Source: Paracoccaceae bacterium
Lineage (GTDB): Bacteria; Pseudomonadota; Alphaproteobacteria; Rhodobacterales; Rhodobacteraceae
Assembly (NCBI GenBank): GCA_024639125.1
Contig: JAHEJA010000001.1
Location: 78,859-142,858 of the forward strand
Direction of reading: 5' to 3'
DNA: 64,000 nt
The notes under the pieces are model-generated. The model was given only the letters and a program-made list of their open reading frames with translations. It made no database searches and had not been told where the DNA came from. Positions 1 through 64,000 of the stretch are shown here, one piece after another. Made by a program: the position numbers and the translations under genes. Every line of letters starts with the position of its first letter. Within the stretch, counting starts at the first letter, position 1.

Positions 1-1758
1 TCTGGGGCTTCGGAAATTTTTCTAGATGACCGGCGTGTCGCGTTCTTGGCGCCTTTGCCAGAGCAAAGCGTGGTTGATATTGTTGATAATCGGTTAAATG
101 TTCCAGTCGACCTATCCCAAGATTTCGCGGTTTTGATTGATCCGGATAATCGCGCTCAAAGCGCGCGTGCCTTTACAATTGGTGCAGCACGGATCACTCC
201 ACGGAACTATTCCGTTCCGCGCGGTTGGCGTTTGCATCTTTATTCAGAAAGCTTTTTGTCAAAGGTTGATCTGGGTGAATTTACGCTTGGTGAAAATGAA
301 TTTAGCTTGGGGACACAAGTTATAGAAGCCTCTAACCCAGCCGAGATTACAATTGACGGTCGCCGCATTGCATTGTTGCCAGCAGGGGTTCATTTACACC
401 AATCTCAGATTGCGGCCCAACTTCGTAACAGTCTGGACCTTTACCCCCTATATTCGAGTGTTTTGACAAAGCAAGGTGGCACACTGTTCTTTAACACGTT
501 GCCGGTGCGATTGGACTCTTTGATTGGCAAAGAGTCGTCGTTCAATGTTTCCCCTGGGCAACGAATTGATATTTTCACAACCGCTTTTATGCGGGACGTT
601 TTTGATGAGGTTGAGCAAACTATTACCGCATTGGACGAATTGTCCGTTTCAAGCGAAGCGGATCAGTTGATTGATCAAGCTGCGGATAGCATTGTGAATT
701 CAAACGAATTGAATCAAACGACCAAGGTTCAAGAAAAAGAAAAAGTTAAAACGGCGCTGAATGGGTTGAAGGCGGCGGCAAAGCTGGTGTCAGGGGCTGT
801 TGAGCAACCTGGATTTTATCCAATAGCCGGTAATGTCACGCTTGCAGAAATCATCAGTGTTGCAAATGGCGTCCTTCCGACGGCTGATATTACACGGATT
901 GGTGTGCGATCCTATGTTGCCAATGCGTCGGGTGCAATGAATCTACGCGATAGCAAAAAAATTGATATCAAGTCCGTTCCTGCGCATAAAATTGTGTTGA
1001 AAGGCGACTTTGACGTTCAGGTGCCGACCTTTATCAACAATGCATCGGTTGGCCAAATTGTCCTAAGTGGCGAGGTTCAGCGCCCCGGTGAATATACATT
1101 TAGCCGCTCAGAAACGTTACATGATGTGATCCAGCGGGCAGGTGGGCTAACCCCTGTGGCTTATCCATTGGGCGCGGTCTTTACGCGTGACTCTTTACGT
1201 GCAGAGCAGACCGCTGCTAATTTGACCTTAGCGCGGCAAGTCGAGCAATCAATTTTGTCTTTGTCGCAAAGTGATCGTACTGGCGCCGGGGATCAAATTT
1301 CTGCAGTTTTGACTTTCGCAAAACAGCTCAAGTTATCCCCTGTATCAGGCCGACAAACAGTTAATATTGCGTTGCGGACCAAATCTAACCCAATTTACTT
1401 GCAAGATGGTGACAACGTGTTTGTGCCTCAGCGCCCATCGCATATCAGCGTAATTGGCAGTGTGTTTAGTCAGGTTTCAACCGAATTTAGCCCCAATAAG
1501 TCGCTGATGGATTATATATCGGATGCTGGTGGGTTTGACCGTATTGCGGATCAGAAAAAGGTATTCATGGTTCTTCCAAACGGGCAAAGCAAACCAATTG
1601 AATCTGCATCCGATGAAACAGTCATCATCCCGCCGGGGGCTGTTATTGTCGTTCCTCCGAAAACGGATAAGCTGACAGCGCTTGGTTTGACGGAAATTAT
1701 TTCTAAAATCTTAGGGAATATTGCAACATCTCTTCTTGCTATAAATGCAGTGAAATAG
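1..1758 (+). CDS. SLBB-domain polysaccharide export protein (5' end outside window)
   Basis: The reading frame is open from base 1, so the gene starts upstream of the window; the TTG at 46 is internal. The visible 585 residues contain three SLBB-like beta-grasp segments, each with a G-x-V-x-x-P-G-x-Y or related core, near residues 270 (EQPGFYPIAG), 357 (GEVQRPGEYTF) and 484 (VIGSVFSQ). A hydrophobic C-terminal helix spans about 560-584, as in Wza-type proteins where this helix lines the outer-membrane pore. The N-terminal part carries two similar segments (DDRRVAFLAPLP and DGRRIALLPAG), suggesting a duplicated fold. By family this is a periplasmic or outer-membrane component of capsule or exopolysaccharide export (Wza/GfcC-like). 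The next gene resembles YjbH/GfcD, the usual partner. Family assignment is firm; the polymer exported is unknown. Confidence 0.85.
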   Translation, partial: SGASEIFLDDRRVAFLAPLPEQSVVDIVDNRLNVPVDLSQDFAVLIDPDNRAQSARAFTIGAARITPRNYSVPRGWRLHLYSESFLSKVDLGEFTLGENEFSLGTQVIEASNPAEITIDGRRIALLPAGVHLHQSQIAAQLRNSLDLYPLYSSVLTKQGGTLFFNTLPVRLDSLIGKESSFNVSPGQRIDIFTTAFMRDVFDEVEQTITALDELSVSSEADQLIDQAADSIVNSNELNQTTKVQEKEKVKTALNGLKAAAKLVSGAVEQPGFYPIAGNVTLAEIISVANGVLPTADITRIGVRSYVANASGAMNLRDSKKIDIKSVPAHKIVLKGDFDVQVPTFINNASVGQIVLSGEVQRPGEYTFSRSETLHDVIQRAGGLTPVAYPLGAVFTRDSLRAEQTAANLTLARQVEQSILSLSQSDRTGAGDQISAVLTFAKQLKLSPVSGRQTVNIALRTKSNPIYLQDGDNVFVPQRPSHISVIGSVFSQVSTEFSPNKSLMDYISDAGGFDRIADQKKVFMVLPNGQSKPIESASDETVIIPPGAVIVVPPKTDKLTALGLTEIISKILGNIATSLLAINAVK

Positions 1759-1774
1759 CCAAACGGTGGGCGGG

Positions 1775-3307
1775 GTGATACAAAAGCGCATCATCAAATT
1801 GATCATAGCAGCATTCCTATTTGGAGTGCTGCCAAACATCGGATTTGCGAAAGCATGTGCCGACCATTTGATTTCCGAACGAAACCGTTTGTTCAAATCC
1901 CTGAATGTTTCAAATGAAAGCATTCTAGAAATTTCAGCTGGTGACATCAAAATTATCACGGGCACTGGAAAATCAGACCAAGTGCGAAATCGCTCTGGTG
2001 ATTATATCGAGGTCTATGAACTCGATGATAAACAGATCGTGTTAAAGCACATTGTGTTTTCAAAAATTTCGGACCGCACATGGTCTTTGACCGACGCCTT
2101 ATACGAAAATATGGGTGCATCGATTTTGGTCAAGGATGATTTTGTTTGGGAAATACGTGGTAACGATTTTGAACCGCTTGATTGTGCTGAGAAAAATGGA
2201 TTTTTTGAAAGACTATCATCAAGCCTTTTGACGTTTAAGCGTGGTGAAACCAGCGTTTTGAACATCGCGAAATCAGAATTATACACGCTAATTCTGGATG
2301 ATCCGGAAACATTATTCTCGATCAAAGATCGTATTGTCGTTGAAACTGATCTTTTACGTGACAAAGGGCTTCAGTCAGATATAGCTGACCGCCGTGCGTC
2401 AAATTCCAATTTTGAAACGTCCATCGAACTAAACCACCGGTCATTAGGGGTTCAAAAAATAGGCGTGACCATTCCAGCGCAAGAATTGGACACCGCAGTA
2501 CAGACAGGCGATGAATCAGCGCTCTTTTACCTAAGTGACTTTCATGGGCAGTCCCAAGAAGCAACCAAATCGGCGTTTTTGCGATTTAACCTTGGGGTTA
2601 CCTTGCAAGACGCATCACAGACACTGTTGCAAACCGACGTCTACGCGGCTTTGGGCGGGAACGTATTTGTTCAATCTGGCCTATCTTTGAGCACAGACAA
2701 ATTGAGTTCGAAAAAGTTAGCACTTGATCAGATGTTAATCGGGGCCGAAATCGATAGTGGTGCATTGGGATTTGCACGTTTTCGGGTGGGGCAATTTGAT
2801 GCCCAAAACCAAGGTTTCCTTGTCAGCGCCTATAAACCTGCGCGGTCCAGTGAAAAGCTGTTTTCCCTTCAGGCATATTTTTCGTCGGATCAATCCTGTG
2901 ACCAATGTACACAAACAGCCATCTCCATGAGCGTCCAAGAATTTAGGCCGCGATTTGGTGGATATTGGACAACGTCCGTGGATTGGGTGAAATCCCAAGG
3001 ACGTTATGATAAATCGACCCACTTTATGTTTGAAAAGCCAATCTTAAATGGGGCCCGCATATTTTTCACAGGAACATATGATCTAAGCCCTGACAATGAT
3101 CACGGATTTAGTTTTGGCGCGCATTTTCCGATTGCCTATTCAAAATCCAACAAGGCACCGATATATTTTGATAGCTCTATTCAAGCCAGAAAAGGGCGTT
3201 ATGTACCGCTTCGCGACTGGAGCCAGATGGACAGAGACATCTATATCTCTAATTCTAAAAACACGCTCGAGCGAAATTGGAAAAGCTATATGGATTTAGA
3301 TTTCTAA
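1775..3307 (+). CDS. YjbH/GfcD-like outer-membrane protein of exopolysaccharide export
   Basis: About 510 residues with a signal peptide (hydrophobic core IIKLIIAAFLFGVLPNIGFA, cleavage probably before KACAD). A long region then has alternating beta-strand character and ends in a terminal Phe, typical of an outer-membrane barrel. It starts 16 bases after the SLBB export gene, matching the yjbGH/gfcCD arrangement known from enterobacteria. No ATG is available. GTG at 1775 is preferred over GTG at 1766 because the G-rich GGTGGGCGGGG lies just before it, but either is possible. The two genes are surely co-transcribed. The 3' end overlaps the convergent H-NS-family gene by 12 bases. The function in polysaccharide secretion is inferred from family and context; the family's biochemical role is itself poorly defined. 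Confidence 0.65.
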   Translation: MIQKRIIKLIIAAFLFGVLPNIGFAKACADHLISERNRLFKSLNVSNESILEISAGDIKIITGTGKSDQVRNRSGDYIEVYELDDKQIVLKHIVFSKISDRTWSLTDALYENMGASILVKDDFVWEIRGNDFEPLDCAEKNGFFERLSSSLLTFKRGETSVLNIAKSELYTLILDDPETLFSIKDRIVVETDLLRDKGLQSDIADRRASNSNFETSIELNHRSLGVQKIGVTIPAQELDTAVQTGDESALFYLSDFHGQSQEATKSAFLRFNLGVTLQDASQTLLQTDVYAALGGNVFVQSGLSLSTDKLSSKKLALDQMLIGAEIDSGALGFARFRVGQFDAQNQGFLVSAYKPARSSEKLFSLQAYFSSDQSCDQCTQTAISMSVQEFRPRFGGYWTTSVDWVKSQGRYDKSTHFMFEKPILNGARIFFTGTYDLSPDNDHGFSFGAHFPIAYSKSNKAPIYFDSSIQARKGRYVPLRDWSQMDRDIYISNSKNTLERNWKSYMDLDF

Positions 3308-3604
3308 ATCTTTCAAGGTTTTTCCGGCATCAAGCTGATCTGACACCCAGTTTGGCCTGCGACCGCGCCCAGTCCATGTGTTGCTGTTATCATTAGGGTC
3401 TTTATATTTGGGCGCAATTTTGGGTCGCTTGGCTTTGGAATTGATTATCTGTTCAAGTGAATACCCAAGAGTTTTAGCATGATTTTCTAATTCAACACGT
3501 GCATTTTCCAAAGCACGTGTTTCAAAAGACGCAATTTCTTTTTCAACTTGGCGCTTGAGTGTTAATAATTGATCAAGTGAATATGTGCTTAAGTCCATGT
3601 TCAT
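3296..3604 (-). CDS. H-NS family nucleoid-associated protein (HvrA-like)
   Basis: 102 residues. The N-terminal half is a charged, heptad-like helix (residues 10-50) of the kind used by H-NS proteins to dimerise. The C-terminal half holds the DNA-binding core, with KYKDP near 66-70 and TWTGRGRRPNWV at 76-87; the GRGRxP loop enters AT-rich minor groove. This form (H-NS histone family, HvrA/Spb type) is standard in Rhodobacteraceae. GAGGG lies four bases before the first ATG; a second ATG two codons on is possible. It sits next to export genes that could be its targets, and the window contains very AT-rich and probably curved promoter DNA in the Tad locus. That link is inference only. Confidence 0.9.
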   Translation of the reverse strand: MNMDLSTYSLDQLLTLKRQVEKEIASFETRALENARVELENHAKTLGYSLEQIINSKAKRPKIAPKYKDPNDNSNTWTGRGRRPNWVSDQLDAGKTLKDLEI

Positions 3605-3767
3605 TTTCCCTCTTTAATCCAATTGGTGATATTGTGATACGGTTTAACGCGAAAAATGGATCTGTCTACTTATTTGCATGGCAATTAATATAGGTTATGA
3701 TTTATCGTATGGAAAACATTACTTTTTAAATTGCACACGACGTGAAACAGTCATTCAATTACCTTTT

Positions 3768-3773
3768 GAGGAG
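3768..3773 (+). promoter_or_regulatory. Ribosome binding site fixing the TTG start of uppS
   Basis: GAGGAG lies seven bases before TTG at 3781 and inside the longer open frame that begins with GTG at 3742. The GTG has no comparable purine-rich site. The protein from the TTG begins M-H-V-A-I-I-M-D, which fits the family's usual N-terminus. Confidence 0.75.
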
Positions 3774-3780
3774 AAATAAT

Positions 3781-4482
3781 TTGCACGTAGCTATTATCAT
3801 GGACGGAAATGGACGTTGGGCGACCAACCGAGGCTTGCCTCGTGTTATGGGGCACCGTCGCGGCGTTAAAGCCGTCGAAGATATCGTGAAATTTGCCCCC
3901 TCAATCGGCATCGATGTTATAACGCTTTACGCGTTTTCGACAGAAAACTGGAAACGCCCTGCCAAAGAAGTTGAAACGTTGTTTCGCCTGTTTAAATTCT
4001 TTTTTGTTCAAAAGGCCCAAGAATTTAAACGTTTGGGGTTCAAAGTGTGCTTCATTGGCTCACGTGTGGGATTGCCCGCAGCGATAACACAAACGATGGA
4101 TCATGTGTCCGACCTTACGCAGGATTGTCAGCGCATGACTGTTAACATTGCGATCAATTATGGTGGTCAGGCTGAAATTCTGGATGCGACAAAAATTATT
4201 GCACAACAGGTTGCAGACGGCACTTTGTCAGTGGATGATATAGACGAAACAGCATTCAGCAATGCGACGCATTTGGCGCATTGTGCCGCACCAGATCTTA
4301 TTGTGCGAACAGGTGGCGATGTGCGGTTGTCTAATTTCTTGCTATGGCATGTGGCTTATAGCGAGCTTAGTTTCTCTGATACACTTTGGCCTGATTATAC
4401 ACCTGCGGAACTTAGCGCTGTGGTAAATGACTTCGCCAGCAAAGACCGGCGTTTTGGCGGACTTACTAAAAAAGCAGTCTAA
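3781..4482 (+). CDS. uppS: Isoprenyl transferase (undecaprenyl diphosphate synthase)
   Basis: Makes the C55 lipid carrier diphosphate from farnesyl diphosphate and isopentenyl diphosphate for cell-wall and polysaccharide synthesis. About 233 residues from the TTG start. Motifs in order: HVAIIMDGNGRWA with the Mg-binding Asp, GHRRGV, YAFSTENWKRP, INYGG, IVRTGGDVRLSNFLLW and YSEL with the second Mg ligand. The arginines of RTGGDVR are kept; the usual Glu in that motif (RTSGE or RTGGE) is Asp here, a conservative change. In most alphaproteobacteria uppS sits between frr and cdsA; here it stands alone beside polysaccharide-export genes. It could be a second, polymer-dedicated copy or simply a relocated single gene. 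The window cannot decide. Confidence 0.93.
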   Translation: MHVAIIMDGNGRWATNRGLPRVMGHRRGVKAVEDIVKFAPSIGIDVITLYAFSTENWKRPAKEVETLFRLFKFFFVQKAQEFKRLGFKVCFIGSRVGLPAAITQTMDHVSDLTQDCQRMTVNIAINYGGQAEILDATKIIAQQVADGTLSVDDIDETAFSNATHLAHCAAPDLIVRTGGDVRLSNFLLWHVAYSELSFSDTLWPDYTPAELSAVVNDFASKDRRFGGLTKKAV

Positions 4483-4579
4483 CATTGACGTTTGTTATAG
4501 TAATGACAAGTCGCGTTCGTTTCTGGGACGTGTCCAAAGCTATTTCGCATACCCCTTTGTATCAACAAAAGTAACCCTC

Positions 4580-4606
4580 GGTTCAGAGGCGTAGGTCTCT
4601 TGGACC
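4580..4606 (+). other. Hairpin in the leader between uppS and the chemoreceptor gene
   Basis: GGTTCAGAG (4580-4588) pairs with CTCTTGGACC (4597-4606) with one G-T wobble and one bulged T around an eight-base loop. It lies about 98 bases after uppS and 119 bases before the chemoreceptor ATG. There is no clean T run after it, so it may be a weak terminator or a leader structure. The rest of the gap (4483-4724) shows no gene and no promoter I can defend. Confidence 0.35.
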
Positions 4607-4724
4607 AAGCGTTAAAAGTTTCCTTTTCGATGCCGTTAGCAGACTCGAAGCGTTTCACGCATGCAGCTTGGCCCCAATCTTGCTGTGTGTGTGTATCGCC
4701 TGGTCATTCGAAAGGTAGGCTGTC

Positions 4725-6869
4725 ATGCTTAACAAAATTACAATCGCAAAAAAGTTGCCCGCGCTATTTGCGATTATGACGACATTTTCCGTCGTCGTCG
4801 TCGGGCTTTTATCGTATCTTGAAACCTCGCGCACTCTTGAAAACGACGTTTTCGCTAAGCTCAAATCAGTTGAGCAATCCATTGGGAAATCTATCGATCG
4901 TGATTACAAACGGATCGAAGCAGATTTGAATGTCATTGCCGGCACGGGCATGACTGAAGATGCGTTTACGCGTTTGGGCGCTGGGTTTGAAAATATTCGT
5001 CGAGAAGGCGGTAACCCAAAAGACTTTCTCCAGGCGTCATATATCCGCAACAACCCTTTCCCACTTGGCGAGCGTCAGTTAGCTGACACTGTTGATGATG
5101 GTAGCTATTATTCCAAATTCCATAGTAAATATCACGATTGGTTCCGTACGATGTTAACGGAATATGGCTATTATGATATCTTCTTGGTGTCGCCAGAGGG
5201 GGATGTTATTTACTCTGTGATGAAAGAAGGCGACTTTGCTGAAAATATCAACTCACCTATCTTAAGCGATACGGGTTTAGCATTAGCTGTTGAGCGTGCC
5301 AAAAGTTCAAAGATTGGGTTGACCACTTTTGAACCATACGAAATTTCTAACGGAATTTTGGCATCATTTATAGCCTTGGAAGTAAAGGATCAATTTGATG
5401 CTTTGTTGGGCACATTGGTTTTGCAGCTTGATCCTGCACCATTTCAAGCCACAATTTCCTACGAGGCAGGCTTTGACGGATTAGCCAAAGCTTTTGTGAT
5501 TGGCGCCGATGGTTTGATCAAGTTCAGTTCGGGTGTAGAGCCGAATTCGCCTGAATCCGCACCGGATTTCTTTTTGAATTCAAAATTGCTGCAATTAACG
5601 TTTTCCGGGGTCAACGATGTTGACATCACGACAGACCCTGCGAATGGTCGAAAAATGATAACCTCTTATGGTTCGCATCCACACTTTGGCGTGGACATGG
5701 GGCTTATTTGGCAGGTCGATTATAATGAAGCTATGTCAGCGGTCAGCTCATTACGCAACAAGATCTTGTTGGTTGCGGTTGCAACGATGTTGGTTGTCGC
5801 TTTGTTAGGCTTATGGCTGGCCCGGTCTATTTCTGTTCCGTTAACATCCTTGCAGACTGGACTACAGCGTTTCGTATCTAGTGGCGATTTAACCATTCGC
5901 GTTGGCACGTCTGCCAAAGACGAAGTTGGGTCATCCACACGTGCCGTTGATGAAATCCTTGAAATGACACAACGTACATTGATCGGCATCAAAGATGGTA
6001 ATGATACGGCGTCTGAAGCTGCCGAGAAAATGATGAGCGCGGCCAAAGTGATGGCTGCAAATGCCGAAGTGCAATCATCTTCTGTTGAAGAGCTGTCATC
6101 CTCTGTTGAAGAAACAGAAAGCCAGGTTTTGTCGAATGCGAATGCTGCGAAAGAGGCAAATGATCTGGTTGTTGGAACATCTGCAGTCGTTCAAGATGGT
6201 AAGGAAAAGATCAATCGCATGGTTGACTCGATGGACCGTATCAAGGCGTCGTCAGAAGATATTGCCAAAATCATCAAAGTGATCGATGAAATTGCGTTCC
6301 AAACCAACTTGCTTGCTTTGAATGCCGCTGTTGAAGCTGCGCGTGCAGGTCAGCATGGTCGTGGCTTTGCAGTTGTGGCTGCCGAAGTGCGCAACCTTGC
6401 AGGACGCTCCGCAAAAGCGGCTCAGGAAACATCTGAGTTGATCGTCGGCTCATCAAAGCGCGTTGAAGCAGGTGTCGAGGTGTCAAACCAAGCACGTGAA
6501 GCATTTGACAAAATTGCAGATGATATTTCCCAAGTCACCGAGCTTGTTGGTAAAATTACCATGGCAAGTGATGAACAAGCGCGTGGCGTGACGTACATCA
6601 ACCGGGCCATTCAGGAAATTTCTGACGCAGCAATGACCAATGCTGTACGTGCCGAAGAATTGACTGTGGTCGCAGACGAATTGAGCACATCAAACGACAT
6701 GGTTCGTCGTCAGATTTCTCAGTTTGATTTGGGCGCTGCTGCGAACCGGACGCGTCGACCTTCTGGGAAAGCGACGACCAAAGCACCAGTCGAAAAAGCA
6801 CCTGTGGCAAAATCATCTGGCGATGTTGCCAAGGTCGATCATGACGAACGCGGTTTCGGCCGTTACTAA
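4725..6869 (+). CDS. Methyl-accepting chemotaxis protein with periplasmic sensor domain
   Basis: 714 residues. TM1 spans about residues 11-30. A roughly 310-residue periplasmic region, by size and look a double-Cache-type ligand domain, follows. TM2 lies around 344-366, then a HAMP segment, then the long cytoplasmic coiled coil. The hairpin tip that contacts CheA and CheW is easily seen (IAFQTNLLALNAAVEAARAG, near 522-541). The tail is Ala/Lys/Pro-rich and ends ERGFGRY, without the NWETF-type pentapeptide used to tether CheR and CheB in enteric receptors. AGGTAGG precedes the ATG. No other chemotaxis genes are nearby. The gene is monocistronic, with a strong terminator behind it. The ligand cannot be read from sequence. 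Confidence 0.95.
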   Translation: MLNKITIAKKLPALFAIMTTFSVVVVGLLSYLETSRTLENDVFAKLKSVEQSIGKSIDRDYKRIEADLNVIAGTGMTEDAFTRLGAGFENIRREGGNPKDFLQASYIRNNPFPLGERQLADTVDDGSYYSKFHSKYHDWFRTMLTEYGYYDIFLVSPEGDVIYSVMKEGDFAENINSPILSDTGLALAVERAKSSKIGLTTFEPYEISNGILASFIALEVKDQFDALLGTLVLQLDPAPFQATISYEAGFDGLAKAFVIGADGLIKFSSGVEPNSPESAPDFFLNSKLLQLTFSGVNDVDITTDPANGRKMITSYGSHPHFGVDMGLIWQVDYNEAMSAVSSLRNKILLVAVATMLVVALLGLWLARSISVPLTSLQTGLQRFVSSGDLTIRVGTSAKDEVGSSTRAVDEILEMTQRTLIGIKDGNDTASEAAEKMMSAAKVMAANAEVQSSSVEELSSSVEETESQVLSNANAAKEANDLVVGTSAVVQDGKEKINRMVDSMDRIKASSEDIAKIIKVIDEIAFQTNLLALNAAVEAARAGQHGRGFAVVAAEVRNLAGRSAKAAQETSELIVGSSKRVEAGVEVSNQAREAFDKIADDISQVTELVGKITMASDEQARGVTYINRAIQEISDAAMTNAVRAEELTVVADELSTSNDMVRRQISQFDLGAAANRTRRPSGKATTKAPVEKAPVAKSSGDVAKVDHDERGFGRY

Positions 6870-6891
6870 AAATTGACTTTTGAATGACATT

Positions 6892-6923
6892 AAGGCTGGG
6901 CAAATACTTGCCCAGCCTTTTTT
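6892..6923 (+). terminator. Rho-independent terminator of the chemoreceptor gene
   Basis: A perfect ten-base stem (AAGGCTGGGC at 6892-6901, GCCCAGCCTT at 6910-6919) with an eight-base loop runs directly into a T tract. It begins 22 bases after the stop codon and ends before the next gene's start. Confidence 0.92.
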
Positions 6924-6958
6924 GTTGTGCAACATCATGTGGACGGGTGGGATACAGG

Positions 6959-7906
6959 ATGCGATTTATTATGAAATTTACAAGAAAACCATTACACGCG
7001 GTACTATTTGTTGCCCTATTAGGCAGCTTGTGTGCCCCTTTGACTGCGCAGGAACGGGATCGCACATTTGTCGGCTATGGTCGTTTGCTGACCAACGATT
7101 TGCTTGGCGATGGACATGATCGTTGGCAAACGGGGTCGCTGCAAACCAGCCGCGTTTGGGCTCCGCATCGGCCGGATATTGTCCCCACAAGATTTGGTGA
7201 CATGATAGAATTTCGCTTGAATGCTCAGGTCACGGCCCCTTGGGATTTAACGCGCGACGCGTTCGGGGATCGCAAGTTTGGTACGGCTTTGACATTTGGT
7301 GTTCACACACATTTCCAACCCAATCACTGGGAATATATCCTTGGTTTAGAAACGAGTATTTTAGGCAAAAAGAATGGCCTGGAAACAATACAATCAACGA
7401 TCCACGATTTGGTGGGGGCCGATCAACTTTCACAGTTTGTAACAAAAAATCAGATAAAATCCCAAGTTCTCTTGGGCGGGGTCGCCGAAGCAAGTCGCGA
7501 TTTTGATTTTTCTGACAGGTTGCGCATGGTGCCTTTTGCCGAGCTGCGATTTGGTATGGAATCTTTGGTGCGGTTTGGTGCGGATATCAACATTGGACAC
7601 ATTGCCAAACGCGATTTTGCAATTCGCGATGCAGTAACAGGTTTCAAATATGCAACGGTTATTCATCCAGAGCAGGGGACATCGTTTATTTTAGGGGCTG
7701 ACACAGCTTTTGTTCAAAACTCTGCATTTTTGCCAAGCGATGGTTGGGCGCAGCTTACCAATATCCGTCACCGCGTGCGTGCGGGTGTTTTGCACAAAGG
7801 CAAGCGGATAGATTGGTTTTATGGCGCAACATGGCTGAGCCCTGAATTTGATCAACAGGCGTCTGGCCAAATTGTCGGGTCGCTTCGAATTGATCTAAAG
7901 TTCTGA
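6959..7906 (+). CDS. LpxR-type lipid A deacylase family outer-membrane protein
   Basis: About 315 residues with a signal peptide (core HAVLFVALLGSLCAPLTA, cleavage before QERD) and a beta-barrel-like body ending in Phe. The start of the mature protein, GRLLTNDLLGDGHDRWQTGS, matches the LpxR (DUF2219) signature. In Salmonella LpxR the Asn-Asp pair, a Ser and a later His form the active site; the Asn-Asp, a Ser in TGS, and a His in FGVHTH are all present. The enzyme removes the 3' acyloxyacyl chain from lipid A at the cell surface. ATG 6959 follows GGTGGGA at good spacing; ATG 6971 is the alternative, and the open frame further upstream runs through the preceding terminator and is rejected. The stop abuts that of the convergent thioredoxin gene. 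Confidence 0.82.
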   Translation: MRFIMKFTRKPLHAVLFVALLGSLCAPLTAQERDRTFVGYGRLLTNDLLGDGHDRWQTGSLQTSRVWAPHRPDIVPTRFGDMIEFRLNAQVTAPWDLTRDAFGDRKFGTALTFGVHTHFQPNHWEYILGLETSILGKKNGLETIQSTIHDLVGADQLSQFVTKNQIKSQVLLGGVAEASRDFDFSDRLRMVPFAELRFGMESLVRFGADINIGHIAKRDFAIRDAVTGFKYATVIHPEQGTSFILGADTAFVQNSAFLPSDGWAQLTNIRHRVRAGVLHKGKRIDWFYGATWLSPEFDQQASGQIVGSLRIDLKF

Positions 7907-8470
7907 TCACTCTGCAGTGAGTGCGCTAAGAACCGCAATGGCGTCTTGGCTTGCCCAATCTGCATCCCCGCGTAGGCGCGCGATTTCCTGTCCGTCTGGG
8001 GACAGAATGATTGTCATCGGCAAGCCCAATATCGCCATTTCGCGCGCAATCCGTTGTTTTGGATCCTGGAATTTAGGAAGGTTTGACACTTTGATTTTGT
8101 CAAAAAAATCGGCAATGGCAGCAGGAGAATTGCGACCGGTTGCAAGAGTGACGACTTCGAATGTATCGCTTTGAAGTTGGGTTTGTAGTTCTGACAAGCC
8201 GGGCATTTCTTTGCGGCACGGCGCACACCAAGTGGCCCAGAAATTCACAAGGACGTATTTTCCAGTGTAATCTGCAAAAGCAAACTCTTGTCCGTTTTCA
8301 TCTACAAAGGACAGGTTGGACACGTCTTTGGGGTCTGAATGAAAATTCAGCTTTTTCATATCGCCATTTAGCAGGGGTGTAATTTGTGCGTAATTGGGGT
8401 TTTCTGCAAAGGCAGTATTTGCACCCAAAGCAAAGGCCGTATAAAGAGCCAAAGTTAATACAAGACGCAT
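7907..8470 (-). CDS. TlpA-like periplasmic thioredoxin
   Basis: 187 residues. A signal peptide ([21 protein letters not shown]) is followed by a TlpA/ResA fold with the redox motif WCAPC near residue 80, preceded by VLVNFWAT, and the cis-Pro segment [10 protein letters not shown]. Such proteins keep periplasmic thiols reduced, often for cytochrome c or cytochrome oxidase copper-site maturation. The start is ATG 8470, with GGAGG four bases upstream; an in-frame start further out would overlap argH. It diverges from argH with a gap of only 22 bases, an arrangement common in this bacterial group. Confidence 0.92.
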
Positions 8471-8492
8471 AGATCCTCCGAAAGGCAAAGTA

Positions 8493-9881
8493 ATGTCAAA
8501 CAAGTCCTCGAACCAAATGTGGGGTGGCCGTTTCGCCGCTGGTCAAGATGCCATAATGGAAGCAATTAACGCTTCTATCGGGTTTGACAAGCGTATGGCT
8601 CAACAAGACATCCAAGGTTCAAGAGCCCACGCCGCCATGTTGGCAGAGACAGGCATTATCACAGATAGCGATGCGGAAACTATTCGTGAAGGTCTGCTCA
8701 CGGTATTGTCAGAAATCGAAGATGGAAATTTTGAATTTTCAACCGCGCTTGAGGATATTCATATGAATGTCGAAGCGCGGCTAAAGGAAATTGTGGGCGA
8801 ACCAGCCGGACGTTTGCATACGGCAAGATCTCGAAATGATCAGGTGGCGACGGATTTCAAATTGTGGGTTCGGGACCAACTTGATGCATTTGAACAAGGT
8901 CTTTTGGCATTGATCGCGGCGTTTTTGGATCAAGCAGAAGCAGGTGCCGCATGGGTCATGCCAGGGTTTACACACTTACAAACGGCGCAACCCGTCACGT
9001 GGGGCCACCATATGATGGCCTATGTGGAAATGTTTGGTCGTGATCTTAGCCGTGTGCGCGACGCGCGCGAGCGGATGAATGAATGTCCCTTGGGGGCGGC
9101 TGCTCTGGCTGGAACCTCGTTTCCGATTAACCGCCATATGACAGCAGCGGCGCTTGGTTTTACGCGCCCTGCTGCCAATTCGTTGGATGCCGTAAGTGAC
9201 CGTGACTTTGCGTTGGAATTCATGAGCGTTGCTTCAATTTGTGCCATGCACCTTAGCCGCTTTGCCGAGGAATTGGTGATCTGGTCATCAGCGCAATTTA
9301 AATTTGTTATGTTGTCAGATAGCTTTTCCACCGGCTCGTCCATTATGCCACAGAAAAAGAACCCAGATGCAGCCGAGCTGATCCGCGCGAAGGTTGGGCG
9401 CATTTTTGGGGCAAATGTTGCTTTGATGATGGTCATGAAGGGGCTTCCGCTGGCTTATTCCAAAGATATGCAAGAAGATAAGGAACAAGTGTTTGATGCT
9501 GCGGATAGCTTGATGTTGGCCTTGGCCGCAATGGAAGGCATGATCAAAGACATGACGGCTAACCGCGATAATTTATCAGCGGCAGCAGGATCCGGATTTT
9601 CGACAGCTACGGATTTGGCGGATTGGTTGGTTCGTGCCTTGAATATGCCGTTCCGCGATGCGCACCATGTGACTGGGTCTTTGGTTGCTATGGCTGAACA
9701 GAAAGGGTGCGATCTTCCTGATTTGACGCTCGCAGATATGCAATCTGTCCATGACGCAATCACAGATGATGTGTTTTCAGTGCTGACTGTGGAAAACTCT
9801 GTCGCGTCGCGGATGTCCTATGGAGGCACTGCACCAGCACAGGTTTTGGTCCAAGTTCAAATGTGGAAAGATCGCTTATGA
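8493..9881 (+). CDS. argH: Argininosuccinate lyase
   Basis: 462 residues, normal length for the family. Cleaves argininosuccinate to arginine and fumarate, the last step of arginine synthesis. The fumarase/aspartase superfamily signature [12 protein letters not shown] lies near 282-293 and holds the catalytic Ser loop. [10 protein letters not shown] near 110 and [16 protein letters not shown] near 155 are the other conserved regions. It begins the argH, lptM-like, lysA run and overlaps the small lipoprotein gene by ATGA, which implies translational coupling. Confidence 0.98.
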
Positions 9882-9979
9882 TCAAACGGTTGCTCATTAT
9901 GACAGTATTGGCCTTGGCTATAGCAGGCTGTGGCGCTGATGGCGCGCCTAAGGCACCAATGGCAACAAGTTCGAATTAA
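9878..9979 (+). CDS. lptM: Small LptM-like lipoprotein
   Basis: 33 residues, starting in the ATGA overlap with argH. Signal sequence [18 protein letters not shown] has a lipobox (AIAGC), and the mature part begins [10 protein letters not shown]. This matches the CGxxGxxxxP pattern of LptM/YifL, which in Escherichia coli helps the LPS export barrel LptDE mature by mimicking LPS. Placement just before lysA is the usual one for this lipoprotein in proteobacteria. The mature tail is only 17 residues. Identification rests on size, lipobox, motif and synteny, not on a long alignment. Confidence 0.75.
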
Positions 9980-9995
9980 AAGGTTAGGGACGTTC

Positions 9996-11261
9996 ATGGA
10001 CCACTTTAACTATCAAGCTGGCATCCTGCATGCCGAAGACGTTTCGATCGCAGATATTGCCGCCGAAGTTGGCACACCGTTTTATGTGTATTCCACTGCG
10101 ACGCTTGAGCGGCATTTCAAGCTGATTGACGAAGCGCTGTCGGGGATGGATCACCTTGTTTGTTATGCAATGAAGGCGGCATCGAACCAAGCAATCTTGC
10201 GCAGTTTGGCGAAACTTGGTGCTGGTATGGATGTGGTGTCTGCTGGTGAATATGCGCGTGCCAAAGCCGCAGGCGTTCCGGGGGAGCGTATCGTTTTTTC
10301 GGGTGTTGGTAAAACACGTGATGAAATGCGGCTTGCTTTGACAGGTGGCATTCGTCAGTTCAATGTCGAATCCGAACCAGAGATGTTGGTCCTAAATGAG
10401 GTCGCAACAGAACTGGGATTGCGCGCGCCGATCACCATTCGTGTGAATCCTGACGTAGATGCAAAAACTCACGCGAAAATAGCAACAGGCAAATCCGAAA
10501 ATAAATTCGGCATTCCTATTTCAAGGGCGCGTGATGTCTACCGGCTTGCCGGGACATTGCCGGGGTTGGATGTGATAGGCATTGATGTGCATATCGGTAG
10601 CCAATTGACCCAGCTTGAGCCATTCGAACTTGCTTATCAAAAGGTCGCAGAGCTGACCCAGGTTTTGCGTGCAGATGGGCATGACATCCGTCGTTTGGAT
10701 TTAGGCGGCGGTTTGGGGATACCTTACGCGCGCTCTAACGAAGCTCCGCCTTTGCCGTCCGATTATGGTGCAATGGTCAAGCGCGTCTTGGGTGGTTTGG
10801 GCTGTGAAATCGAAATCGAACCGGGTCGGTTGATTGCTGGCAATGCTGGGATATTGGTGTCTTCGGTGATCTATGTAAAAGAAGGCGAAGACCGCAAATT
10901 TTTGATTGTTGATGCGGCAATGAATGATTTGATCCGCCCTGCGATGTATGATGCGCATCATGACATTGTACCGGTTGTTGAACCAGCTGTCGCGGCAGAG
11001 CAGGAACCATATGATGTTGTCGGACCTGTCTGCGAAAGCGGAGACACTTTTGCCAAAGGGCGCAACTTGGTCAGCCAATCCGAAGGCGACATGGTCGCGT
11101 TTCGATCCGCCGGTGCCTATGGCGCCGTGATGTCGAGCGAATATAATACACGCCCCTTGATCCCCGAAGTTTTGGTGAATGGTGATCAATTTGCCGTTAT
11201 TCGCCCAAGACCAACCTTTGACGAAATGATAAATCGCGATACCATCCCTTCATGGCTATAG
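9996..11261 (+). CDS. lysA: Diaminopimelate decarboxylase
   Basis: 421 residues. Decarboxylates meso-diaminopimelate to lysine using pyridoxal phosphate. The PLP lysine is in CYAMKAAS near 58. HIGSQL, the glycine-rich LGGGLGIPY and the active-site GPVCESGDTF (near 344) follow in the family's order. The start ATG at 9996 (MDHFNYQAG) fits homologues; an earlier in-frame ATG at 9930 would overlap the lipoprotein gene and adds unlike sequence. It lies 16 bases after the LptM-like gene and is probably co-transcribed with argH. Confidence 0.97.
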   Translation: MDHFNYQAGILHAEDVSIADIAAEVGTPFYVYSTATLERHFKLIDEALSGMDHLVCYAMKAASNQAILRSLAKLGAGMDVVSAGEYARAKAAGVPGERIVFSGVGKTRDEMRLALTGGIRQFNVESEPEMLVLNEVATELGLRAPITIRVNPDVDAKTHAKIATGKSENKFGIPISRARDVYRLAGTLPGLDVIGIDVHIGSQLTQLEPFELAYQKVAELTQVLRADGHDIRRLDLGGGLGIPYARSNEAPPLPSDYGAMVKRVLGGLGCEIEIEPGRLIAGNAGILVSSVIYVKEGEDRKFLIVDAAMNDLIRPAMYDAHHDIVPVVEPAVAAEQEPYDVVGPVCESGDTFAKGRNLVSQSEGDMVAFRSAGAYGAVMSSEYNTRPLIPEVLVNGDQFAVIRPRPTFDEMINRDTIPSWL

Positions 11262-11321
11262 TCGCCATGGAAAGGGAGTGGCCCGCTGAAACTATCATCG
11301 CTCTTTGCTGATCTGCCAAAT

Positions 11322-13691
11322 GTGCGCCGCACCCTTTGGGTGACGTACGGCACCCTTTGGTGTGAACGCCTATGGTTGGCGTTTTGGCCGCTTGCGGCTT
11401 GGATCTTATTCGGTGTTGGCCTTGCGCGTTTGATCCCCAGCCTTAGTTTTGCGGGCATTGGTGTCTATTGTATCATTTTCCTTGGGCTGTCGGTCTTTGG
11501 TGCTTTGCGTTTACATGCGCCGCGATTTGGTCAGGCGATTGAGCGCGTGGACGCAACGCTATTGGGGCGTCCTTTGTTTTCTTTGATGGATGCACAAGCG
11601 ACTGGAAATGCTGAACTGTGGGACTTGCAACAAGCCAAACTGCGTTCAGTTGCAAAAAAGGCGCGCCCTCATGCGGGGCATTTCCAAATTTCACATCTTG
11701 ACCCATTTGGCCTGCGCTTTATTGCGCTTTTGACATGTTGTGTCGGGGTGCTCTTTGGATCTGGGGGGCTGTCCTTTGATCAAGGGCGACGTGATCTTGG
11801 TACGGCTTTGGCTGCAAATGGGGGAACTTGGGAAGGTTGGATAATCCCGCCAGAATACACCCAACAACCTACGGTTTATTTATTGGATGTTTTGACTGAA
11901 ACGCCACTGTCAGTGTTCCAAGGCAGCATTATCGAACTACGCACCTATAGCGAAACAGACGCGTGGGTTGATCAGGACGTGACGGACCAAGACGTCGTTG
12001 ATGGAACTGTGATGCGTATCCCTATTCAGCGGTCTGGTACGCTGCAAATCACATCCGATCCCAAAACGACTTGGAGTATTCAGGTGGAACAGGATGCGCC
12101 GCCAATGGTTCAAATCACATCGGATTTTAGTGCGGATTATTTTGGCGCCTCTCAATTGCCCTATGCGGCCCAAGATGATTTTGGGGTCGTCAGTGGGCGG
12201 TTGCTGGTTGACTTGGACGCGGCGCTCTTGGATCGACGATTTGGGTTGATCCCTGACTACCAGGGTCCATCGACCGTTGAAATGCCGCTTGCGTTTTCAT
12301 TACGGTCTCTGCGCACCGATATGAAAGCTGTCGCAGAGCAAGATTTCTCAGAGTCAGTCTGGGCGCATTTGCCAGTACGCATAAGGGTCGAAGTCACGGA
12401 TGGCGCAGGCAACACAACGCTTTCCGAGCCATTGTTTACAACACTGCCAGCACGTCGATTTTTTGACCCACTTGCCGCCAGTTTGATAGAGCTGCGACGC
12501 GATGTTTTGTGGTCATCCGAAAATGACCGGCGTGCGCTGCGATTGATGCGCGCATTGACCTATAAACCACATTCGGAATTTATCCGTGAAACGCATTACC
12601 TTTTGTTGCGCAATATTATGGATCGATGGAACACGGCGCTTGTTACGTCAAACACCAAGGTGGCACGTGAAAAGATCGCCCAAGATTTGTGGTCCCTTGC
12701 GATGGCAATCGAAGAGGGCGATGTTGATGATGCTTTGGCACGTATGCGCAAAGCCCAAGAGCGGTTAAGCGAAGCCATAAAAAACGGCGCCAGTCCCGAA
12801 GAAATCGAAAAATTGATGCAAGATTTGCGTGCTGCTAACGAAAATTATTTGCGCCAGCTGCGTCAAGAGGCAGAACGCGACATGGCGGAAATGACACCAG
12901 AAGAGCGTTCACTCGCAGATCAAGATCAAATGCAAATGTCGATGGATCAGCTTCAAGAGATGATGGATCGTATTCAGGACTTGATGGAGCAAGGGCGCAT
13001 GGCAGAAGCGATGCAAGCTTTGGATGAATTCCAAGACATGGTGGAAAACATGCAAATGGCACAGTCACCCCAAGGGGGCGAAAGTGGTACGCCATCAGAA
13101 ACCTTGGACGACCTGTCGAATACTTTGCGCGAACAGCAGGGTTTGTCGGATCAAGCCTTTGATCAACTTCAGGATCAATTCAATGGAACTCCGTCAGATC
13201 AATCCGGCGATGACCTGGCACAACGCCAACAAGACTTGCAAAACCAACTGAACAGGCAGCGGGATAATTTGCCAAATTTAGATGGCAAAGCCGCCCGGGA
13301 CGGTCAGCGTGCTTTGCGCCAAGCCCAAGAAGCAATGAAAGACGCCGAGCGTGCCTTGCGAGAGGAAAACTTGGACGGGGCCTTGGATCGCCAAGCAGAG
13401 GCAATGGATGCGCTGCGCGAGGGGATCAAAAGCATAGATCAAGCTATGGCTGAAAATTCCGAAAACGGCCAAGGCACCAATCAGCAAAACGCAGGCGGAG
13501 AAAGGTCAGACCCCCTTGGACGATCCCAAGGCGTCGGCGGACAAAATGGCAATTCTGATGCATCGGTTGGCGATGCCGACATTGATGAAAAGCAGAATGC
13601 CATTATGGATGAAATTCGTCGCCGCACAGGGGATCTAGAGCGATCCGACAAGGAACGCGATTATCTAAAGCGGTTGCTGGAACGGTTCTGA
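11322..13691 (+). CDS. TIGR02302/DUF4175 Q- and M-rich membrane protein of unknown function
   Basis: About 789 residues. Hydrophobic helices lie near 20-40, 45-62 and 130-150, followed by a soluble middle region. The last 350 residues are low-complexity, rich in Gln, Met, Asp and Glu (repeats such as MQMSMDQLQEMMDRIQDLM), and strongly helical. This architecture identifies the alphaproteobacterial TIGR02302 family, whose function is not known. The GTG at 11322 has no ribosome site. An in-frame CTG at 11286 (encoding LKLSSLFADLPNVRR) follows GGGAG by seven bases and may be the real start. The gene follows lysA closely and ends exactly against a convergent zinc-ribbon gene. Closeness to ftsEX hints at an envelope role, but that is only context. 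Confidence 0.85.
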   Translation: MRRTLWVTYGTLWCERLWLAFWPLAAWILFGVGLARLIPSLSFAGIGVYCIIFLGLSVFGALRLHAPRFGQAIERVDATLLGRPLFSLMDAQATGNAELWDLQQAKLRSVAKKARPHAGHFQISHLDPFGLRFIALLTCCVGVLFGSGGLSFDQGRRDLGTALAANGGTWEGWIIPPEYTQQPTVYLLDVLTETPLSVFQGSIIELRTYSETDAWVDQDVTDQDVVDGTVMRIPIQRSGTLQITSDPKTTWSIQVEQDAPPMVQITSDFSADYFGASQLPYAAQDDFGVVSGRLLVDLDAALLDRRFGLIPDYQGPSTVEMPLAFSLRSLRTDMKAVAEQDFSESVWAHLPVRIRVEVTDGAGNTTLSEPLFTTLPARRFFDPLAASLIELRRDVLWSSENDRRALRLMRALTYKPHSEFIRETHYLLLRNIMDRWNTALVTSNTKVAREKIAQDLWSLAMAIEEGDVDDALARMRKAQERLSEAIKNGASPEEIEKLMQDLRAANENYLRQLRQEAERDMAEMTPEERSLADQDQMQMSMDQLQEMMDRIQDLMEQGRMAEAMQALDEFQDMVENMQMAQSPQGGESGTPSETLDDLSNTLREQQGLSDQAFDQLQDQFNGTPSDQSGDDLAQRQQDLQNQLNRQRDNLPNLDGKAARDGQRALRQAQEAMKDAERALREENLDGALDRQAEAMDALREGIKSIDQAMAENSENGQGTNQQNAGGERSDPLGRSQGVGGQNGNSDASVGDADIDEKQNAIMDEIRRRTGDLERSDKERDYLKRLLERF

Positions 13692-14501
13692 TTACCCTTG
13701 ACGCGCTTTGGCAGCTTGGGATTCCAGCCATAAAATCGCGTTTTGCGTCACTGTATCTAGCCAAGCACGCGCATGATCGATTTGGGTCACATAGGCATCC
13801 AGATAGGGCTGCGCAGCAGGCATCGCCTGACCGAATTCGCCCGCATAAACATAGAGTGCCGTTGCGATCGCGATAATAAGCAATCCAAACACAAACCCCT
13901 TAAACCGGCGTGGTTTACGTTGATCTTGGGGAAGCGACGTTTCGTAGGATCGGTGTTCTGTGCGGCTTCGGGTTGAGGTTAGCGTCGAATTGATTTCTTC
14001 GATGTCGGGCAAAAGTTCACGCCGTTTGGCAGGAATGTCTTTGATCCCTTGCTTATAAAGCGTTTCCAATTCGTGCAATTCATCGTCTGTCGAAGACGGC
14101 GCCTTGGGCCGAGTTGGGGCCACTGAGGGCAGCGCTGCAAAGTTATCCTCTAGGCCCAGCTCAGGCTGGCTTTCCAAAGTGTTGCCTTTGCGAGCTTGCA
14201 TTTCGCGTGCGACTTCTTCTTTCAGGACTTCGGAAAGCGCGGGATCAATTTTTGCTTTGTTTGCTGCGGGGCGCGTGGGTTCTGGCAATGGGTCGTTCAA
14301 CGCCGCCTGTAGTTCATCGTCTTCATTTGGCGCACTTAGTGGTGGGACTGGTGTGACGCTTGGCGTTGCTGTCGCTTTGCCGGGGTGGTTTTCAAACCAC
14401 GTGTGACCACAAGAAGAACATTCGACATCCCGACCGTTTTTGGGAATGACGTTTTCTGGTACTTCGTACCGTGCACTACAATTTGGACAAACTAGCCGCA
14501 T
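13692..14501 (-). CDS. Zinc-ribbon (MJ0042-type) single-pass membrane protein
   Basis: 269 residues. The N-terminus is a four-cysteine zinc ribbon (C5, C8, C28, C31; CPNC...CSSCGHTWF). A long Pro/Ala/Glu-rich linker follows, then one membrane helix near 201-221 (GFVFGLLIIAIATALYVYAG) and a short periplasmic tail. The ribbon resembles small zinc-finger domains common at the N-terminus of alphaproteobacterial membrane proteins, and is adjacent to ftsE in related genomes as here. The function is unknown. It is transcribed divergently from ftsE across a 159-base gap that must contain both promoters; I see no clear box there. Confidence 0.8.
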   Translation of the reverse strand: MRLVCPNCSARYEVPENVIPKNGRDVECSSCGHTWFENHPGKATATPSVTPVPPLSAPNEDDELQAALNDPLPEPTRPAANKAKIDPALSEVLKEEVAREMQARKGNTLESQPELGLEDNFAALPSVAPTRPKAPSSTDDELHELETLYKQGIKDIPAKRRELLPDIEEINSTLTSTRSRTEHRSYETSLPQDQRKPRRFKGFVFGLLIIAIATALYVYAGEFGQAMPAAQPYLDAYVTQIDHARAWLDTVTQNAILWLESQAAKARQG

Positions 14502-14651
14502 GTATACTACTGTCCTCGATTACGCCTCGGAATTACATTTTGTTACACATTAAGGTGTTAATTGCATTCGTTAAAGACTATTCTTGCAGGAAACAAGATT
14601 GCATCCTGATTATAGCTCAGGCACAACAATTTAAATCGTCCAGTGATAAAC

Positions 14652-14655
14652 GAGG
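14652..14655 (+). promoter_or_regulatory. Ribosome binding site fixing the TTG start of ftsE
   Basis: GAGG lies five bases before TTG at 14661. The protein from there begins M-I-E-L-E-N, the usual FtsE N-terminus, whereas the GTG at 14643 has no site and adds six unlike residues. Confidence 0.7.
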
Positions 14656-14660
14656 AAACG

Positions 14661-15338
14661 TTGATAGAACTTGAAAATGCCGCTTATTCCTATGGGGGCG
14701 GAGAGCTGATATCGGACATGACCTTGTCGATTTCTTCGGGGTCTTTTTATTTCCTCACCGGTCCCTCTGGCGCGGGTAAAACGACATTGTTGAAAATGTG
14801 CTACGGTGCTTTGGTTCCAACAGCAGGGCACGTGCGTTTGTTCGGACAAGATTTGCGTGACATGACCCGAGACGATATCGCCATTGCGCGCCGCCGCGTT
14901 GGTGTGGTGCATCAGGATTGCCAATTTTTGGATCATCTTTCGGTCGTGGATAATGTGGCATTACCTTTGTCTGTCGCGGGGCAGTCTGGTTTGGCGGATA
15001 ATGCTAATCTAAAAGAGCTGTTGGCTTGGGTTGGATTGTCAAAGCGGGCCAATGCTTACCCCCCCGAATTATCGGGCGGTGAACGTCAACGCGCGGCCTT
15101 GGCGCGTGCGATTATTATGTCGCCTGATGTGATTTTAGCAGATGAACCAACGGGGAACGTTGATTGGGAAATGTCACAACGTTTGCTTAAGTTGTTGGTC
15201 GAATTGAACCGGATGGGCAAAACAGTGTTGATTGCCAGTCATGACCTTAGCCTAATTCGTGCCGCCAAATCCCAAGTCCAAGCGCGGGTTTTGCGTATTT
15301 ACAATCGTCGTATTCAACTGGCCGGAGCAGACCTATGA
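14661..15338 (+). CDS. ftsE: Cell division ATP-binding protein FtsE
   Basis: 225 residues from the TTG start. An ABC ATPase with Walker A GPSGAGKTT (about 34-42), a Q-loop region, signature LSGGERQR, Walker B VILADEPTGN and the switch His in SHD. With FtsX it forms the divisome complex that activates peptidoglycan hydrolases at the septum. The C-terminus is short, as in FtsE rather than in LolD or other exporters. It overlaps ftsX by ATGA, so the two are translationally coupled. Confidence 0.95.
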   Translation: MIELENAAYSYGGGELISDMTLSISSGSFYFLTGPSGAGKTTLLKMCYGALVPTAGHVRLFGQDLRDMTRDDIAIARRRVGVVHQDCQFLDHLSVVDNVALPLSVAGQSGLADNANLKELLAWVGLSKRANAYPPELSGGERQRAALARAIIMSPDVILADEPTGNVDWEMSQRLLKLLVELNRMGKTVLIASHDLSLIRAAKSQVQARVLRIYNRRIQLAGADL

Positions 15339-16240
15339 AGATCGCGCTGGGCGGAATTACCAGCTTGCTGGCGGGGGACGGACACCGTGATCGTGTTGTG
15401 CCGCCGACGGGGTTTACCGCGACCTTAACCAGCTTTACCTCTGGGGCGATGGCGTTTTTGGTGGTGTTTGCGATGGCTTTGTCCTTTGCATCGGCACGAT
15501 TGGCGGACCGTTGGGGGGATGCCTTGGCAAAATCTGCCACTTTGCGTATTTCCGCGCCGCAAGCTGAAATCGAAATTCAACTGGCAGCGGCGATGCAGGT
15601 TTTAAATACGACCGCAGGTGTTAAATCAGCTACTGTCATTTCCCAAGAAGATCAGCAAAAGCTGTTGGAGCCTTGGTTCGGACCTGATGTGCCGTTAGAT
15701 ATGCTGCCGGTTCCTGTATTGATTGATATCCTTGAAACCGAAGATGGGTTTGATCCTGATGGGCTTCGGTTGCGTTTGGCCGCAGAAGTGCCTGCCGCGG
15801 TGCTTGATGATCATTCACGTTGGCGGCGACCTTTGATTTCGGCTGCGACGCGGCTTTCTTTGTTGGGGTGGGTTTCGATTATCTTGATCGTGGGGGCCAG
15901 CGCGGCGATGATCACACTTGCCGCGCGTGCCGCATTAGCCGCAAATGCCCAAGTGATCGCCGTGTTACGTTTGGTCGGTGCCCAAGATACATATATCGCA
16001 GCGGCCTTTGTCCGTCGTTTTGCAGCGCGGGCCTTTGTTGGGGCGCTTGTCGGTATGGTCTTGGGGGCTATGGCAGTTTTGTTACTGCCGTCTTCGGCAC
16101 AACAAGCAGGTATTTTGACAGGATTACGGTTTCAAGGGACAGATTGGTTATGGCTTTTGGTCATTCCATTGTTTGCCGCCGTGGTCGCATTCGTGGCAAC
16201 ACGTTTGGCGGCATTAAAGGTTCTAGGGGAGCTAAGCTAA
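15335..16240 (+). CDS. ftsX: Cell division protein FtsX
   Basis: 301 residues with four membrane segments: one N-terminal (AMAFLVVFAMALSFASARL), a periplasmic loop of about 120 residues, and three C-terminal helices in the FtsX permease domain. The loop transmits FtsE ATP hydrolysis to septal hydrolase activators. Its start overlaps the ftsE stop by four bases and plsC begins two bases after its stop, so ftsE-ftsX-plsC form one operon. Confidence 0.93.
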   Translation: MKIALGGITSLLAGDGHRDRVVPPTGFTATLTSFTSGAMAFLVVFAMALSFASARLADRWGDALAKSATLRISAPQAEIEIQLAAAMQVLNTTAGVKSATVISQEDQQKLLEPWFGPDVPLDMLPVPVLIDILETEDGFDPDGLRLRLAAEVPAAVLDDHSRWRRPLISAATRLSLLGWVSIILIVGASAAMITLAARAALAANAQVIAVLRLVGAQDTYIAAAFVRRFAARAFVGALVGMVLGAMAVLLLPSSAQQAGILTGLRFQGTDWLWLLVIPLFAAVVAFVATRLAALKVLGELS

Positions 16241-16241
16241 T

Positions 16242-16994
16242 ATGAGATATGCAATTCAATGGGTGCGTTCCTTTGTTTTCTTTGTGCAGATGTATGTGGT
16301 GCTGTTGATTGTTGGCGTCGGTTTTTTGCCTTGGGCGCTAATTGATCGCAGGGGCGGTTATGCCTGCGTACATTTTTATTGCGGTTGGGTACGTTGGACC
16401 GCGTCTTGGATGGTTGGGCTCAAGACCGAAGTGCGCGGTACTCCGCCACAAAACGAAGTTATTGTTGCCGGAAAACACCAAAGTTTTCTTGATGTACTCA
16501 TGATTTCAAGTGTGATCCCGCGGCCAAAATTCATCATGAAAGATTCTCTGCGGTGGACGCCTGTTCTTGGATGGTATGGGGCTATTTTAGCATGTGTTCC
16601 TGTTAAGCGGGGGCGTCGAGCTGAAGCCATTAGAAAAATGATGGAAGACCTTGAAAAAGGAAACTCAGTTCGCGGACAGCTATGTATTTATCCACAAGGA
16701 ACGCGTGTCGCCCCAGGGGATTATGTACCCTATAAAGTGGGTGCTGCAGTGTTATATCGTGAAACAGGTCAATCCTGTGTGCCAGTTGCCGCGAATGTTG
16801 GGGTGTTTTGGCCTAAATACGGAATATTTCGAAAGCCTGGGCTTGCTGTTGTTGATTTTTTGGATCCAATTGAGCCAGGATTGAATAAAGATGAATTCTT
16901 AGAAACGTTAGAAAATGTTATTGAAACGCGATCAAATGAGTTGATGCGTGAAGCCGGATTTAATGTTCATGCAGATTATAAAATCAAAGGCTGA
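16242..16994 (+). CDS. plsC: 1-acyl-sn-glycerol-3-phosphate acyltransferase
   Basis: 250 residues. One N-terminal membrane helix, then the acyltransferase domain with HQSFLD (the HxxxxD catalytic pair) near 78 and YPQGTR near 148. Most members have PEGTR, and Gln in this position occurs in the alphaproteobacterial branch. It adds the second acyl chain to make phosphatidic acid at the inner membrane. It follows ftsX directly and its 3' end overlaps the next gene by 26 bases. Confidence 0.92.
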   Translation: MRYAIQWVRSFVFFVQMYVVLLIVGVGFLPWALIDRRGGYACVHFYCGWVRWTASWMVGLKTEVRGTPPQNEVIVAGKHQSFLDVLMISSVIPRPKFIMKDSLRWTPVLGWYGAILACVPVKRGRRAEAIRKMMEDLEKGNSVRGQLCIYPQGTRVAPGDYVPYKVGAAVLYRETGQSCVPVAANVGVFWPKYGIFRKPGLAVVDFLDPIEPGLNKDEFLETLENVIETRSNELMREAGFNVHADYKIKG

Positions 16995-17571
16995 ATTAAG
17001 ACAGCTTTATGCACAGCCCAAAGGGGCCTCTGTTGAAAAAGTGATGGACCATTTGGGGCCGCTTCATGCCACGTGGATCGCAAGATCGCGTTACTGTGTC
17101 CTGACGACCATTGGCGCACATGGCACAGATGGAAGCCCGCGTGGGGACGATGGCCCTGTTGTAAAAATTCACGATCAGCGTACCTTGTTGTTGCCCGATT
17201 GGCGCGGCAACAACAGGTTGGATAGTCTGGAAAACATCCTTGAGGATGGGCGCGTGTCTTTGATGTTTATGGTCGCTGGAAGCAATACTGTTTTGCGGGT
17301 GAACGGAACAGCGGTTCTTAGTCAAGACAAACAGCTTTTGGCGCATTTCGAAAAAGCTGGGGTAAACCCCATTACTGTTATCGTTATATCCATCAAAGAA
17401 GTGTACAGCCAATGCGCCCGTGCCTCGATGCGGGCGCGCCTTTGGTCGCGTGACGATAGTGCAGATTTGCCTTCTGTTGGCGATCTTCTGAAAGAGGCGT
17501 CAGATGGAAATTTAGGTGGTGCAGAATATGATTCCGAATGGTTGCCGCGCGCGCAAAAATCAATGTGGTAG
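16969..17571 (+). CDS. PPOX-type FMN-dependent flavoprotein (MSMEG_1061/DR_2398 family)
   Basis: 200 residues with a split-barrel flavin fold. ARSRYCVLTTIGAHGTDGSPRGD near 38-60 and LLLPDWRGNNRLDSLENIL near 72 are the FMN phosphate and isoalloxazine regions of the pyridoxamine-phosphate-oxidase-like clan. It belongs to the MSMEG_1061-like group (TIGR04025), whose substrate is not known. In-frame starts are GTG 16948, ATG 16963 and ATG 16969; the last (MQIIKSKAEL) fits best. All lie inside plsC, so translation is probably coupled. A MOSC gene follows nine bases downstream. Confidence 0.82.
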   Translation: MQIIKSKAELRQLYAQPKGASVEKVMDHLGPLHATWIARSRYCVLTTIGAHGTDGSPRGDDGPVVKIHDQRTLLLPDWRGNNRLDSLENILEDGRVSLMFMVAGSNTVLRVNGTAVLSQDKQLLAHFEKAGVNPITVIVISIKEVYSQCARASMRARLWSRDDSADLPSVGDLLKEASDGNLGGAEYDSEWLPRAQKSMW

Positions 17572-17580
17572 GAGACGAAC

Positions 17581-18168
17581 ATGCCAGCTTTACATGTGAC
17601 TGATTATTTTGCCGAAGTTGTCTGGCTGGGAAAAGTGGCCAATCGTGAGGCCAAATTGAATTCAGTGTCCTGCACGTCGCTGAAATTGTTGTTCAGCGGA
17701 CCAGAGGGTGAAAATCACGGTGGCGAGACGCGACTGTCGTGTAGTCGTGTCCTGGGACAATACCGGCGCGGAACACCCATTCGCAACACACGCCAATTGA
17801 GCATCGCCAGCGAAGAAGAGCTAAGCATGATCGCCAAAGGAATGGGCATTGATGCATTAGATCCAAGTTGGTTGGGGTTAAGTATGGTCATTCGGGGCAT
17901 TGATGATTTTTCACATGTTCCCCCGTCAACACGGATGCAAAATGAAGCAGGCACCACGATTACCGTAGATATATTGAACCGTCCCTGTCACCTGCCGGCC
18001 AAAGTGATCGAAGAATACTGTCCCGACAAAGGAAAAGCTTTCCGCCAAAACGCCCAAGATCGACGCGGCGTGACTGGTTGGGTCGAGCGAGAGGGAATCA
18101 TCGCGCTGGGCGATGTGCTACGGTTCCATATGCCGACCCAACGTGAATGGCGCGGGGGGGCTTTTTAG
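17581..18168 (+). CDS. MOSC domain protein
   Basis: 195 residues with a beta-rich MOSC (molybdenum cofactor sulfurase C-terminal) fold. The late conserved segment GRR-like DRRGVTGWVEREGIIALGD is clear, as is NRPCHLPAKVI, whose Cys may be the reactive one. MOSC proteins carry sulfur or bind molybdenum cofactor. No molybdoenzyme is adjacent, so the partner is unknown. GGAGACGAAC precedes the ATG. It is likely co-transcribed with the PPOX gene and forms the end of the ftsE operon. A six-base hairpin (18185-18200) follows the stop but has no T tract. Confidence 0.85.
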   Translation: MPALHVTDYFAEVVWLGKVANREAKLNSVSCTSLKLLFSGPEGENHGGETRLSCSRVLGQYRRGTPIRNTRQLSIASEEELSMIAKGMGIDALDPSWLGLSMVIRGIDDFSHVPPSTRMQNEAGTTITVDILNRPCHLPAKVIEEYCPDKGKAFRQNAQDRRGVTGWVEREGIIALGDVLRFHMPTQREWRGGAF

Positions 18169-18322
18169 CTCTATTACGGAATTCGTTTCTTATCAGAAAC
18201 AAGACATGTGACATCCCGCCGCAAGTGCTTGTGAAAATGTCGGAAACGCAGCCTTTGTCGCTTTTGAACCCCACTATAGGAAGAGTAAATCAAACGCGCT
18301 CTTTCCTGCAGGGGACATTACC

Positions 18323-19999
18323 ATGGGTTACAAATCAGACATCGAAATCGCACGTGAAGCGAACAAAAAACCAATCCAAGAGATTGGCGCAAAGCTAGAT
18401 ATTCCTAGCGAACACCTTTTGCCATACGGCCACGACAAAGCCAAAGTGAGCCAAGAGTTTATCAACTCTGTTCAAGGCAATAAAAACGGCAAGTTGATTT
18501 TGGTGACTGCGATCAACCCGACACCTGCGGGTGAAGGTAAAACAACGACGACTGTTGGTTTGGGCGATGGTCTAAACCGTATCGGTAAGAAGGCCGCGAT
18601 TTGTATCCGCGAAGCGTCCCTTGGTCCATGCTTTGGGATGAAGGGTGGCGCTGCTGGTGGTGGCTATGCTCAGGTCGTGCCGATGGAAGAAATGAACCTG
18701 CATTTCACGGGCGATTTTCATGCGATCACATCTGCGCACAACCTTTTGTCTGCGATGATCGACAACCATATTTATTGGGGCAACTCATTGGAAATCGACG
18801 AACGCCGTGTTGTTTGGCGTCGTGTGATGGATATGAATGACCGCGCTCTACGTGATATGGTGACATCTTTGGGTGGGGTTTCCAACGGTTTCCCACGGCA
18901 AACGGGTTTCGACATTACAGTGGCCTCCGAAGTCATGGCCATCTTGTGTTTGTCGACATCTTTGCAGGATTTGCAAAAGCGTTTGGGTGATATCATCGTT
19001 GCGTATCGCCGTGACAAAACACCAATTTACTGCCGCGATATTAAAGCGGATGGTGCGATGACTGTTTTGCTAAAAGACGCGATGCAGCCGAACCTTGTTC
19101 AAACATTGGAAAACAACCCTGCATTTGTTCATGGTGGCCCATTTGCGAATATCGCCCATGGCTGTAACTCTGTTATGGCGACGACAACCGCGTTAAAGGT
19201 TGCCGACTATGTTGTGACTGAGGCGGGCTTTGGTGCTGATTTGGGTGCTGAAAAGTTCATGAATATCAAATGCCGTAAAGCCGGTCTTGCGCCTGCTGCT
19301 GTCGTGCTTGTGGCGACTGTGCGTGCAATGAAAATGAACGGTGGCGTTGCCAAAGCTGATTTGGGTGGGGAAAATGTGGACGCGGTGAAAAAAGGCTGCC
19401 CGAACTTGGGTCGTCACATCGAGAACGTGAAATCCTTTGGCGTCCCAGTTGTTGTCGCGATCAACCACTTTGTCACAGACACAGAGGCCGAAGTGCAAGC
19501 GGTTAAAGATTATGTCGCGACTATGGGATCTGAAGCGATCTTGTGTCAGCACTGGGAAAAAGGGTCTGCAGGTATCGAAGAGTTGGCAACACGCGTTGCA
19601 GAAATCGCCGATGCGGATATGGCAAACTTTGCACCGCTCTACGCAGATGAATTGAGCCTGTTTGAGAAAATTGAGACCATTGCAAAACGTATCTACCGCG
19701 CTGACGAAGTTTTGGCGGATGCGAAAATTCGCAGCCAGTTGAAAGAATGGGAAGCGGCTGGTTATGGTCACTTGCCGGTTTGTATGGCGAAAACACAGTA
19801 TAGCTTTACCACCGATCCGAACCGTCGCGGCGCGCCTTTGGGGCATTCTGTTCCTGTGCGTGAAGTCCGTCTAAGCGCGGGTGCAGGTTTTGTGGTTGTT
19901 ATTTGTGGTGAGATTATGACAATGCCTGGTTTGCCATCTGTGCCAGCGTCAGAAAGCATCATGTTGAACGATCAAGGCCAGATCGAAGGTTTGTTCTAA
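18323..19999 (+). CDS. fhs: Formate-tetrahydrofolate ligase
   Basis: 558 residues, full length. Makes 10-formyl-tetrahydrofolate from formate, ATP and tetrahydrofolate. The ATP-binding loop [11 protein letters not shown] lies near 66-76, and [23 protein letters not shown] follows in the standard order. Codon choice is noticeably even and strong, as for a highly expressed gene. GGGGAC precedes the ATG. In the 154-base gap upstream, TATAGG near 18275 could be a -10 box but no good -35 is seen. It is paired with folD, so the two interconvert formyl- and methylene-folate. Marine roseobacters use this pair in oxidising methyl groups. Confidence 0.98.
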
Positions 20000-20007
20000 A
20001 CAAAGCG

Positions 20008-20045
20008 AACGCGCCGATCGGGGATCGACCCCAATCGGCGCGTTT
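20008..20045 (+). terminator. Strong hairpin after fhs
   Basis: The arms 20008-20023 and 20029-20044 form a stem of about 15 pairs with one mismatch around a five-base loop. Only a short T run (GTTTGCCTTT) follows, so termination may be partial and allow some read-through into folD. Confidence 0.7.
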
Positions 20046-20079
20046 GCCTTTGGCAAGGATATTTTTAAAAAGAAGAAGG
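20044..20079 (+). repeat. Copy 1 of a hairpin + GRRTATTTTT + A/G-rich intergenic repeat
   Basis: TTGCC-TTT-GGCAA (20044-20056) is followed by GGATATTTTT and AAAAAGAAGAAGG. It sits between the fhs hairpin and the folD start and supplies the purine-rich ribosome site of folD. Two related copies lie at 56779-56816 and 56927-56968. Confidence 0.55.
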
Positions 20080-20086
20080 AAAGACA

Positions 20087-20980
20087 ATGGCGGCGACTGT
20101 GATTGATGGAAAAGCTTTTGCAGCGCGCGTGCGGGGCCAAGTGGCAGAGCATGTTGCGCGCTTGAAAGAAGAAAGCGGGATCATTCCCGGTTTGGCCGTC
20201 GTTTTGGTTGGAGAAGATCCAGCTAGCCAAGTGTATGTGCGTTCAAAGGGGAAACAAACCGTTGAAGTCGGGATGAATTCCTATGAACATAAGTTGGATG
20301 TGGATACGAGTGAAGCGGATCTTTTGGCGCTTATTGATCGTCTGAATAAAGATGCGGATGTGCATGGTATCCTTGTTCAGCTGCCTTTGCCCAGCCATTT
20401 GAACGAAGACATGGTGATCAATTCGATTGATCCTGCTAAGGACGTAGATGGGTTTCATATTTCAAACGTTGGCTTGTTGGGGACGGGGCAAAAATCCATG
20501 GTGCCTTGTACGCCGTTGGGATGTTTGATGATGCTACGGGATCATCATGGGTCGTTGTCTGGGTTGAATGCTGTTGTCATTGGGCGGTCCAACATCGTTG
20601 GAAAACCTATGGCGCAATTGCTATTGAATGATAGCTGTACTGTGACGATTGCACATTCGCGCACCAAGGATCTTGCTGAGGTTGTGGGTCGGGCGGATAT
20701 CGTCATTGCGGCGGTTGGGCGTCCAGAGATGGTTCCCGGAGATTGGATCAAGCCGGGCGCGACTGTGATTGATGTGGGCATCAACCGTATTGACAAGCCA
20801 GAAGGCGGAACGCGTTTGGTTGGCGATTGCGATTATGCGTCTTGTGCAGCGGTTGCCGGTGCAATTACGCCTGTACCAGGGGGCGTAGGGCCGATGACCA
20901 TTGCGTGTTTATTGGCAAATACTGTCACAGCCTGTTGCCGTGCACATGGGTTAATCGAGCCACAGGGATTGACGGCCTAA
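20087..20980 (+). CDS. folD: Bifunctional methylenetetrahydrofolate dehydrogenase/methenyltetrahydrofolate cyclohydrolase
   Basis: 297 residues. Interconverts 5,10-methylene-, methenyl- and 10-formyl-tetrahydrofolate with NADP. Catalytic Lys in YVRSKGKQ near 50-57, QLPLP near 100, the Rossmann segment [16 protein letters not shown] near 165, and [10 protein letters not shown] near the end are all intact. An A/G-rich stretch GAAGAAGGAAAG precedes the ATG. It is co-directional with fhs and functionally paired, but a strong hairpin between them suggests unequal expression. Confidence 0.98.
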
Positions 20981-21009
20981 TAACAACACTTTCGATAGTT
21001 TTTATATCC

Positions 21010-21048
21010 TTATTGATATTTGCATCAAAAATGTGATTTATTGATATT
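21010..21048 (+). promoter_or_regulatory. Direct repeat upstream of the LytTR gene, possible operator/promoter
   Basis: The 11-mer TTATTGATATT occurs at 21010-21020 and 21038-21048, 28 bases apart. TTGCAT and GATATT within this stretch are 17 bases apart and could be weak -35 and -10 boxes. LytTR proteins bind direct repeats, so autoregulation is possible; the spacing is longer than the roughly 21 bases usual for them. Confidence 0.35.
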
Positions 21049-21099
21049 CAGGTGCTTTTGTTTTGCGACAGGGCGATAGGAAAGTAAGACTAGTTCGGT

Positions 21100-21840
21100 A
21101 TGAGTATTTTTGTTACTAGGCGTCGAGAGCTGCTTATGTGGGCGGTGATGAGCCTTATTTGTGGGTTAACAGGGCCATTTGGGTCTTATGTTTACCTTGA
21201 TTGGAATATACGGTTTTTATATTGGGGCGTGCTGACGGGCGCCGCAATGGTATTCGGTGCGGCCATTGAATTAATAAGCGCGAATTTTTTCGTTAATGTT
21301 AAATCGATGTACCGCGATTTAATATCTGCTTGTGTGATGACCGTTTTGTTTTCACCCGTTGTGGTTTCCTTGAATGGTTTGTTCTATCCGGAAAACGTTA
21401 TATCGTCGTTGACACCCACTGTTGTTATCCTGGGCGTATTGGTCGTGTCGGTTCTAATGATTGGAATTTGGCGGTATATCAATCAGATTAACGAATATGC
21501 TGCTGCACGGTCAGAGGGTCCAAAGCTATTGCAGCGCTTGGATCAGGATATAGGGGTGATTTATGCCCTAACAGCGAATAGCCATCTGGTCGAAGTTGCC
21601 TGTGAAAACGGTCAGCAATCGATCCGTTTGCGGTTTTCTGATGCTGTAGATGAAATGCACCCAATTGAGGGTATCATGGTTCACCGTTCTCACTGGGTGA
21701 ATAGATGCTATGTCAAAGGGTTCATTTACGAAGGGAAAAAGCTGATGGTTGAAATGGAGAACGGCACAAGTTTTCCAGTGAGCGCATCAGGCCGCGTGAA
21801 TATAAGCCGTTTGGGAATTGACGTTCCTTTGCCGGATTAA
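21100..21840 (+). CDS. Membrane-bound LytTR-type transcriptional regulator
   Basis: 246 residues. Four hydrophobic segments fill the first 130 residues (MWAVMSLICGLTGPFG, FLYWGVLTGAAMVFGAA, LISACVMTVLFSPVVV, TVVILGVLVVSVLMIGIW). A C-terminal LytTR DNA-binding domain follows, with HRSHWVNRCYVKGF near 187-200, the RSH-W-V core of this domain. Membrane-LytTR proteins of this layout are common in roseobacters; signals and targets are mostly unknown. It carries no receiver or kinase domain. Its stop codon shares the palindrome TTAA with the stop of the convergent pdeM. Confidence 0.85.
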   Translation: MSIFVTRRRELLMWAVMSLICGLTGPFGSYVYLDWNIRFLYWGVLTGAAMVFGAAIELISANFFVNVKSMYRDLISACVMTVLFSPVVVSLNGLFYPENVISSLTPTVVILGVLVVSVLMIGIWRYINQINEYAAARSEGPKLLQRLDQDIGVIYALTANSHLVEVACENGQQSIRLRFSDAVDEMHPIEGIMVHRSHWVNRCYVKGFIYEGKKLMVEMENGTSFPVSASGRVNISRLGIDVPLPD

Positions 21841-22499
21841 CGCGGCATCGGAACAGCAATTGCTTTGCTACCAGTTAAAATAGCAACGGCTTCGCGGCGC
21901 ATAAGTGATGATATAGTTTCGGATTTTGTGTCTAATCCGCCTGTATAGGTGCCAAAAGCGGGCAAAATTAGCCTATCACTATCAACCAAAAAACAAGGTT
22001 TGCTTAGGCTACGCCCCTTGAGGTTTAGGGTCGCTTTTGGGTGATAGTGGCCTGACACGTCCCCCGAAGATTTCGGATCCGCGATATGCCGAAACGTAAG
22101 CGGTGAAATTGGCAACGTGCCAAGGTGTGTACCGCTTAGATCAAGTGGACCAGGATCGTGGTTTCCTTGGATCCAAACCCATCTCCGTCCCGCTTGAAGC
22201 CGCAAAATCCATGTACGTTCTTCGGGGGCCAATGACTTTTCTGCGTCTTGATCATCAAAGCTATCGCCCAAGCACACCACAGTTCTTGGATCACATTCGT
22301 GGATATCATGTTCCAGCCGAAATAATGTGTCGCGTGTCTCATAAGGAGGAAGCGATGGCGCGCCAACGCGTCTTAGGCGATCTGATTTCCCCAAGTGAAG
22401 GTCAGACACGCACAAGACACGCTGGTCGGGCCACCATAATGCACCGGACGGGCAGGCGACCAAGGCGGCGCCAGCCAAGGTAAACGAATAAGTGTTCAT
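21837..22499 (-). CDS. pdeM: Ligase-associated DNA repair phosphoesterase PdeM
   Basis: 220 residues with a calcineurin-like metallophosphoesterase fold: SDLHLGK near 32, CLGDSFDD near 76, IQGNHDPG near 111 and SGHYHPK near 147 supply the metal ligands. The family is found with an Lhr-type helicase, an ATP-dependent DNA ligase and an exonuclease in bacterial repair clusters. Here the helicase is 36 bases upstream on the same strand, but no ligase or exonuclease is in the window. The substrate is thought to be DNA. Confidence 0.92.
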   Translation of the reverse strand: MNTYSFTLAGAALVACPSGALWWPDQRVLCVSDLHLGKSDRLRRVGAPSLPPYETRDTLFRLEHDIHECDPRTVVCLGDSFDDQDAEKSLAPEERTWILRLQAGRRWVWIQGNHDPGPLDLSGTHLGTLPISPLTFRHIADPKSSGDVSGHYHPKATLNLKGRSLSKPCFLVDSDRLILPAFGTYTGGLDTKSETISSLMRREAVAILTGSKAIAVPMPR

Positions 22500-22535
22500 A
22501 GCGTGATAAGCCCAAAAAATCGATGCGATGACAAG

Positions 22536-24944
22536 CTAGAAATCCAGCCCGGCTTCGCGCATGAGGGTTTCTGCCTCTTGGTGTAAAAGCCGATCAATGG
22601 CTTGGCCTTCTACGGGTACCTTGCCGACTTCTAGAAAAAGGGGGGCGGCCATCGGGGAAACATGGGGCAAGGTGCGATGTTCAATCAGTCCATTCACGCG
22701 GTCCAACATGCCTCTGATACGGGCAAAATCGACCAATCCGCTTAGGGCTTCGGTACGGGTGATTTGCATTAAAATGTGATTAGGGTCGTATTTGGATAGC
22801 GTATCATAAAGAATATCTGACGAAAACGTGGCCTGCCGACCCGATTTGCGCAAACCGGGAAGGTTGCGTTCAATTAAGCCTGCAATCGTGGCAACGGCGC
22901 GGAAACTGCGCTTCATCACAGCGTTTCCCATAAGCCAGTTTTCAAATCCTTGTTCTAACGTATCCGCAAAGAGCAGGGTTTCTGGGGCGTCAATCGGTTC
23001 TAGGCCCCAAATTAACGTCGCATAATCCGTAGCTACAAATCCAAGGGGCGCAAGGTTTTGCTCTTCCATTTGTTTGGTTAACAATAACCCCAAAGTTTGC
23101 TGTGCATTGCGCCCTGCAAACCCATAAACACAAAGGTGATGCCGGCCTTTTCGGGGGAATGTTTCGACCAATAATCGATGTGCCATTGGCAAGGTTGAAA
23201 TTTCTTTTTGCTTGGCAAGCCAGTCAACGGTGTTTTGCGGAAGAAATCCCCAGTTCTGGGTTTCAAAATTATGCAAGACGCGGTCACACAGTTGGGTAGA
23301 GGTTGCAAATTTCGTTCCGGCAAAAGTCGCAATTTTGGGCGTCTTGGTGGCGTCTCTTGAGACTTCGACAACCATCTCGCGCAATCCTTCGAAACGGACG
23401 ATTTGCCCACCGATCAGAAATGTATCCCCTGCGGTCAGGGTGGCGGCAAAGCCTTCTTCTATTTCCCCAAGCGGCTTGCCACCGCGGTTTCGTTTCATAC
23501 GTACTTTCAAGGTATCTGTGTCTTGGATCGTACCTGCATTCATACGGATGCGCGCGGCACTTCTTGGGTCCCGAAGGCGATAGGTTCCATCGCCCATGTG
23601 AATAAGCCGATGCCATTGGTCATACCGCTGAAGCGCATAGCCACCCGTTGTACAAAAATCCAAACAAGCATCGAAATCAGCGCGGGCCAAAGTGTGATAA
23701 GGGCCAGCGCTTGTGATTTCTGCAAAGAGGTCATCGGCAACAAAAGCACCAGAGCAGGCGGTTAACACAATATGTTGGCACAACACATCCAAGGGGCCAG
23801 GGGCGCGGGGATCACCGTCTAACGCGTTTTCCCGTACGGCTTCAAGCGCGGCTTGGCATTCGATGATTTCAAACCTATTGGCCGGAACGATTAATGCTTT
23901 GGAGGGGGCGTTGTAGCGATGGTTTGATCGCCCGATCCGCTGCACCAAACGTTTCACATTCTTGGGGGCTCCGATCTGGATGACCAAATCAACATCGCCC
24001 CAATCAATCCCTAAATCAAGGCTTCCGGTGCAAACAATTGCACGCAGCGCCCCATGTGTCATGGCATCTTCGACACGTTGGCGTTGTTGTTTGTCAAGCG
24101 ATCCATGATGTATCGCAATGGGCAATGCATCGTCGTTCGCAAGCCAAAGGTTGTGAAAATAGATTTCCGCCTGTGCACGGGTATTATGAAAGATCAGCGT
24201 TGTTTTGTGTTGTTTGATTTGATCCAACACATCTGGAATAGAATGTGCGCCACCTGCACCTGCCCAAGGGGGCGCTGCCTGAGTGTCGAGCATTTGTATA
24301 TCTGGTGGCGCAAGGGCCGGTGTAAAGTGTATTTTGCAAGGATCAGGGTGCCGCGCCATCAATGACGCGATGGCATGGGGGTCTTCTACAGTGGCAGAAA
24401 GCCCCACACGGCGCAAATTGGGGCAGAGCGCGTTAATGCGACTTAGCGCTAAAAACAGCTGATCTCCGCGTTTGCTTTCGGCCAAAGCATGGACTTCGTC
24501 GATGATGATCCGTTCCAAGCCGTCAAAGATACGTGGCGCATCTTCGTAAGACATCAACAATGCAAGGCTTTCTGGCGTGGTCAGCAAGATATGCGGCGGA
24601 TCTACGCGCTGGCGTTTCTTGACGGTTTGTGTGGTGTCGCCGGTGCGATCTTCGACGCGAATGTCTAACCCAAGCTCTTGGATGGGGGTTGTTAAATTGC
24701 GTTTGATATCCGCTGCAAGTGCCTTGAGTGGGGACACATAGAGCGTATGAAGCCCTTTGCGCGGTGCGGTATCCAATTCCATTAAAGTAGGCAAAAACCC
24801 AGCAAGCGTTTTTCCAGCCCCCGTTGGCGCAATCAACAGCTGTGACGCAAGGTGGGCGTGGTCCAGCATGTCCTGTTGATGCGGATGCAGTGACCAATTT
24901 TTGGTGTTTAACCATGTTTGAAAGAGGGGCGATAACGGTGTCAT
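22536..24944 (-). CDS. Ligase-associated DNA damage response DEXH-box helicase (Lhr-like)
   Basis: 802 residues. Superfamily 2 helicase with Walker A APTGAGKT near 37-44, motif Ia YVSPLKALAADI, DEVH at IIIDEVHALAESKRGDQ near 145, motif III LSATVEDP, and motif VI QRIGRSNHR near 335. It is shorter than full Lhr (about 1,500 residues) and matches the bacterial Lhr core plus winged-helix and C-terminal region of the ligase-associated group. It pairs with pdeM. It begins 33 bases after cpaA of the Tad locus, on the same strand, so some read-through from the pilus genes is possible. Confidence 0.94.
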   Translation of the reverse strand: MTPLSPLFQTWLNTKNWSLHPHQQDMLDHAHLASQLLIAPTGAGKTLAGFLPTLMELDTAPRKGLHTLYVSPLKALAADIKRNLTTPIQELGLDIRVEDRTGDTTQTVKKRQRVDPPHILLTTPESLALLMSYEDAPRIFDGLERIIIDEVHALAESKRGDQLFLALSRINALCPNLRRVGLSATVEDPHAIASLMARHPDPCKIHFTPALAPPDIQMLDTQAAPPWAGAGGAHSIPDVLDQIKQHKTTLIFHNTRAQAEIYFHNLWLANDDALPIAIHHGSLDKQQRQRVEDAMTHGALRAIVCTGSLDLGIDWGDVDLVIQIGAPKNVKRLVQRIGRSNHRYNAPSKALIVPANRFEIIECQAALEAVRENALDGDPRAPGPLDVLCQHIVLTACSGAFVADDLFAEITSAGPYHTLARADFDACLDFCTTGGYALQRYDQWHRLIHMGDGTYRLRDPRSAARIRMNAGTIQDTDTLKVRMKRNRGGKPLGEIEEGFAATLTAGDTFLIGGQIVRFEGLREMVVEVSRDATKTPKIATFAGTKFATSTQLCDRVLHNFETQNWGFLPQNTVDWLAKQKEISTLPMAHRLLVETFPRKGRHHLCVYGFAGRNAQQTLGLLLTKQMEEQNLAPLGFVATDYATLIWGLEPIDAPETLLFADTLEQGFENWLMGNAVMKRSFRAVATIAGLIERNLPGLRKSGRQATFSSDILYDTLSKYDPNHILMQITRTEALSGLVDFARIRGMLDRVNGLIEHRTLPHVSPMAAPLFLEVGKVPVEGQAIDRLLHQEAETLMREAGLDF

Positions 24945-24977
24945 TTTGCGCCACTCTTTCCTAAGTGCAGTTGCGAA

Positions 24978-25475
24978 TTAGGCCGTCGTTTGTGTCAACC
25001 CAAGCACCATATAAAGCGCAAGGGTCGCCCCAAGAGCGACGCCCATTGGGAAAACTATGCCAGTTGTCCAACATTTCCAGTCAGGGGCTAATTTTGTTAT
25101 TGCCGTTCTGCGAATAAGCCGTAGCCCAATTGTTGTAACCAACATGGTCGCGCAAAATAACAGTCCAATAAATATCCAATCGCCGGGTGCAATAAAGGCA
25201 GCGGCGGCTGCGACAAACTTTGCATCACCACCACCGATAGCTCCAATCGCAGTCATGATAAATGTAATGACCAAAGCAATGCCAACTTGAGCCAGTCGCC
25301 AGCCATATTCATTCAGCTCAAGGGGCAAAAGCCCGACGGCCAAAAACACACCCAACAAAACCAGAACAGTTATATTGGTGATTTTCATAATTTTCATGTC
25401 TTGCCATGCTGTCCATAGGCAAATGGGGATAACAAAAGGTGCGAAATATAGGGCTTGGATATAGGTCAGAGACAT
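24978..25475 (-). CDS. cpaA: Prepilin peptidase of the Tad pilus (CpaA/TadV)
   Basis: 165 residues, almost all membrane helices. The two catalytic aspartates of the aspartic peptidase are visible: one in AWQDMKIMKITN near 25 and one in GGGDAKF near 82. It lacks the N-terminal methylase domain of PilD, as is normal for the Tad class. It cleaves the Flp prepilin leader. It is the last gene of the Tad locus, 11 bases after a TPR lipoprotein gene. Confidence 0.92.
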   Translation of the reverse strand: MSLTYIQALYFAPFVIPICLWTAWQDMKIMKITNITVLVLLGVFLAVGLLPLELNEYGWRLAQVGIALVITFIMTAIGAIGGGDAKFVAAAAAFIAPGDWIFIGLLFCATMLVTTIGLRLIRRTAITKLAPDWKCWTTGIVFPMGVALGATLALYMVLGLTQTTA

Positions 25476-25486
25476 GATGGATTACC

Positions 25487-26332
25487 TTAAGAGTTTTCAA
25501 GCGCTTCTAAGCTGCGAACTGCGGCTTCAAAGTATTGGGGGTGGGTTTCAACCGCCTCGCGAAATATACCTTTCGCGATACTCACATCGCCACGTTTCAC
25601 CGCAGACAACCCCATTGTATGAAGCAATTCTGCGCGTTCCGTTTGCGTCATTGATACGGACGGAAGGGTATAAACCCCTTGGGCCGCCCGTGCCAAAACC
25701 AGGTTATTCTTGACCGTGAAATTGGATTGGTCATGCGTCAAAGAGTCATTAAACAACCGTTCTGCATCCTTATAGGATCCACGCGTTAGTTTGGAATATC
25801 CCCAATTGTTCAAAACGTTTGCGGGCTGGGTCGTTAGGCCGGTTGCAATTTCATAAAAGCTATCGGCACGTTTCCAGTTTTTTGTGCTGTCAGCAACAAT
25901 CGCTTCTAGACGGTATCGGTCGTATGTTTCGTATGTTGGCGGTATTGTGTTCAATACATCCGCCGCTTTTTGCCATTCGCCGGATCTTATTAATGCATTT
26001 GCATAGTTGACGCGATCTTCGCTTGACGCATCTGGATGTGCAATCACATTGGCCCAAGCAATGCTGGCTTCGCTTGCGCGTCCTGCCCGCAAAAGCGACA
26101 CACCCAGTCCACGTTTGAATTCAATATTATCAGGGTTTTCCGCACTGGTCCGTTGAAAATATACGGCCGCTTCGTTTGGGTCCGCCACGGTAAGCATGAC
26201 ATCATTCAGCTCGGCTCCGTTGACGGCATTCACGGCTTTCAGTTGTTCATCAACTTGGTTGTTACCATTTGCGCAGGCGCTAAGTGAAAGCGCGGCTATG
26301 GCAAGGGGAACCAAGACTAATACGTGGCGCAT
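25487..26332 (-). CDS. TadD-like TPR lipoprotein, long form
   Basis: 281 residues with a lipoprotein signal (LAIAALSLSAC, lipobox LSAC) and several tetratricopeptide repeats, for example GLGVSLLRAGRASEASIAWANVIAHP and LNNWGYSKLTRGSYKDAERLFNDSL. TadD proteins are outer-membrane lipoproteins thought to help assemble the secretin, as PilF does for type IV pili. A second, shorter TPR lipoprotein lies directly upstream. Either or both could be TadD. Confidence 0.85.
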   Translation of the reverse strand: MRHVLVLVPLAIAALSLSACANGNNQVDEQLKAVNAVNGAELNDVMLTVADPNEAAVYFQRTSAENPDNIEFKRGLGVSLLRAGRASEASIAWANVIAHPDASSEDRVNYANALIRSGEWQKAADVLNTIPPTYETYDRYRLEAIVADSTKNWKRADSFYEIATGLTTQPANVLNNWGYSKLTRGSYKDAERLFNDSLTHDQSNFTVKNNLVLARAAQGVYTLPSVSMTQTERAELLHTMGLSAVKRGDVSIAKGIFREAVETHPQYFEAAVRSLEALENS

Positions 26333-26356
26333 TTTTGCGTCCTCTGCTGCTGTGCC

Positions 26357-26905
26357 TTATGGAAATTGTTCGATCAGATAATCACTGTCTGCTCGACGTA
26401 CCAATTTATAGTTATTGTCTGTTGCCATATCATAGACAGGTTCATTCAATTTTTCGAGCGCCAATCTAAGATTTTCTCGGATTGAGTCACTTTGGCCGTT
26501 ATCCAAGGCAAAGGCCTTGCGAAAGACCTGTGATGCCTCGGCTGTTTTGCCGCGCTCCATCAAAACCACGCCAAGATTGTTCCAGATTTCGGGCCAGGTG
26601 GGTTCTAGGTCGGTTGCGCGTCTTAGTGTTGTTTCAGCTTGGTGCAATCTATCTAATTTTAGATTTGCTGTGCCAATTGCAGAAAGGGTTTCGCCCGTTA
26701 ATCCAGTTTCCGCCGCTGCCCGTTGAAAGGCTCCGAGCGCTAATTCATATTCCCCAGCCGCCATAAGCCGATGCCCCACAATCATGCCATCAACAGAGGC
26801 AGCAGCGGGGTCAACACCAGGCGCAAAAACGCCAGTTGGCTTGCTTTCTGTGCAAGCCATCATGACAAGGCAAATCGCGATAAATCCGATGGTTTTTAGC
26901 GTCAA
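26357..26905 (-). CDS. tadD: TadD-like TPR lipoprotein, short form
   Basis: 182 residues. Lipoprotein signal ends MMAC. Three TPR units follow (LMAAGEYELALGAFQRAA, GTANLKLDRLHQAETTLRRA, LGVVLMERGKTAEASQVFRKAF). Its start overlaps the tadC stop by ATGA, so it is translationally coupled to the motor genes and is the better positional match to TadD. Confidence 0.85.
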   Translation of the reverse strand: MTLKTIGFIAICLVMMACTESKPTGVFAPGVDPAAASVDGMIVGHRLMAAGEYELALGAFQRAAAETGLTGETLSAIGTANLKLDRLHQAETTLRRATDLEPTWPEIWNNLGVVLMERGKTAEASQVFRKAFALDNGQSDSIRENLRLALEKLNEPVYDMATDNNYKLVRRADSDYLIEQFP

Positions 26906-27894
26906 GGACCGAACCCGTTACTCAGCATTTCTGAGACGCCAATAATGGATGGACCCACCATGATAATCAATAGCGGCGGAACCGTCAGGGCCATTGTCGA
27001 CATCGTCATTTTCGTCGGTAGCTTGTTTGCTTTTTCCTCTGCGCGCAAGACCCGTTTTTCGCGCATTTCCTTTGCATAAAGATTAAGCGCGTCCGCAATC
27101 GACGTCCCAAAGGTTGCCGATTGGATCATCACGGTCACAAAGCTGGTGATTTCTTGTAAATCCACCCGTTGTGCAAAATCCATCAAAACATTTGGACGTT
27201 CTTTCCCCGCCTTAAGTTCATGGGCAATGATCATGAATTCTTCTGCTAGGGGTAGGCAGGAATGTTTCAGCTCGCCACTGATGCGCACAATAGATTGATC
27301 CAATGTTTGTCCGGCTTCCACACAGACAAGCATCATATCAAGCGAATCCGGAAAGCTGTCTTGGATTTCTTGTTGGCGTTTGGCCGCACGTTTGTTGACG
27401 ATAAATTTCGGCATCATGTATCCGGCTGCACCCGGAAGGATCACATACATGATCATTGATGTCATGCCGCCCTTGTCAGCAGGGACTTTTAGCAAATAGT
27501 AAATCAGCCCCATTGCAAGCAGTCCCAGTCCAAGCCCAAGTTGCGCGACAAAAAACATACGCACAGCGTCTGCACTGCGAAATCCTGCGGCATTAAGTTT
27601 TTTGCGAATTGCAGAAAATTCTTCTTGGTTTGTTGGCTCTAGGAAAGCGGAATATTTTTCTAAAGCCTGGTTCTTGGATCTTTGGCGCAGTAAATTAGCG
27701 GGGTTCTGTGACTGTGTCCACGTTAGCGACTTTGCCTTGCGTTCCAGCTTGGAAAGGGGATCCTTTTTTTCTTCTGATCTGGCCCAAACGATCAAGAGAA
27801 CAAAAAATAGGATCAACCCACCCAGCATAATCAAAGGTCCGCTTGGGCCCAATGAAACTTGTAATATTTCGATGATTATTGACAGCGTTTCCAT
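26902..27894 (-). CDS. tadC: Tad pilus inner-membrane platform protein TadC
   Basis: 330 residues, type II secretion F domain. One N-terminal helix (GPLIMLGGLILFFVLLIVWA), two central helices, the conserved segment DSLDMMLVCVEAGQTLDQSI near 190-210, and a C-terminal helix (ALTVPPLLIIMVGPSIIG). With TadB it forms the inner-membrane platform that couples the CpaF ATPase to pilin polymerisation. It sits two bases after tadB. Confidence 0.94.
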   Translation of the reverse strand: METLSIIIEILQVSLGPSGPLIMLGGLILFFVLLIVWARSEEKKDPLSKLERKAKSLTWTQSQNPANLLRQRSKNQALEKYSAFLEPTNQEEFSAIRKKLNAAGFRSADAVRMFFVAQLGLGLGLLAMGLIYYLLKVPADKGGMTSMIMYVILPGAAGYMMPKFIVNKRAAKRQQEIQDSFPDSLDMMLVCVEAGQTLDQSIVRISGELKHSCLPLAEEFMIIAHELKAGKERPNVLMDFAQRVDLQEITSFVTVMIQSATFGTSIADALNLYAKEMREKRVLRAEEKANKLPTKMTMSTMALTVPPLLIIMVGPSIIGVSEMLSNGFGP

Positions 27895-27896
27895 TG

Positions 27897-28859
27897 TTAA
27901 ACCTTAATGTTCAGGATCATTTTCATGACAACGAGGTTGGCGACGATAAACCCAAAAACCACAAAGCATCCAACCGTAAAGAGGGGATGATCAATCACTT
28001 TGTCATAGTAATTCGGATCCAACAAATTCACCGCCAAGATCGCGATAAATGGAAATGCTGATAGAAAGCGTCCGGAAAATTTTGCTTCGGCGGTGATTGC
28101 ATTGACTTTGCGGAATAAACGGAACCGTTCCCGGATCACATTCGTGAGACCCGTTAAGATATCAGCCAAGTTACCGCCTGATTGCTGTTGGATTGTTACA
28201 GCAACAGCCAAAAAGCGTAAATCCTGCAAACTGAGGCGCCGGGCCATATCGTTCAAGGCGTCTCCTACGTCGCGACCATAGGCGATTTCATCTGATACCA
28301 CACCAAGTTCGGTTGCCAAAGGATCCTGCGTTTCATTGGCGGCAATTGACAAAGACGATGTGAACGGATGACCCACACGCAACGACCGTACCATAAGGTC
28401 AATCGCTTCGGGTAATTGTTCTTCTAATAGGGTCATGCGTTTCTTGGCCTTGCCATTGACCCAAAAAATTGGACCGCCCACACCAACGATAACTGCAATC
28501 ATCATTTTTGTAACAAAGCCCGAACCAGTGAGCGCGGAAACTATGATAAAAACGACCAAGCTTAGCAGCGCCATAATTCCAAATGTTTGAGCGGGCGTAA
28601 TAGGGATTGCTGCGCGTTGGATTTGCCCCGCCAGCAAGGAATAAATTGGAATATTGCGCGCAGATTCGTGCATATCCAATTCTTTGCGTAATTTGGCCAA
28701 AACATCTTCGCGCGATACAGTTTCGCTTAGCATGGACAAGCGGCGGTTTACCTTGTTGTTGACCGTGATGTTCCGGCTGAACGTCAACAGGTAAATACCT
28801 TCGATGAGCGCAAAGACACCAATAAAAACAACTGCATAAATGATTAATTCAGTCTGCAT
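27897..28859 (-). CDS. tadB: Tad pilus inner-membrane platform protein TadB
   Basis: 320 residues, paralogue of TadC with the same F-domain. N-terminal helix (YAVVFIGVFALIEGIYLL), middle helices near 90-130, LPEAIDLMVRSLRVGHPFTSSL near 165-186 and two C-terminal helices. It follows cpaF by five bases on the same strand. Confidence 0.94.
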   Translation of the reverse strand: MQTELIIYAVVFIGVFALIEGIYLLTFSRNITVNNKVNRRLSMLSETVSREDVLAKLRKELDMHESARNIPIYSLLAGQIQRAAIPITPAQTFGIMALLSLVVFIIVSALTGSGFVTKMMIAVIVGVGGPIFWVNGKAKKRMTLLEEQLPEAIDLMVRSLRVGHPFTSSLSIAANETQDPLATELGVVSDEIAYGRDVGDALNDMARRLSLQDLRFLAVAVTIQQQSGGNLADILTGLTNVIRERFRLFRKVNAITAEAKFSGRFLSAFPFIAILAVNLLDPNYYDKVIDHPLFTVGCFVVFGFIVANLVVMKMILNIKV

Positions 28860-28864
28860 TGGTG

Positions 28865-30274
28865 TTACTCCTGTAAGACATCATAAATGCTGCTTGGCAC
28901 ATCAAATCCCCACATGCGGAAGCGTTCACTAAAGTGACTCCGCACGCCAGTTCCGGTGAAATGTCCAATGATTTTGTTCTCAGGTGTTAGGCCCGTACGT
29001 TGAAAGCGAAACACTTCTTGCATAGAAATAATTTCGCCTTCCATGCCTGTGACTTCGGTGATGGACACCATGCGGCGTGAGCCGTCTTGCAACCGGCTTG
29101 CTTGCACGATCAAGTTTACAGCAGATGCAATCTGGGATCTTACGGCTTTTAGCGGCATTTCGACCCCTGCCATTGCGATCATGTTTTCCAATCGGCTGAT
29201 CCCGTCGCGCGCCGAGTTTGCGTGAATCGTCGTCATGGATCCATCGTGGCCCGTATTCATCGCTTGAAGCATGTCGATAACCTCTTCACCTCGGGTTTCC
29301 CCAACAATGATGCGATCAGGCCGCATACGAAGCGCGTTTTTCAAACAATCGCGTGGGCTAACGCCGCCTTTTCCTTCGACATTGGGTGGACGGCTTTCCA
29401 TGCGACCAACGTGGGTTTGTTGCAGCTGCAATTCTGCGGTGTCTTCGATTGTGAGAATGCGTTCGCTGTTATCAATAAACGACGAGAGCGCGTTCAGAGT
29501 TGTGGTTTTACCCGACCCGGTTCCGCCGGATACAATCACGTTCAGACGGCATGCAACCGCGGCCTCTAGATAGGTCGCCATGGGATCATTAAAGGCGCCA
29601 AAGCCGACCAGATCACGAATGCCTAGCTTGTCTTTTTTGAACTTACGGATGGAAACCAAGGATCCATCGATCGCAATTGGGGGGATCATCGCGTTAAAGC
29701 GGGATCCATCTAGCAAGCGTGCGTCAACATAGGGGTTGGATTCATCAACCCGTCGTCCGACGGCGGACACGATTTTGCCGATGATGCGCTGAAGGTGCTT
29801 TTCATCTTTGAATTTAACTTCGCTTAGGCTTAGTTTACCGTTGCGCTCGACAAAGATCTGTTGGGGTCCATTCACGAGAATATCCGCAATAGTATCGTCT
29901 TTTAGCAGACTTTCTAACGGACCAAGCCCCACGACTTCGTCATAAAGATCGTTGTTTAAAAGATCACGTTCGTCACGGTTCAGAATAATGGTTTTCTCGG
30001 TCAGGTATTCATCCGAAATCAATTGAATTTCCGCACGAAGCTCTCTTTCAGAGACTTGGTCAATCGCAGCAAGGTTCAAAGTTTCCAAAAGCGTGGAGTG
30101 TAGCTGTAGTTTGATGTTTGCCATCCGCTCGCGGCGTTTGTTTTCCTTATCGCTTGGCGCGACAGCCGCCGGTGTTTTTGGCGGTGATTTCTTCATCGAA
30201 GACGCCGTTTGCGGTGCTGGCGCGTTTACGACGGGATTTGCGGTTGCGGTGTCTTTTTTATAACGAGAAAACAT
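28865..30274 (-). CDS. cpaF: Tad pilus secretion ATPase CpaF/TadA
   Basis: 469 residues. Hexameric secretion ATPase with Walker A SGGTGSGKTTTLNAL, an Asp box near ILTIEDTAEL, Walker B RIIVGETRGEE and the His box MTTIHANSARD. The first 60 residues are Ala/Pro/Lys-rich and variable. The start ATG 30274 (MFSRYKKD) is preceded by TGAGG at good spacing; a longer frame would run into cpaE. It powers extension, and in some species retraction, of Flp pili. Confidence 0.95.
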   Translation of the reverse strand: MFSRYKKDTATANPVVNAPAPQTASSMKKSPPKTPAAVAPSDKENKRRERMANIKLQLHSTLLETLNLAAIDQVSERELRAEIQLISDEYLTEKTIILNRDERDLLNNDLYDEVVGLGPLESLLKDDTIADILVNGPQQIFVERNGKLSLSEVKFKDEKHLQRIIGKIVSAVGRRVDESNPYVDARLLDGSRFNAMIPPIAIDGSLVSIRKFKKDKLGIRDLVGFGAFNDPMATYLEAAVACRLNVIVSGGTGSGKTTTLNALSSFIDNSERILTIEDTAELQLQQTHVGRMESRPPNVEGKGGVSPRDCLKNALRMRPDRIIVGETRGEEVIDMLQAMNTGHDGSMTTIHANSARDGISRLENMIAMAGVEMPLKAVRSQIASAVNLIVQASRLQDGSRRMVSITEVTGMEGEIISMQEVFRFQRTGLTPENKIIGHFTGTGVRSHFSERFRMWGFDVPSSIYDVLQE

Positions 30275-30281
30275 AGGAACC

Positions 30282-31520
30282 TCAGGCCGCTTTTGCGACA
30301 AATTCAATTTCGTCTAGGATGGCTTTTAGTAGTTTTACTATTTCTTTGCGAAGCGGGCTTTTGGGGCTTGCCAACCCAAGTGGTTCGCCGTGATCACAGG
30401 CGTTGACCACAGTTTTCCCGCCATCAGGCAACGAAAATTCAACCGTGATCCCCAAGCTATCACTTAGCCTCTTGATGCGATTTTTACCGTTCAAGTCCGT
30501 GAACTTTGGTGCGCGGTTCAAGACATAACGCAGTTTGTTATAGGGTAAATTTTCAGCCTGAAGTGCGGACACCAACCGGATGATGTTCTGGGCGGTGCGC
30601 ATATCAATATCGATCAGGTTTAGATAGATATTTGCCTCATTCAGTACAGCTTCGCTCCAGGTGACCAATGTTTGTGGCATGTTCACGATGACGATATCAA
30701 ATTGTGCGCGGGCAATATCCAGAATGCGCATCACATCCTCTGAGGTGATAAGGTCCAAAGGCACAAGTTCATTGGGGGACGTCAAAACCGACAATTTATC
30801 TTTGTAGCTTGATAGAGCTTGTTTAAAATTGTCGGCGTCGACGATTTCTGTATCTGCCCACATTTCAAGCACAGAGCTTTTGCGCTCTAAATCGAGATAG
30901 GTTGCAGCAGACCCGAATTGTAGGTCAAGATCAAGCAAGCATACTTTGGCATTCGGCCCCTTGGGGTTCAATGTGGCGGCTTCCCACGCAAGGTTCACAG
31001 CAAGCATCGTTGCACCAACACCACCTGCAAGCCCATGAATTGCGACCAATTTACCTTGGGTAGCACGAGGTGCAGCTGCCATTGGCTGAGGTTGAGGAAT
31101 TGGGGTCACAACTTTTGCAGCGTTGGCATTTTGCACAGCCGTTTTCAATTCGTCCTTGGGAAGCGGGTAGGGGACGAATTCATTTGCACCATTGCGCAAT
31201 AGACGATGCAAAAAGTTAGGAGTGATATTATTGGCCACAATAATGGTGTTTATGTCATTGTGTTTGGCCTTGCGGATCAGCTCGATGATGGCATCTGCGT
31301 CGGCTTCGTCTTGGGTATTCAGCGCAATCGCCAAAAACTCTAACGATGTAGCGTCAGCTTGGCCAACAAAGGAATGGGCTTCGCTAAACGATAGATCCCC
31401 CCAGGCATCACCCAAAAGGGCCTCCATGTCTTCGATCAATAGATCGAATTTTAGAATGTCACTGCTGACTGTGCAGGCCCGGATGGGAGTGTCATAGTCT
31501 TGATCTGTGTTCTCTAACAT
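30282..31520 (-). CDS. cpaE: Tad pilus localisation ATPase CpaE/TadZ
   Basis: 412 residues. A receiver-like N-terminal domain precedes a ParA/MinD-type ATPase domain. Its P-loop reads GLAGGVGATMLAVNL, so the usual lysines of the deviant Walker A motif (KGGVGKT) are absent, a feature known in TadZ proteins that bind but may not hydrolyse ATP well. CpaE places the pilus machine at the pole. The start ATG 31520 (MLENTDQD) follows GAGGA; the longer frame adds an unlike Cys-rich lead. It is seven bases before cpaF. Confidence 0.92.
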   Translation of the reverse strand: MLENTDQDYDTPIRACTVSSDILKFDLLIEDMEALLGDAWGDLSFSEAHSFVGQADATSLEFLAIALNTQDEADADAIIELIRKAKHNDINTIIVANNITPNFLHRLLRNGANEFVPYPLPKDELKTAVQNANAAKVVTPIPQPQPMAAAPRATQGKLVAIHGLAGGVGATMLAVNLAWEAATLNPKGPNAKVCLLDLDLQFGSAATYLDLERKSSVLEMWADTEIVDADNFKQALSSYKDKLSVLTSPNELVPLDLITSEDVMRILDIARAQFDIVIVNMPQTLVTWSEAVLNEANIYLNLIDIDMRTAQNIIRLVSALQAENLPYNKLRYVLNRAPKFTDLNGKNRIKRLSDSLGITVEFSLPDGGKTVVNACDHGEPLGLASPKSPLRKEIVKLLKAILDEIEFVAKAA

Positions 31521-31665
31521 GGCGTCCTCATGACAACGAGTGCATTGGGAGCCGAGTCGGATTCGTGGTTTCGGCCCCATTGTTTCCTATTTGGACGCTA
31601 AATTGGGCGAGAATGGGGCGAAAACCGGGGCGTAATCAGGGAATTTGTTGCAAAAAGCGAAACAA

Positions 31666-32298
31666 TTATAATCCGTCGGACGCTGTTCCTGTGTAATTGC
31701 GATAAACAATTTGACCGTATTCGCCGTTCATTACCATTGGGTGTGACGTGACAAAACCGGTAACTTCGGTAACAGCGCGCCGGTTTATGCGTTCGTCACC
31801 CGGGGTTACGATCATAGGCTGGCTATCACCAAGGGATGTCACGGCCTGTACGCGATTTTTGGAAATTCCGTTTTGGATCATGTAACTTACGACAGCGTTT
31901 GCACGGCGTTGACCGAGCAGCTTGTTTTGCTGACGGGACCCCGTCGCATCGGCATGTCCATAAACCCGAAAGCGGACTTCTGGGAATTGTTTGATCCAAT
32001 TTGCTTGACGGCGTATGATGGATTTTGCTTGGGTATCAAGCTCGGCGCTATTTGTCGCAAAATTGACGACTGTATCCACGTCATTGGCAAATCGCGCAGC
32101 CAGTTCCAAACTATAAAAATTGGCATCTGACATGCGCAATGTGTTGGTTTGGGTTGCTATACCAAAGCTTTCCATTCCCGCATAGTTTCCCGCACTCGAA
32201 TAGCGCGCGGTTGCCGCGACTTCATCTGTTGACGCACAGGCGCCCAGTCCGAATGTTGCCACCAGAAAGGGTGCCAATTTGTATACAAACCTTGCCAT
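31666..32298 (-). CDS. OmpA-family lipoprotein of the Tad locus
   Basis: 210 residues. Lipoprotein signal ends GLGAC. The C-terminal OmpA domain has FRVYGHADATGSRQQNKLLGQRRA, the peptidoglycan-binding signature, near 110-135. OmpA-like proteins sit between cpaC and cpaE in many roseobacter Tad loci and probably anchor the secretin to the cell wall. The start ATG 32298 (MARFVYK) follows AAGGTG; a longer frame would overlap cpaC. Confidence 0.88.
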   Translation of the reverse strand: MARFVYKLAPFLVATFGLGACASTDEVAATARYSSAGNYAGMESFGIATQTNTLRMSDANFYSLELAARFANDVDTVVNFATNSAELDTQAKSIIRRQANWIKQFPEVRFRVYGHADATGSRQQNKLLGQRRANAVVSYMIQNGISKNRVQAVTSLGDSQPMIVTPGDERINRRAVTEVTGFVTSHPMVMNGEYGQIVYRNYTGTASDGL

Positions 32299-32302
32299 CA
32301 CC

Positions 32303-33724
32303 TTAGTCCAACACATACCCGTAGGATGAGTTAAAGTCTTGTCTCGCTATTTCGCCAGCGGCTTTGTTGGTTGTTTCAAATTTCTTTAGAATTTTACCAT
32401 TCAAAAACAGATCTTTTTCGCTCGGTGCGCGAATGCGATCCGTCGGCAAAGCAAGTGTTTGACCTTTGGTTGGCGTAACCAGGTGGGGGGTGACGATAAT
32501 CACCAATTCTGACTGTGACCGTGAATAATCCGCGCTTCTGAACAGAGCGCCTAGAATTGGCACGTCACCAAGCCAAGGTACTTGGCCCGCGCTATCGCGA
32601 AAATCATCTTGTAGCAGGCCGGCAATCGCAAAGCTTTCGCCGTCACGCATTTCCACCGTCGTTGATGTGCTTCTTGTTTTGAAACCATTGACCAGAATGC
32701 CGTTGGCGACAATGCTGTTGGTTGTATCTATCGACGACACAGATGCAGTGAGCTCGACATTGATGACGTTGTTATTCAACACGGTCGGAGTAAACGACAA
32801 CCCAACTCCGAAATCTTTGAACTCGACGGCAACGGAGCCATCTTGGACGGTTGGAATGGGATATTGTCCACCGGCCAAAAATTGGGCTTCTTTACCAGAC
32901 AATGCCGTTAAATTAGGTTCGGCTAGTGTGCGCACAAACCCCTTTGTTTCAAGCGCTTCTAACAAAATTCCAACTTCGACTGGACCAGCGTTAAAGCCTA
33001 ATAATGTTGCGCCTTGGGCTGTGCTGGCTGCTGGGCTATTACCGCCAAGCAAATTTGCTTGCGCTGCGGTGCCGACAGCGGTTCCTGAACCCATTTTAAG
33101 CCCAACATTTCCACCTAATACATTGCCACCCAAAGCAAGCGAAGACCCAAGCGATTTCGCCACTGAACGCTGCATTTCGGCAAAGCGCACCTTGAGCATG
33201 ACTTGCTGTACGCCACCCACGCTCATCAGGTTTGAAACCCGACCGGGTGCATAGCGTTCGGCCAATTCCATAGCTTGACCCAATGAAACGACGCTTGTTG
33301 CGGTGCCTGACAAAACAATCCCGTCATTTGCCGTGCGGACTTCGATTTTTTCATTAGGAAGAATTTGACGCAAACGTTCTTTGAATTCGCTGATATCCGC
33401 AGATACGCGCACATCAACGTTTGAAATCAAACGTCCAGACGCGTCCAAAAGCGTCAAAGTGGTTAAACCGGGTGCTTTCCCCAAAACGTAGATCGTTCGA
33501 TCAGACAAGGTGGAAAAATCGGCAATCGATGGATTGGCGATTGAAAGTTCGGCAAAAGGTGTATCGCTTTCGACCACGACCGCGCGGTTCATGGGAATGT
33601 TCAACGATGACGCGCTGCCACGTTTCACAACGCGCAGGGTTTCTGCCAAAACAGGTGAAGTGCAAACCAATGCAAACGTTAACAAGAGGGCGCAAACGGC
33701 CCTTACTTTTTTTGCTATGTACAT
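32303..33724 (-). CDS. cpaC: Tad pilus secretin CpaC/RcpA
   Basis: 473 residues. Signal peptide (ALLLTFALVCTSPVLA), N-terminal BON/pilus-formation domain (VVVESDTPFAELSIANPSIADF), then the secretin domain with FLAGGQYPIPTVQDGSVAVEFKDFGVGLSF and the late DVPILGALFRS and ELVIIVTPHLV. It forms the outer-membrane ring for the Flp pilus. The start ATG 33724 follows AAAGGG; an upstream in-frame ATG at 33745 is less likely. The 185-base gap before it carries phased A/T tracts. Confidence 0.94.
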   Translation of the reverse strand: MYIAKKVRAVCALLLTFALVCTSPVLAETLRVVKRGSASSLNIPMNRAVVVESDTPFAELSIANPSIADFSTLSDRTIYVLGKAPGLTTLTLLDASGRLISNVDVRVSADISEFKERLRQILPNEKIEVRTANDGIVLSGTATSVVSLGQAMELAERYAPGRVSNLMSVGGVQQVMLKVRFAEMQRSVAKSLGSSLALGGNVLGGNVGLKMGSGTAVGTAAQANLLGGNSPAASTAQGATLLGFNAGPVEVGILLEALETKGFVRTLAEPNLTALSGKEAQFLAGGQYPIPTVQDGSVAVEFKDFGVGLSFTPTVLNNNVINVELTASVSSIDTTNSIVANGILVNGFKTRSTSTTVEMRDGESFAIAGLLQDDFRDSAGQVPWLGDVPILGALFRSADYSRSQSELVIIVTPHLVTPTKGQTLALPTDRIRAPSEKDLFLNGKILKKFETTNKAAGEIARQDFNSSYGYVLD

Positions 33725-33820
33725 GTGATCTGCCCTTTTGATCACGCCTCATTTAAGTGGGTCTAACGCCCTTATTGCAAAAGACTGTGACCCAGAAAGG
33801 TTAACTTTGCAACTCTCAAT

Positions 33821-33873
33821 GCATCAAAATGCATGATTTCGCATGTTTTGTTACCTTTTTGCATACGCCAAAA
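33821..33873. promoter_or_regulatory. Helically phased GCAT and A/T tracts upstream of cpaC (probable curved DNA)
   Basis: GCAT begins at 33821, 33831, 33841 and 33861, exact multiples of ten bases. A/T tracts fall between them at 33826-33830, 33836-33839, 33846-33849, 33856-33860 and 33870-33873, about one helical turn apart. Such phasing usually bends DNA. The element lies about 100-150 bases upstream of the cpaC start and just after the cpaB stop. Confidence 0.5.
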
Positions 33874-33909
33874 GGCCAATGTCCTGTGGCGATGAAACGA
33901 TTAGAGGGG

Positions 33910-34755
33910 TTATTCAGAGCACGGAATTTCGGTGATCACCACATCTGCGCCTTTGCGCGATTTAATTGTGCAAACTCTCTCAAGGGTTCTTTCGGCTTGT
34001 ATCCCGCCAAAAAGCGTTAGCTTGTCAACTTCGTCCACGATCGCGACGTCCATTTCCTCGGGGGATAAAAGCGAAAGATAAAGCGAACCGGTTGCTTGGC
34101 CCAATGCCAATTTGGCAACTTGCTGCGGCGTGATTGAAACCGTAACGGTTTTTGCAACGCGCGTCGTTGCTTGGTCAATTTCGCTGACTTGGTCAACGGC
34201 AATAAGTTCAACGTTTGTTTCGATAAGCCGCGTAACGGGAAGCGCGCTGTCGTTTTCATTTAAAATCGGTGGCGTGCCTGTCCAATAGACATCAACACGG
34301 TCTGAGGGACGCAAGAAACCAGAAACGCCAGATTTCGCGTCAACCTCGATTGTAAAGGCACGCATGCCTGGGCCAATTTTCGAAGTGAGGCTTGCCAAAG
34401 ATCCGGGTTCGGTCACTTTGGTTGCCATTATCGGTTCACCCTTTTCTATAACGCGCACAGCGAACCTTGGTGCGTCATTGGTTGTGAAAATAGGGTTGTC
34501 TTTGGTAAAGGCTCCAACCGGTACGGACACAACGGGCCATTTAACCAAATGTACGTCTTCGGGGGAAATTTGTTCGCCAAAGCGCGCGTTTTTCTTGATT
34601 ACGTAAACTTCAGTAAGTTGAACAGCGGTTCCAGAATTTTGGCGTTCTTGAACAAGAGCGTTTCGATATGTGCTGACATAGTTGCGAACGACATAAACCG
34701 CCAACGCGGAGAGCGCGATGCCGATAATGAGGACCAAAGAAAATACTGACCGCAT
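33910..34755 (-). CDS. cpaB: Tad pilus assembly protein CpaB/RcpC
   Basis: 281 residues. N-terminal membrane anchor (RSVFSLVLIIGIALSALAVYVV), an SAF/antifreeze-like domain (AVRVIEKGEPIMATKV), then the RcpC domain with MRAFTIEVDAKSGVSGFLRPSDRVDVYW near 130-157. It is a periplasmic partner of the secretin. AAAGGG lies before the ATG. It is separated from the pilin gene by 140 bases holding hairpins and from cpaC by 185 bases, so it may have its own promoter. Confidence 0.93.
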   Translation of the reverse strand: MRSVFSLVLIIGIALSALAVYVVRNYVSTYRNALVQERQNSGTAVQLTEVYVIKKNARFGEQISPEDVHLVKWPVVSVPVGAFTKDNPIFTTNDAPRFAVRVIEKGEPIMATKVTEPGSLASLTSKIGPGMRAFTIEVDAKSGVSGFLRPSDRVDVYWTGTPPILNENDSALPVTRLIETNVELIAVDQVSEIDQATTRVAKTVTVSITPQQVAKLALGQATGSLYLSLLSPEEMDVAIVDEVDKLTLFGGIQAERTLERVCTIKSRKGADVVITEIPCSE

Positions 34756-34811
34756 TGAAGTACCCTTTCAACGAATGGACCAATTTTTAGGACCTGCTGC
34801 ACAAACAATGT

Positions 34812-34862
34812 CAAACTCACTAACAGTTTGATGTAATGGGCGCATGTGTGATACGCGCCCAT
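34812..34862 (-). terminator. Two hairpins after the pilin gene (attenuator or mRNA end)
   Basis: Perfect stems ATGGGCGC/GCGCCCAT (34836-34843 with 34855-34862) and CAAACT/AGTTTG (34812-34817 with 34825-34830) lie just downstream of flp on its strand. Neither has a T tract. Such hairpins often let abundant pilin mRNA outnumber the downstream transcript. Confidence 0.5.
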
Positions 34863-34895
34863 CAAAATGATATTCTACAAACTTAGTCGTTTGGA

Positions 34896-35090
34896 TTATT
34901 CTGTGATTGTTACAGTTGGGCTGAAGCCAGTTAGTTCGCCTTTAGCACCGTTCAAAAGTGTTTCAATTTGCGGTAGAATTGCGGAACCGGCTGCTACGGC
35001 CATTGCAACGGCTGCGGCTGTTAGAACAACCCAGTCTACTGTTACTGCGCCAGATTCGTCGTTTGCGAAATTTTTGATCATGTTCAACAT
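34896..35090 (-). CDS. flp: Flp family type IVb pilin
   Basis: 64 residues. Short charged leader ending in Gly14, then a hydrophobic stretch beginning AVTVDWVVLTAAAVAMAVAAG; CpaA would cut between Gly14 and Ala15. The fifth mature residue is Asp rather than the Glu usual in type IV pilins, as is common in this bacterial group. GGAGAAA precedes the ATG. It is the first gene of the Tad locus and probably the most transcribed. Confidence 0.95.
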   Translation of the reverse strand: MLNMIKNFANDESGAVTVDWVVLTAAAVAMAVAAGSAILPQIETLLNGAKGELTGFSPTVTITE

Positions 35091-35479
35091 AGTGTTTCTC
35101 CGATAGGATAGTTAAGTTAATTTTTTCTCGCCTCACGATGTTGATCAGTCCCGCTCTGCTTCGGTGCTGCATCGTTTGCATGGCCCTATATAGCCCTCGG
35201 ATTCGGGCGCAAGTTTGGCAGGTGACCGTAAATTTTTATCCTTTAGGGTATAACGCATATACTTTTTAATATATCATTGATTTTAAACGATATTAATTTT
35301 TAAAATTTGATGTAACGTGAATTAATTTCGTGCATATCCGCCCGCTTTTTGCGAAATGAAGCACAAAGTTGACACATTTGACCCATGAAAACCGGCCTTT
35401 CATTCATTTTTTCGCGCATAACGATTCATTTCGTGTCATGCTGATTCAAGCGGACAGCGGCATTTAGGCGATAAATACA
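35091..35479. promoter_or_regulatory. 389-bp divergent regulatory region with a 20% G+C island
   Basis: No gene is seen. The 100 bases 35231-35330 contain only 20 G or C by direct count. On the minus strand a TATATA (near 35188-35193) could be a -10 box for flp with a leader of about 90 bases, though no good -35 is visible. TTAA-N6-TTAA at 35283-35296 resembles, but does not match, the N7-spaced CtrA box. The region separates flp from the lytic transglycosylase gene and must hold both promoters. It is a plausible H-NS-family target. Confidence 0.6.
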
Positions 35480-36340
35480 TTGGGACGACGCGTGTTAGGT
35501 TTTTATAAATATCTAGGAGTCGTATGCCTGTCCTGTTTTGGGATTCTGGCGCACGCTCAGCAAAATGACCTCGATACGGGGGCGCCACCGCCTTTCGTGG
35601 ATTTCTCGCCAAAATTTGGCAAGCCGCCGCCCGATGGACAGCTTGGAAAGATTGATGTCGAAATCGCGCCAGTCGTGAATAGCCCGTTTGCGCAGAAGTC
35701 ATTAACAGAAAACCTGTCCAAAAATTTACCTGACAAGATGGCAACCCCCAAGGGTAGCTATCCTTGGTTCTGGAATGTCATTCCAGCGGTTGATCGCCAA
35801 GGGCGCGCTGCGTCAGATTTTCGTCCTGCATTGGATCATTTACGATCTGCGCCGCAAGCGCAGGATATTTTTCCGCGTCTTAACGATATTCAAACACTAT
35901 TAGCTTTGTATAAAACTGATATTTTGTCGGCATCGGTTCAATTCGGAGTGTCGCCGCCTTTGATCGCATCTGTGATCTATGTAGAAAGCGGCGGGGATCC
36001 TCGTGCCGTGTCCCGGTCTGGTGCGCAAGGCTTGATGCAGTTGATCCCTGCGACAGCCGATCGGTTCAAAGTCCAAGACGCTTTTAACCCCCGTCAGAAT
36101 ATTATGGCCGGAACAGAGTACCTTGCTTGGCTGTTGAACGAATTTGAAGGGGATGTTTTGAATGCCTTGGGTGGCTACAATGCTGGTGAAAACACCATCA
36201 AACGGGCAGGGGGCATTCCAAATATCGAAGAAACGCGCGGGTATGTCCCCAAAGTTTTGGCTGCTTATTTGATTGCACAGTCGTTTTGTAAAACGCCGCC
36301 CGTGTTGGTCACGGACGGCTGTGTGTTTTCGATAGATTAG
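35480..36340 (+). CDS. Periplasmic lytic transglycosylase (SLT domain)
   Basis: About 286 residues. Signal peptide ([16 protein letters not shown]), a Pro-rich stretch, then the goose-lysozyme-like SLT domain with the catalytic Glu in [20 protein letters not shown] near 170-190, followed by NIMAGTEYL and [10 protein letters not shown]. It cleaves peptidoglycan glycan strands to 1,6-anhydro products. The start is uncertain: TTG 35480 or GTG 35492. Its position beside the Tad locus suggests it may open the wall for the pilus, but it is divergently transcribed. Its stop overlaps that of convergent scoB. Confidence 0.88.
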
Positions 36341-36966
36341 TCAACAAGCGTTGCCAAGGTGGCCGCACGGAGTTCGGCTTCGCTGACACCTTCTGCGCAT
36401 TCAACGATCTTTAGCCCACCTTCTACGACATCCAAAACGCCCAAGTTGGTGATGATACGATCGACCACGCCCTTGCCCGTTAGGGGCAATGTACATTCAG
36501 AAAGCACTTTGCTTTCGCCATGTTTGTTTGTGTGGTCCATAACAACGACCACGCGACCGACGCCGGCAACCAGATCCATTGCACCGCCCATGCCTTTGAC
36601 CAATTTGCCCGGAATCATCCAGTTCGCCAAATCGCCGTTTTCCGCAACTTCCATCGCACCAAGGATAGCCATGGCAATTTTGCCACCACGGATCATGCCA
36701 AAGGATGTCGCACTATCGAAATAGGCTGTTTGCGGCAGCTCGGTTATTGTTTGCTTGCCGGCGTTAATCAGATCGGGGTCTTCGCTGCCTTCGACGGGGA
36801 ATGGCCCCATGCCAAGCATCCCATTTTCGGATTGCAACGTAACGGTAATGCCCTCTGGAATGTAGTTAGACACCAGCGTTGGAATTCCAATGCCTAGATT
36901 TACGTACCATCCATCCTTGAGTTCTTGTGCCGCGCGCGCGGCCATTTGATTGCGGTCCCATGCCAT
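36337..36966 (-). CDS. scoB: 3-oxoacid CoA-transferase subunit B
   Basis: 209 residues. The catalytic glutamate lies in [12 protein letters not shown] near 46-57. LNLGIG-type [16 protein letters not shown] precedes it. With ScoA it transfers CoA from succinyl-CoA to acetoacetate, allowing use of ketone bodies or short chain acids. It starts 12 bases after scoA. Confidence 0.96.
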
Positions 36967-36978
36967 ATCAATCTCTCC

Positions 36979-37677
36979 TTATGCCGCTGGGCGCGTGGTG
37001 CGCTGTTCAATGCGTTTTTCGTGATCGCCTTGGATGATCCGGTGCACATAGATACCAGGCAGGTGAATGTTATCGGGGTCCAAGGAACCCGTTGGAACAA
37101 TTTCTTCGACTTCAACGACGCAAATTTTTCCGCACATTGCAGCAGGAGGGTTAAAGTTGCGCGCCGTTTTACGGAACACAAGGTTACCTGTTTCGTCTGC
37201 TTTCCATGCTTTAACAATCGCAAGATCGGCAAAAATGCCTTTTTCAAGGATGTACGTTTCGCCATCGAAATCTTTGTGTTCTTTGCCTTCGGCAATCACA
37301 GTTCCCACGCCAGTTTTCGTATAAAATCCGGGGATACCGCATCCGCCAGAGCGCATCCGCTCGGCCAATGTGCCTTGTGGCGTGAATTCCAATTCTAATT
37401 CGCCGGATAAATATTGGCGCATGAATTCTGCGTTTTCGCCAACATAGGACGAAATCATTTTGCGAACTTGCTTGGTTTGCAACAAAATCCCAATGCCAAA
37501 ATCATCAATGCCAGCATTATTCGACGCAAAGGTTAGGTCTTTTGTGCCTGCTTCTTTGATAGCATTGAGCAGCAATTCGGGGATGCCACACAATCCAAAT
37601 CCACCAGAGGCGATGAACATGCCGTCAAATAGCACGCCATCCAAGGCCTCGGCGGCTGATCCATAGACTTTCTTCAT
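36979..37677 (-). CDS. scoA: 3-oxoacid CoA-transferase subunit A
   Basis: 232 residues with the glycine-rich CoA-binding motif GGFGLCGIPELLL near 25-37 and NNAGIDDFGIG. It forms the alpha part of succinyl-CoA:3-ketoacid CoA transferase and is co-transcribed with scoB. AAGGAGCG precedes the ATG. The 110-base gap upstream holds a short inverted repeat (GGAAGTC at 37728, GACTTCC at 37769) of unclear meaning. Confidence 0.96.
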   Translation of the reverse strand: MKKVYGSAAEALDGVLFDGMFIASGGFGLCGIPELLLNAIKEAGTKDLTFASNNAGIDDFGIGILLQTKQVRKMISSYVGENAEFMRQYLSGELELEFTPQGTLAERMRSGGCGIPGFYTKTGVGTVIAEGKEHKDFDGETYILEKGIFADLAIVKAWKADETGNLVFRKTARNFNPPAAMCGKICVVEVEEIVPTGSLDPDNIHLPGIYVHRIIQGDHEKRIEQRTTRPAA

Positions 37678-37787
37678 GGAAACGCTCCTTGATTAAAACT
37701 GCCACGATGTGTGACGGTTCCTCAAGGGGAAGTCAATTCAAAGACCATTCAAAAACTAGGACAGAACCGACTTCCTATTGCGATATT

Positions 37788-40301
37788 CTATTTGGCTTTT
37801 TTCTTGGGCGCGGCTTTCTTTTTGCCGCCTTTTGCTGCTTTTTCCGCTATCAGTTGAACAGCCATGTCCATCGTCACATCCGCAGGTTCAACATCCTTGG
37901 GAAGCGTTGCGTTGACTTTGCCAAACTTGATATAGGGACCGTAGCGTCCTTCCATCACGTTGACTGGACCACCCTCCGTTGGGTGTTCGCCTAATTCTTT
38001 TAACGGTTTTGCCGCCGCTCCGCTTCCACGGGCGCCACCGCGTGCGGCTTTTTTCGCCAGCTCTTCCATTGCGCGATTCATGCCGATCACAAAAACGTCA
38101 TCGACCTCTTTGATGTTTGCATATGTTGAGCCGTGTTTGATGAACGGACCATAGCGACCAATACCGGCTTCGACCATTTGCCCATCCTCTGGATGCGGGC
38201 CAATTTCACGCGGCAAGTTCAACAACATCAACGCCTTTTCCAAGTCGATATCCGCAGCGGCCCATCCTTTGGGCAAGCTCGCCCGAGGCGGTTTTTTGTT
38301 TTCTGGCGTGGCGTCGCCGCGCTGCACATAGGGGCCAAACCGACCTGATTTCAGGCTGATCTCGTCGCCTTGATCTTCGCCTAGAATGCGATCTGCCGAG
38401 TCATCAGCATCGCCTGAAATAGGGCGCGTAAAGTTACATTCAGGATAATTCCCACACCCAACAAATCCCCCAGTTCTGGACGACTTGAGGTGGAGCTGCG
38501 CGACACCACATTTTGGGCAGACCCGAGGATCGGAGCCGTCTTCTTTGGGCGGATAAAGCTGAGGAGCAAGTGCCGCGTCCAAGACATCTAACACTTCTGA
38601 AATCCTAAGATCAGATGTTTCGGTAATAGCGGCGGAAAAATCACGCCAGAACCGATTTAGCAATTCTTTGTAATCGCCTTCGCCGGCGCTAACATTATCA
38701 AGCTGGTCTTCAAGGGAGGCTGTGAAATCGTATTCGACATAGCGCTTAAAGAAGTTCAGCAAGAATATGGTTACGATACGGCCTTTGTCTTCGGGGATGA
38801 GGCGGTTTTGTTCTTTGCGGACATAGTCACGATCTTGGATTGTTGTCACAATCGACGCATAGGTTGACGGACGTCCAATACCCAGTTCTTCCATGCGTTT
38901 GACCAAAGTGGCTTCGGTGTAACGCGGCGGGGCTTGCGTGAAATGCTGCTCTGGAGTGACCGCGCGCTTTTCAGCTTTCTCGCCTTGGGACAATTGCGGC
39001 AGACGCTTGTCATCATCATCAAGCACGGAATCATCGCGGCCTTCTTCGTAGACGCGCAAGAACCCGTCAAACAGAACGACTTGACCATTTGCGCGTAGAA
39101 CAACTTGGCCGTCAGCACTGGCGATTTCTGCAACGGTGCGTTCTAGACGTGCCGCCTCCATTTGGCAGGCAATCGTGCGTTTCCAGATCAAATCATAAAG
39201 CTTGCGCTGATCTGCATCTGTCAATTTAAGCGACGCAGTGTCCCGTTTCATTTCCGTTGGGCGAATACATTCATGCGCCTCTTGTGCGTTCTTGGCTTTG
39301 TTTTTGTACATCCGTGGGGATTTGGGAACATAGTCATCCCCATACCGATCTTTGATCGCATCGCGGGTTGCCATGACGGCTTCTGGGGCCATGTCGATGC
39401 CATCGGTTCGCATGTATGTTATATGCCCGGCTTCATAAAGACGTTGGGCTGCATTCATCGTTTGGCGCGCACCCATGCCAAATTTGCGGCTGGCTTCTTG
39501 TTGTAATGTCGAAGTCATAAAGGGCGCAGAGGGATTTCTCGCCGCTGGTTTCGCTTCAACAGATTGAACAGTTAGATCACGGCTGCGAATGGCTTGAACG
39601 GCCATATCTGCTTGGGTTTCGTTTTTCAGATCATGCTTGTCTAGTTTTTTACCGGCCAAGCTGACCAAACGCGCTTCGAATTCTTGACCGCGTTGCGATC
39701 CAAGGAGTGCTTTGACCGACCAATATTCTTGGGCGCGAAAGGCTTCGATTTCCATTTCACGTTCAACAATCAAGCGCAAGCATACGGATTGTACCCGACC
39801 CGCAGAACGCGCACCGGGAAGTTTTCGCCACAAGACGGGCGACAAGTTAAAGCCAACCAAATAATCCAATGCACGGCGCGCCAAATATGCATGAACCAAG
39901 GGCGCATCGACTTCGCGTGGGTTTTTCATCGCTTCGGTCACGGCGGATTTGGTGATCGCATTAAAGACAACACGGCTCACTGGTGTGTCTTTTTTGATGG
40001 CACGGCGCTTGCGAAGTGTTTCTTCTAAGTGCCATGAAATCGCTTCGCCTTCGCGATCGGGGTCGGTTGCGAGGATAAGTTCGTTGTCATCTTTCAAAGC
40101 ATCGGCAATGGCTTTGACATGTTTGCGGCTATCAACGCCGACTTCCCATAGCATTTCAAATTCGTTGTCCGGATCAACAGATCCATTTTTCGCAGGAAGG
40201 TCACGCACGTGTCCATAAGAGGCTAAGACAGTATAGTCGGAACCCAAATATTTGTTGATTGTTTTCGCTTTTGCAGGGCTTTCGACGACAACTACGGGCA
40301 T
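37788..40301 (-). CDS. topA: DNA topoisomerase I
   Basis: 837 residues. N-terminal Toprim domain (VVVESPAKAKTINKYLG) with ATDPDREGEAISWHL, the catalytic Tyr in ITYMRTDG near 297, one C4 zinc finger (CPKC...CGNYPEC near 600) and C-terminal repeats of the form GRYGPYIKHG or GRFGPYVQRG. The tail is Lys/Ala-rich. It relaxes negative supercoils ahead of and behind transcription. A perfect hairpin lies 31 bases upstream of its start. It follows dprA in the usual alphaproteobacterial order. Confidence 0.98.
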   Translation of the reverse strand: MPVVVVESPAKAKTINKYLGSDYTVLASYGHVRDLPAKNGSVDPDNEFEMLWEVGVDSRKHVKAIADALKDDNELILATDPDREGEAISWHLEETLRKRRAIKKDTPVSRVVFNAITKSAVTEAMKNPREVDAPLVHAYLARRALDYLVGFNLSPVLWRKLPGARSAGRVQSVCLRLIVEREMEIEAFRAQEYWSVKALLGSQRGQEFEARLVSLAGKKLDKHDLKNETQADMAVQAIRSRDLTVQSVEAKPAARNPSAPFMTSTLQQEASRKFGMGARQTMNAAQRLYEAGHITYMRTDGIDMAPEAVMATRDAIKDRYGDDYVPKSPRMYKNKAKNAQEAHECIRPTEMKRDTASLKLTDADQRKLYDLIWKRTIACQMEAARLERTVAEIASADGQVVLRANGQVVLFDGFLRVYEEGRDDSVLDDDDKRLPQLSQGEKAEKRAVTPEQHFTQAPPRYTEATLVKRMEELGIGRPSTYASIVTTIQDRDYVRKEQNRLIPEDKGRIVTIFLLNFFKRYVEYDFTASLEDQLDNVSAGEGDYKELLNRFWRDFSAAITETSDLRISEVLDVLDAALAPQLYPPKEDGSDPRVCPKCGVAQLHLKSSRTGGFVGCGNYPECNFTRPISGDADDSADRILGEDQGDEISLKSGRFGPYVQRGDATPENKKPPRASLPKGWAAADIDLEKALMLLNLPREIGPHPEDGQMVEAGIGRYGPFIKHGSTYANIKEVDDVFVIGMNRAMEELAKKAARGGARGSGAAAKPLKELGEHPTEGGPVNVMEGRYGPYIKFGKVNATLPKDVEPADVTMDMAVQLIAEKAAKGGKKKAAPKKKAK

Positions 40302-40331
40302 TGAATCTCCTTCCGACTCTCAACGAGTACT

Positions 40332-40355
40332 ATGGCGGCGGAACATGGCCGCCAT
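40332..40355 (-). other. Perfect hairpin between dprA and topA
   Basis: ATGGCGGC (40332-40339) and GCCGCCAT (40348-40355) form an eight-base G+C-rich stem with an eight-base loop. No T tract follows on the minus strand. It sits in the topA leader, so it may be a dprA mRNA end or a leader structure. Confidence 0.5.
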
Positions 40356-40411
40356 TGGATATGTTTGTCAATGCACCTAATCGGGAATTTTAATTCTGTG
40401 ATAAAACCACG

Positions 40412-41545
40412 TTAAATTCGCCGTGAAAGCAATCCTCCTGCTTGGCGTTCTACTTCGCCGGATAATTCCATGTTCAACAACACACTAGAAATTTCTGCGG
40501 GTGTCGAATGAAGGTCACGAATAAGTTGATCTTCGACAATGCCTGAGGTGCTAAGCCGATTTAATATTTGCTGATGAAGCTGAGAGGTTTCATGCAGAGA
40601 TCGTTTTTGTTCGGCGGGCGGTGCTGGAATATCGAATGAATATTGTTGCGGCGCTTCCAAGGCTTCGAGCACATCCTCTCCGTGACGGACAAGCGTGGCA
40701 CCGTCCCGAAGTAACATATTGCATCCTGAAGCGCGGGCATCAAAAGGATGCCCCGGAACGACCAAAACATCGCGCCCCTGATCCAAGGCATTTCGCGCGG
40801 TTATCAAAGAGCCAGATTTTGCAGCAGCTTCAATGACGATTACCCCGCGCGCCAAACCGGAAATCAATCTGTTACGCATCGGAAAATGACGCGCCATCGG
40901 TTGAAGCCCCATGGGTTGTTCCGAAATTAATAGCCCCTTTGTCGCGATATGTTCGGCCAGAGCGCGGTTTTCCGTTGGGTAAAACACGTCTATGCCCCCG
41001 CCAAGTACGGCAATCGTGCCTGTATCTAAGGTGATTGTGTGAACGGCTGCATCAATCCCGCGTGCAAGGCCAGAAACAATTGTCCATCCTGCGGCGCCTA
41101 ATTCCTGACCAAGGAATTTGGCCATTCGTGTGCCCAAACTTGATGCATTGCGCGCACCAACCATCGCGACCGTTTTCGTGCGCAATAGCTCAATGCGCCC
41201 TTTGACCCAAAGCATTGGCGGAGCATCGTTCAAATCACAAAGTGCAGGCGGGTATATATCATCACCTCTGAAAATAAGCCGTGCGCCAAATTGAGCGCCG
41301 GCTTTCATTTCTGCACGGGCAGCTTTTTCACTAAAGACAGAATAGTTTTCCACACCCGCGTCTTGTGCAATCTGTGGCAAATGCTCCAGCGCAACTTGCG
41401 CAGAGCGATAATCGTCCATCAAACGATAAAACGTAGAAATGCCAACACGGCGAGAGCGTAAGAGACGAAGCCAAGCTACCCGATCATCTTCCGAGGTGGG
41501 TGGGAGTAGGGGGTGATTGGAAGAATATGTTTCGTCGGTCATCAC
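40412..41545 (-). CDS. dprA: DNA-processing protein DprA
   Basis: 377 residues. An N-terminal SAM-like region, the central Rossmann fold with GARNASSLGTRMAKFLG near 130 and SGLARGIDAAVH near 160, and a C-terminal winged helix (LSTSGIVEDQLIRDL). It loads RecA on incoming single-stranded DNA in transformation. Presence of dprA alone does not prove competence. No other com genes are nearby. Confidence 0.95.
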   Translation of the reverse strand: MMTDETYSSNHPLLPPTSEDDRVAWLRLLRSRRVGISTFYRLMDDYRSAQVALEHLPQIAQDAGVENYSVFSEKAARAEMKAGAQFGARLIFRGDDIYPPALCDLNDAPPMLWVKGRIELLRTKTVAMVGARNASSLGTRMAKFLGQELGAAGWTIVSGLARGIDAAVHTITLDTGTIAVLGGGIDVFYPTENRALAEHIATKGLLISEQPMGLQPMARHFPMRNRLISGLARGVIVIEAAAKSGSLITARNALDQGRDVLVVPGHPFDARASGCNMLLRDGATLVRHGEDVLEALEAPQQYSFDIPAPPAEQKRSLHETSQLHQQILNRLSTSGIVEDQLIRDLHSTPAEISSVLLNMELSGEVERQAGGLLSRRI

Positions 41546-41614
41546 GACTCCGTCTGCTTACAGAATCATGAATAACCGATTAGCCTTTAATTTTAGGTAA
41601 ATGCCGTTCAAGCC

Positions 41615-43036
41615 CTATGTGCTGGAACCGCCAACCGTCAATCCGCCGATCATCACAGTAGGTTGTCCGACGCCGACAGGCACCCATTGACCGGCCTTGC
41701 CACAATTTCCCATTCCCGGGTCTAGGGCCATGTCATTTCCCAAGGCGCGAATTTTCTGCAACGCAGTTGCCCCATCGCCAATAAGTGTAGCCCCTTTGAC
41801 GGGTGCGCCGACTTTGCCATCTTTGACGCGATAAGCTTCGGTGCAGGAAAAGACGAATTTGCCATTGGTGATATCCACTTGGCCACCGCCAAACCCAACT
41901 GCGTAAATGCCGTCTTTTAGATCGGCAACAATATCTTCGGGGGCGCTATCGCCGCCTAGCATATAGGTGTTCGTCATACGCGGCATTGGCGCGTGGGCAT
42001 AGCTTTCGCGACGTCCGTTCCCAGTCGGCTCAACGCCCATCAAACGTGCATTTTGTCGATCCTGCATGTAGCCGACCAATATGCCGTCTTCGATTAGGGT
42101 GTTTTTACCCGAGGGGGTGCCTTCGTCGTCGATGTTGATAGATCCACGGCGGTTCGCCATTGTTCCGTCATCCAAGACGGTCACGCCTTTGGCGGCAATT
42201 TGCTGACCCATCATGCCCGCAAACGCGCTTGATCCTTTGCGGTTAAAGTCGCCTTCTAATCCGTGGCCGATCGCTTCATGCAGCAAAATGCCGGGCCAAC
42301 CGGGGCCAAGGACGACGTCCATTACGCCCGCCGGTGCTGGAACTGCTTCTAGATTGACAAGTGCAACACGCAATGCTTCGCGGGCTTTGGGTTGCCAATC
42401 ATCTGGTGCAACCACTTGACCCAGCTCAAAGCGACCACCGCCCCCGGCTGATCCAGATTCGCGACGTCCGTTTTCTTCGACAATGACCGAGATATTCACG
42501 CGGGTCATTGGTCGGGTATCTGTAATTACATCACCTTCGGGGCGGAGAATAACAACATCTTGGCAAGAGGCTGAAATAACGGCGCTCACCTGAATGACAC
42601 GTTTATCCAAATTGCGCACATAGCTGTCGATTTCCTTTAGGATATCTATCTTGGCCGCAAATGAAATTTCCTGCGTAGGGTCAAAGGCTGGGTATAGGTT
42701 GTTGTTTGTCTGAGCCGGCGGTAACGCCAACCGGCTTGGCGTATCTTGCGCTGCAAGCGCCACTGTCGCGGCGGCGCGTCGAATTGAGGCTTCGCTGATG
42801 TCTGATGAATGGGCATATCCTGTTACATCCCTATGCACCGCGCGCAGACCAAAGCCTTCTGAGGCATCAAAATTTGCCGACTTTAGCCTGTTATCATCTA
42901 AAACCAGTGTTTCAGACTGGCGGCGTTCGAAAAAAAGTTCGCCGTCGTCTGCGCCCTGCGTTGACTCGCGCAGAATGGCGAGAGCAGTTTCTTGGGAAAG
43001 GCTGGTTTCAAAGGGACGAAAGTAAGAGTTTGACAT
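41615..43036 (-). CDS. tldD: Metallopeptidase TldD
   Basis: 473 residues. The HExxxH metal motif is in HEAIGHGLEGD near 263-273, and the late GNCGKAGQWVPV carries the cysteine that acts as third zinc ligand in the family. TldD acts with TldE (PmbA) to clip unfolded or modified peptides. No pmbA is in the window; it is usually elsewhere in these genomes. The start ATG 43036 (MSNSYFRP) fits homologues better than the longer frame. It diverges from coxB. Confidence 0.95.
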   Translation of the reverse strand: MSNSYFRPFETSLSQETALAILRESTQGADDGELFFERRQSETLVLDDNRLKSANFDASEGFGLRAVHRDVTGYAHSSDISEASIRRAAATVALAAQDTPSRLALPPAQTNNNLYPAFDPTQEISFAAKIDILKEIDSYVRNLDKRVIQVSAVISASCQDVVILRPEGDVITDTRPMTRVNISVIVEENGRRESGSAGGGGRFELGQVVAPDDWQPKAREALRVALVNLEAVPAPAGVMDVVLGPGWPGILLHEAIGHGLEGDFNRKGSSAFAGMMGQQIAAKGVTVLDDGTMANRRGSINIDDEGTPSGKNTLIEDGILVGYMQDRQNARLMGVEPTGNGRRESYAHAPMPRMTNTYMLGGDSAPEDIVADLKDGIYAVGFGGGQVDITNGKFVFSCTEAYRVKDGKVGAPVKGATLIGDGATALQKIRALGNDMALDPGMGNCGKAGQWVPVGVGQPTVMIGGLTVGGSST

Positions 43037-43228
43037 TATTGAGGTGCCTTTTCTTGGATTTATGTCATAAAATATCACCAAAGCGGCTCTTTGCCGCAAT
43101 CAAGGTTCTTTATCTATTGGTCAGAATATGATTGAAACCATCCAGAATACAATGGGATTCCGTTTTTGATGCCACGAAGGTAGCAATATCGGGATCTGAG
43201 AGAGACACTCAACCGATCAGGGTGAAAT

Positions 43229-44089
43229 ATGCGACTTATGACAAAGCTCTTTGGCCTTTTGGCTGCTTTTACTGCTCTTCCTGCAATGGCCGACGAAATT
43301 GTCGGACGACCAAAACAGGGTGGAATTGGTTTCCAGCCTGCGGCGACCGAACTTGCACGTGACATTCATTGGCTAGATGGAATGATTCTTGTCGTGATCA
43401 CGGCAATCGTGGTTTTTGTGACCGGCTTGTTGGCTTACGTTATCATTCGGTACAACAAACGCGCAAACCCGACACCGTCCACCTTTACACACAACTCACC
43501 TGTTGAAGTTGCTTGGACAGTAATTCCGATTGTAATCTTGGTTCTTATCGGTGCGTTCTCGCTTCCTATCTTGTTTAAGCAACAAGAAATTCCAGAAGGC
43601 GAAATCAACATCAAAGTAACGGGATATCAGTGGTATTGGGGTTATGAATATGTTGACGAAGGGTTTGGTTTCGACAGCTTTATGATCGGTGACGGAAAAG
43701 TCCTGAATGATGAAGTCGAAGCAGAGCTTGTTGACGCTGGCTATTCACGTGATGAATTCTTGCTTGCCACAGACACAGCGGTTGTTGTTCCCGTGAACAA
43801 AGTCGTTGTTATGCAGGTGACAGGTGCGGACGTGATCCACAGCTGGACCATTCCAGCGTTTGGCGTGAAACAAGACGCGGTTCCAGGTCGCTTGGGTCAA
43901 TTGTGGTTCAAAGCTGACCGTGAAGGCGTGTATTTTGGCCAGTGTTCAGAGCTATGCGGAAAAGACCACGCATACATGCCGATCACCGTCAAAGTCGTAA
44001 GCCAAGAAGCATATGATGCTTGGTTGCAAGACGCCAAAGATGAATATGCAGGGACACCTGCGTCATTCGATGTAGCTTTGGTAGACTAA
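43229..44089 (+). CDS. coxB: Cytochrome c oxidase subunit II
   Basis: 286 residues. Signal peptide ([15 protein letters not shown]), two membrane helices ([20 protein letters not shown] and [18 protein letters not shown]), then the cupredoxin domain with the CuA ligands: His in HSWTIPAFG, and [16 protein letters not shown] with two Cys, His and Met. It takes electrons from cytochrome c. The aromatic WYWGYEY patch is present. It starts an aa3-oxidase assembly operon; subunit I (coxA) is not here, as is usual in this group. Confidence 0.97.
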
Positions 44090-44099
44090 ATGGAACAAT

Positions 44100-44121
44100 C
44101 GCCCCGAGCTTATTCGGGGCG
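44100..44121 (+). other. Hairpin in the coxB-ctaB gap
   Basis: CGCCCCGA (44100-44107) pairs perfectly with TCGGGGCG (44114-44121) around a six-base loop, within the 48-base gap and just before the ctaB ribosome site (GGAGAGAG). No T tract follows. It may protect coxB mRNA or lower ctaB expression. Confidence 0.55.
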
Positions 44122-44137
44122 TAATCCGGAGAGAGAC

Positions 44138-45079
44138 ATGAGCGATAGTAGCCTACATAACACGGTCTATACAGATGACGCGCAATTTGGCGATTACTTT
44201 GCCTTGCTTAAGCCGCGCGTGATGTCGCTTGTTGTCTTTACTGCTTTTGTCGGGCTTTTGGCGGCGCCTGTTGCCGTTCATCCTTTTGTCGCTGCGGTTT
44301 GCATTTTGTTCATCGCCTTGGGTGGTGGCGCATCTGGTGCGCTGAATATGTGGTACGATGCAGATATTGACCGTATCATGAAACGCACGCGCAAACGTCC
44401 GATCCCTGCTGGAAAAATTACCGAAGGCGAAGCGAAATCGCTTGGTATTGCATTGTCCGGATTTTCAGTAATCATGTTGGGTTTGGCGTCGAATTTCGTC
44501 GCTGCCGGATTGCTGGCCTTTACGATTTTCTTTTATGTGGTGATTTACACCATGTGGTTAAAGCGCTGGACGCCGCAAAACATCGTTATTGGCGGTGCAG
44601 CTGGGGCGTTTCCTCCGATGATCGGCTGGGCTGCTGCAACAGGTGGTGTGTCCGTCGAGAGCGTTTTGATGTTTGCATTGATCTTTATGTGGACACCACC
44701 GCATTTCTGGGCATTGGCCCTATTTATGCGGAATGATTATGACGACGCCAAAGTTCCGATGCTAACAGTTACGCATGGTCGCCGCTCGACACGTAAACAT
44801 ATCTTTGTCTACACTGTTTTGCTTGCTGTTCTTGCGATGGCAGCCGGGTTCACATCCCTTGGTGGTCTGGTTTATATCGTCACTGCGGTTGTATTGAATG
44901 TGATGTTCCTAATCGGTGCATGGCGTATTCTAAATCGTAACGAAGACGATTCAGAACAAGACAACTTTGCCGTTGAACGTAAATTTTTCCGTCTGTCACT
45001 GGCATATTTGTTCCTTCATTTTGGTGCAATATTGCTAGAAGCAGGCTTGGATCGTTTTGGAATGGGAACATGGCTATGA
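44138..45079 (+). CDS. ctaB: Protoheme IX farnesyltransferase
   Basis: 313 residues with nine predicted membrane helices. The prenyl-diphosphate sites are visible as [19 protein letters not shown] near 65-83 and the later [11 protein letters not shown] near 200. Converts heme B to heme O for the oxidase. The start ATG 44138 (MSDSSLHN) follows GGAGAGAG; a frame starting at 44090 would include the hairpin. It overlaps the small ctaF-like gene by ATGA. Confidence 0.97.
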
Positions 45080-45237
45080 ACTTTCGTCCAGAACACGAAC
45101 TTCACAAACGTCGTTTTAGCCGCAACATGGGCTTAGGGCTGGTTTTGGTTTGTTTCGTTTGCCTTGTTTTCGGGCTGACGATTGTCAAAGTCACGAATGG
45201 TAATGTAGCGGGTGCAATCGCGGGGCAAACAGAATAA
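45076..45237 (+). CDS. ctaF: Small single-pass oxidase assembly protein (CtaF-like)
   Basis: 53 residues, beginning in the ATGA overlap with ctaB and ending in the TAATG overlap with ctaG. A basic cytoplasmic start ([11 protein letters not shown]) precedes one membrane helix ([20 protein letters not shown]) and a short tail ending AGQTE. A gene of this size in this place is usual in alphaproteobacterial cta operons, where it is called ctaF. Its molecular role is not established. Confidence 0.85.
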
Positions 45238-45812
45238 TGGCGATGGAAAAGACACATAAAACAGCTTTGCAAGCCGTTGGTGTTGTGATCCTAATGGGGA
45301 GCCTTTCTTGGGCCTCTGTTCCATTTTACGACTGGTTTTGCCGTGTGACCGGATTTGGTGGCGTAACCCAAACGGCGACCACCGGGTCAGACGAAATCTT
45401 GGATCAAACGATCAAAATACGCTTTGATGCGTCTTTGGATCGCGATATGCCGTGGACGTTCAAGCCTATGCAACGTCAAATGGAAATTCGCATCGGGGAA
45501 ACGGGGCTTGCTTTTTACGAAGTTTACAACCCAACCGATCGACCGGTCGCAGGATCAGCGGCCTATAATGTAACCCCCTACGAAGCGGGGGGCTTCTTTA
45601 CAAAAATAGCTTGTTTTTGTTTTGAGGAACAAGTTTTGCAACCAGGGGAGCGGGTTCAGATGCCTGTAACCTTTTTTGTAGATCCTGAATTGGTAAATGA
45701 CAGAGATGCTAAATTTACAAAAGTTATCACTTTGTCGTATACTTTCTACGAGATTGATTTGCCCGAAGAAACCGCAAAGGTTCAAGGGCAAAGCGATTCA
45801 ATTGTCAACTAA
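45237..45812 (+). CDS. ctaG: Cytochrome c oxidase assembly protein CtaG/Cox11
   Basis: 191 residues. One N-terminal membrane helix (ALQAVGVVILMGSLSWASVPF) and a periplasmic domain with the copper-binding pair CFCFEEQ near 122-128. PFYDWFCRVTGFGG is the other hallmark. It delivers copper to the CuB site of subunit I. It starts within the stop codon of the ctaF-like gene. Confidence 0.97.
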   Translation: MAMEKTHKTALQAVGVVILMGSLSWASVPFYDWFCRVTGFGGVTQTATTGSDEILDQTIKIRFDASLDRDMPWTFKPMQRQMEIRIGETGLAFYEVYNPTDRPVAGSAAYNVTPYEAGGFFTKIACFCFEEQVLQPGERVQMPVTFFVDPELVNDRDAKFTKVITLSYTFYEIDLPEETAKVQGQSDSIVN

Positions 45813-45833
45813 GCCTTCCAACGAGGGAAAACT

Positions 45834-46634
45834 ATGGCGCATGTAAAAAACCACGACTACCACATTCTCACACCATCAGTATGGCCGCTTTTGGCGTCTG
45901 TATTCGCATTCATAATGCTTTTCGGTGCTGTACTATTCTTCCACGACAGCGGCCCTTGGGTGATGTTGATCGGCTTTGTTGGCGTTCTTTACGTCATGTT
46001 CGGCTGGTGGGCTGAAACAATCAAAGAAAACGGCGCTGGCGATCACACGCCCGTCGTTTTGATTGGCCTTCGGTATGGCTTTATCCTGTTCATTACATCA
46101 GAAGTCATGTTCTTTGCCGCTTGGTTCTGGAGCTTTTTCAAGCATGCCATGTACCCAATGGGTCCAATGAGCCCCTTGCAAGACGCGCAATGGCCTCCTG
46201 CGGGGATTGAAACATTTGATCCTTGGCATTTGCCTTTGATCAACACATTGATCTTACTGTGCTCCGGTGCCGCGGCAACATGGGCACACCACGCATTAGC
46301 CCATGAAAACAACCGCCGCGATTTGAAAAACGGTTTGATTCTTTCTGTTGCGCTTGGCTTGATCTTTACTGTGTTCCAAGCTTACGAATATTCGCATGCG
46401 GCCTTTGGCTTCTCTGGGAATATCTATGGCGCCAACTTCTTTATGGCGACTGGCTTTCACGGCTTCCACGTTATTGTCGGAACAATCTTTTTGTTCATCT
46501 GTTACCTGCGCGCAAGACGCGGTCACTTTACCCAAGAATCCCATCTAGGATTTGAAGCGGCGGCATGGTACTGGCACTTTGTTGATGTTGTTTGGTTGTT
46601 CTTGTTCGCAGCAGTGTACATCTGGGGCGGTTGA
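45834..46634 (+). CDS. ctaE: Cytochrome c oxidase subunit III
   Basis: 266 residues with seven membrane helices. FLLY-type [24 protein letters not shown] near 80-103, and [14 protein letters not shown] at the end, are typical of subunit III. The segment [10 protein letters not shown] carries the conserved Glu. It follows ctaG by 21 bases and is followed by a good terminator. Confidence 0.97.
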
Positions 46635-46683
46635 TCGCACCAAGATGGGTTGCAGCCAACGCATCCATATCGCATAAGATCAG

Positions 46684-46706
46684 CGCGCCCCATGGGGCGC
46701 GTTTTT
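46684..46706 (+). terminator. Rho-independent terminator after ctaE
   Basis: CGCGCCCC (46684-46691) and GGGGCGCG (46694-46701) pair tightly and run directly into TTTTT. It lies 50 bases after the ctaE stop and just before the surf1 ribosome site, so surf1 may depend on read-through or a promoter inside the gap. Confidence 0.82.
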
Positions 46707-46728
46707 CAGTTTCAAAAGGAGCCCTGCG

Positions 46729-47403
46729 GTGAAGCGCGCTATTTTCATTATTTTGGTGGGACTTTTGGGGACAGTCGTGTTGCTGTCGCTGGGGAAATGG
46801 CAACTTGATCGGCTGGCTTGGAAACAAGGCATTCTGACACAGATTGACGATCGAATGCTGGCGACGCCCGTGCCTTTGCCATCTGCGATTGAAGCGGATG
46901 TAGATAAATATCTTCCTGTTTATGCACAGGGCGTGATTTGGGAACCTTATCTTCGGGTATTGACCAGCCGTAAAAATATTGGCGCGGGGTATCGGATCAT
47001 TTCGGTATTTGAAACAAACGGCCGTCGTATTTTGTTGGATCGCGGCTTTATTCGTCAAGAAGATGCCGTTGCTCCGGCGGATATGGGGCAAGTCAAAGTT
47101 GTGGGCAATCTGCATTGGCCGGATGAAACCGATAGCTTTACGCCAAAGGCTGACATGGACAATAATATCTGGTTTGCCCGTGATGTGGCATTGATGTCCC
47201 AAGCGCTTCAGACGGAGCCAGTTATGATTATTGCATCCTCAATCACGCCGAATGATGACAAAATTACACAAATGCCCATCGACACAAGTACAATTTCAAA
47301 CGATCACTTGAATTATGCTATGACATGGTTCTCGCTTGCTGCTATTTGGGCGGGAATGAGCACGTTTTTTGTCTGGCGCACACGAACACGAAAAAAAGGC
47401 TGA
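46729..47403 (+). CDS. SURF1 family cytochrome oxidase biogenesis protein
   Basis: 224 residues. Two membrane helices flank a periplasmic domain: FIILVGLLGTVVLLSLGKWQLDR at the N-terminus (with the GxWQxxR signature) and YAMTWFSLAAIWAGMSTFFVW at the C-terminus. SURF1 aids insertion of heme a into subunit I. The start is GTG 46729, preceded by AAAAGGAG. It is followed by thrC after only five bases. Confidence 0.93.
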   Translation: MKRAIFIILVGLLGTVVLLSLGKWQLDRLAWKQGILTQIDDRMLATPVPLPSAIEADVDKYLPVYAQGVIWEPYLRVLTSRKNIGAGYRIISVFETNGRRILLDRGFIRQEDAVAPADMGQVKVVGNLHWPDETDSFTPKADMDNNIWFARDVALMSQALQTEPVMIIASSITPNDDKITQMPIDTSTISNDHLNYAMTWFSLAAIWAGMSTFFVWRTRTRKKG

Positions 47404-47408
47404 GGCCC

Positions 47409-48800
47409 ATGAAATATATCTCGACTCGCGGACAAGCTCCGACCCTGACTTTTGAAGAAGCAATGCTAACCGGCCTTGCGCGGGATGGGGGGCTTTATGT
47501 TCCGGAAACAATCCCCCAGATGTCAAAAGACGACATTTCTGCGATGGCTGGGTTATCCTACGAAGAGGTCGCTTTTCGCGTTATGCGTCCTTACATCGGT
47601 GACAGCTTTACGGATCAGGAATTCAAAGAGATCATTGCCAAGGCATATTCTGGATTTGGACACAGCGCGCGCGCGCCGATGGTACAATTAGATAGCAACC
47701 ATTTCTTGCTAGAATTGTTCCATGGCCCCACGCTTGCGTTCAAAGACTTTGCCATGCAATTGATTGGCCAATTGTTCCAAGTCGCACTTAAACGAAGCAA
47801 TGAACGCGTCACAATCGTTGGTGCCACAAGCGGTGATACAGGAAGCGCAGCTATCGAAGCCTTTAAAGGGTTGGATGCGGTTGATGTCTTTATTCTATAT
47901 CCACATGGTCGGGTATCCGAGGTTCAACGCCGCCAGATGACAACCCCAACGGAAAGCAACGTGCATGCTTTGGCGATGGACGGTCATTTTGATGACTGCC
48001 AAGCGCGATTAAAAGACATGTTTAACGATTTTGAGTTTCGGGATGGCGTTCGCTTGGCGGGTGTGAATTCGATCAACTGGGCGCGTGTCCTGGCGCAAGT
48101 TGTCTATTACTTTACCTCTGCTGTGTCCCTTGGTGCGCCAGATCGGAAAATTAGCTTTACGGTGCCAACAGGGAACTTTGGTGACATTTTCGCAGGTTTC
48201 ATAGCCAAGAAAATGGGATTGCCGATTGATCAGCTCATTGTTGCGACCAATCAAAACGACATTTTGCATCGGTGCCTAAGCACAGGTGAGTATATCACCG
48301 ATTCTGTTATACCGTCTATAAGCCCATCTATGGACATCCAAGTCAGTTCCAATTTCGAACGCGCGCTGTTTTATGCCTATGATCAAGACGGCGCTGCGAT
48401 TTCTGCACTTATGGAGGATCTGAAAACCACAGGGGGCTTTACCCTCTCTCAGGGTATCATTGATCGTTTGTCCCAAGATTTCGTATCTGGTCGGGTTTCA
48501 GAATCAGAAACAAGTGCCCAGATTACAAAATCTTTGGCGGTTCATGCGGAATTGCTTTGCCCCCATTCGGCTATTGGTGTTGACGTCGCGGATAGGCTGC
48601 GTAAAGCAGATGTTCCTATGGTGACACTTGCAACGGCGCATCCTGCAAAATTCCCCGATGCGGTCGAAGCGGCAACCAACATTCGCCCACCATTGCCCGC
48701 GCGAATGTCTGATCTATTTGAACGGAATGAACGCGTTACCCGTGTTGGTAACGATCTCGAGGCACTTAAGTCTCTGGTTATGGAGCGTATTGCAAAGTGA
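47409..48800 (+). CDS. thrC: Threonine synthase
   Basis: 463 residues. Converts O-phosphohomoserine to threonine. The PLP lysine is in LAFKDFAMQL near 111, and the SGDTGSAAIEAF loop near 140 binds the cofactor phosphate. The start ATG 47409 (MKYISTRGQAP) matches the family; an earlier start at 47325 would lie inside surf1. Its stop overlaps the M16 peptidase start by four bases. Confidence 0.97.
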   Translation: MKYISTRGQAPTLTFEEAMLTGLARDGGLYVPETIPQMSKDDISAMAGLSYEEVAFRVMRPYIGDSFTDQEFKEIIAKAYSGFGHSARAPMVQLDSNHFLLELFHGPTLAFKDFAMQLIGQLFQVALKRSNERVTIVGATSGDTGSAAIEAFKGLDAVDVFILYPHGRVSEVQRRQMTTPTESNVHALAMDGHFDDCQARLKDMFNDFEFRDGVRLAGVNSINWARVLAQVVYYFTSAVSLGAPDRKISFTVPTGNFGDIFAGFIAKKMGLPIDQLIVATNQNDILHRCLSTGEYITDSVIPSISPSMDIQVSSNFERALFYAYDQDGAAISALMEDLKTTGGFTLSQGIIDRLSQDFVSGRVSESETSAQITKSLAVHAELLCPHSAIGVDVADRLRKADVPMVTLATAHPAKFPDAVEAATNIRPPLPARMSDLFERNERVTRVGNDLEALKSLVMERIAK

Positions 48801-50062
48801 GCGTAGAAATTCACACATTGTCCAATGGCCTTCGGGTCGCAACCGAAGAAATGCCAGGCCTGCAATCGGTTTCTGTGGGCGTTTGGGTGTCCGCCGGTGG
48901 ACGCCACGAGCGGATCGAACAAAACGGCATTGCGCATTTTCTGGAACATATGGCGTTCAAGGGGACCAAGACGCGATCTGCGCTGGCAATCGCCGAAGCC
49001 ATAGAAGATGTGGGGGGCTATATAAACGCCTATACCTCGCGCGAAGTGACAGCATATTATGTTCGCTTGCTCAAAGATGATGTTGGTTTGGGTGTCGATA
49101 TACTTGCTGATATTTTGCAGAATTCGATCCTAGACCCGCGTGAAATTGAAATTGAACGTGGTGTGATTTTGCAAGAAATCGGTCAAACCAATGATACGCC
49201 TGATGATATCGTGTTCGATTGGCTTCAGGAAACCGCCTATCGGGATCAGGCCTTGGGGCGTTCGATCCTTGGTCCGTCTGATAATGTAAGCCGCTTTTCT
49301 CAGGAAAACCTGTCCCAGTTTATCGCCGAACATTATTCGCCTGATCGCATGATATTGGCTGCGGCAGGTGGTGTAAGCCATGATGAGATGGTTAAACTAG
49401 CTGAAGCGGCCTTTGGTCATATGGAACGTCATCCAGCTGCTGAACCTGAAACGCTTGCCACGTTTACCTCTGGTGAATTCCGCAAGCTCAAGGACCTTGA
49501 ACAAGCGCATTTTACAATGGCCTTTGAAAGCCCCAGCTATCGTGATGATGACATATATACAGCCCAGATTTACGCCATTGCTTTGGGTGGGGGCATGTCG
49601 TCGCGATTGTTTCAGGAAATCCGTGAAAAGCGGGGATTGTGCTATTCGATTTTTGCCCAAGCAGGTGCTTTTGCTGATACGGGTCTTACAACAATTTATG
49701 CCGGAACAAGTGGGTCTGATGTCGCCGATTTAGCAAATTTGACGATCGATGAGCTAAAGCGCGCTGTCCAAGACATGTCCGAAGCCGAAGTCAATCGTGC
49801 CCGCGCCCAAATGAAGGCTGGGATGTTGATGGGATTGGAAAGCGCATCTAATCGTGCCGAGCGTTTGGCGCGGATGATCCAAGTTTGGGACAAGGTTCCA
49901 GATCTAGAAGAAACAGTGCGTCGTATTGATGCGGTTTCGCTCGAAAATGTCCGTGAGTATGCGGAAAAATTTGCCAGCCAAGCGCAAATGGCATTGACCT
50001 GTTATGGTCCGGTCAGTGACGTTCCAACGCATCATGACTTAGAACATCGTCGAGCCGCCTAA
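48797..50062 (+). CDS. M16 family zinc peptidase (processing-peptidase-like)
   Basis: 421 residues. The inverted zinc motif HFLEH is near 49-53, with the downstream Glu in the region after EDVGGYINAYTSRE. A C-terminal inactive M16 repeat contains the RE(K/R)RGLCYSIFAQ element. Alphaproteobacterial members are the closest bacterial relatives of mitochondrial processing peptidase. Substrates in bacteria are largely unknown. It starts in the ATGA overlap with thrC, and its TAA overlaps the next ATG. Confidence 0.95.
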   Translation: MSVEIHTLSNGLRVATEEMPGLQSVSVGVWVSAGGRHERIEQNGIAHFLEHMAFKGTKTRSALAIAEAIEDVGGYINAYTSREVTAYYVRLLKDDVGLGVDILADILQNSILDPREIEIERGVILQEIGQTNDTPDDIVFDWLQETAYRDQALGRSILGPSDNVSRFSQENLSQFIAEHYSPDRMILAAAGGVSHDEMVKLAEAAFGHMERHPAAEPETLATFTSGEFRKLKDLEQAHFTMAFESPSYRDDDIYTAQIYAIALGGGMSSRLFQEIREKRGLCYSIFAQAGAFADTGLTTIYAGTSGSDVADLANLTIDELKRAVQDMSEAEVNRARAQMKAGMLMGLESASNRAERLARMIQVWDKVPDLEETVRRIDAVSLENVREYAEKFASQAQMALTCYGPVSDVPTHHDLEHRRAA

Positions 50063-50646
50063 TGTTTTTTCCCAAACGCAAAATTCAGATCGAAACTGAA
50101 CGGTTGATTTTGCGCGTTCCTGCCCATTCGGATTATCGGGAATGGGCAGCTTTGCGGCACGATAGCCGTGATTACTTAATGCCCTGGGAACCAACATGGG
50201 CAGAAGATCATCTATCGCGGCGTTCTTTTACCAATCGTGTGTATTGGTCAAACCGCTCAATGAACAAAGAAACCGCTTATCCGTTTTTTATGTTTCGCAA
50301 GCTTGATGGCGCATTTGTTGGCGCAATTACGCTAGACAATATTCGCCGCGGTCCCAATCAAACGGGCACGATGGGATATTGGACAGGTCTGCCTTTTGCA
50401 CGCCAAGGTTATATGGCAGAAGCCGTTCAAGGCGTTGTAGATTTTGCGTTTAAAGCGCTTGACCTAAGTCGCATCGAAAGCGCGTGTTTGCCCGATAACC
50501 TGCCGTCGCGGGGCGTTCTTGAAAAGTCGGGTTTCAAATACGAAGGCGTTGCACAGGCGTATATTCAGATCAATGGCCGTTGGCGCACGCATGTGCTTTA
50601 TGCATGTTTGCGCATTGACCGGCGTGGTCGGACATCCGTAGGATAG
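50062..50646 (+). CDS. GNAT family N-acetyltransferase (RimJ/RimL-like)
   Basis: 194 residues with a full GNAT fold. ERLILRVPAHSDYREWAALR starts it, GYWTGLPFARQGYMAEAVQGVV near 112-133 is the acetyl-CoA loop region, and LPSRGVLEKSGFKYEG closes it. This is the RimJ/RimL type that acetylates N-terminal amines of ribosomal or other proteins. It begins in the TAATG overlap with the peptidase gene. Confidence 0.92.
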   Translation: MFFPKRKIQIETERLILRVPAHSDYREWAALRHDSRDYLMPWEPTWAEDHLSRRSFTNRVYWSNRSMNKETAYPFFMFRKLDGAFVGAITLDNIRRGPNQTGTMGYWTGLPFARQGYMAEAVQGVVDFAFKALDLSRIESACLPDNLPSRGVLEKSGFKYEGVAQAYIQINGRWRTHVLYACLRIDRRGRTSVG

Positions 50647-50651
50647 TCAAA

Positions 50652-52067
50652 ATGCTAAACCCCGTTACGGATGCTCTTGTTACCAAACTTAAACGCTGCG
50701 TTCCTGAACATTTGGTACGTATAGCAGAGCCGCGCTATCTAGAAGAACCGAGAGGTTCATGGCAAGGCACAGCAGGCGTTTTGGTGCTTCCCGAGACAAC
50801 AGACCAAGTTGCAAGCGTTGTTCGATGTGCAAATGAGCATAGGGTCGGTATCGTGCCTTATGGTGGGGGCACCGGATTGGTGGGCGGACAAATTTATCCG
50901 CAGGGGCCAAGTGTCATTTTGCTTTCTCTGGAACGCATGAATACGATACGTGCAGTGTTTCCAACCGAGAACGTCATAGTTGTTGATGCCGGTTCCATTC
51001 TTGCGGATGTACAAGAGGCGGCAAAAAACGTTGACCGCCTTTTTCCGCTATCGCTGGCTTCCGAAGGGTCGGCGCGGATTGGTGGGAACCTTGCCACCAA
51101 TGCAGGGGGGGTCAATGTTTTGCGCTATGGCAATACGCGTGATCTTTGCCTAGGACTAGAAGTCGTGATGGCGGATGGATCAATTTGGAACGGTCTTACA
51201 CGTCTGCGAAAAGACAACACTGGCTATGATCTTAGGAACCTTGTGATCGGGTCTGAAGGGACGCTTGGTATCATAACGGCTGCGGCTCTTAAGCTTGCTC
51301 CTTTGCCGAATTCCTATGGGACGGCGTTGATGGTGACGCCATCGCCCGAAGCGGCGCTTGGGTTATTGGCACTGGCGCGTTCGCATTTGGCCGAAGGAAT
51401 TTCCGCTTTTGAATTGATGCACCGCCAAGGGTACGATTTTTTAACTGAAACCTTGCCTGATTTGCGTCAACCGTTTGAACAAGCACCCGAATGGAGCGTG
51501 TTGATTGACATTGGACTGGGACAAGGGGCAACCCCCGAAGCCGCACTAGAAGATTTGTTTGCACAAGCCTTGGAACATGGTTTGGTCAGCGATGGTGTGA
51601 TCGCGCAATCCGAAACCCAAAGACAGGCATTCTGGTCCATCCGCGAACAAATCCCGACAGCTAATCGATTGATTGGGTCAATTTCCAGCCATGATATTTC
51701 TATTCCATTGTCGCGCATTCCGGAATTTATTGATCGCGCCGAACCGATTATGCGCGGGATTGCAGATATCCGGATCAACTGTTTTGGACACTTGGGGGAT
51801 GGCAATCTGCATTATAATATATTCCCAGCCTTGGGAAAAACCAAAGGCGACTACCCCGGTTTGAAAGCCCAAGTTCAAGCCGCTGTGCATGATCTGGTTG
51901 ATGACATGGAAGGGTCCATGAGCGCCGAACATGGGGTTGGGCGGCTCAAGGTTGACGATCTTGAAAAATACGCCGATCCCATCAAGCTGGCGACGATGCG
52001 ATCTATTAAAAACGCATTGGACCCCAATGGCATTCTGAACCCCGGCGTTATTTTGCGGCAACCATAG
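50652..52067 (+). CDS. FAD-linked oxidase (GlcD / D-2-hydroxyacid dehydrogenase type)
   Basis: 471 residues. FAD-binding type 4 domain with VPYGGGTGLVGGQ near 74-86 and GGNLATNAGG near 145, and a C-terminal FAD-oxidase domain with CFGHLGDGNLHYN near 377-389 and SAEHGVGRLK near 425, where metal and substrate residues lie. Candidates are D-lactate, glycolate or D-2-hydroxyglutarate dehydrogenase; the sequence alone does not decide. It ends with a 20-base overlap against the convergent GntR gene, which might sense a related acid (inference). Confidence 0.9.
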   Translation: MLNPVTDALVTKLKRCVPEHLVRIAEPRYLEEPRGSWQGTAGVLVLPETTDQVASVVRCANEHRVGIVPYGGGTGLVGGQIYPQGPSVILLSLERMNTIRAVFPTENVIVVDAGSILADVQEAAKNVDRLFPLSLASEGSARIGGNLATNAGGVNVLRYGNTRDLCLGLEVVMADGSIWNGLTRLRKDNTGYDLRNLVIGSEGTLGIITAAALKLAPLPNSYGTALMVTPSPEAALGLLALARSHLAEGISAFELMHRQGYDFLTETLPDLRQPFEQAPEWSVLIDIGLGQGATPEAALEDLFAQALEHGLVSDGVIAQSETQRQAFWSIREQIPTANRLIGSISSHDISIPLSRIPEFIDRAEPIMRGIADIRINCFGHLGDGNLHYNIFPALGKTKGDYPGLKAQVQAAVHDLVDDMEGSMSAEHGVGRLKVDDLEKYADPIKLATMRSIKNALDPNGILNPGVILRQP

Positions 52068-52869
52068 CCATCGCAGGCCTTGGAACCTTTAGTTCACTCA
52101 AAAGGCTAAATCTATCGGTGCGATAATAACCTCGGGTGAATTCAATGGGCCGACCTGTGTCCAGATAAGCTGTTTGCTTTAGATGCAAAACGGGGTTTCC
52201 AACAGGTAACTTTAGGTAACGTGCTATGTCACCACGCGCTGCGTCTGCTGTGATATTTTGTAACACACGCGACGCGGCATATCCGTTTTGTTTGAGGCGA
52301 TGATAAACGCAATGGGTTTGCGGCGCTTGCGGGATCACCAATTGTTCAGGGACAATGGTGATTTCATATCCAAAGACGCAATCATCATTTTTACAGAGAT
52401 AGTCAAATTGAACAATGCGGTTCCAAGCTTGAACACCCAGAAACAGGGTTTCGTCATTCGTTGGTAATCGCGGAGTTTCGGTCAAGAGAACATTGTTTAA
52501 ATGGTTGCGTTCAAAGCGAAGGGTTTCGATTTCTGTTTGCACAGGTTTACCCCTTGCAAAATTTCCATATGGTAAAACAAACGATCCTGCGCCGTGACGC
52601 TGTTGGATAAGCCCGTCTTGGGTTAAAAGATGAATAGCTTGCCGCACAGTTACCCGACTGACAGAGGTCATTTGTGCCAACTCACGTTCCGAAGGAAGCT
52701 GCGTCGCTGTTGCTAAGGTGTTACGCATAATGAGCTGCGCCACGTATTGATAAAGCTGTTGGTATTTTGGGCCATGTCCTTTGGAATACCATTTAGAGAT
52801 CAAAAATATCGAAGTGAAATCATTTGAATTATGCAAGGCGTTTACTTTCAGTTTTGATGAAAAATTCAA
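52048..52869 (-). CDS. GntR family regulator with UTRA domain
   Basis: Up to 273 residues. The winged helix-turn-helix is clear (LPSERELAQMTSVSRVTVRQAI near 60-80), followed by a UTRA ligand domain (HutC/PhnF type), with the late PIEFTRGYYRTDRF signature. The N-terminus is uncertain: the ATG at 52869 adds about 22 residues unlike the family, while a TTG 22 codons in (MISKWYSKGHGPKY) would give the usual start. No ligand can be assigned. Confidence 0.85.
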   Translation of the reverse strand: MNFSSKLKVNALHNSNDFTSIFLISKWYSKGHGPKYQQLYQYVAQLIMRNTLATATQLPSERELAQMTSVSRVTVRQAIHLLTQDGLIQQRHGAGSFVLPYGNFARGKPVQTEIETLRFERNHLNNVLLTETPRLPTNDETLFLGVQAWNRIVQFDYLCKNDDCVFGYEITIVPEQLVIPQAPQTHCVYHRLKQNGYAASRVLQNITADAARGDIARYLKLPVGNPVLHLKQTAYLDTGRPIEFTRGYYRTDRFSLLSELKVPRPAMAMVAAK

Positions 52870-53149
52870 AATAAAACTAGTAACGTTAATGCAAATATTC
52901 TTAACAGGTCGATGATTTTAAAAAAGGGGAAAATAGGGCGCGGCATGCCAAACTATCCAAGGGCGTAATAGCTAAAGCGTAAGATTGTATTTGCAGGCAT
53001 GCCAAAGGGCGGGTTCAGCGGACCCTGCACAGCATAGGATAGTTGACAAATTCATGCCAAGCACAATGCTTAAACGCCACCAAATCCCAACAGCTCAGGA
53101 TCCGACCCAGTCGGGACCTGTGCGGCACGAGGCATAAAGTTTTGCGTGG
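52870..53149. other. 280-bp gap with repeated GGCATGCCAAA and a foldable element
   Basis: No convincing gene. GGCATGCCAAA occurs at 52942-52952 and 52996-53006. AACTATCC (52951-52958) and GGATAGTT (53037-53044) form perfect inverted arms enclosing smaller stems TGCAGG/CCTGCA (52992-52997 and 53024-53029) and GGGTTC/GGACCC (53011-53016 and 53020-53025). A 21-codon ORF with no ribosome site lies at 53070-53135 on the minus strand. The gap is between rimO and the GntR gene, both transcribed leftward. Confidence 0.5.
53096..53120 (-). terminator. Hairpin downstream of rimO
   Basis: CAGG-AT-CCGAC, loop CCA, GTCGG-GA-CCTG: nine pairs with a two-base internal loop, 30 bases after the rimO stop. No T tract follows, so it may be a 3'-end stabiliser rather than a true terminator. 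Confidence 0.45.
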
Positions 53150-54535
53150 TTATGCGGGGTTTGAACCCCATAAATCGTATTCACCAGCTTCATCGACTGT
53201 GACTTTGACGATATCCCCGACTTTTAAATGTTCAAAGCCTTCGTCGATAAATAGGTTCCCGTCAATTTCAGGGGCGTCCGCCATTGTCCGACAGGTCGCT
53301 GCGTCGTCGTCGATTTCGTCAACGATCACATCCAAAGTGCGCCCTACTTTTGCGGCAAGCTTGGCTTCGGAAATGGCCTGAGCCTTTTCCATGAAGCGGT
53401 CCCACCGATCTTGTTTGATGTCTGGCGCAACGTGATCAGGCAAGTCGTTTGACCGCGCACCGTCAACGTTTTCATATTGAAAACATCCGACTCGATCCAA
53501 TTGTGCGTCGTCCATCCAATCTAGTAACGTTTGGAACTCTGCTTCTGTTTCCCCCGGATACCCCACAATAAATGTGGACCGCAACGTAATGTCAGGACAT
53601 GCAGCGCGCCAGGCTGCGATTTCATCCAATGTCTTTGCCGCTGCGGCTGGTCGTGCCATCCGCTTGAGCGTGTCAGGATGGGCATGTTGGAATGGAATAT
53701 CCAAATAGGGCAAGATTAATCCATCTGCCATAAGGGGGATCAGATCACGCACATGTGGATAAGGGTAAACGTAATGCAACCGCACCCACGCACCAAGAGA
53801 ACCCAAATCACGCGCCAAGTCGGTGATATGCGCCCGATGACCGCGGTCTTCGGCATATTTAATGTCAACACCATAGGCCGATGTATCCTGAGAAATGACC
53901 AATAGTTCTTTGACACCATTCTCTACTAATTTTTCGGCTTCACGGAGAATGGCATGTGCGGGGCGCGACTGTAAACGGCCGCGCATATCTGGAATGATGC
54001 AAAATTTGCATTTGTGATTACAGCCTTCGGAAATCTTTAGGTAACTGTAATGACGTGGTGTGAGCTTGACACCTGAGGCAGGCAAAAGATCCACAAACGG
54101 ATCGGGGTTCGGGGGCACAGCCGCGTGCACAGCATCCAAAACCTGTTCGTACTGATGCGGGCCAGTCACAGCAAGCACCCGTGGATGCACGCCTGTGATA
54201 TATTCTGGATCTGCCCCAAGGCACCCCGTGACGATCACACGACCATTTTCGTTCAAGGCTTCGCCAATAGCCTCAAGGCTTTCGGCCTTGGCGCTGTCAA
54301 GGAAGCCACAGGTATTTACGATCACGGCATCCGCACCGGCGTATTCCGGGCTAATCCCGTACCCTTCGGCACGCAAGCGCGTCAAAATACGTTCGCTGTC
54401 CACCAAAGCTTTGGGGCAGCCAAGCGATACCATACCAATCGTTGGCTGGCCTGCACGTTTGTCGCGTGTAGCTTGGTCATCGCGAATTTTGGCATTGGCC
54501 AAATCGGGGCGGAGGTTTGGTGGGTTCTGAGACAT
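53150..54535 (-). CDS. rimO: Ribosomal protein S12 methylthiotransferase RimO
   Basis: 461 residues. UPF0004 domain with its three Cys ([24 protein letters not shown]), radical-SAM [11 protein letters not shown] near 168-178, and a C-terminal TRAM domain. It adds a methylthio group to Asp of S12. The length and motifs are normal for RimO rather than MiaB. The gene diverges from the asmA-like gene across 217 bases that must hold both promoters; I see no defined box. Confidence 0.97.
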
Positions 54536-54752
54536 AAGCTGCGTATAATTCCAAGTCGGCCAAGGATAAAGAGGGATAAAACCTCAGCCTGTAAAATAGC
54601 GCGGAAAGATGGGCTTTTGCAAACTTTGTTTTGCCCTTGTTACCCAGACTGATTTGAAAAATTACACGGCAGAACTTGGCCGAAAAAATCCTGCGGGATT
54701 GTAAGTGTAGCCGTTTTAAAATAGGTCCAACCAGATAAGGTAAGGAGCCGAC

Positions 54753-56756
54753 ATGCGCATTTTAAAATCCCTTTTTCTATTCGTCATTGCAATTGTTCTT
54801 GTTGCAGTCGCAGCAGTTTTTGTGATCCCAAAAGAAAAAATCGCGCAAGCGGCTTTTGCCAAAATAGAAGACGCAACAGGACGCAAAATCACGGCTTCTG
54901 GCGATGTTAGCATTCGTCTTTTTCCGGTGCTTGGTGTCAGCATTTCCGGCGTGGAAATGGCGAATGCTGATTGGTCCACGTTGGGGCCGATGGTATCTGC
55001 CGAGCAATTGAACGTTGGCGTTAAAACGGGCCCACTCTTGCAAAAACGTATCGAAGTCAGCCAGCTTGAATTGATAGCGCCTAAATTGATTTTGGAAATT
55101 GCATCCAATGGCACAGGTAATTGGGTTTTTAACGCAACGGCGCCGAACGATGCTGTATCCACCGCTAACAACACGACACAGAGCGCGACGACCACGCCAA
55201 CCGCTGTTCCGGATGTGACCCTAAGCACCGTTACAATCAAGAATGGCGACCTACGTTTTGTCGATCATGCAGCAGCGTCAGATTATCAGCTAAGCGCGCT
55301 CAACTTAACGTTAGATTGGCCCACGCTTGCCGCGGATGTAAGCGCAAGCCTGTCTGCTCAGTTCAACGGCCAGCCAATTTCTGTGACACTTGCGTCTACC
55401 TCGCCAATGGATTTGATCAACGGTAAAAGCGCAACTGTTGATCTAAGCGCGGATCTTTCTGGTTCACAGATTAAATATGATGGCACTGTGTCCATGGCTC
55501 CGAATGCCACCGGATCATTGAACGCCGACATTCCCAATATTCCCGCGCTTCTCAGCCTTGCAGGACTATCTGGCGTGGCGCTTCCTGACTTCATCGGGAA
55601 TAGCGCCAAAGTAAAGACAGATATATCGTTCTCAGAAAATCGCATCTCTTTGCCGAACCTGTCAGTAGGACTAACCAAAAATGCGATTTCAGCGTCGCTC
55701 GACATTGCGCTAGCAGCCAAAGCAACAGTATCGGGATCCGTCAATATTGGTGATTTTGACATGCGCTCTGTAGGGGGTGCCGATCAAGGCACTGCTGGAT
55801 CGAAAACCTCTGCTAGTACGTCGACAGGATGGTCAACAGCCCCCATTGACGTAAGCGCGCTTGGTGCATTGAATGCTGATATCGCGTTGACTGCGCGCTC
55901 GCTGAAATTGGATGCCCTGTCGACACAGGCAATTTCTGGTAGGATTGCACTTAACGATAGCCGCGCAACAGTTATACTAAACGATGTTGCAGCCTACGAC
56001 GGAACCATAAAAGGCGAAGTGATCCTGAATGGTCGCAAAGGTTTATCCAGCTCAGCGGATCTTCGGGCGACGCAAATCGCGATGAAACCGCTACTGACTG
56101 AAATGGCGGAAATTACCAAATTTGGAGGACGTGCCGATGTGTCATTGTCCTACCTATCAAATGGTAATTCGCTGGATGCTTTGATTAAAAACCTATCGGG
56201 TCAGGGGGCTATTTCTTTTGTCCAAGGTCACTTTGATGGTGTCGACATGGATAAATTAATGCGCTCTGGTGATGTGGGGTCAGGAACCACTGTATTTGAC
56301 GATCTTAATGCGAGCTTTTCTATTAAAGAAGGCGTCGTTACAAACAAGGATTTGAAACTTTCGCTGCCAAATTTCGCCACTTTCGGAGAAGGGCAAATCA
56401 ACCTCGGTGCGCAAACGATTGATTACCTCTTGTCGCCCAAAGCTCTAAAAGCACGCGATGGCAAAGGTTTATCAATTCCGGTTCGCATCAAGGGCCCTTG
56501 GAGCGGCCCAAAAATCATCCCCGATCTAGAAGCGGCTGTGAACCAAAACTTGGAAGCTGAAAAAGCCAAGGCAGAAGCCAAGGTCAAAGCAGCAGTTGAG
56601 GCCGAAAAAAAGAAGATCGAAGACAAGGCTAAAAAGAAAGTTGAAAAAGCCTTGGGTGTCGAGATTCAGAAAGGCCAAAAAGTCGAAGACGCCGTCAAAA
56701 AGAAAATTGAAGACGAAGCCAAAAAAGGCGTGCTAAAATTATTGGGTAAAAAGTAA
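54753..56756 (+). CDS. AsmA family envelope protein
   Basis: 667 residues. N-terminal signal anchor (LFLFVIAIVLVAVAAVFVI), an AsmA N-terminal domain (DATGRKITASGDVSIRLFPVLGVSISGVEMAN in parts), a long beta-rich body, and an AsmA C-terminal domain with LSGQGAISFVQGHFDGVDMDKL near 485-506. The last 70 residues are a Lys/Ala/Glu-rich helix. AsmA proteins bridge inner and outer membranes and are linked to phospholipid transport. TAAGGAG precedes the ATG. Confidence 0.9.
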   Translation: MRILKSLFLFVIAIVLVAVAAVFVIPKEKIAQAAFAKIEDATGRKITASGDVSIRLFPVLGVSISGVEMANADWSTLGPMVSAEQLNVGVKTGPLLQKRIEVSQLELIAPKLILEIASNGTGNWVFNATAPNDAVSTANNTTQSATTTPTAVPDVTLSTVTIKNGDLRFVDHAAASDYQLSALNLTLDWPTLAADVSASLSAQFNGQPISVTLASTSPMDLINGKSATVDLSADLSGSQIKYDGTVSMAPNATGSLNADIPNIPALLSLAGLSGVALPDFIGNSAKVKTDISFSENRISLPNLSVGLTKNAISASLDIALAAKATVSGSVNIGDFDMRSVGGADQGTAGSKTSASTSTGWSTAPIDVSALGALNADIALTARSLKLDALSTQAISGRIALNDSRATVILNDVAAYDGTIKGEVILNGRKGLSSSADLRATQIAMKPLLTEMAEITKFGGRADVSLSYLSNGNSLDALIKNLSGQGAISFVQGHFDGVDMDKLMRSGDVGSGTTVFDDLNASFSIKEGVVTNKDLKLSLPNFATFGEGQINLGAQTIDYLLSPKALKARDGKGLSIPVRIKGPWSGPKIIPDLEAAVNQNLEAEKAKAEAKVKAAVEAEKKKIEDKAKKKVEKALGVEIQKGQKVEDAVKKKIEDEAKKGVLKLLGKK

Positions 56757-56778
56757 ATTCAGCACACCAATTCAAGTA

Positions 56779-56816
56779 CGCCTTCGGCGAGAGTATTTTT
56801 AGCAAAAAGAAAACAA
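56779..56816 (+). repeat. Copy 2 of the hairpin + GAGTATTTTT repeat (after asmA)
   Basis: CGCC-TTC-GGCG (56779-56789), A, then GAGTATTTTTAGC and an A-rich run. The 26 bases 56791-56816 match the reverse complement of 56927-56952 at 25 positions. It starts 23 bases after the asmA stop on the sense strand. Confidence 0.75.
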
Positions 56817-56820
56817 ATGC

Positions 56821-56844
56821 GCCCCAACTTTTGAAGGTTGGGGC
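56821..56844. terminator. Probable bidirectional terminator between asmA and gcrA
   Basis: GCCCCAAC (56821-56828) pairs with GTTGGGGC (56837-56844) around an eight-base loop. Downstream on the plus strand is GGCTTTCTCTTT; downstream on the minus strand is GCATTTGTTTTCTTTTTG. Both are T-rich, so it may stop both convergent transcripts. Confidence 0.75.
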
Positions 56845-56926
56845 GGCTTTCTCTTTGCACTGTCATCGGCTCTCCAGCCTGTACCGTGAATTTACTCTAA
56901 GATGAGAATCTTAACAAAAAGCTATC

Positions 56927-56968
56927 TTGTTTTCTTTTTGCCAAAAATACTCAAATGCCATCAGCGGC
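56927..56968 (-). repeat. Copy 3 of the hairpin + GAGTATTTTT repeat (after gcrA)
   Basis: Read on the minus strand, GCC-N6-GGC (spanning the gcrA stop), ATTT, then GAGTATTTTTGGC and an A-rich run. It is the inverted partner of copy 2, one mismatch in 26, and begins at the gcrA stop. Confidence 0.75.
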
Positions 56969-57533
56969 GGCGATCGCGACGTGTGCTCATTGGTTGAAAC
57001 GCCACGCCCACATGTGCTTCGCAATAGGGCTTGCCAGATTGTGTGGGAAGGCCACAGAACCAAAAGTCTTCTGTTGCAGGATCACCAACGGGCCATTTGC
57101 ACGTACGTTCAGTGAGCTCTAGCAAGCTTATTTTTTTTGCCTTCTTTTCAACTTCATTGACCCGAGCAAGTGCCTCTGGACTTATTTCGTTCGCAGAAGG
57201 CTGTGGGGGAAGGGGTTGACCGGCTGGTATGATTTGCCGGCGCGCAGGAGTGGTTGCTACGATTGCAGGCTTCGTTTCCATTTCAACTTTGGGTTCAGGA
57301 TCCGACTTAGCAGCCTTGGGCGGCGCTTTGGGCGCGGCTTTTGCTTTGGCTTCTGTTTTGCTTGCTGAATTGGCCGTTGTTGTCGTGGCACGGTTCGACA
57401 ACCCTAGGCGATGCACTTTGCCGATAACGGCATTGCGCGTCACGCCACCGAGTTCTTTTGCAATTTGGCTCGCGGATTGGCCTTCGCCCCACATTTTCTT
57501 TAGCAGTTCGACGCGTTCATCGGTCCAAGACAT
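56961..57533 (-). CDS. gcrA: GcrA cell cycle regulator
   Basis: 190 residues. The N-terminal helix-turn-helix SWTDERVELLKKMWGEG...SQIAKELGGVTRNAVIGKVHRLGL is nearly invariant in alphaproteobacteria. The middle is Ala/Pro/Lys-rich, and the C-terminal zinc-like part (CKWPVGDP...FCGLP...YCEAHVGVA) binds sigma70. GcrA activates promoters with CcrM-methylated GANTC sites. The gene is flanked by a repeat and a terminator, not by a cell-cycle operon. Confidence 0.96.
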   Translation of the reverse strand: MSWTDERVELLKKMWGEGQSASQIAKELGGVTRNAVIGKVHRLGLSNRATTTTANSASKTEAKAKAAPKAPPKAAKSDPEPKVEMETKPAIVATTPARRQIIPAGQPLPPQPSANEISPEALARVNEVEKKAKKISLLELTERTCKWPVGDPATEDFWFCGLPTQSGKPYCEAHVGVAFQPMSTRRDRRR

Positions 57534-57655
57534 CGGATTTCCTTAGCTAAAAAGCACCTTGCAGAAAGGCGCTTCAATAAATTGGATCAAGCCTCTATTC
57601 TAACCATAGATGATCGAGTTACAAGGCGTCTGAGACGAAGAATTGAGGCAAAGCG

Positions 57656-58459
57656 ATGACAAGTGATACAAAAATGGGGGTTCGCCGCTTTGGGCGGGTG
57701 AATTGGTTGGGTTTACTGACATTATCACAGCGCGAAATCTTGCGATTTTGGAGTGTATGGACCCAAACTTTATTAGCGCCTTTGGTGACCGCTGGGCTTT
57801 TCTTGATGATTTTCAATATTGCGATTGGCCCCAAGCGGGGGGACGTATTGGGCGTGCCGTTTATTTCATTTTTAGCACCTGGGTTGATGATGATGGCGGT
57901 TATTCAGAATGCATTTGCGAATACGTCGTCTTCTATCGTTATTTCCAAGGTTCAGGGAAATATAGTCGATACATTGATGCCCCCTTTGTCGGCCTTGGAA
58001 ATGGTGCTGGGCTATCTGTCTGGTGGTATCGTTCGTGGTTTTGCCGTTGCTATTGGAATTTGGCTAGGATTGTACGTGTTCTTGGGGATGGGCATTGCGC
58101 ACCCCTTGTACTTTGCAGCGTTTGTGATTCTAGGAGCGGCATTTTTAGGCGGACTTGGGATCATTGCTGGTATTTATGCCAATAAGTTTGATCAAATGGC
58201 TGCCATTACCAATTTTATCATCACACCGCTCGCGTTTTTATCGGGTAGCTTTTATTCTATTACCGCTTTGCCCGACGTGATTAGACACATCACGTTGTTT
58301 AACCCAATTTTTTATCTGATTGATGGCGTTCGCTATTCTGTGCTGGGCGTGTCAGACGGCCCTGTGGCATTGGGTTTACTGATTAGTGCAGTGTCCGTTA
58401 TTATCGTTAATACGCTTGCTTGGGCGATGATAAAAACGGGATACCGGTTGAAAGCCTAG
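57656..58459 (+). CDS. ABC-2 type transporter permease
   Basis: 267 residues with six membrane helices and the ABC-2 motif (ITALPDVIRHITLFNPIFYLIDGVRY near 205-230), the NodJ/KpsM-like layout. Such permeases export polysaccharides, lipids or drugs with a separate ATPase. No ATPase gene lies next to it here: gcrA is upstream and diverges, and pcs converges with overlapping stops. Its partner must be encoded elsewhere. Confidence 0.88.
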   Translation: MTSDTKMGVRRFGRVNWLGLLTLSQREILRFWSVWTQTLLAPLVTAGLFLMIFNIAIGPKRGDVLGVPFISFLAPGLMMMAVIQNAFANTSSSIVISKVQGNIVDTLMPPLSALEMVLGYLSGGIVRGFAVAIGIWLGLYVFLGMGIAHPLYFAAFVILGAAFLGGLGIIAGIYANKFDQMAAITNFIITPLAFLSGSFYSITALPDVIRHITLFNPIFYLIDGVRYSVLGVSDGPVALGLLISAVSVIIVNTLAWAMIKTGYRLKA

Positions 58460-59148
58460 GAACGCTCGGGGATGATTTGTTGCAGAATTCCCGCAAACAA
58501 AAGGTAAATCGACGTCGCAATGAGCCCCCAATGTGCCCAGCTTTCGGGGTGGAAATCGACCCATGCGGCCCATCCGGCAAAAAACGTCCATGCCAAGGCA
58601 ATGGGCAATGAATAGATGCGCCAGCGTTTTGTGCGTGTTGGATGAATGAATTTGAGCGGCAAAAACATTGCCACTGCGAGCCCTGCAACAAGGACCAAAG
58701 TGATCCAGAAGTTGGGTTCAATTGAGAAAATCACGATGACAAGCATATTCCAGCATCCCGGAAACCCTTGGAAGCTATTGTCCTTGGTTTTCATGTTGCC
58801 ATCACAAAAATACATGGCGGACGCAAAGGTGATGATGATAATTGCAATCCATCCCGTCCATCCTGGCAGCAGCCCTGATTTAAACAAGGCAAATGCAGGA
58901 ATAAACACATAGGTCAAATAGTCGATAATGAGATCCAAAAGCACACCGTCAAACCGTGGTGCGTTGGTTTTAACATCCACTTTGCGGGCCAAAGGGCCGT
59001 CAATACCGTCCACGGCAAAGGCAACCACAAGCCAGACGAACATCAGCCCCCATTTTGCTTCGCTTGCAGCGAGCATGGCAAGCATTGCAAACACAGCCCC
59101 ACTGGCAGTTAGCAAATGAACAGAAAGCGCTTTTTGTTGAATGGTCAT
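58456..59148 (-). CDS. pcs: Phosphatidylcholine synthase
   Basis: 230 residues with about eight membrane helices. The CDP-alcohol phosphotransferase motif appears as DGIDGPLARKVDV...DGVLLDLIIDY near 46-75, in the variant typical of Pcs. It makes phosphatidylcholine from CDP-diacylglycerol and choline, a trait of alphaproteobacteria living near choline sources. The start ATG 59148 (MTIQQKALSV) gives the family's usual length; a longer frame would overlap xerC. Confidence 0.93.
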   Translation of the reverse strand: MTIQQKALSVHLLTASGAVFAMLAMLAASEAKWGLMFVWLVVAFAVDGIDGPLARKVDVKTNAPRFDGVLLDLIIDYLTYVFIPAFALFKSGLLPGWTGWIAIIIITFASAMYFCDGNMKTKDNSFQGFPGCWNMLVIVIFSIEPNFWITLVLVAGLAVAMFLPLKFIHPTRTKRWRIYSLPIALAWTFFAGWAAWVDFHPESWAHWGLIATSIYLLFAGILQQIIPERS

Positions 59149-59179
59149 AGGGAACTCTGACTTTGTTTGGTTGACCGCA

Positions 59180-60109
59180 TCATGAGCCGACTGCTTTGGG
59201 ATGGGTTTGTGCATAAACTTCCATAAGGCGTGCGGTGTCAACGCCTGTATAGGCTTGGGTTGTAGATAAATTGGCGTGGCCCAGCAATTCTTGGATCGAT
59301 CTAAGGTCCCCACCGGCACTTAGCAGGTGTGTTGCAAAGCTATGACGCAATGCATGCGGGGTGGCTGTCGCTGGCAACCCAAGCTGCATTCTGGTGTTTT
59401 GCATGACTTTCTGGATGGCTCTGGGCGTCAAGGCCCCCCCACGTGCGCCACGGAATAGCGGATCACCCGACCCAAGATCAAAAGGGCACAGTCTACGATA
59501 ATCTTCAACGGCATCGCGAGCGATCTGGAGCACGGGAACAATGCGATCTTTGCCCCCTTTGCCTGTTATATGTAGCGTTTTGGCAAGCGGAGCAGCCTTG
59601 CCCGTCAAAGAAAGCGCTTCGGATATGCGCAAACCACAGGCGTATAACAAGGTGATCACAGCCGTATCGCGCGCCGCAATCCAAGGGGTGGTGGATTGCA
59701 ATTCAATCGTATCGATGACATCCATCGCGGCGTCCTCTGCCAAAGGACGCGGCAGCTTGTTTTGAAATTTTGGCGCTTTGGTCGAAAGCACAATCGTGGG
59801 ATCGATCCCTTCGCGTTTGGCAAACCATTTATAAAAACTTTTGACCGAAGATAATTTGCGCGCCAATGAGCGGGGCGCGATTTTTTGCCCCCGCAAATGT
59901 GCCATCCATGCACGCATGTCGTGGACTGTGATGGCGGCCAAGCTATCTCTGCCACCGACGGTGGCGGTGTGTTGGGTTAAAAACCCAAGGAAACCCAGCA
60001 CATCGCGCTGATAAGCTTGCAAAGTATGCGGGGATGCATTGTCCACAGCGGATTTTACATCGAGCCAATCAGCAAGATACGTGAGCGCGGCGTCCGATAT
60101 TGCGCTCAT
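59180..60109 (-). CDS. xerC: Tyrosine recombinase XerC
   Basis: 309 residues. SAM-like N-terminal domain, then the catalytic domain with Arg in CGLRISEAL near 158, Lys in GKGGKDRIVP, HALRHSFATH near 255, LGHANLSTTQAYT with the last His and the nucleophilic Tyr. Resolves chromosome dimers at dif with XerD. It overlaps the DUF484 gene by four bases, a usual pairing (as in enteric dapF-yigA-xerC), so this is the housekeeping enzyme and not a mobile-element integrase. Confidence 0.95.
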   Translation of the reverse strand: MSAISDAALTYLADWLDVKSAVDNASPHTLQAYQRDVLGFLGFLTQHTATVGGRDSLAAITVHDMRAWMAHLRGQKIAPRSLARKLSSVKSFYKWFAKREGIDPTIVLSTKAPKFQNKLPRPLAEDAAMDVIDTIELQSTTPWIAARDTAVITLLYACGLRISEALSLTGKAAPLAKTLHITGKGGKDRIVPVLQIARDAVEDYRRLCPFDLGSGDPLFRGARGGALTPRAIQKVMQNTRMQLGLPATATPHALRHSFATHLLSAGGDLRSIQELLGHANLSTTQAYTGVDTARLMEVYAQTHPKAVGS

Positions 60110-60822
60110 GCCAACCAGCGGCGCATGACGCGTTCAAAGACACCGCCGAAGAACGCCAAAAGATCAGTGCCTTGTTGTTGGGAAAAATGCTGTGGATCAT
60201 GTGATCCGAACACCAGCATTGCAGGCAAGCGACCTGGTCCGAAATCAAGCTTGAGGCAGGCTTCGGATTGAACCAAATTTGCATCTTCGCCAAAGACTTG
60301 TTCGACCGCTGGTCCAACTGGGCGCAATGTCACGGCCCTGGTTGGGGTATCGCGACCGCCAGTCAAGTAAGCGTCAACAAAGCCAGGAATGACCAATGTG
60401 ATACATCCGCTCACGTCTTTTAATGCAGCGGCGGCTTCCATATCTTTTTGGCGGGTTTCTAACACCAAACGCACGCTGTCTAGACGTAGAATATCTGCGA
60501 CATCACCTTGCAGATCGCTCATGAAATGTTCGAATTCAACGGCATCCATCAGCCGTAGAATCGCGCGGTGGACTTGGTTGGTGCCAGCAAGGTTTTCATA
60601 GGCGGCGGCGATCACGCTCCGGTGGGTGTCTTCTAGTCGATCCAACCGGGTTTCAAGCCGCTCCATGGCGACACCGCGCAAATCAACGATATTTGCGCCC
60701 ATGGATTTTTCGTTGGCCGAGATAAGGGCGCGCATGACGTCATGGTCATCCAGAACGAAATCCGGCCGAGATATAATCCGTTCGCGGAGTTCTTGTTCAG
60801 TCTCTGGATTTATATTCATCAT
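60106..60822 (-). CDS. DUF484 family protein
   Basis: 238 residues. A short helical start is followed by a GAF-like domain, the DUF484 (YigA-like) layout. The core includes RLDRLEDTHRSVIAAAYENLAGTN and LPAMLVFGSHDPQHFSQQQGTDLLAFFGGVFERV. The function is unknown, but the gene sits upstream of xerC in many proteobacteria. The start ATG 60822 follows AAGGG by five bases; a GTG at 60828 is the alternative. Confidence 0.9.
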   Translation of the reverse strand: MMNINPETEQELRERIISRPDFVLDDHDVMRALISANEKSMGANIVDLRGVAMERLETRLDRLEDTHRSVIAAAYENLAGTNQVHRAILRLMDAVEFEHFMSDLQGDVADILRLDSVRLVLETRQKDMEAAAALKDVSGCITLVIPGFVDAYLTGGRDTPTRAVTLRPVGPAVEQVFGEDANLVQSEACLKLDFGPGRLPAMLVFGSHDPQHFSQQQGTDLLAFFGGVFERVMRRWLA

Positions 60823-60860
60823 GCGCACCCTTTTTGTCTTAGTGGGCTTTTAGCACAGGT

Positions 60861-61514
60861 TTATAGAATTTTCTGCCCTGTTTTTTCGATATCGGCCAAA
60901 AATGCCGCTAAACCTTTGTCGGTCAACACATGTGACGCCAAAGATTTGATAACCGCAGGCGGGGCTGTCATGACGTCTGCACCAATCAATGCGCAGTCTT
61001 TGACGTGGTTTACTGTGCGCACAGAAGCCGCCAAGATATTGGTTTCAAAGCCATAGTTGTCATAGATCTGACGGATATCAGAAATAAGGTCCAAACCGTC
61101 GATGTTGATGTCATCAAGGCGCCCAATGAAGGGTGAAATGAACGTCGCCCCGGCTTTTGCTGCCAACAACGCTTGGTTTGCAGAAAAGCAAAGTGTGACA
61201 TTTACCATTTTGCCTTCGTCAGAGAGCGTTTTACAGGCTTTTAGGCCGTCCCATGTTAGGGGCACTTTTACAGCGATGTTTTCTGCGATCTCGGCCAATT
61301 TGCGACCTTCGGCGATCATTTGATCTGCGTCTGTTGCTGTGACTTCTGCGCTGACAGGGCCGGAAACGATGGAACAAATTTCTTTGGTCACTTCGATGAT
61401 GTCACGGCCTGACTTTTTGATAAGAGAAGGGTTCGTTGTTACGCCATCAACCATGCCAAGGTCGTTTAGTTCGGCGATTTCATTAATTTCGGCGGTATCT
61501 ACAAAAAATTTCAT
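60861..61514 (-). CDS. fsa: Transaldolase / fructose-6-phosphate aldolase family protein
   Basis: 217 residues, the short single-domain transaldolase class. [13 protein letters not shown] at the start, [13 protein letters not shown] near 25-37, and the Schiff-base Lys in [13 protein letters not shown] near 86 are clear. It may act as transaldolase in the pentose phosphate pathway or as fructose-6-phosphate aldolase; sequence alone does not separate these. AAGGAC precedes the ATG. It is divergent from priA with a gap of 55 bases. Confidence 0.92.
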
Positions 61515-61569
61515 CTGGATTGTCCTTTGATGGGTTGGCCTAATCACTCGCAGGCTTTACTTCAATAAG

Positions 61570-63798
61570 ATGCCAATCGAAACCCTAAAGGCAATTGAAA
61601 CTGTGTCGGACCCTGAATTTTTTCACGAAGGACAGCTTATATCTGTGCTTACGACCCAACCCTTGGATCGGTTCCTTGATTACAAGGCGCCAGACGGGGG
61701 GTGTTTTAATGGGGCTTTCCTAGAAGTGCCCCTTGGCCCACGCAAAGTATTGGGCGTTGTCTGGGGGCCGGGCCAAGGTAATTTCGATATTGCAAAGATT
61801 CGGTCTGCGACACGTGTATTGGATGCCGCCCCCATGCGCGATGAACTTAAGCTTTTTTTGAAAAAAGCAGCAGATTACACCGTCACGCCGATGACATCTA
61901 TGCTGCGCTTGGCGACACGCGCACCGGGGCTTAGCAATCCACCGTCAATGCAAAAGATATATCGCATCGGGGATGTGGACATGGGCCGCATGACCAAGGC
62001 ACGCGAACGTGTCATCGCAGTTATGGAGGACTTTGCCGGTGCTGCCTTTACACTCAGCGAGCTGTCCAAAATGGCAGGGGTTTCGACCTCTGTGATCAAA
62101 GGCATGGTTGACGCAGGATCAGTCCACGAAGAAGAAACGCCACGGGATGCGCCGTTTTTGCGGATGGATGCCGACTATGGGGCCAAGACATTAACCGATG
62201 ATCAAACCAGCGCCGCAGCGCAGCTTTGTGACTACATGCGTCAGGATCACTATAGCACGACGCTTTTGCGCGGAATAACGGGGTCTGGAAAAACCGAAGT
62301 TTACCTAGAAGCCGTCGCGGAATGTTTGCGACGTGGACAGCAGGCATTGGTTCTGTTGCCGGAAATTGCTCTGACAGCCGAATTTTTGACCCGCGTTGAA
62401 GCACGCTTTGGCGTTAGGCCCGCGGAATGGCATTCTGGCGTGACGATGACAGAACGGCGACGCGTTTGGAAAATGGTCGGACAAGGGGGCGCTCAGTTGG
62501 TTGTGGGCGCGCGGTCTGCATTGTTTTTACCCTATCAATCTTTGGGTCTTATCGTTGTCGATGAAGAACATGATACGTCCTATAAGCAAGAAGATGGTGT
62601 TCTATATAATGCACGTGACATGGCTGTTTTGCGCGCTTCCATCGCTGGGGCCAAGGTGATTTTGGCGTCTGCCACACCCAGTTTGGAAACATGGGTCAAT
62701 GCGGATACTGGCAAATACAACAAGGTTGAATTGACGGCCCGTTATGGCAAGGCTGTTTTGCCAGCGCTCAAAGCGATTGATATGCGTGCGGAAACCTTGC
62801 CATCAGATCGTTGGATTTCATCCGTTTTGCAAACGGAAATTGCGCGGCGAATTGCGGATGGTGAGCAATCTTTGTTGTTTATCAATCGGCGCGGTTATGC
62901 CCCAGTGACCCTCTGTCGGGCTTGTGGACAGCAAATCGGATGTGATGCCTGTGATGCGCGACTGGTGGAGCATCGTTTCCAAAAGCGGTTGGTGTGTCAT
63001 CAATGTGGTGACAGCAAACCCATGCCCGAAGCATGCCCCCATTGCGAAGCCCAAGACCGCTTGGCGCCTGTTGGTCCGGGTGTGGAACGCTTGGCCGAAG
63101 AAGCTGCGGCTTTGTTCCCGGAAGCAAGGCTCGCGGTGCTATCATCTGATTTATTCGGATCGGCGCGATCCCTAAAAGAAGCAATCAATTCCATTGCCGA
63201 CGGAGGGGCCGATATCATCATTGGCACGCAGCTTGTTGCCAAAGGGCACAACTTTCCCAATTTGACATTGGTGGGTGTTATTGATGCCGATCTTGGGTTG
63301 CAGGGTTCTGATTTGCGCGCGTCTGAACGCACCTTTCAATTGATGCGCCAAGTTGCAGGACGCGCTGGGCGTGGGGAAAAGGCAGGGGTTGCGATGCTGC
63401 AAACATATCAGCCGGAACACCCTGTGATCCATGCCATTCTACATGGTGACGAAGTGGGGTATTGGAATGCCGAAGCCGAAGGACGTCGCGCTGCGGGCGT
63501 TCCCCCGTTTGGTCAGCTGGCTGCGATTATTATATCTTCAAGTGATGCGGCAGCGGCCCACGATGTGGGGTTGTTTCTGGCGCAAAACGATGGTCCGCTG
63601 CGGCGCATTGGGGCGCAAGTCTATGGTCCAGCGCCTGCGCCTATTGCACGAATCCGTGGGCGCTATCGAACGCGATTGCTGGTTAAAGGCGATAAAACCA
63701 CGGCGTTACAGGCTGCTTTGGCCGAATGGGTTCACAAAATTAAGGCAAAAGGCGACCTAAGACTGGCAATTGACATAGATCCATATAGCTTTTTGTAA
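61570..63798 (+). CDS. priA: Primosomal helicase PriA
   Basis: 742 residues. 3'BD domain, winged helix, then a superfamily 2 helicase with Walker A GITGSGKTEVYLE near 237, DEEHD near 335, a zinc cluster of eight Cys (CRACGQQIGCDAC ... CHQCGDSKPMPEACPHC) near 457-495, and motif VI QVAGRAGR near 595. It restarts stalled replication forks. Normal length. A faint start signal only, but ATG 61570 fits homologues. Confidence 0.97.
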   Translation: MPIETLKAIETVSDPEFFHEGQLISVLTTQPLDRFLDYKAPDGGCFNGAFLEVPLGPRKVLGVVWGPGQGNFDIAKIRSATRVLDAAPMRDELKLFLKKAADYTVTPMTSMLRLATRAPGLSNPPSMQKIYRIGDVDMGRMTKARERVIAVMEDFAGAAFTLSELSKMAGVSTSVIKGMVDAGSVHEEETPRDAPFLRMDADYGAKTLTDDQTSAAAQLCDYMRQDHYSTTLLRGITGSGKTEVYLEAVAECLRRGQQALVLLPEIALTAEFLTRVEARFGVRPAEWHSGVTMTERRRVWKMVGQGGAQLVVGARSALFLPYQSLGLIVVDEEHDTSYKQEDGVLYNARDMAVLRASIAGAKVILASATPSLETWVNADTGKYNKVELTARYGKAVLPALKAIDMRAETLPSDRWISSVLQTEIARRIADGEQSLLFINRRGYAPVTLCRACGQQIGCDACDARLVEHRFQKRLVCHQCGDSKPMPEACPHCEAQDRLAPVGPGVERLAEEAAALFPEARLAVLSSDLFGSARSLKEAINSIADGGADIIIGTQLVAKGHNFPNLTLVGVIDADLGLQGSDLRASERTFQLMRQVAGRAGRGEKAGVAMLQTYQPEHPVIHAILHGDEVGYWNAEAEGRRAAGVPPFGQLAAIIISSSDAAAAHDVGLFLAQNDGPLRRIGAQVYGPAPAPIARIRGRYRTRLLVKGDKTTALQAALAEWVHKIKAKGDLRLAIDIDPYSFL

Positions 63799-63852
63799 GC
63801 AGATTACATACATTAGGCATAGGGATGCGTTATCGAAAAGGGTTTTTGAACC

Positions 63853-64000
63853 ATGGATAACTGGGACGACTATAAATTTGTCGCCGCCTTAGCGCATTTC
63901 AAATCAATGAGCGCAGCTGCCAAACATCTGCATACAAATATTGCAACTGTATCGCGTCGTATTCATCGGCTAACCGAAAGCAGTGGTATTACCATTTTCA
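63853..64000 (+). CDS. LysR family regulator (3' end outside window)
   Basis: Only the first 49 residues are visible. They form the LysR-type winged helix start: WDDYKFVAALAHFKSMSAAAKHLH followed by ATVSRRIHRLTE. The subgroup with VSRRI and a short N-terminus is common in roseobacters. Nothing more can be said of ligand or targets. Confidence 0.85.
   Translation, partial: MDNWDDYKFVAALAHFKSMSAAAKHLHTNIATVSRRIHRLTESSGITIF

What the first reader, a model, noticed from the sequence alone, without database searches (positions are those of the whole stretch)
56779..56968. Near-perfect inverted repeat pair, each copy just 3' of a convergent gene
Bases 56791-56816 and the reverse complement of 56927-56952 match at 25 of 26 positions. 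Each copy lies just after the stop of its own gene (asmA on plus, gcrA on minus), in sense orientation, preceded by a short GCC/GGC stem and followed by an A-rich run. This looks like a defined 3'-end module and not chance similarity. The pair could also fold one long transcript into a cruciform.
Basis: seen in the sequence. Interest (0 to 1): 0.6.

Follow-up and report, generated by a model that had tools for sequence, protein, structure and literature searches.

The report
RNA gene matching scattered genome tags
The two mirror-image sequences flank a small, apparently undescribed RNA-like gene found in most relatives of this bacterium; each such gene carries a short code that matches tens of short tags scattered near gene ends in the same genome, which looks like an uncharacterised guide-and-target system.

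Summary
In detail: 25 of 26 bases match, and the motif is far from chance (33 exact copies in the genome, 0 in the reversed-pattern control). It is more than a terminator repeat. The pair flanks a conserved unit of about 160 bp on the minus strand: element L, promoter-like stretch, near-invariant hairpin 1 with covarying pairs, an internal box I, a variable GC hairpin 2, and element R (inverted). A covariance model of hairpin 1 plus box finds units in 198 of 249 Rhodobacteraceae genomes (one per genus), 1-7 each, plus other alphaproteobacteria; no Rfam family matched. L and R share one 'dialect' (head GAGTATTT-type, free 3-nt spacer, 10-12 nt box). Box I repeats it with one fixed change: G where L and R have A, giving a G.U wobble with R. 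Dispersed elements in the same genome follow the dialects of its units: in an unrelated genome three units, three dialects, 50 elements, every head with its own box. Dialects drift between genera at the same positions. Best reading: a family of guide-like RNAs with dispersed cognate sites. Transcription, partner protein, and whether RNA or DNA is recognised are untested. A protein-read 3'-end element is the main rival.

The parts
56927..56952 (-). Left element (L) of the unit: head GAGTATTT, spacer TTG, box GCAAAAAGAAAA; in sense 8 nt after the gcrA stop
56889..56917 (-). Promoter-like stretch TTGTTA-N17-TAAATT read by eye just upstream of hairpin 1 (inferred; the automatic scan did not list it)
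   Evidence: other units carry GTTAA(C/G) at a similar place
56858..56888 (-). Hairpin 1: CACGGTACAGGCTGGAGAGCCGATGACAGTG, near-invariant, internal loop ACA/GATG, covarying pairs; covariance model R1 match C79:135703-135748 = window 56845-56890
56845..56858 (-). Internal box I: GCAAAGAGAAAGCC; matches L and R except for the fixed G where they have A
56820..56847 (-). Hairpin 2: GC-rich hairpin GCCCCAAC..GTTGGGGC, closed at its base by pairing of I with the right arm; terminator-like on both strands
56791..56816 (+). Right element (R): GAGTATTT-TTA-GCAAAAAGAAAACAA; on the unit's minus strand it is the arm TTGTTTTCTTTTTGCTAAAAATACTC that pairs with I; in sense 34 nt after the asmA stop
56779..56789 (+). 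CGCCTTCGGCG short stem that precedes R and many dispersed elements
20057..20080 (+). Dispersed element of another dialect (GGATATTT, box AAAAAGAAGAAG), cognate to the unit at G000:C31:35525; lies between fhs (stop 19999) and folD (start 20087)
7354..7377 (+). Element-like match GAGTATTTTAGGCAAAAAGAATG inside an LpxR-like coding sequence
54753..56756 (+). asmA-like gene upstream on the plus strand
56961..57533 (-). gcrA, convergent gene

Best explanation
The pair brackets a small non-coding RNA gene of a widespread, undescribed family, and the ~90 similar elements elsewhere in the genome are its cognate sites. Shown by sequence: the unit is L - spacer - hairpin 1 - box I - hairpin 2 - R. L, I and R share a unit-specific dialect, I differs by one fixed G, and the main dialects in a genome each have their own unit and their own set of dispersed elements. 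Inferred: the unit is transcribed from just before hairpin 1. Hairpin 1 is a scaffold bound by a conserved partner. The RNA recognises dispersed elements (as RNA in 3' UTRs, or as DNA) by base pairing through the right arm, complementary to head and box, or through I. In the free RNA, I is a lid on the right arm; its fixed G makes a G.U wobble, so a true site, with A, outcompetes it, and the unit does not count as its own target. The effect would be on 3' ends, termination or antisense transcription near stop codons.
For: Hairpin 1 covariation: 98.1% of cells paired, 4 pairs changed on both sides, score 0.243 vs 0.083+-0.020 shuffled, 0/500; slid controls at most 0.076. Model R1 matches 198 of 249 Rhodobacteraceae genera, 8 further genomes outside that family, and plasmids of Paracoccus, Cereibacter, Rhizobium, Azospirillum and Thiothrix carry hairpin 1. 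In 54 of 76 units L matches I at 9 or more of 10 positions, against 41/903 across units and 6/380 shuffled; for R 49/76 against 56/903. The mismatch is I=G, L=A in 45 of 54, at the 8th nt after hairpin 1's ACC in 41; I=G, R=A in 40 of 49. I:R stem: 9 of 10 pairs change on both sides, the wobble never varies (rows chosen for matching). Genome G102: boxes read from its three units, then sought in 505 kb: GAGTATTT with CAAGATGAAG 23, GGATATTT with CAAGAGGAAG 5, GGGTATTT with CCAGAAAGAAG 22, all off-diagonal cells 0 (six are unit ends). Own genome: a pattern covering the third unit's box found 7 matches, 0 control. Positions persist while dialects drift: argD/argF site, unit next to an acyl-CoA dehydrogenase in about 20 genera. 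RNA folding z -5.3 (L308) and -4.2 (window).
Against: No transcript, partner protein or phenotype was tested, and no ORF or shared gene beside the unit was found outside the resident locus. Elements occur in both orientations relative to genes, which does not fit a purely mRNA-level antisense model. A guide with tens of sites should be frozen, yet dialects drift. Some minor dialects in the own genome (CAAAAGTGAAG, CAAATGTGAAG, CAAAGCTGAAG; about a dozen copies) have no unit found. In G190, G030 and G086 the one unit fetched does not match most of the listed dispersed elements (other units there were not fetched). 13 of 51 genomes without a detected unit still have a three-fold excess of GAGTATTT. 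Some L/R arms are missing or degenerate (e.g. L345, L347, L349). The automatic promoter scan did not list the proposed promoter.
Confidence: 0.5

Rival explanations
1. Bidirectional 3'-end element read by a protein: hairpin plus head plus box is a termination, roadblock or 3'-protection site recognised by sequence-specific proteins whose specificity drifts. The unit is an ordinary sRNA gene insulated by two such sites, and I matches R only because it forms the foot of the sRNA's terminator stem.
For: Elements are intergenic (78/91), often directly beside stop codons (29/78 flush vs 1.7% of random intergenic positions), usually with a GC hairpin next to the head. I is purine-rich and the right arm pyrimidine-rich, as in the A- and U-tracts of a terminator.
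Against: It does not explain the invariant G in I, why the main dialects each have a unit of their own, or three head/box pairs kept apart in one genome, which would need three proteins. Elements also occur antisense in tandem gene pairs.
Confidence: 0.27
2. Miniature mobile element: the unit is a transposable element with inverted ends, and dispersed elements are solo ends or insertions copied from it.
For: Inverted ends, multiple copies, lineage-specific consensus, presence on plasmids; one element with its stem lies in an xdhB coding region at a loop that varies between homologues.
Against: The spacer between head and box is free even between L and R of one unit, although head and box are constant. 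Positions are conserved across genera while the dialect changes. No transposase adjoins the units in general.
Confidence: 0.12
3. Genome-wide DNA signal such as an uptake sequence or nucleoid/replication site, with the unit as an unrelated passenger.
For: Orientation relative to genes is mixed; dialects by lineage recall DNA uptake sequences.
Against: Only tens of copies per dialect; placement beside stop codons; units carry the same dialect inside a structured RNA-like stem.
Confidence: 0.05

Closest known systems
Intrinsic (Rho-independent) terminators
   Same: GC hairpin beside a T-rich stretch near gene ends; the unit's I:R stem resembles an A-tract/U-tract terminator foot
   Different: Head and box are sequence-specific, genome-specific and kept apart by dialect; both orientations occur; the T stretch is not directly after the stem
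REP/REPIN elements with RAYT transposases
   Same: Short, dispersed, intergenic, hairpin-associated, tens to hundreds of copies per genome
   Different: Asymmetric two-part motif with a free spacer; specificity tracks an RNA-like unit; positions conserved between genera
DNA uptake sequence dialects (Neisseriaceae)
   Same: Lineage-specific dialects of a conserved dispersed motif, sometimes paired at gene ends
   Different: Tens, not thousands, of copies per dialect; several dialects per genome, the main ones each tied to a unit
Guide RNAs (CRISPR, omegaRNA, bridge RNA; internal guide sequence of group I introns)
   Same: Conserved scaffold hairpin followed by a variable matching stretch; a fixed G.U wobble recalls the group I splice-site pair
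   Different: No nuclease, transposase or intron core found; the matched sites are chromosomal elements of the host
Trans-acting small RNAs
   Same: About 100-nt intergenic unit with hairpins and a terminator-like end
   Different: Target-matching part drifts rapidly while tens of sites follow

Membership tests
Intrinsic terminator | GC stem followed immediately by a U-tract | tested here: inconclusive
   The scan lists terminator-like stems at 56820-56845 on both strands, not at the head of the element; at the element the stem CGCCTTCGGCG is followed by AGAGTATTTTT
Intrinsic terminator | Sense orientation at gene 3' ends | tested here: not met
   Of 78 intergenic elements, 27 between convergent genes, 23 sense in tandem pairs, 20 antisense in tandem pairs, 6 divergent, 2 undetermined
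REP/REPIN | Palindromic core with conserved GTAG- or CGTC-type tag | tested here: not met
   Core GAGTATTT-nnn-CAAAnnnGAA is asymmetric, with no such tag
REP/REPIN | RAYT transposase in the genome | not tested
   No family search for RAYT was run
DNA uptake sequence | Very high copy number (about 1000 or more) | tested here: not met
   118 GAGTATTT in the genome against 28 for the control
Known Rfam RNA family | Covariance match at the curated threshold | tested here: not met
   No match for the window or unit loci, other than a tRNA in L378; best relaxed match in 56700-57000 E=0.81
Structured non-coding RNA | Covarying helices | tested here: met
   Hairpin 1; I:R stem (rows were selected for matching, so the score is inflated)
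Structured non-coding RNA | Transcript detected | not testable with these tools
   No expression data held
RNA-guided system | Variable part of the RNA matches its sites | tested here: met
   (sequence match only; no binding shown)
RNA-guided system | Associated effector protein | tested here: inconclusive
   No shared neighbour apart from the resident beta-oxidation locus; no genome-wide co-occurrence search was run
Transposable element | Target duplication, transposase or empty sites | tested here: inconclusive
   None seen; the unit is at the same place in four Paracoccus records; some genera lack the argD/argF element

The most novel reading that the evidence does not exclude
A new class of RNA-guided system in Alphaproteobacteria: each unit encodes a small RNA with a conserved scaffold hairpin and a guide that recognises tens of dispersed two-part sites next to genes. 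Several orthogonal guide/site sets run in one genome, with a fixed G-for-A change that separates the guide from its sites.
Probability: 0.4. Interest if true: 0.95.

Novelty: categorically new. Interest (0 to 1): 0.85.

Why it matters
If the network reading holds, most Rhodobacteraceae (abundant marine bacteria and laboratory models such as Paracoccus and Cereibacter) carry an unrecognised RNA whose code is mirrored at tens of places near gene ends. It would pose a directly testable question: what reads these tags, and how does a code with tens of sites change without breaking? Even on the conservative reading it is a structured RNA-like family present in 198 of 249 genera tested and absent from Rfam.

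Tried and rejected
Chance repeat: rejected. Known RNA family: rejected at gathering thresholds. Phage origin: no match in 50,697 phage records and one unconvincing viral contig. Plain sense-strand terminator: rejected by orientation. In-gene copies: several are in-frame matches such as EYFIKDE that may be chance coding; L215 in xdhB looks like a real element. Placement flush with stop codons did not repeat in G102, where gene calling was poor (40% called intergenic). Strain-level search for gain or loss: only the unit itself, no dispersed elements, lay in the 40-kb Paracoccus stretches. Literature: no paper held contains the motif, and term searches gave no description of such a system. Sections read of the P. 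denitrificans sRNA study (PMC5107571) and term hits in the R. pomeroyi study (PMC4809877) neither identify nor exclude the unit; supplements could not be opened.

Full report
Observation. The two 26-base sequences match at 25 positions and lie 34 and 8 nt after the stops of asmA and gcrA. The motif is not chance: 0 expected in shuffled windows, 33 exact genome copies of GAGTATTTNNNNCAAAAAGAA against 0 reversed, 42 with a variable spacer, and a second set with the box CAAAGATGAA. Bare GAGTATTT occurs 118 times against 28 reversed. The general form is head GAGTATTT, about three free bases, box CAAAnnnGAA, often after a GCC-nnn-GGC stem or a GC hairpin followed by ACCCCC.

Placement. With a simple codon-based gene caller, 78 of 91 elements are intergenic although only 11% of the sampled DNA is. 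They lie between convergent genes (27), in sense in tandem pairs (23), antisense in tandem pairs (20), divergent (6), with 2 undetermined. In 29 of 78 the stop codon of a gene on the other strand begins 14-19 nt after the head, so that the box abuts it, 15 at exactly 16, against 1.7% of random intergenic positions. Those stops are TAG in 16 of 29, against 71 of 307 genes in the sampled loci. This flush placement is unexplained and was not seen in genome G102, where gene calls were poor.

The unit between the copies. Searching the intergenic region in relatives showed a second conserved stretch between the two copies. Aligned, these loci share one architecture: L - 45-60 nt - hairpin 1 (CGGTACAGGC-nnnn-GCCGATGACCG) - box I - GC-rich hairpin 2 - R inverted - GCCGGAGGC. 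Hairpin 1 shows covariation well above shuffled and slid controls. A covariance model of hairpin 1 plus box matched 198 of 249 Rhodobacteraceae genomes drawn one per genus, with 1-7 copies each and four in this genome. In a class-wide sample it matched 13 of 289 genomes, eight of them outside the family. Plasmids of Paracoccus, Cereibacter, Rhizobium, Neorhizobium, Azospirillum and Thiothrix also carry hairpin 1. No Rfam family matches.

Three-way match. Within a unit, L and R carry the same head and box, and the internal box repeats it: 54 of 76 units for L and 49 of 76 for R at 9 or more of 10 positions, against about 5-6% between unrelated units. The remaining mismatch is almost always G in I and A in L and R, at a fixed distance from hairpin 1 (45 of 54 and 40 of 49). 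In RNA this gives an I:R stem with one invariant G.U pair; predicted folds show hairpin 1 followed by a long hairpin closed by I:R. Nine of ten pairs of that stem change on both sides between units, though the rows were chosen for matching, so the score is inflated.

Dialects and dispersed elements. In genome G102, three units were read first; the heads were then sought in 505 kb and their boxes tested. All 50 boxed elements paired each head with the box of its own unit: 23, 5 and 22, with zeros off the diagonal and zero boxed reversed heads; six of the 50 are the units' own ends. In this genome two units carry the two main GAGTATTT dialects, and a third has head GGATATTT; a pattern covering its box found seven matches (unit end included), none in the control, one of them at window 20057. 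Across 249 genomes, those with a detected unit have a higher excess of GAGTATTT (median 2.9 vs 1.5, p=4e-6, not corrected for phylogeny).

Evolution. One unit sits beside the same acyl-CoA dehydrogenase or glutathione S-transferase/thiolase genes in roughly 20 genera, with a different dialect in many of them. One dispersed element at the argD/argF junction (gene names from the start of the encoded proteins, not tested) is present in about half of the sampled genera, again with changing dialect, and absent in others. So elements and units stay in place while their code changes together. The free spacer argues against simple copying.

Interpretation. I favour an RNA gene whose arms recognise the dispersed elements. 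The right arm is complementary to head and box together; I would act as a lid weakened by the wobble. A protein-read 3'-end element with an insulated sRNA gene is the main rival, but it leaves the fixed G, the unit-per-dialect pattern and the head/box linkage unexplained. Mobility alone does not fit the free spacer and conserved positions. Transcription, termination, partner protein and the molecule recognised are inferences, not results.

Limits. Gene calls are approximate; the model was built from sequence-similar hits; large genome scans used strict filters, so absences are uncertain; in G190, G030 and G086 only one of two units was read and it did not match most of the elements listed; the literature library lacks most subscription journals.

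Noticed in passing
L215 position 1801 (G000:C25:18625): An element with its GCC stem lies inside the coding sequence of a xanthine dehydrogenase large subunit, at a loop that differs in length between Rhodobacter capsulatus and rat enzymes.
   Followed up: partly
window 20040-20090: The third-dialect element sits so that its purine-rich box falls just upstream of the folD start codon, where a ribosome-binding site would be.
   Followed up: no
L079-L152, argD/argF junction: The hairpin beside many elements has the form GGGGG-loop-CCCCC-n-CCCCC, so the G-run could pair with either C-run; the same form occurs in Rhizobium and Azospirillum units.
   Followed up: no
L343, L345, L376: On small Rhizobium and Neorhizobium plasmids the unit lies about 450-540 bp from the 3' end of the replication gene repA in each case.
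   Followed up: partly
G368: A 2-Mb genome of another alphaproteobacterial family has 15 identical copies of GAGTATTTGAGCAAAAAAAGAA, spacer included, unlike the free spacers elsewhere.
   Followed up: no
own-genome elements with boxes CAAAAGTGAAG, CAAATGTGAAG, CAAAGCTGAAG (e.g. L214, L243, L238, L255): About a dozen elements carry minor dialects for which no unit was found in this 96% complete assembly.
   Followed up: partly
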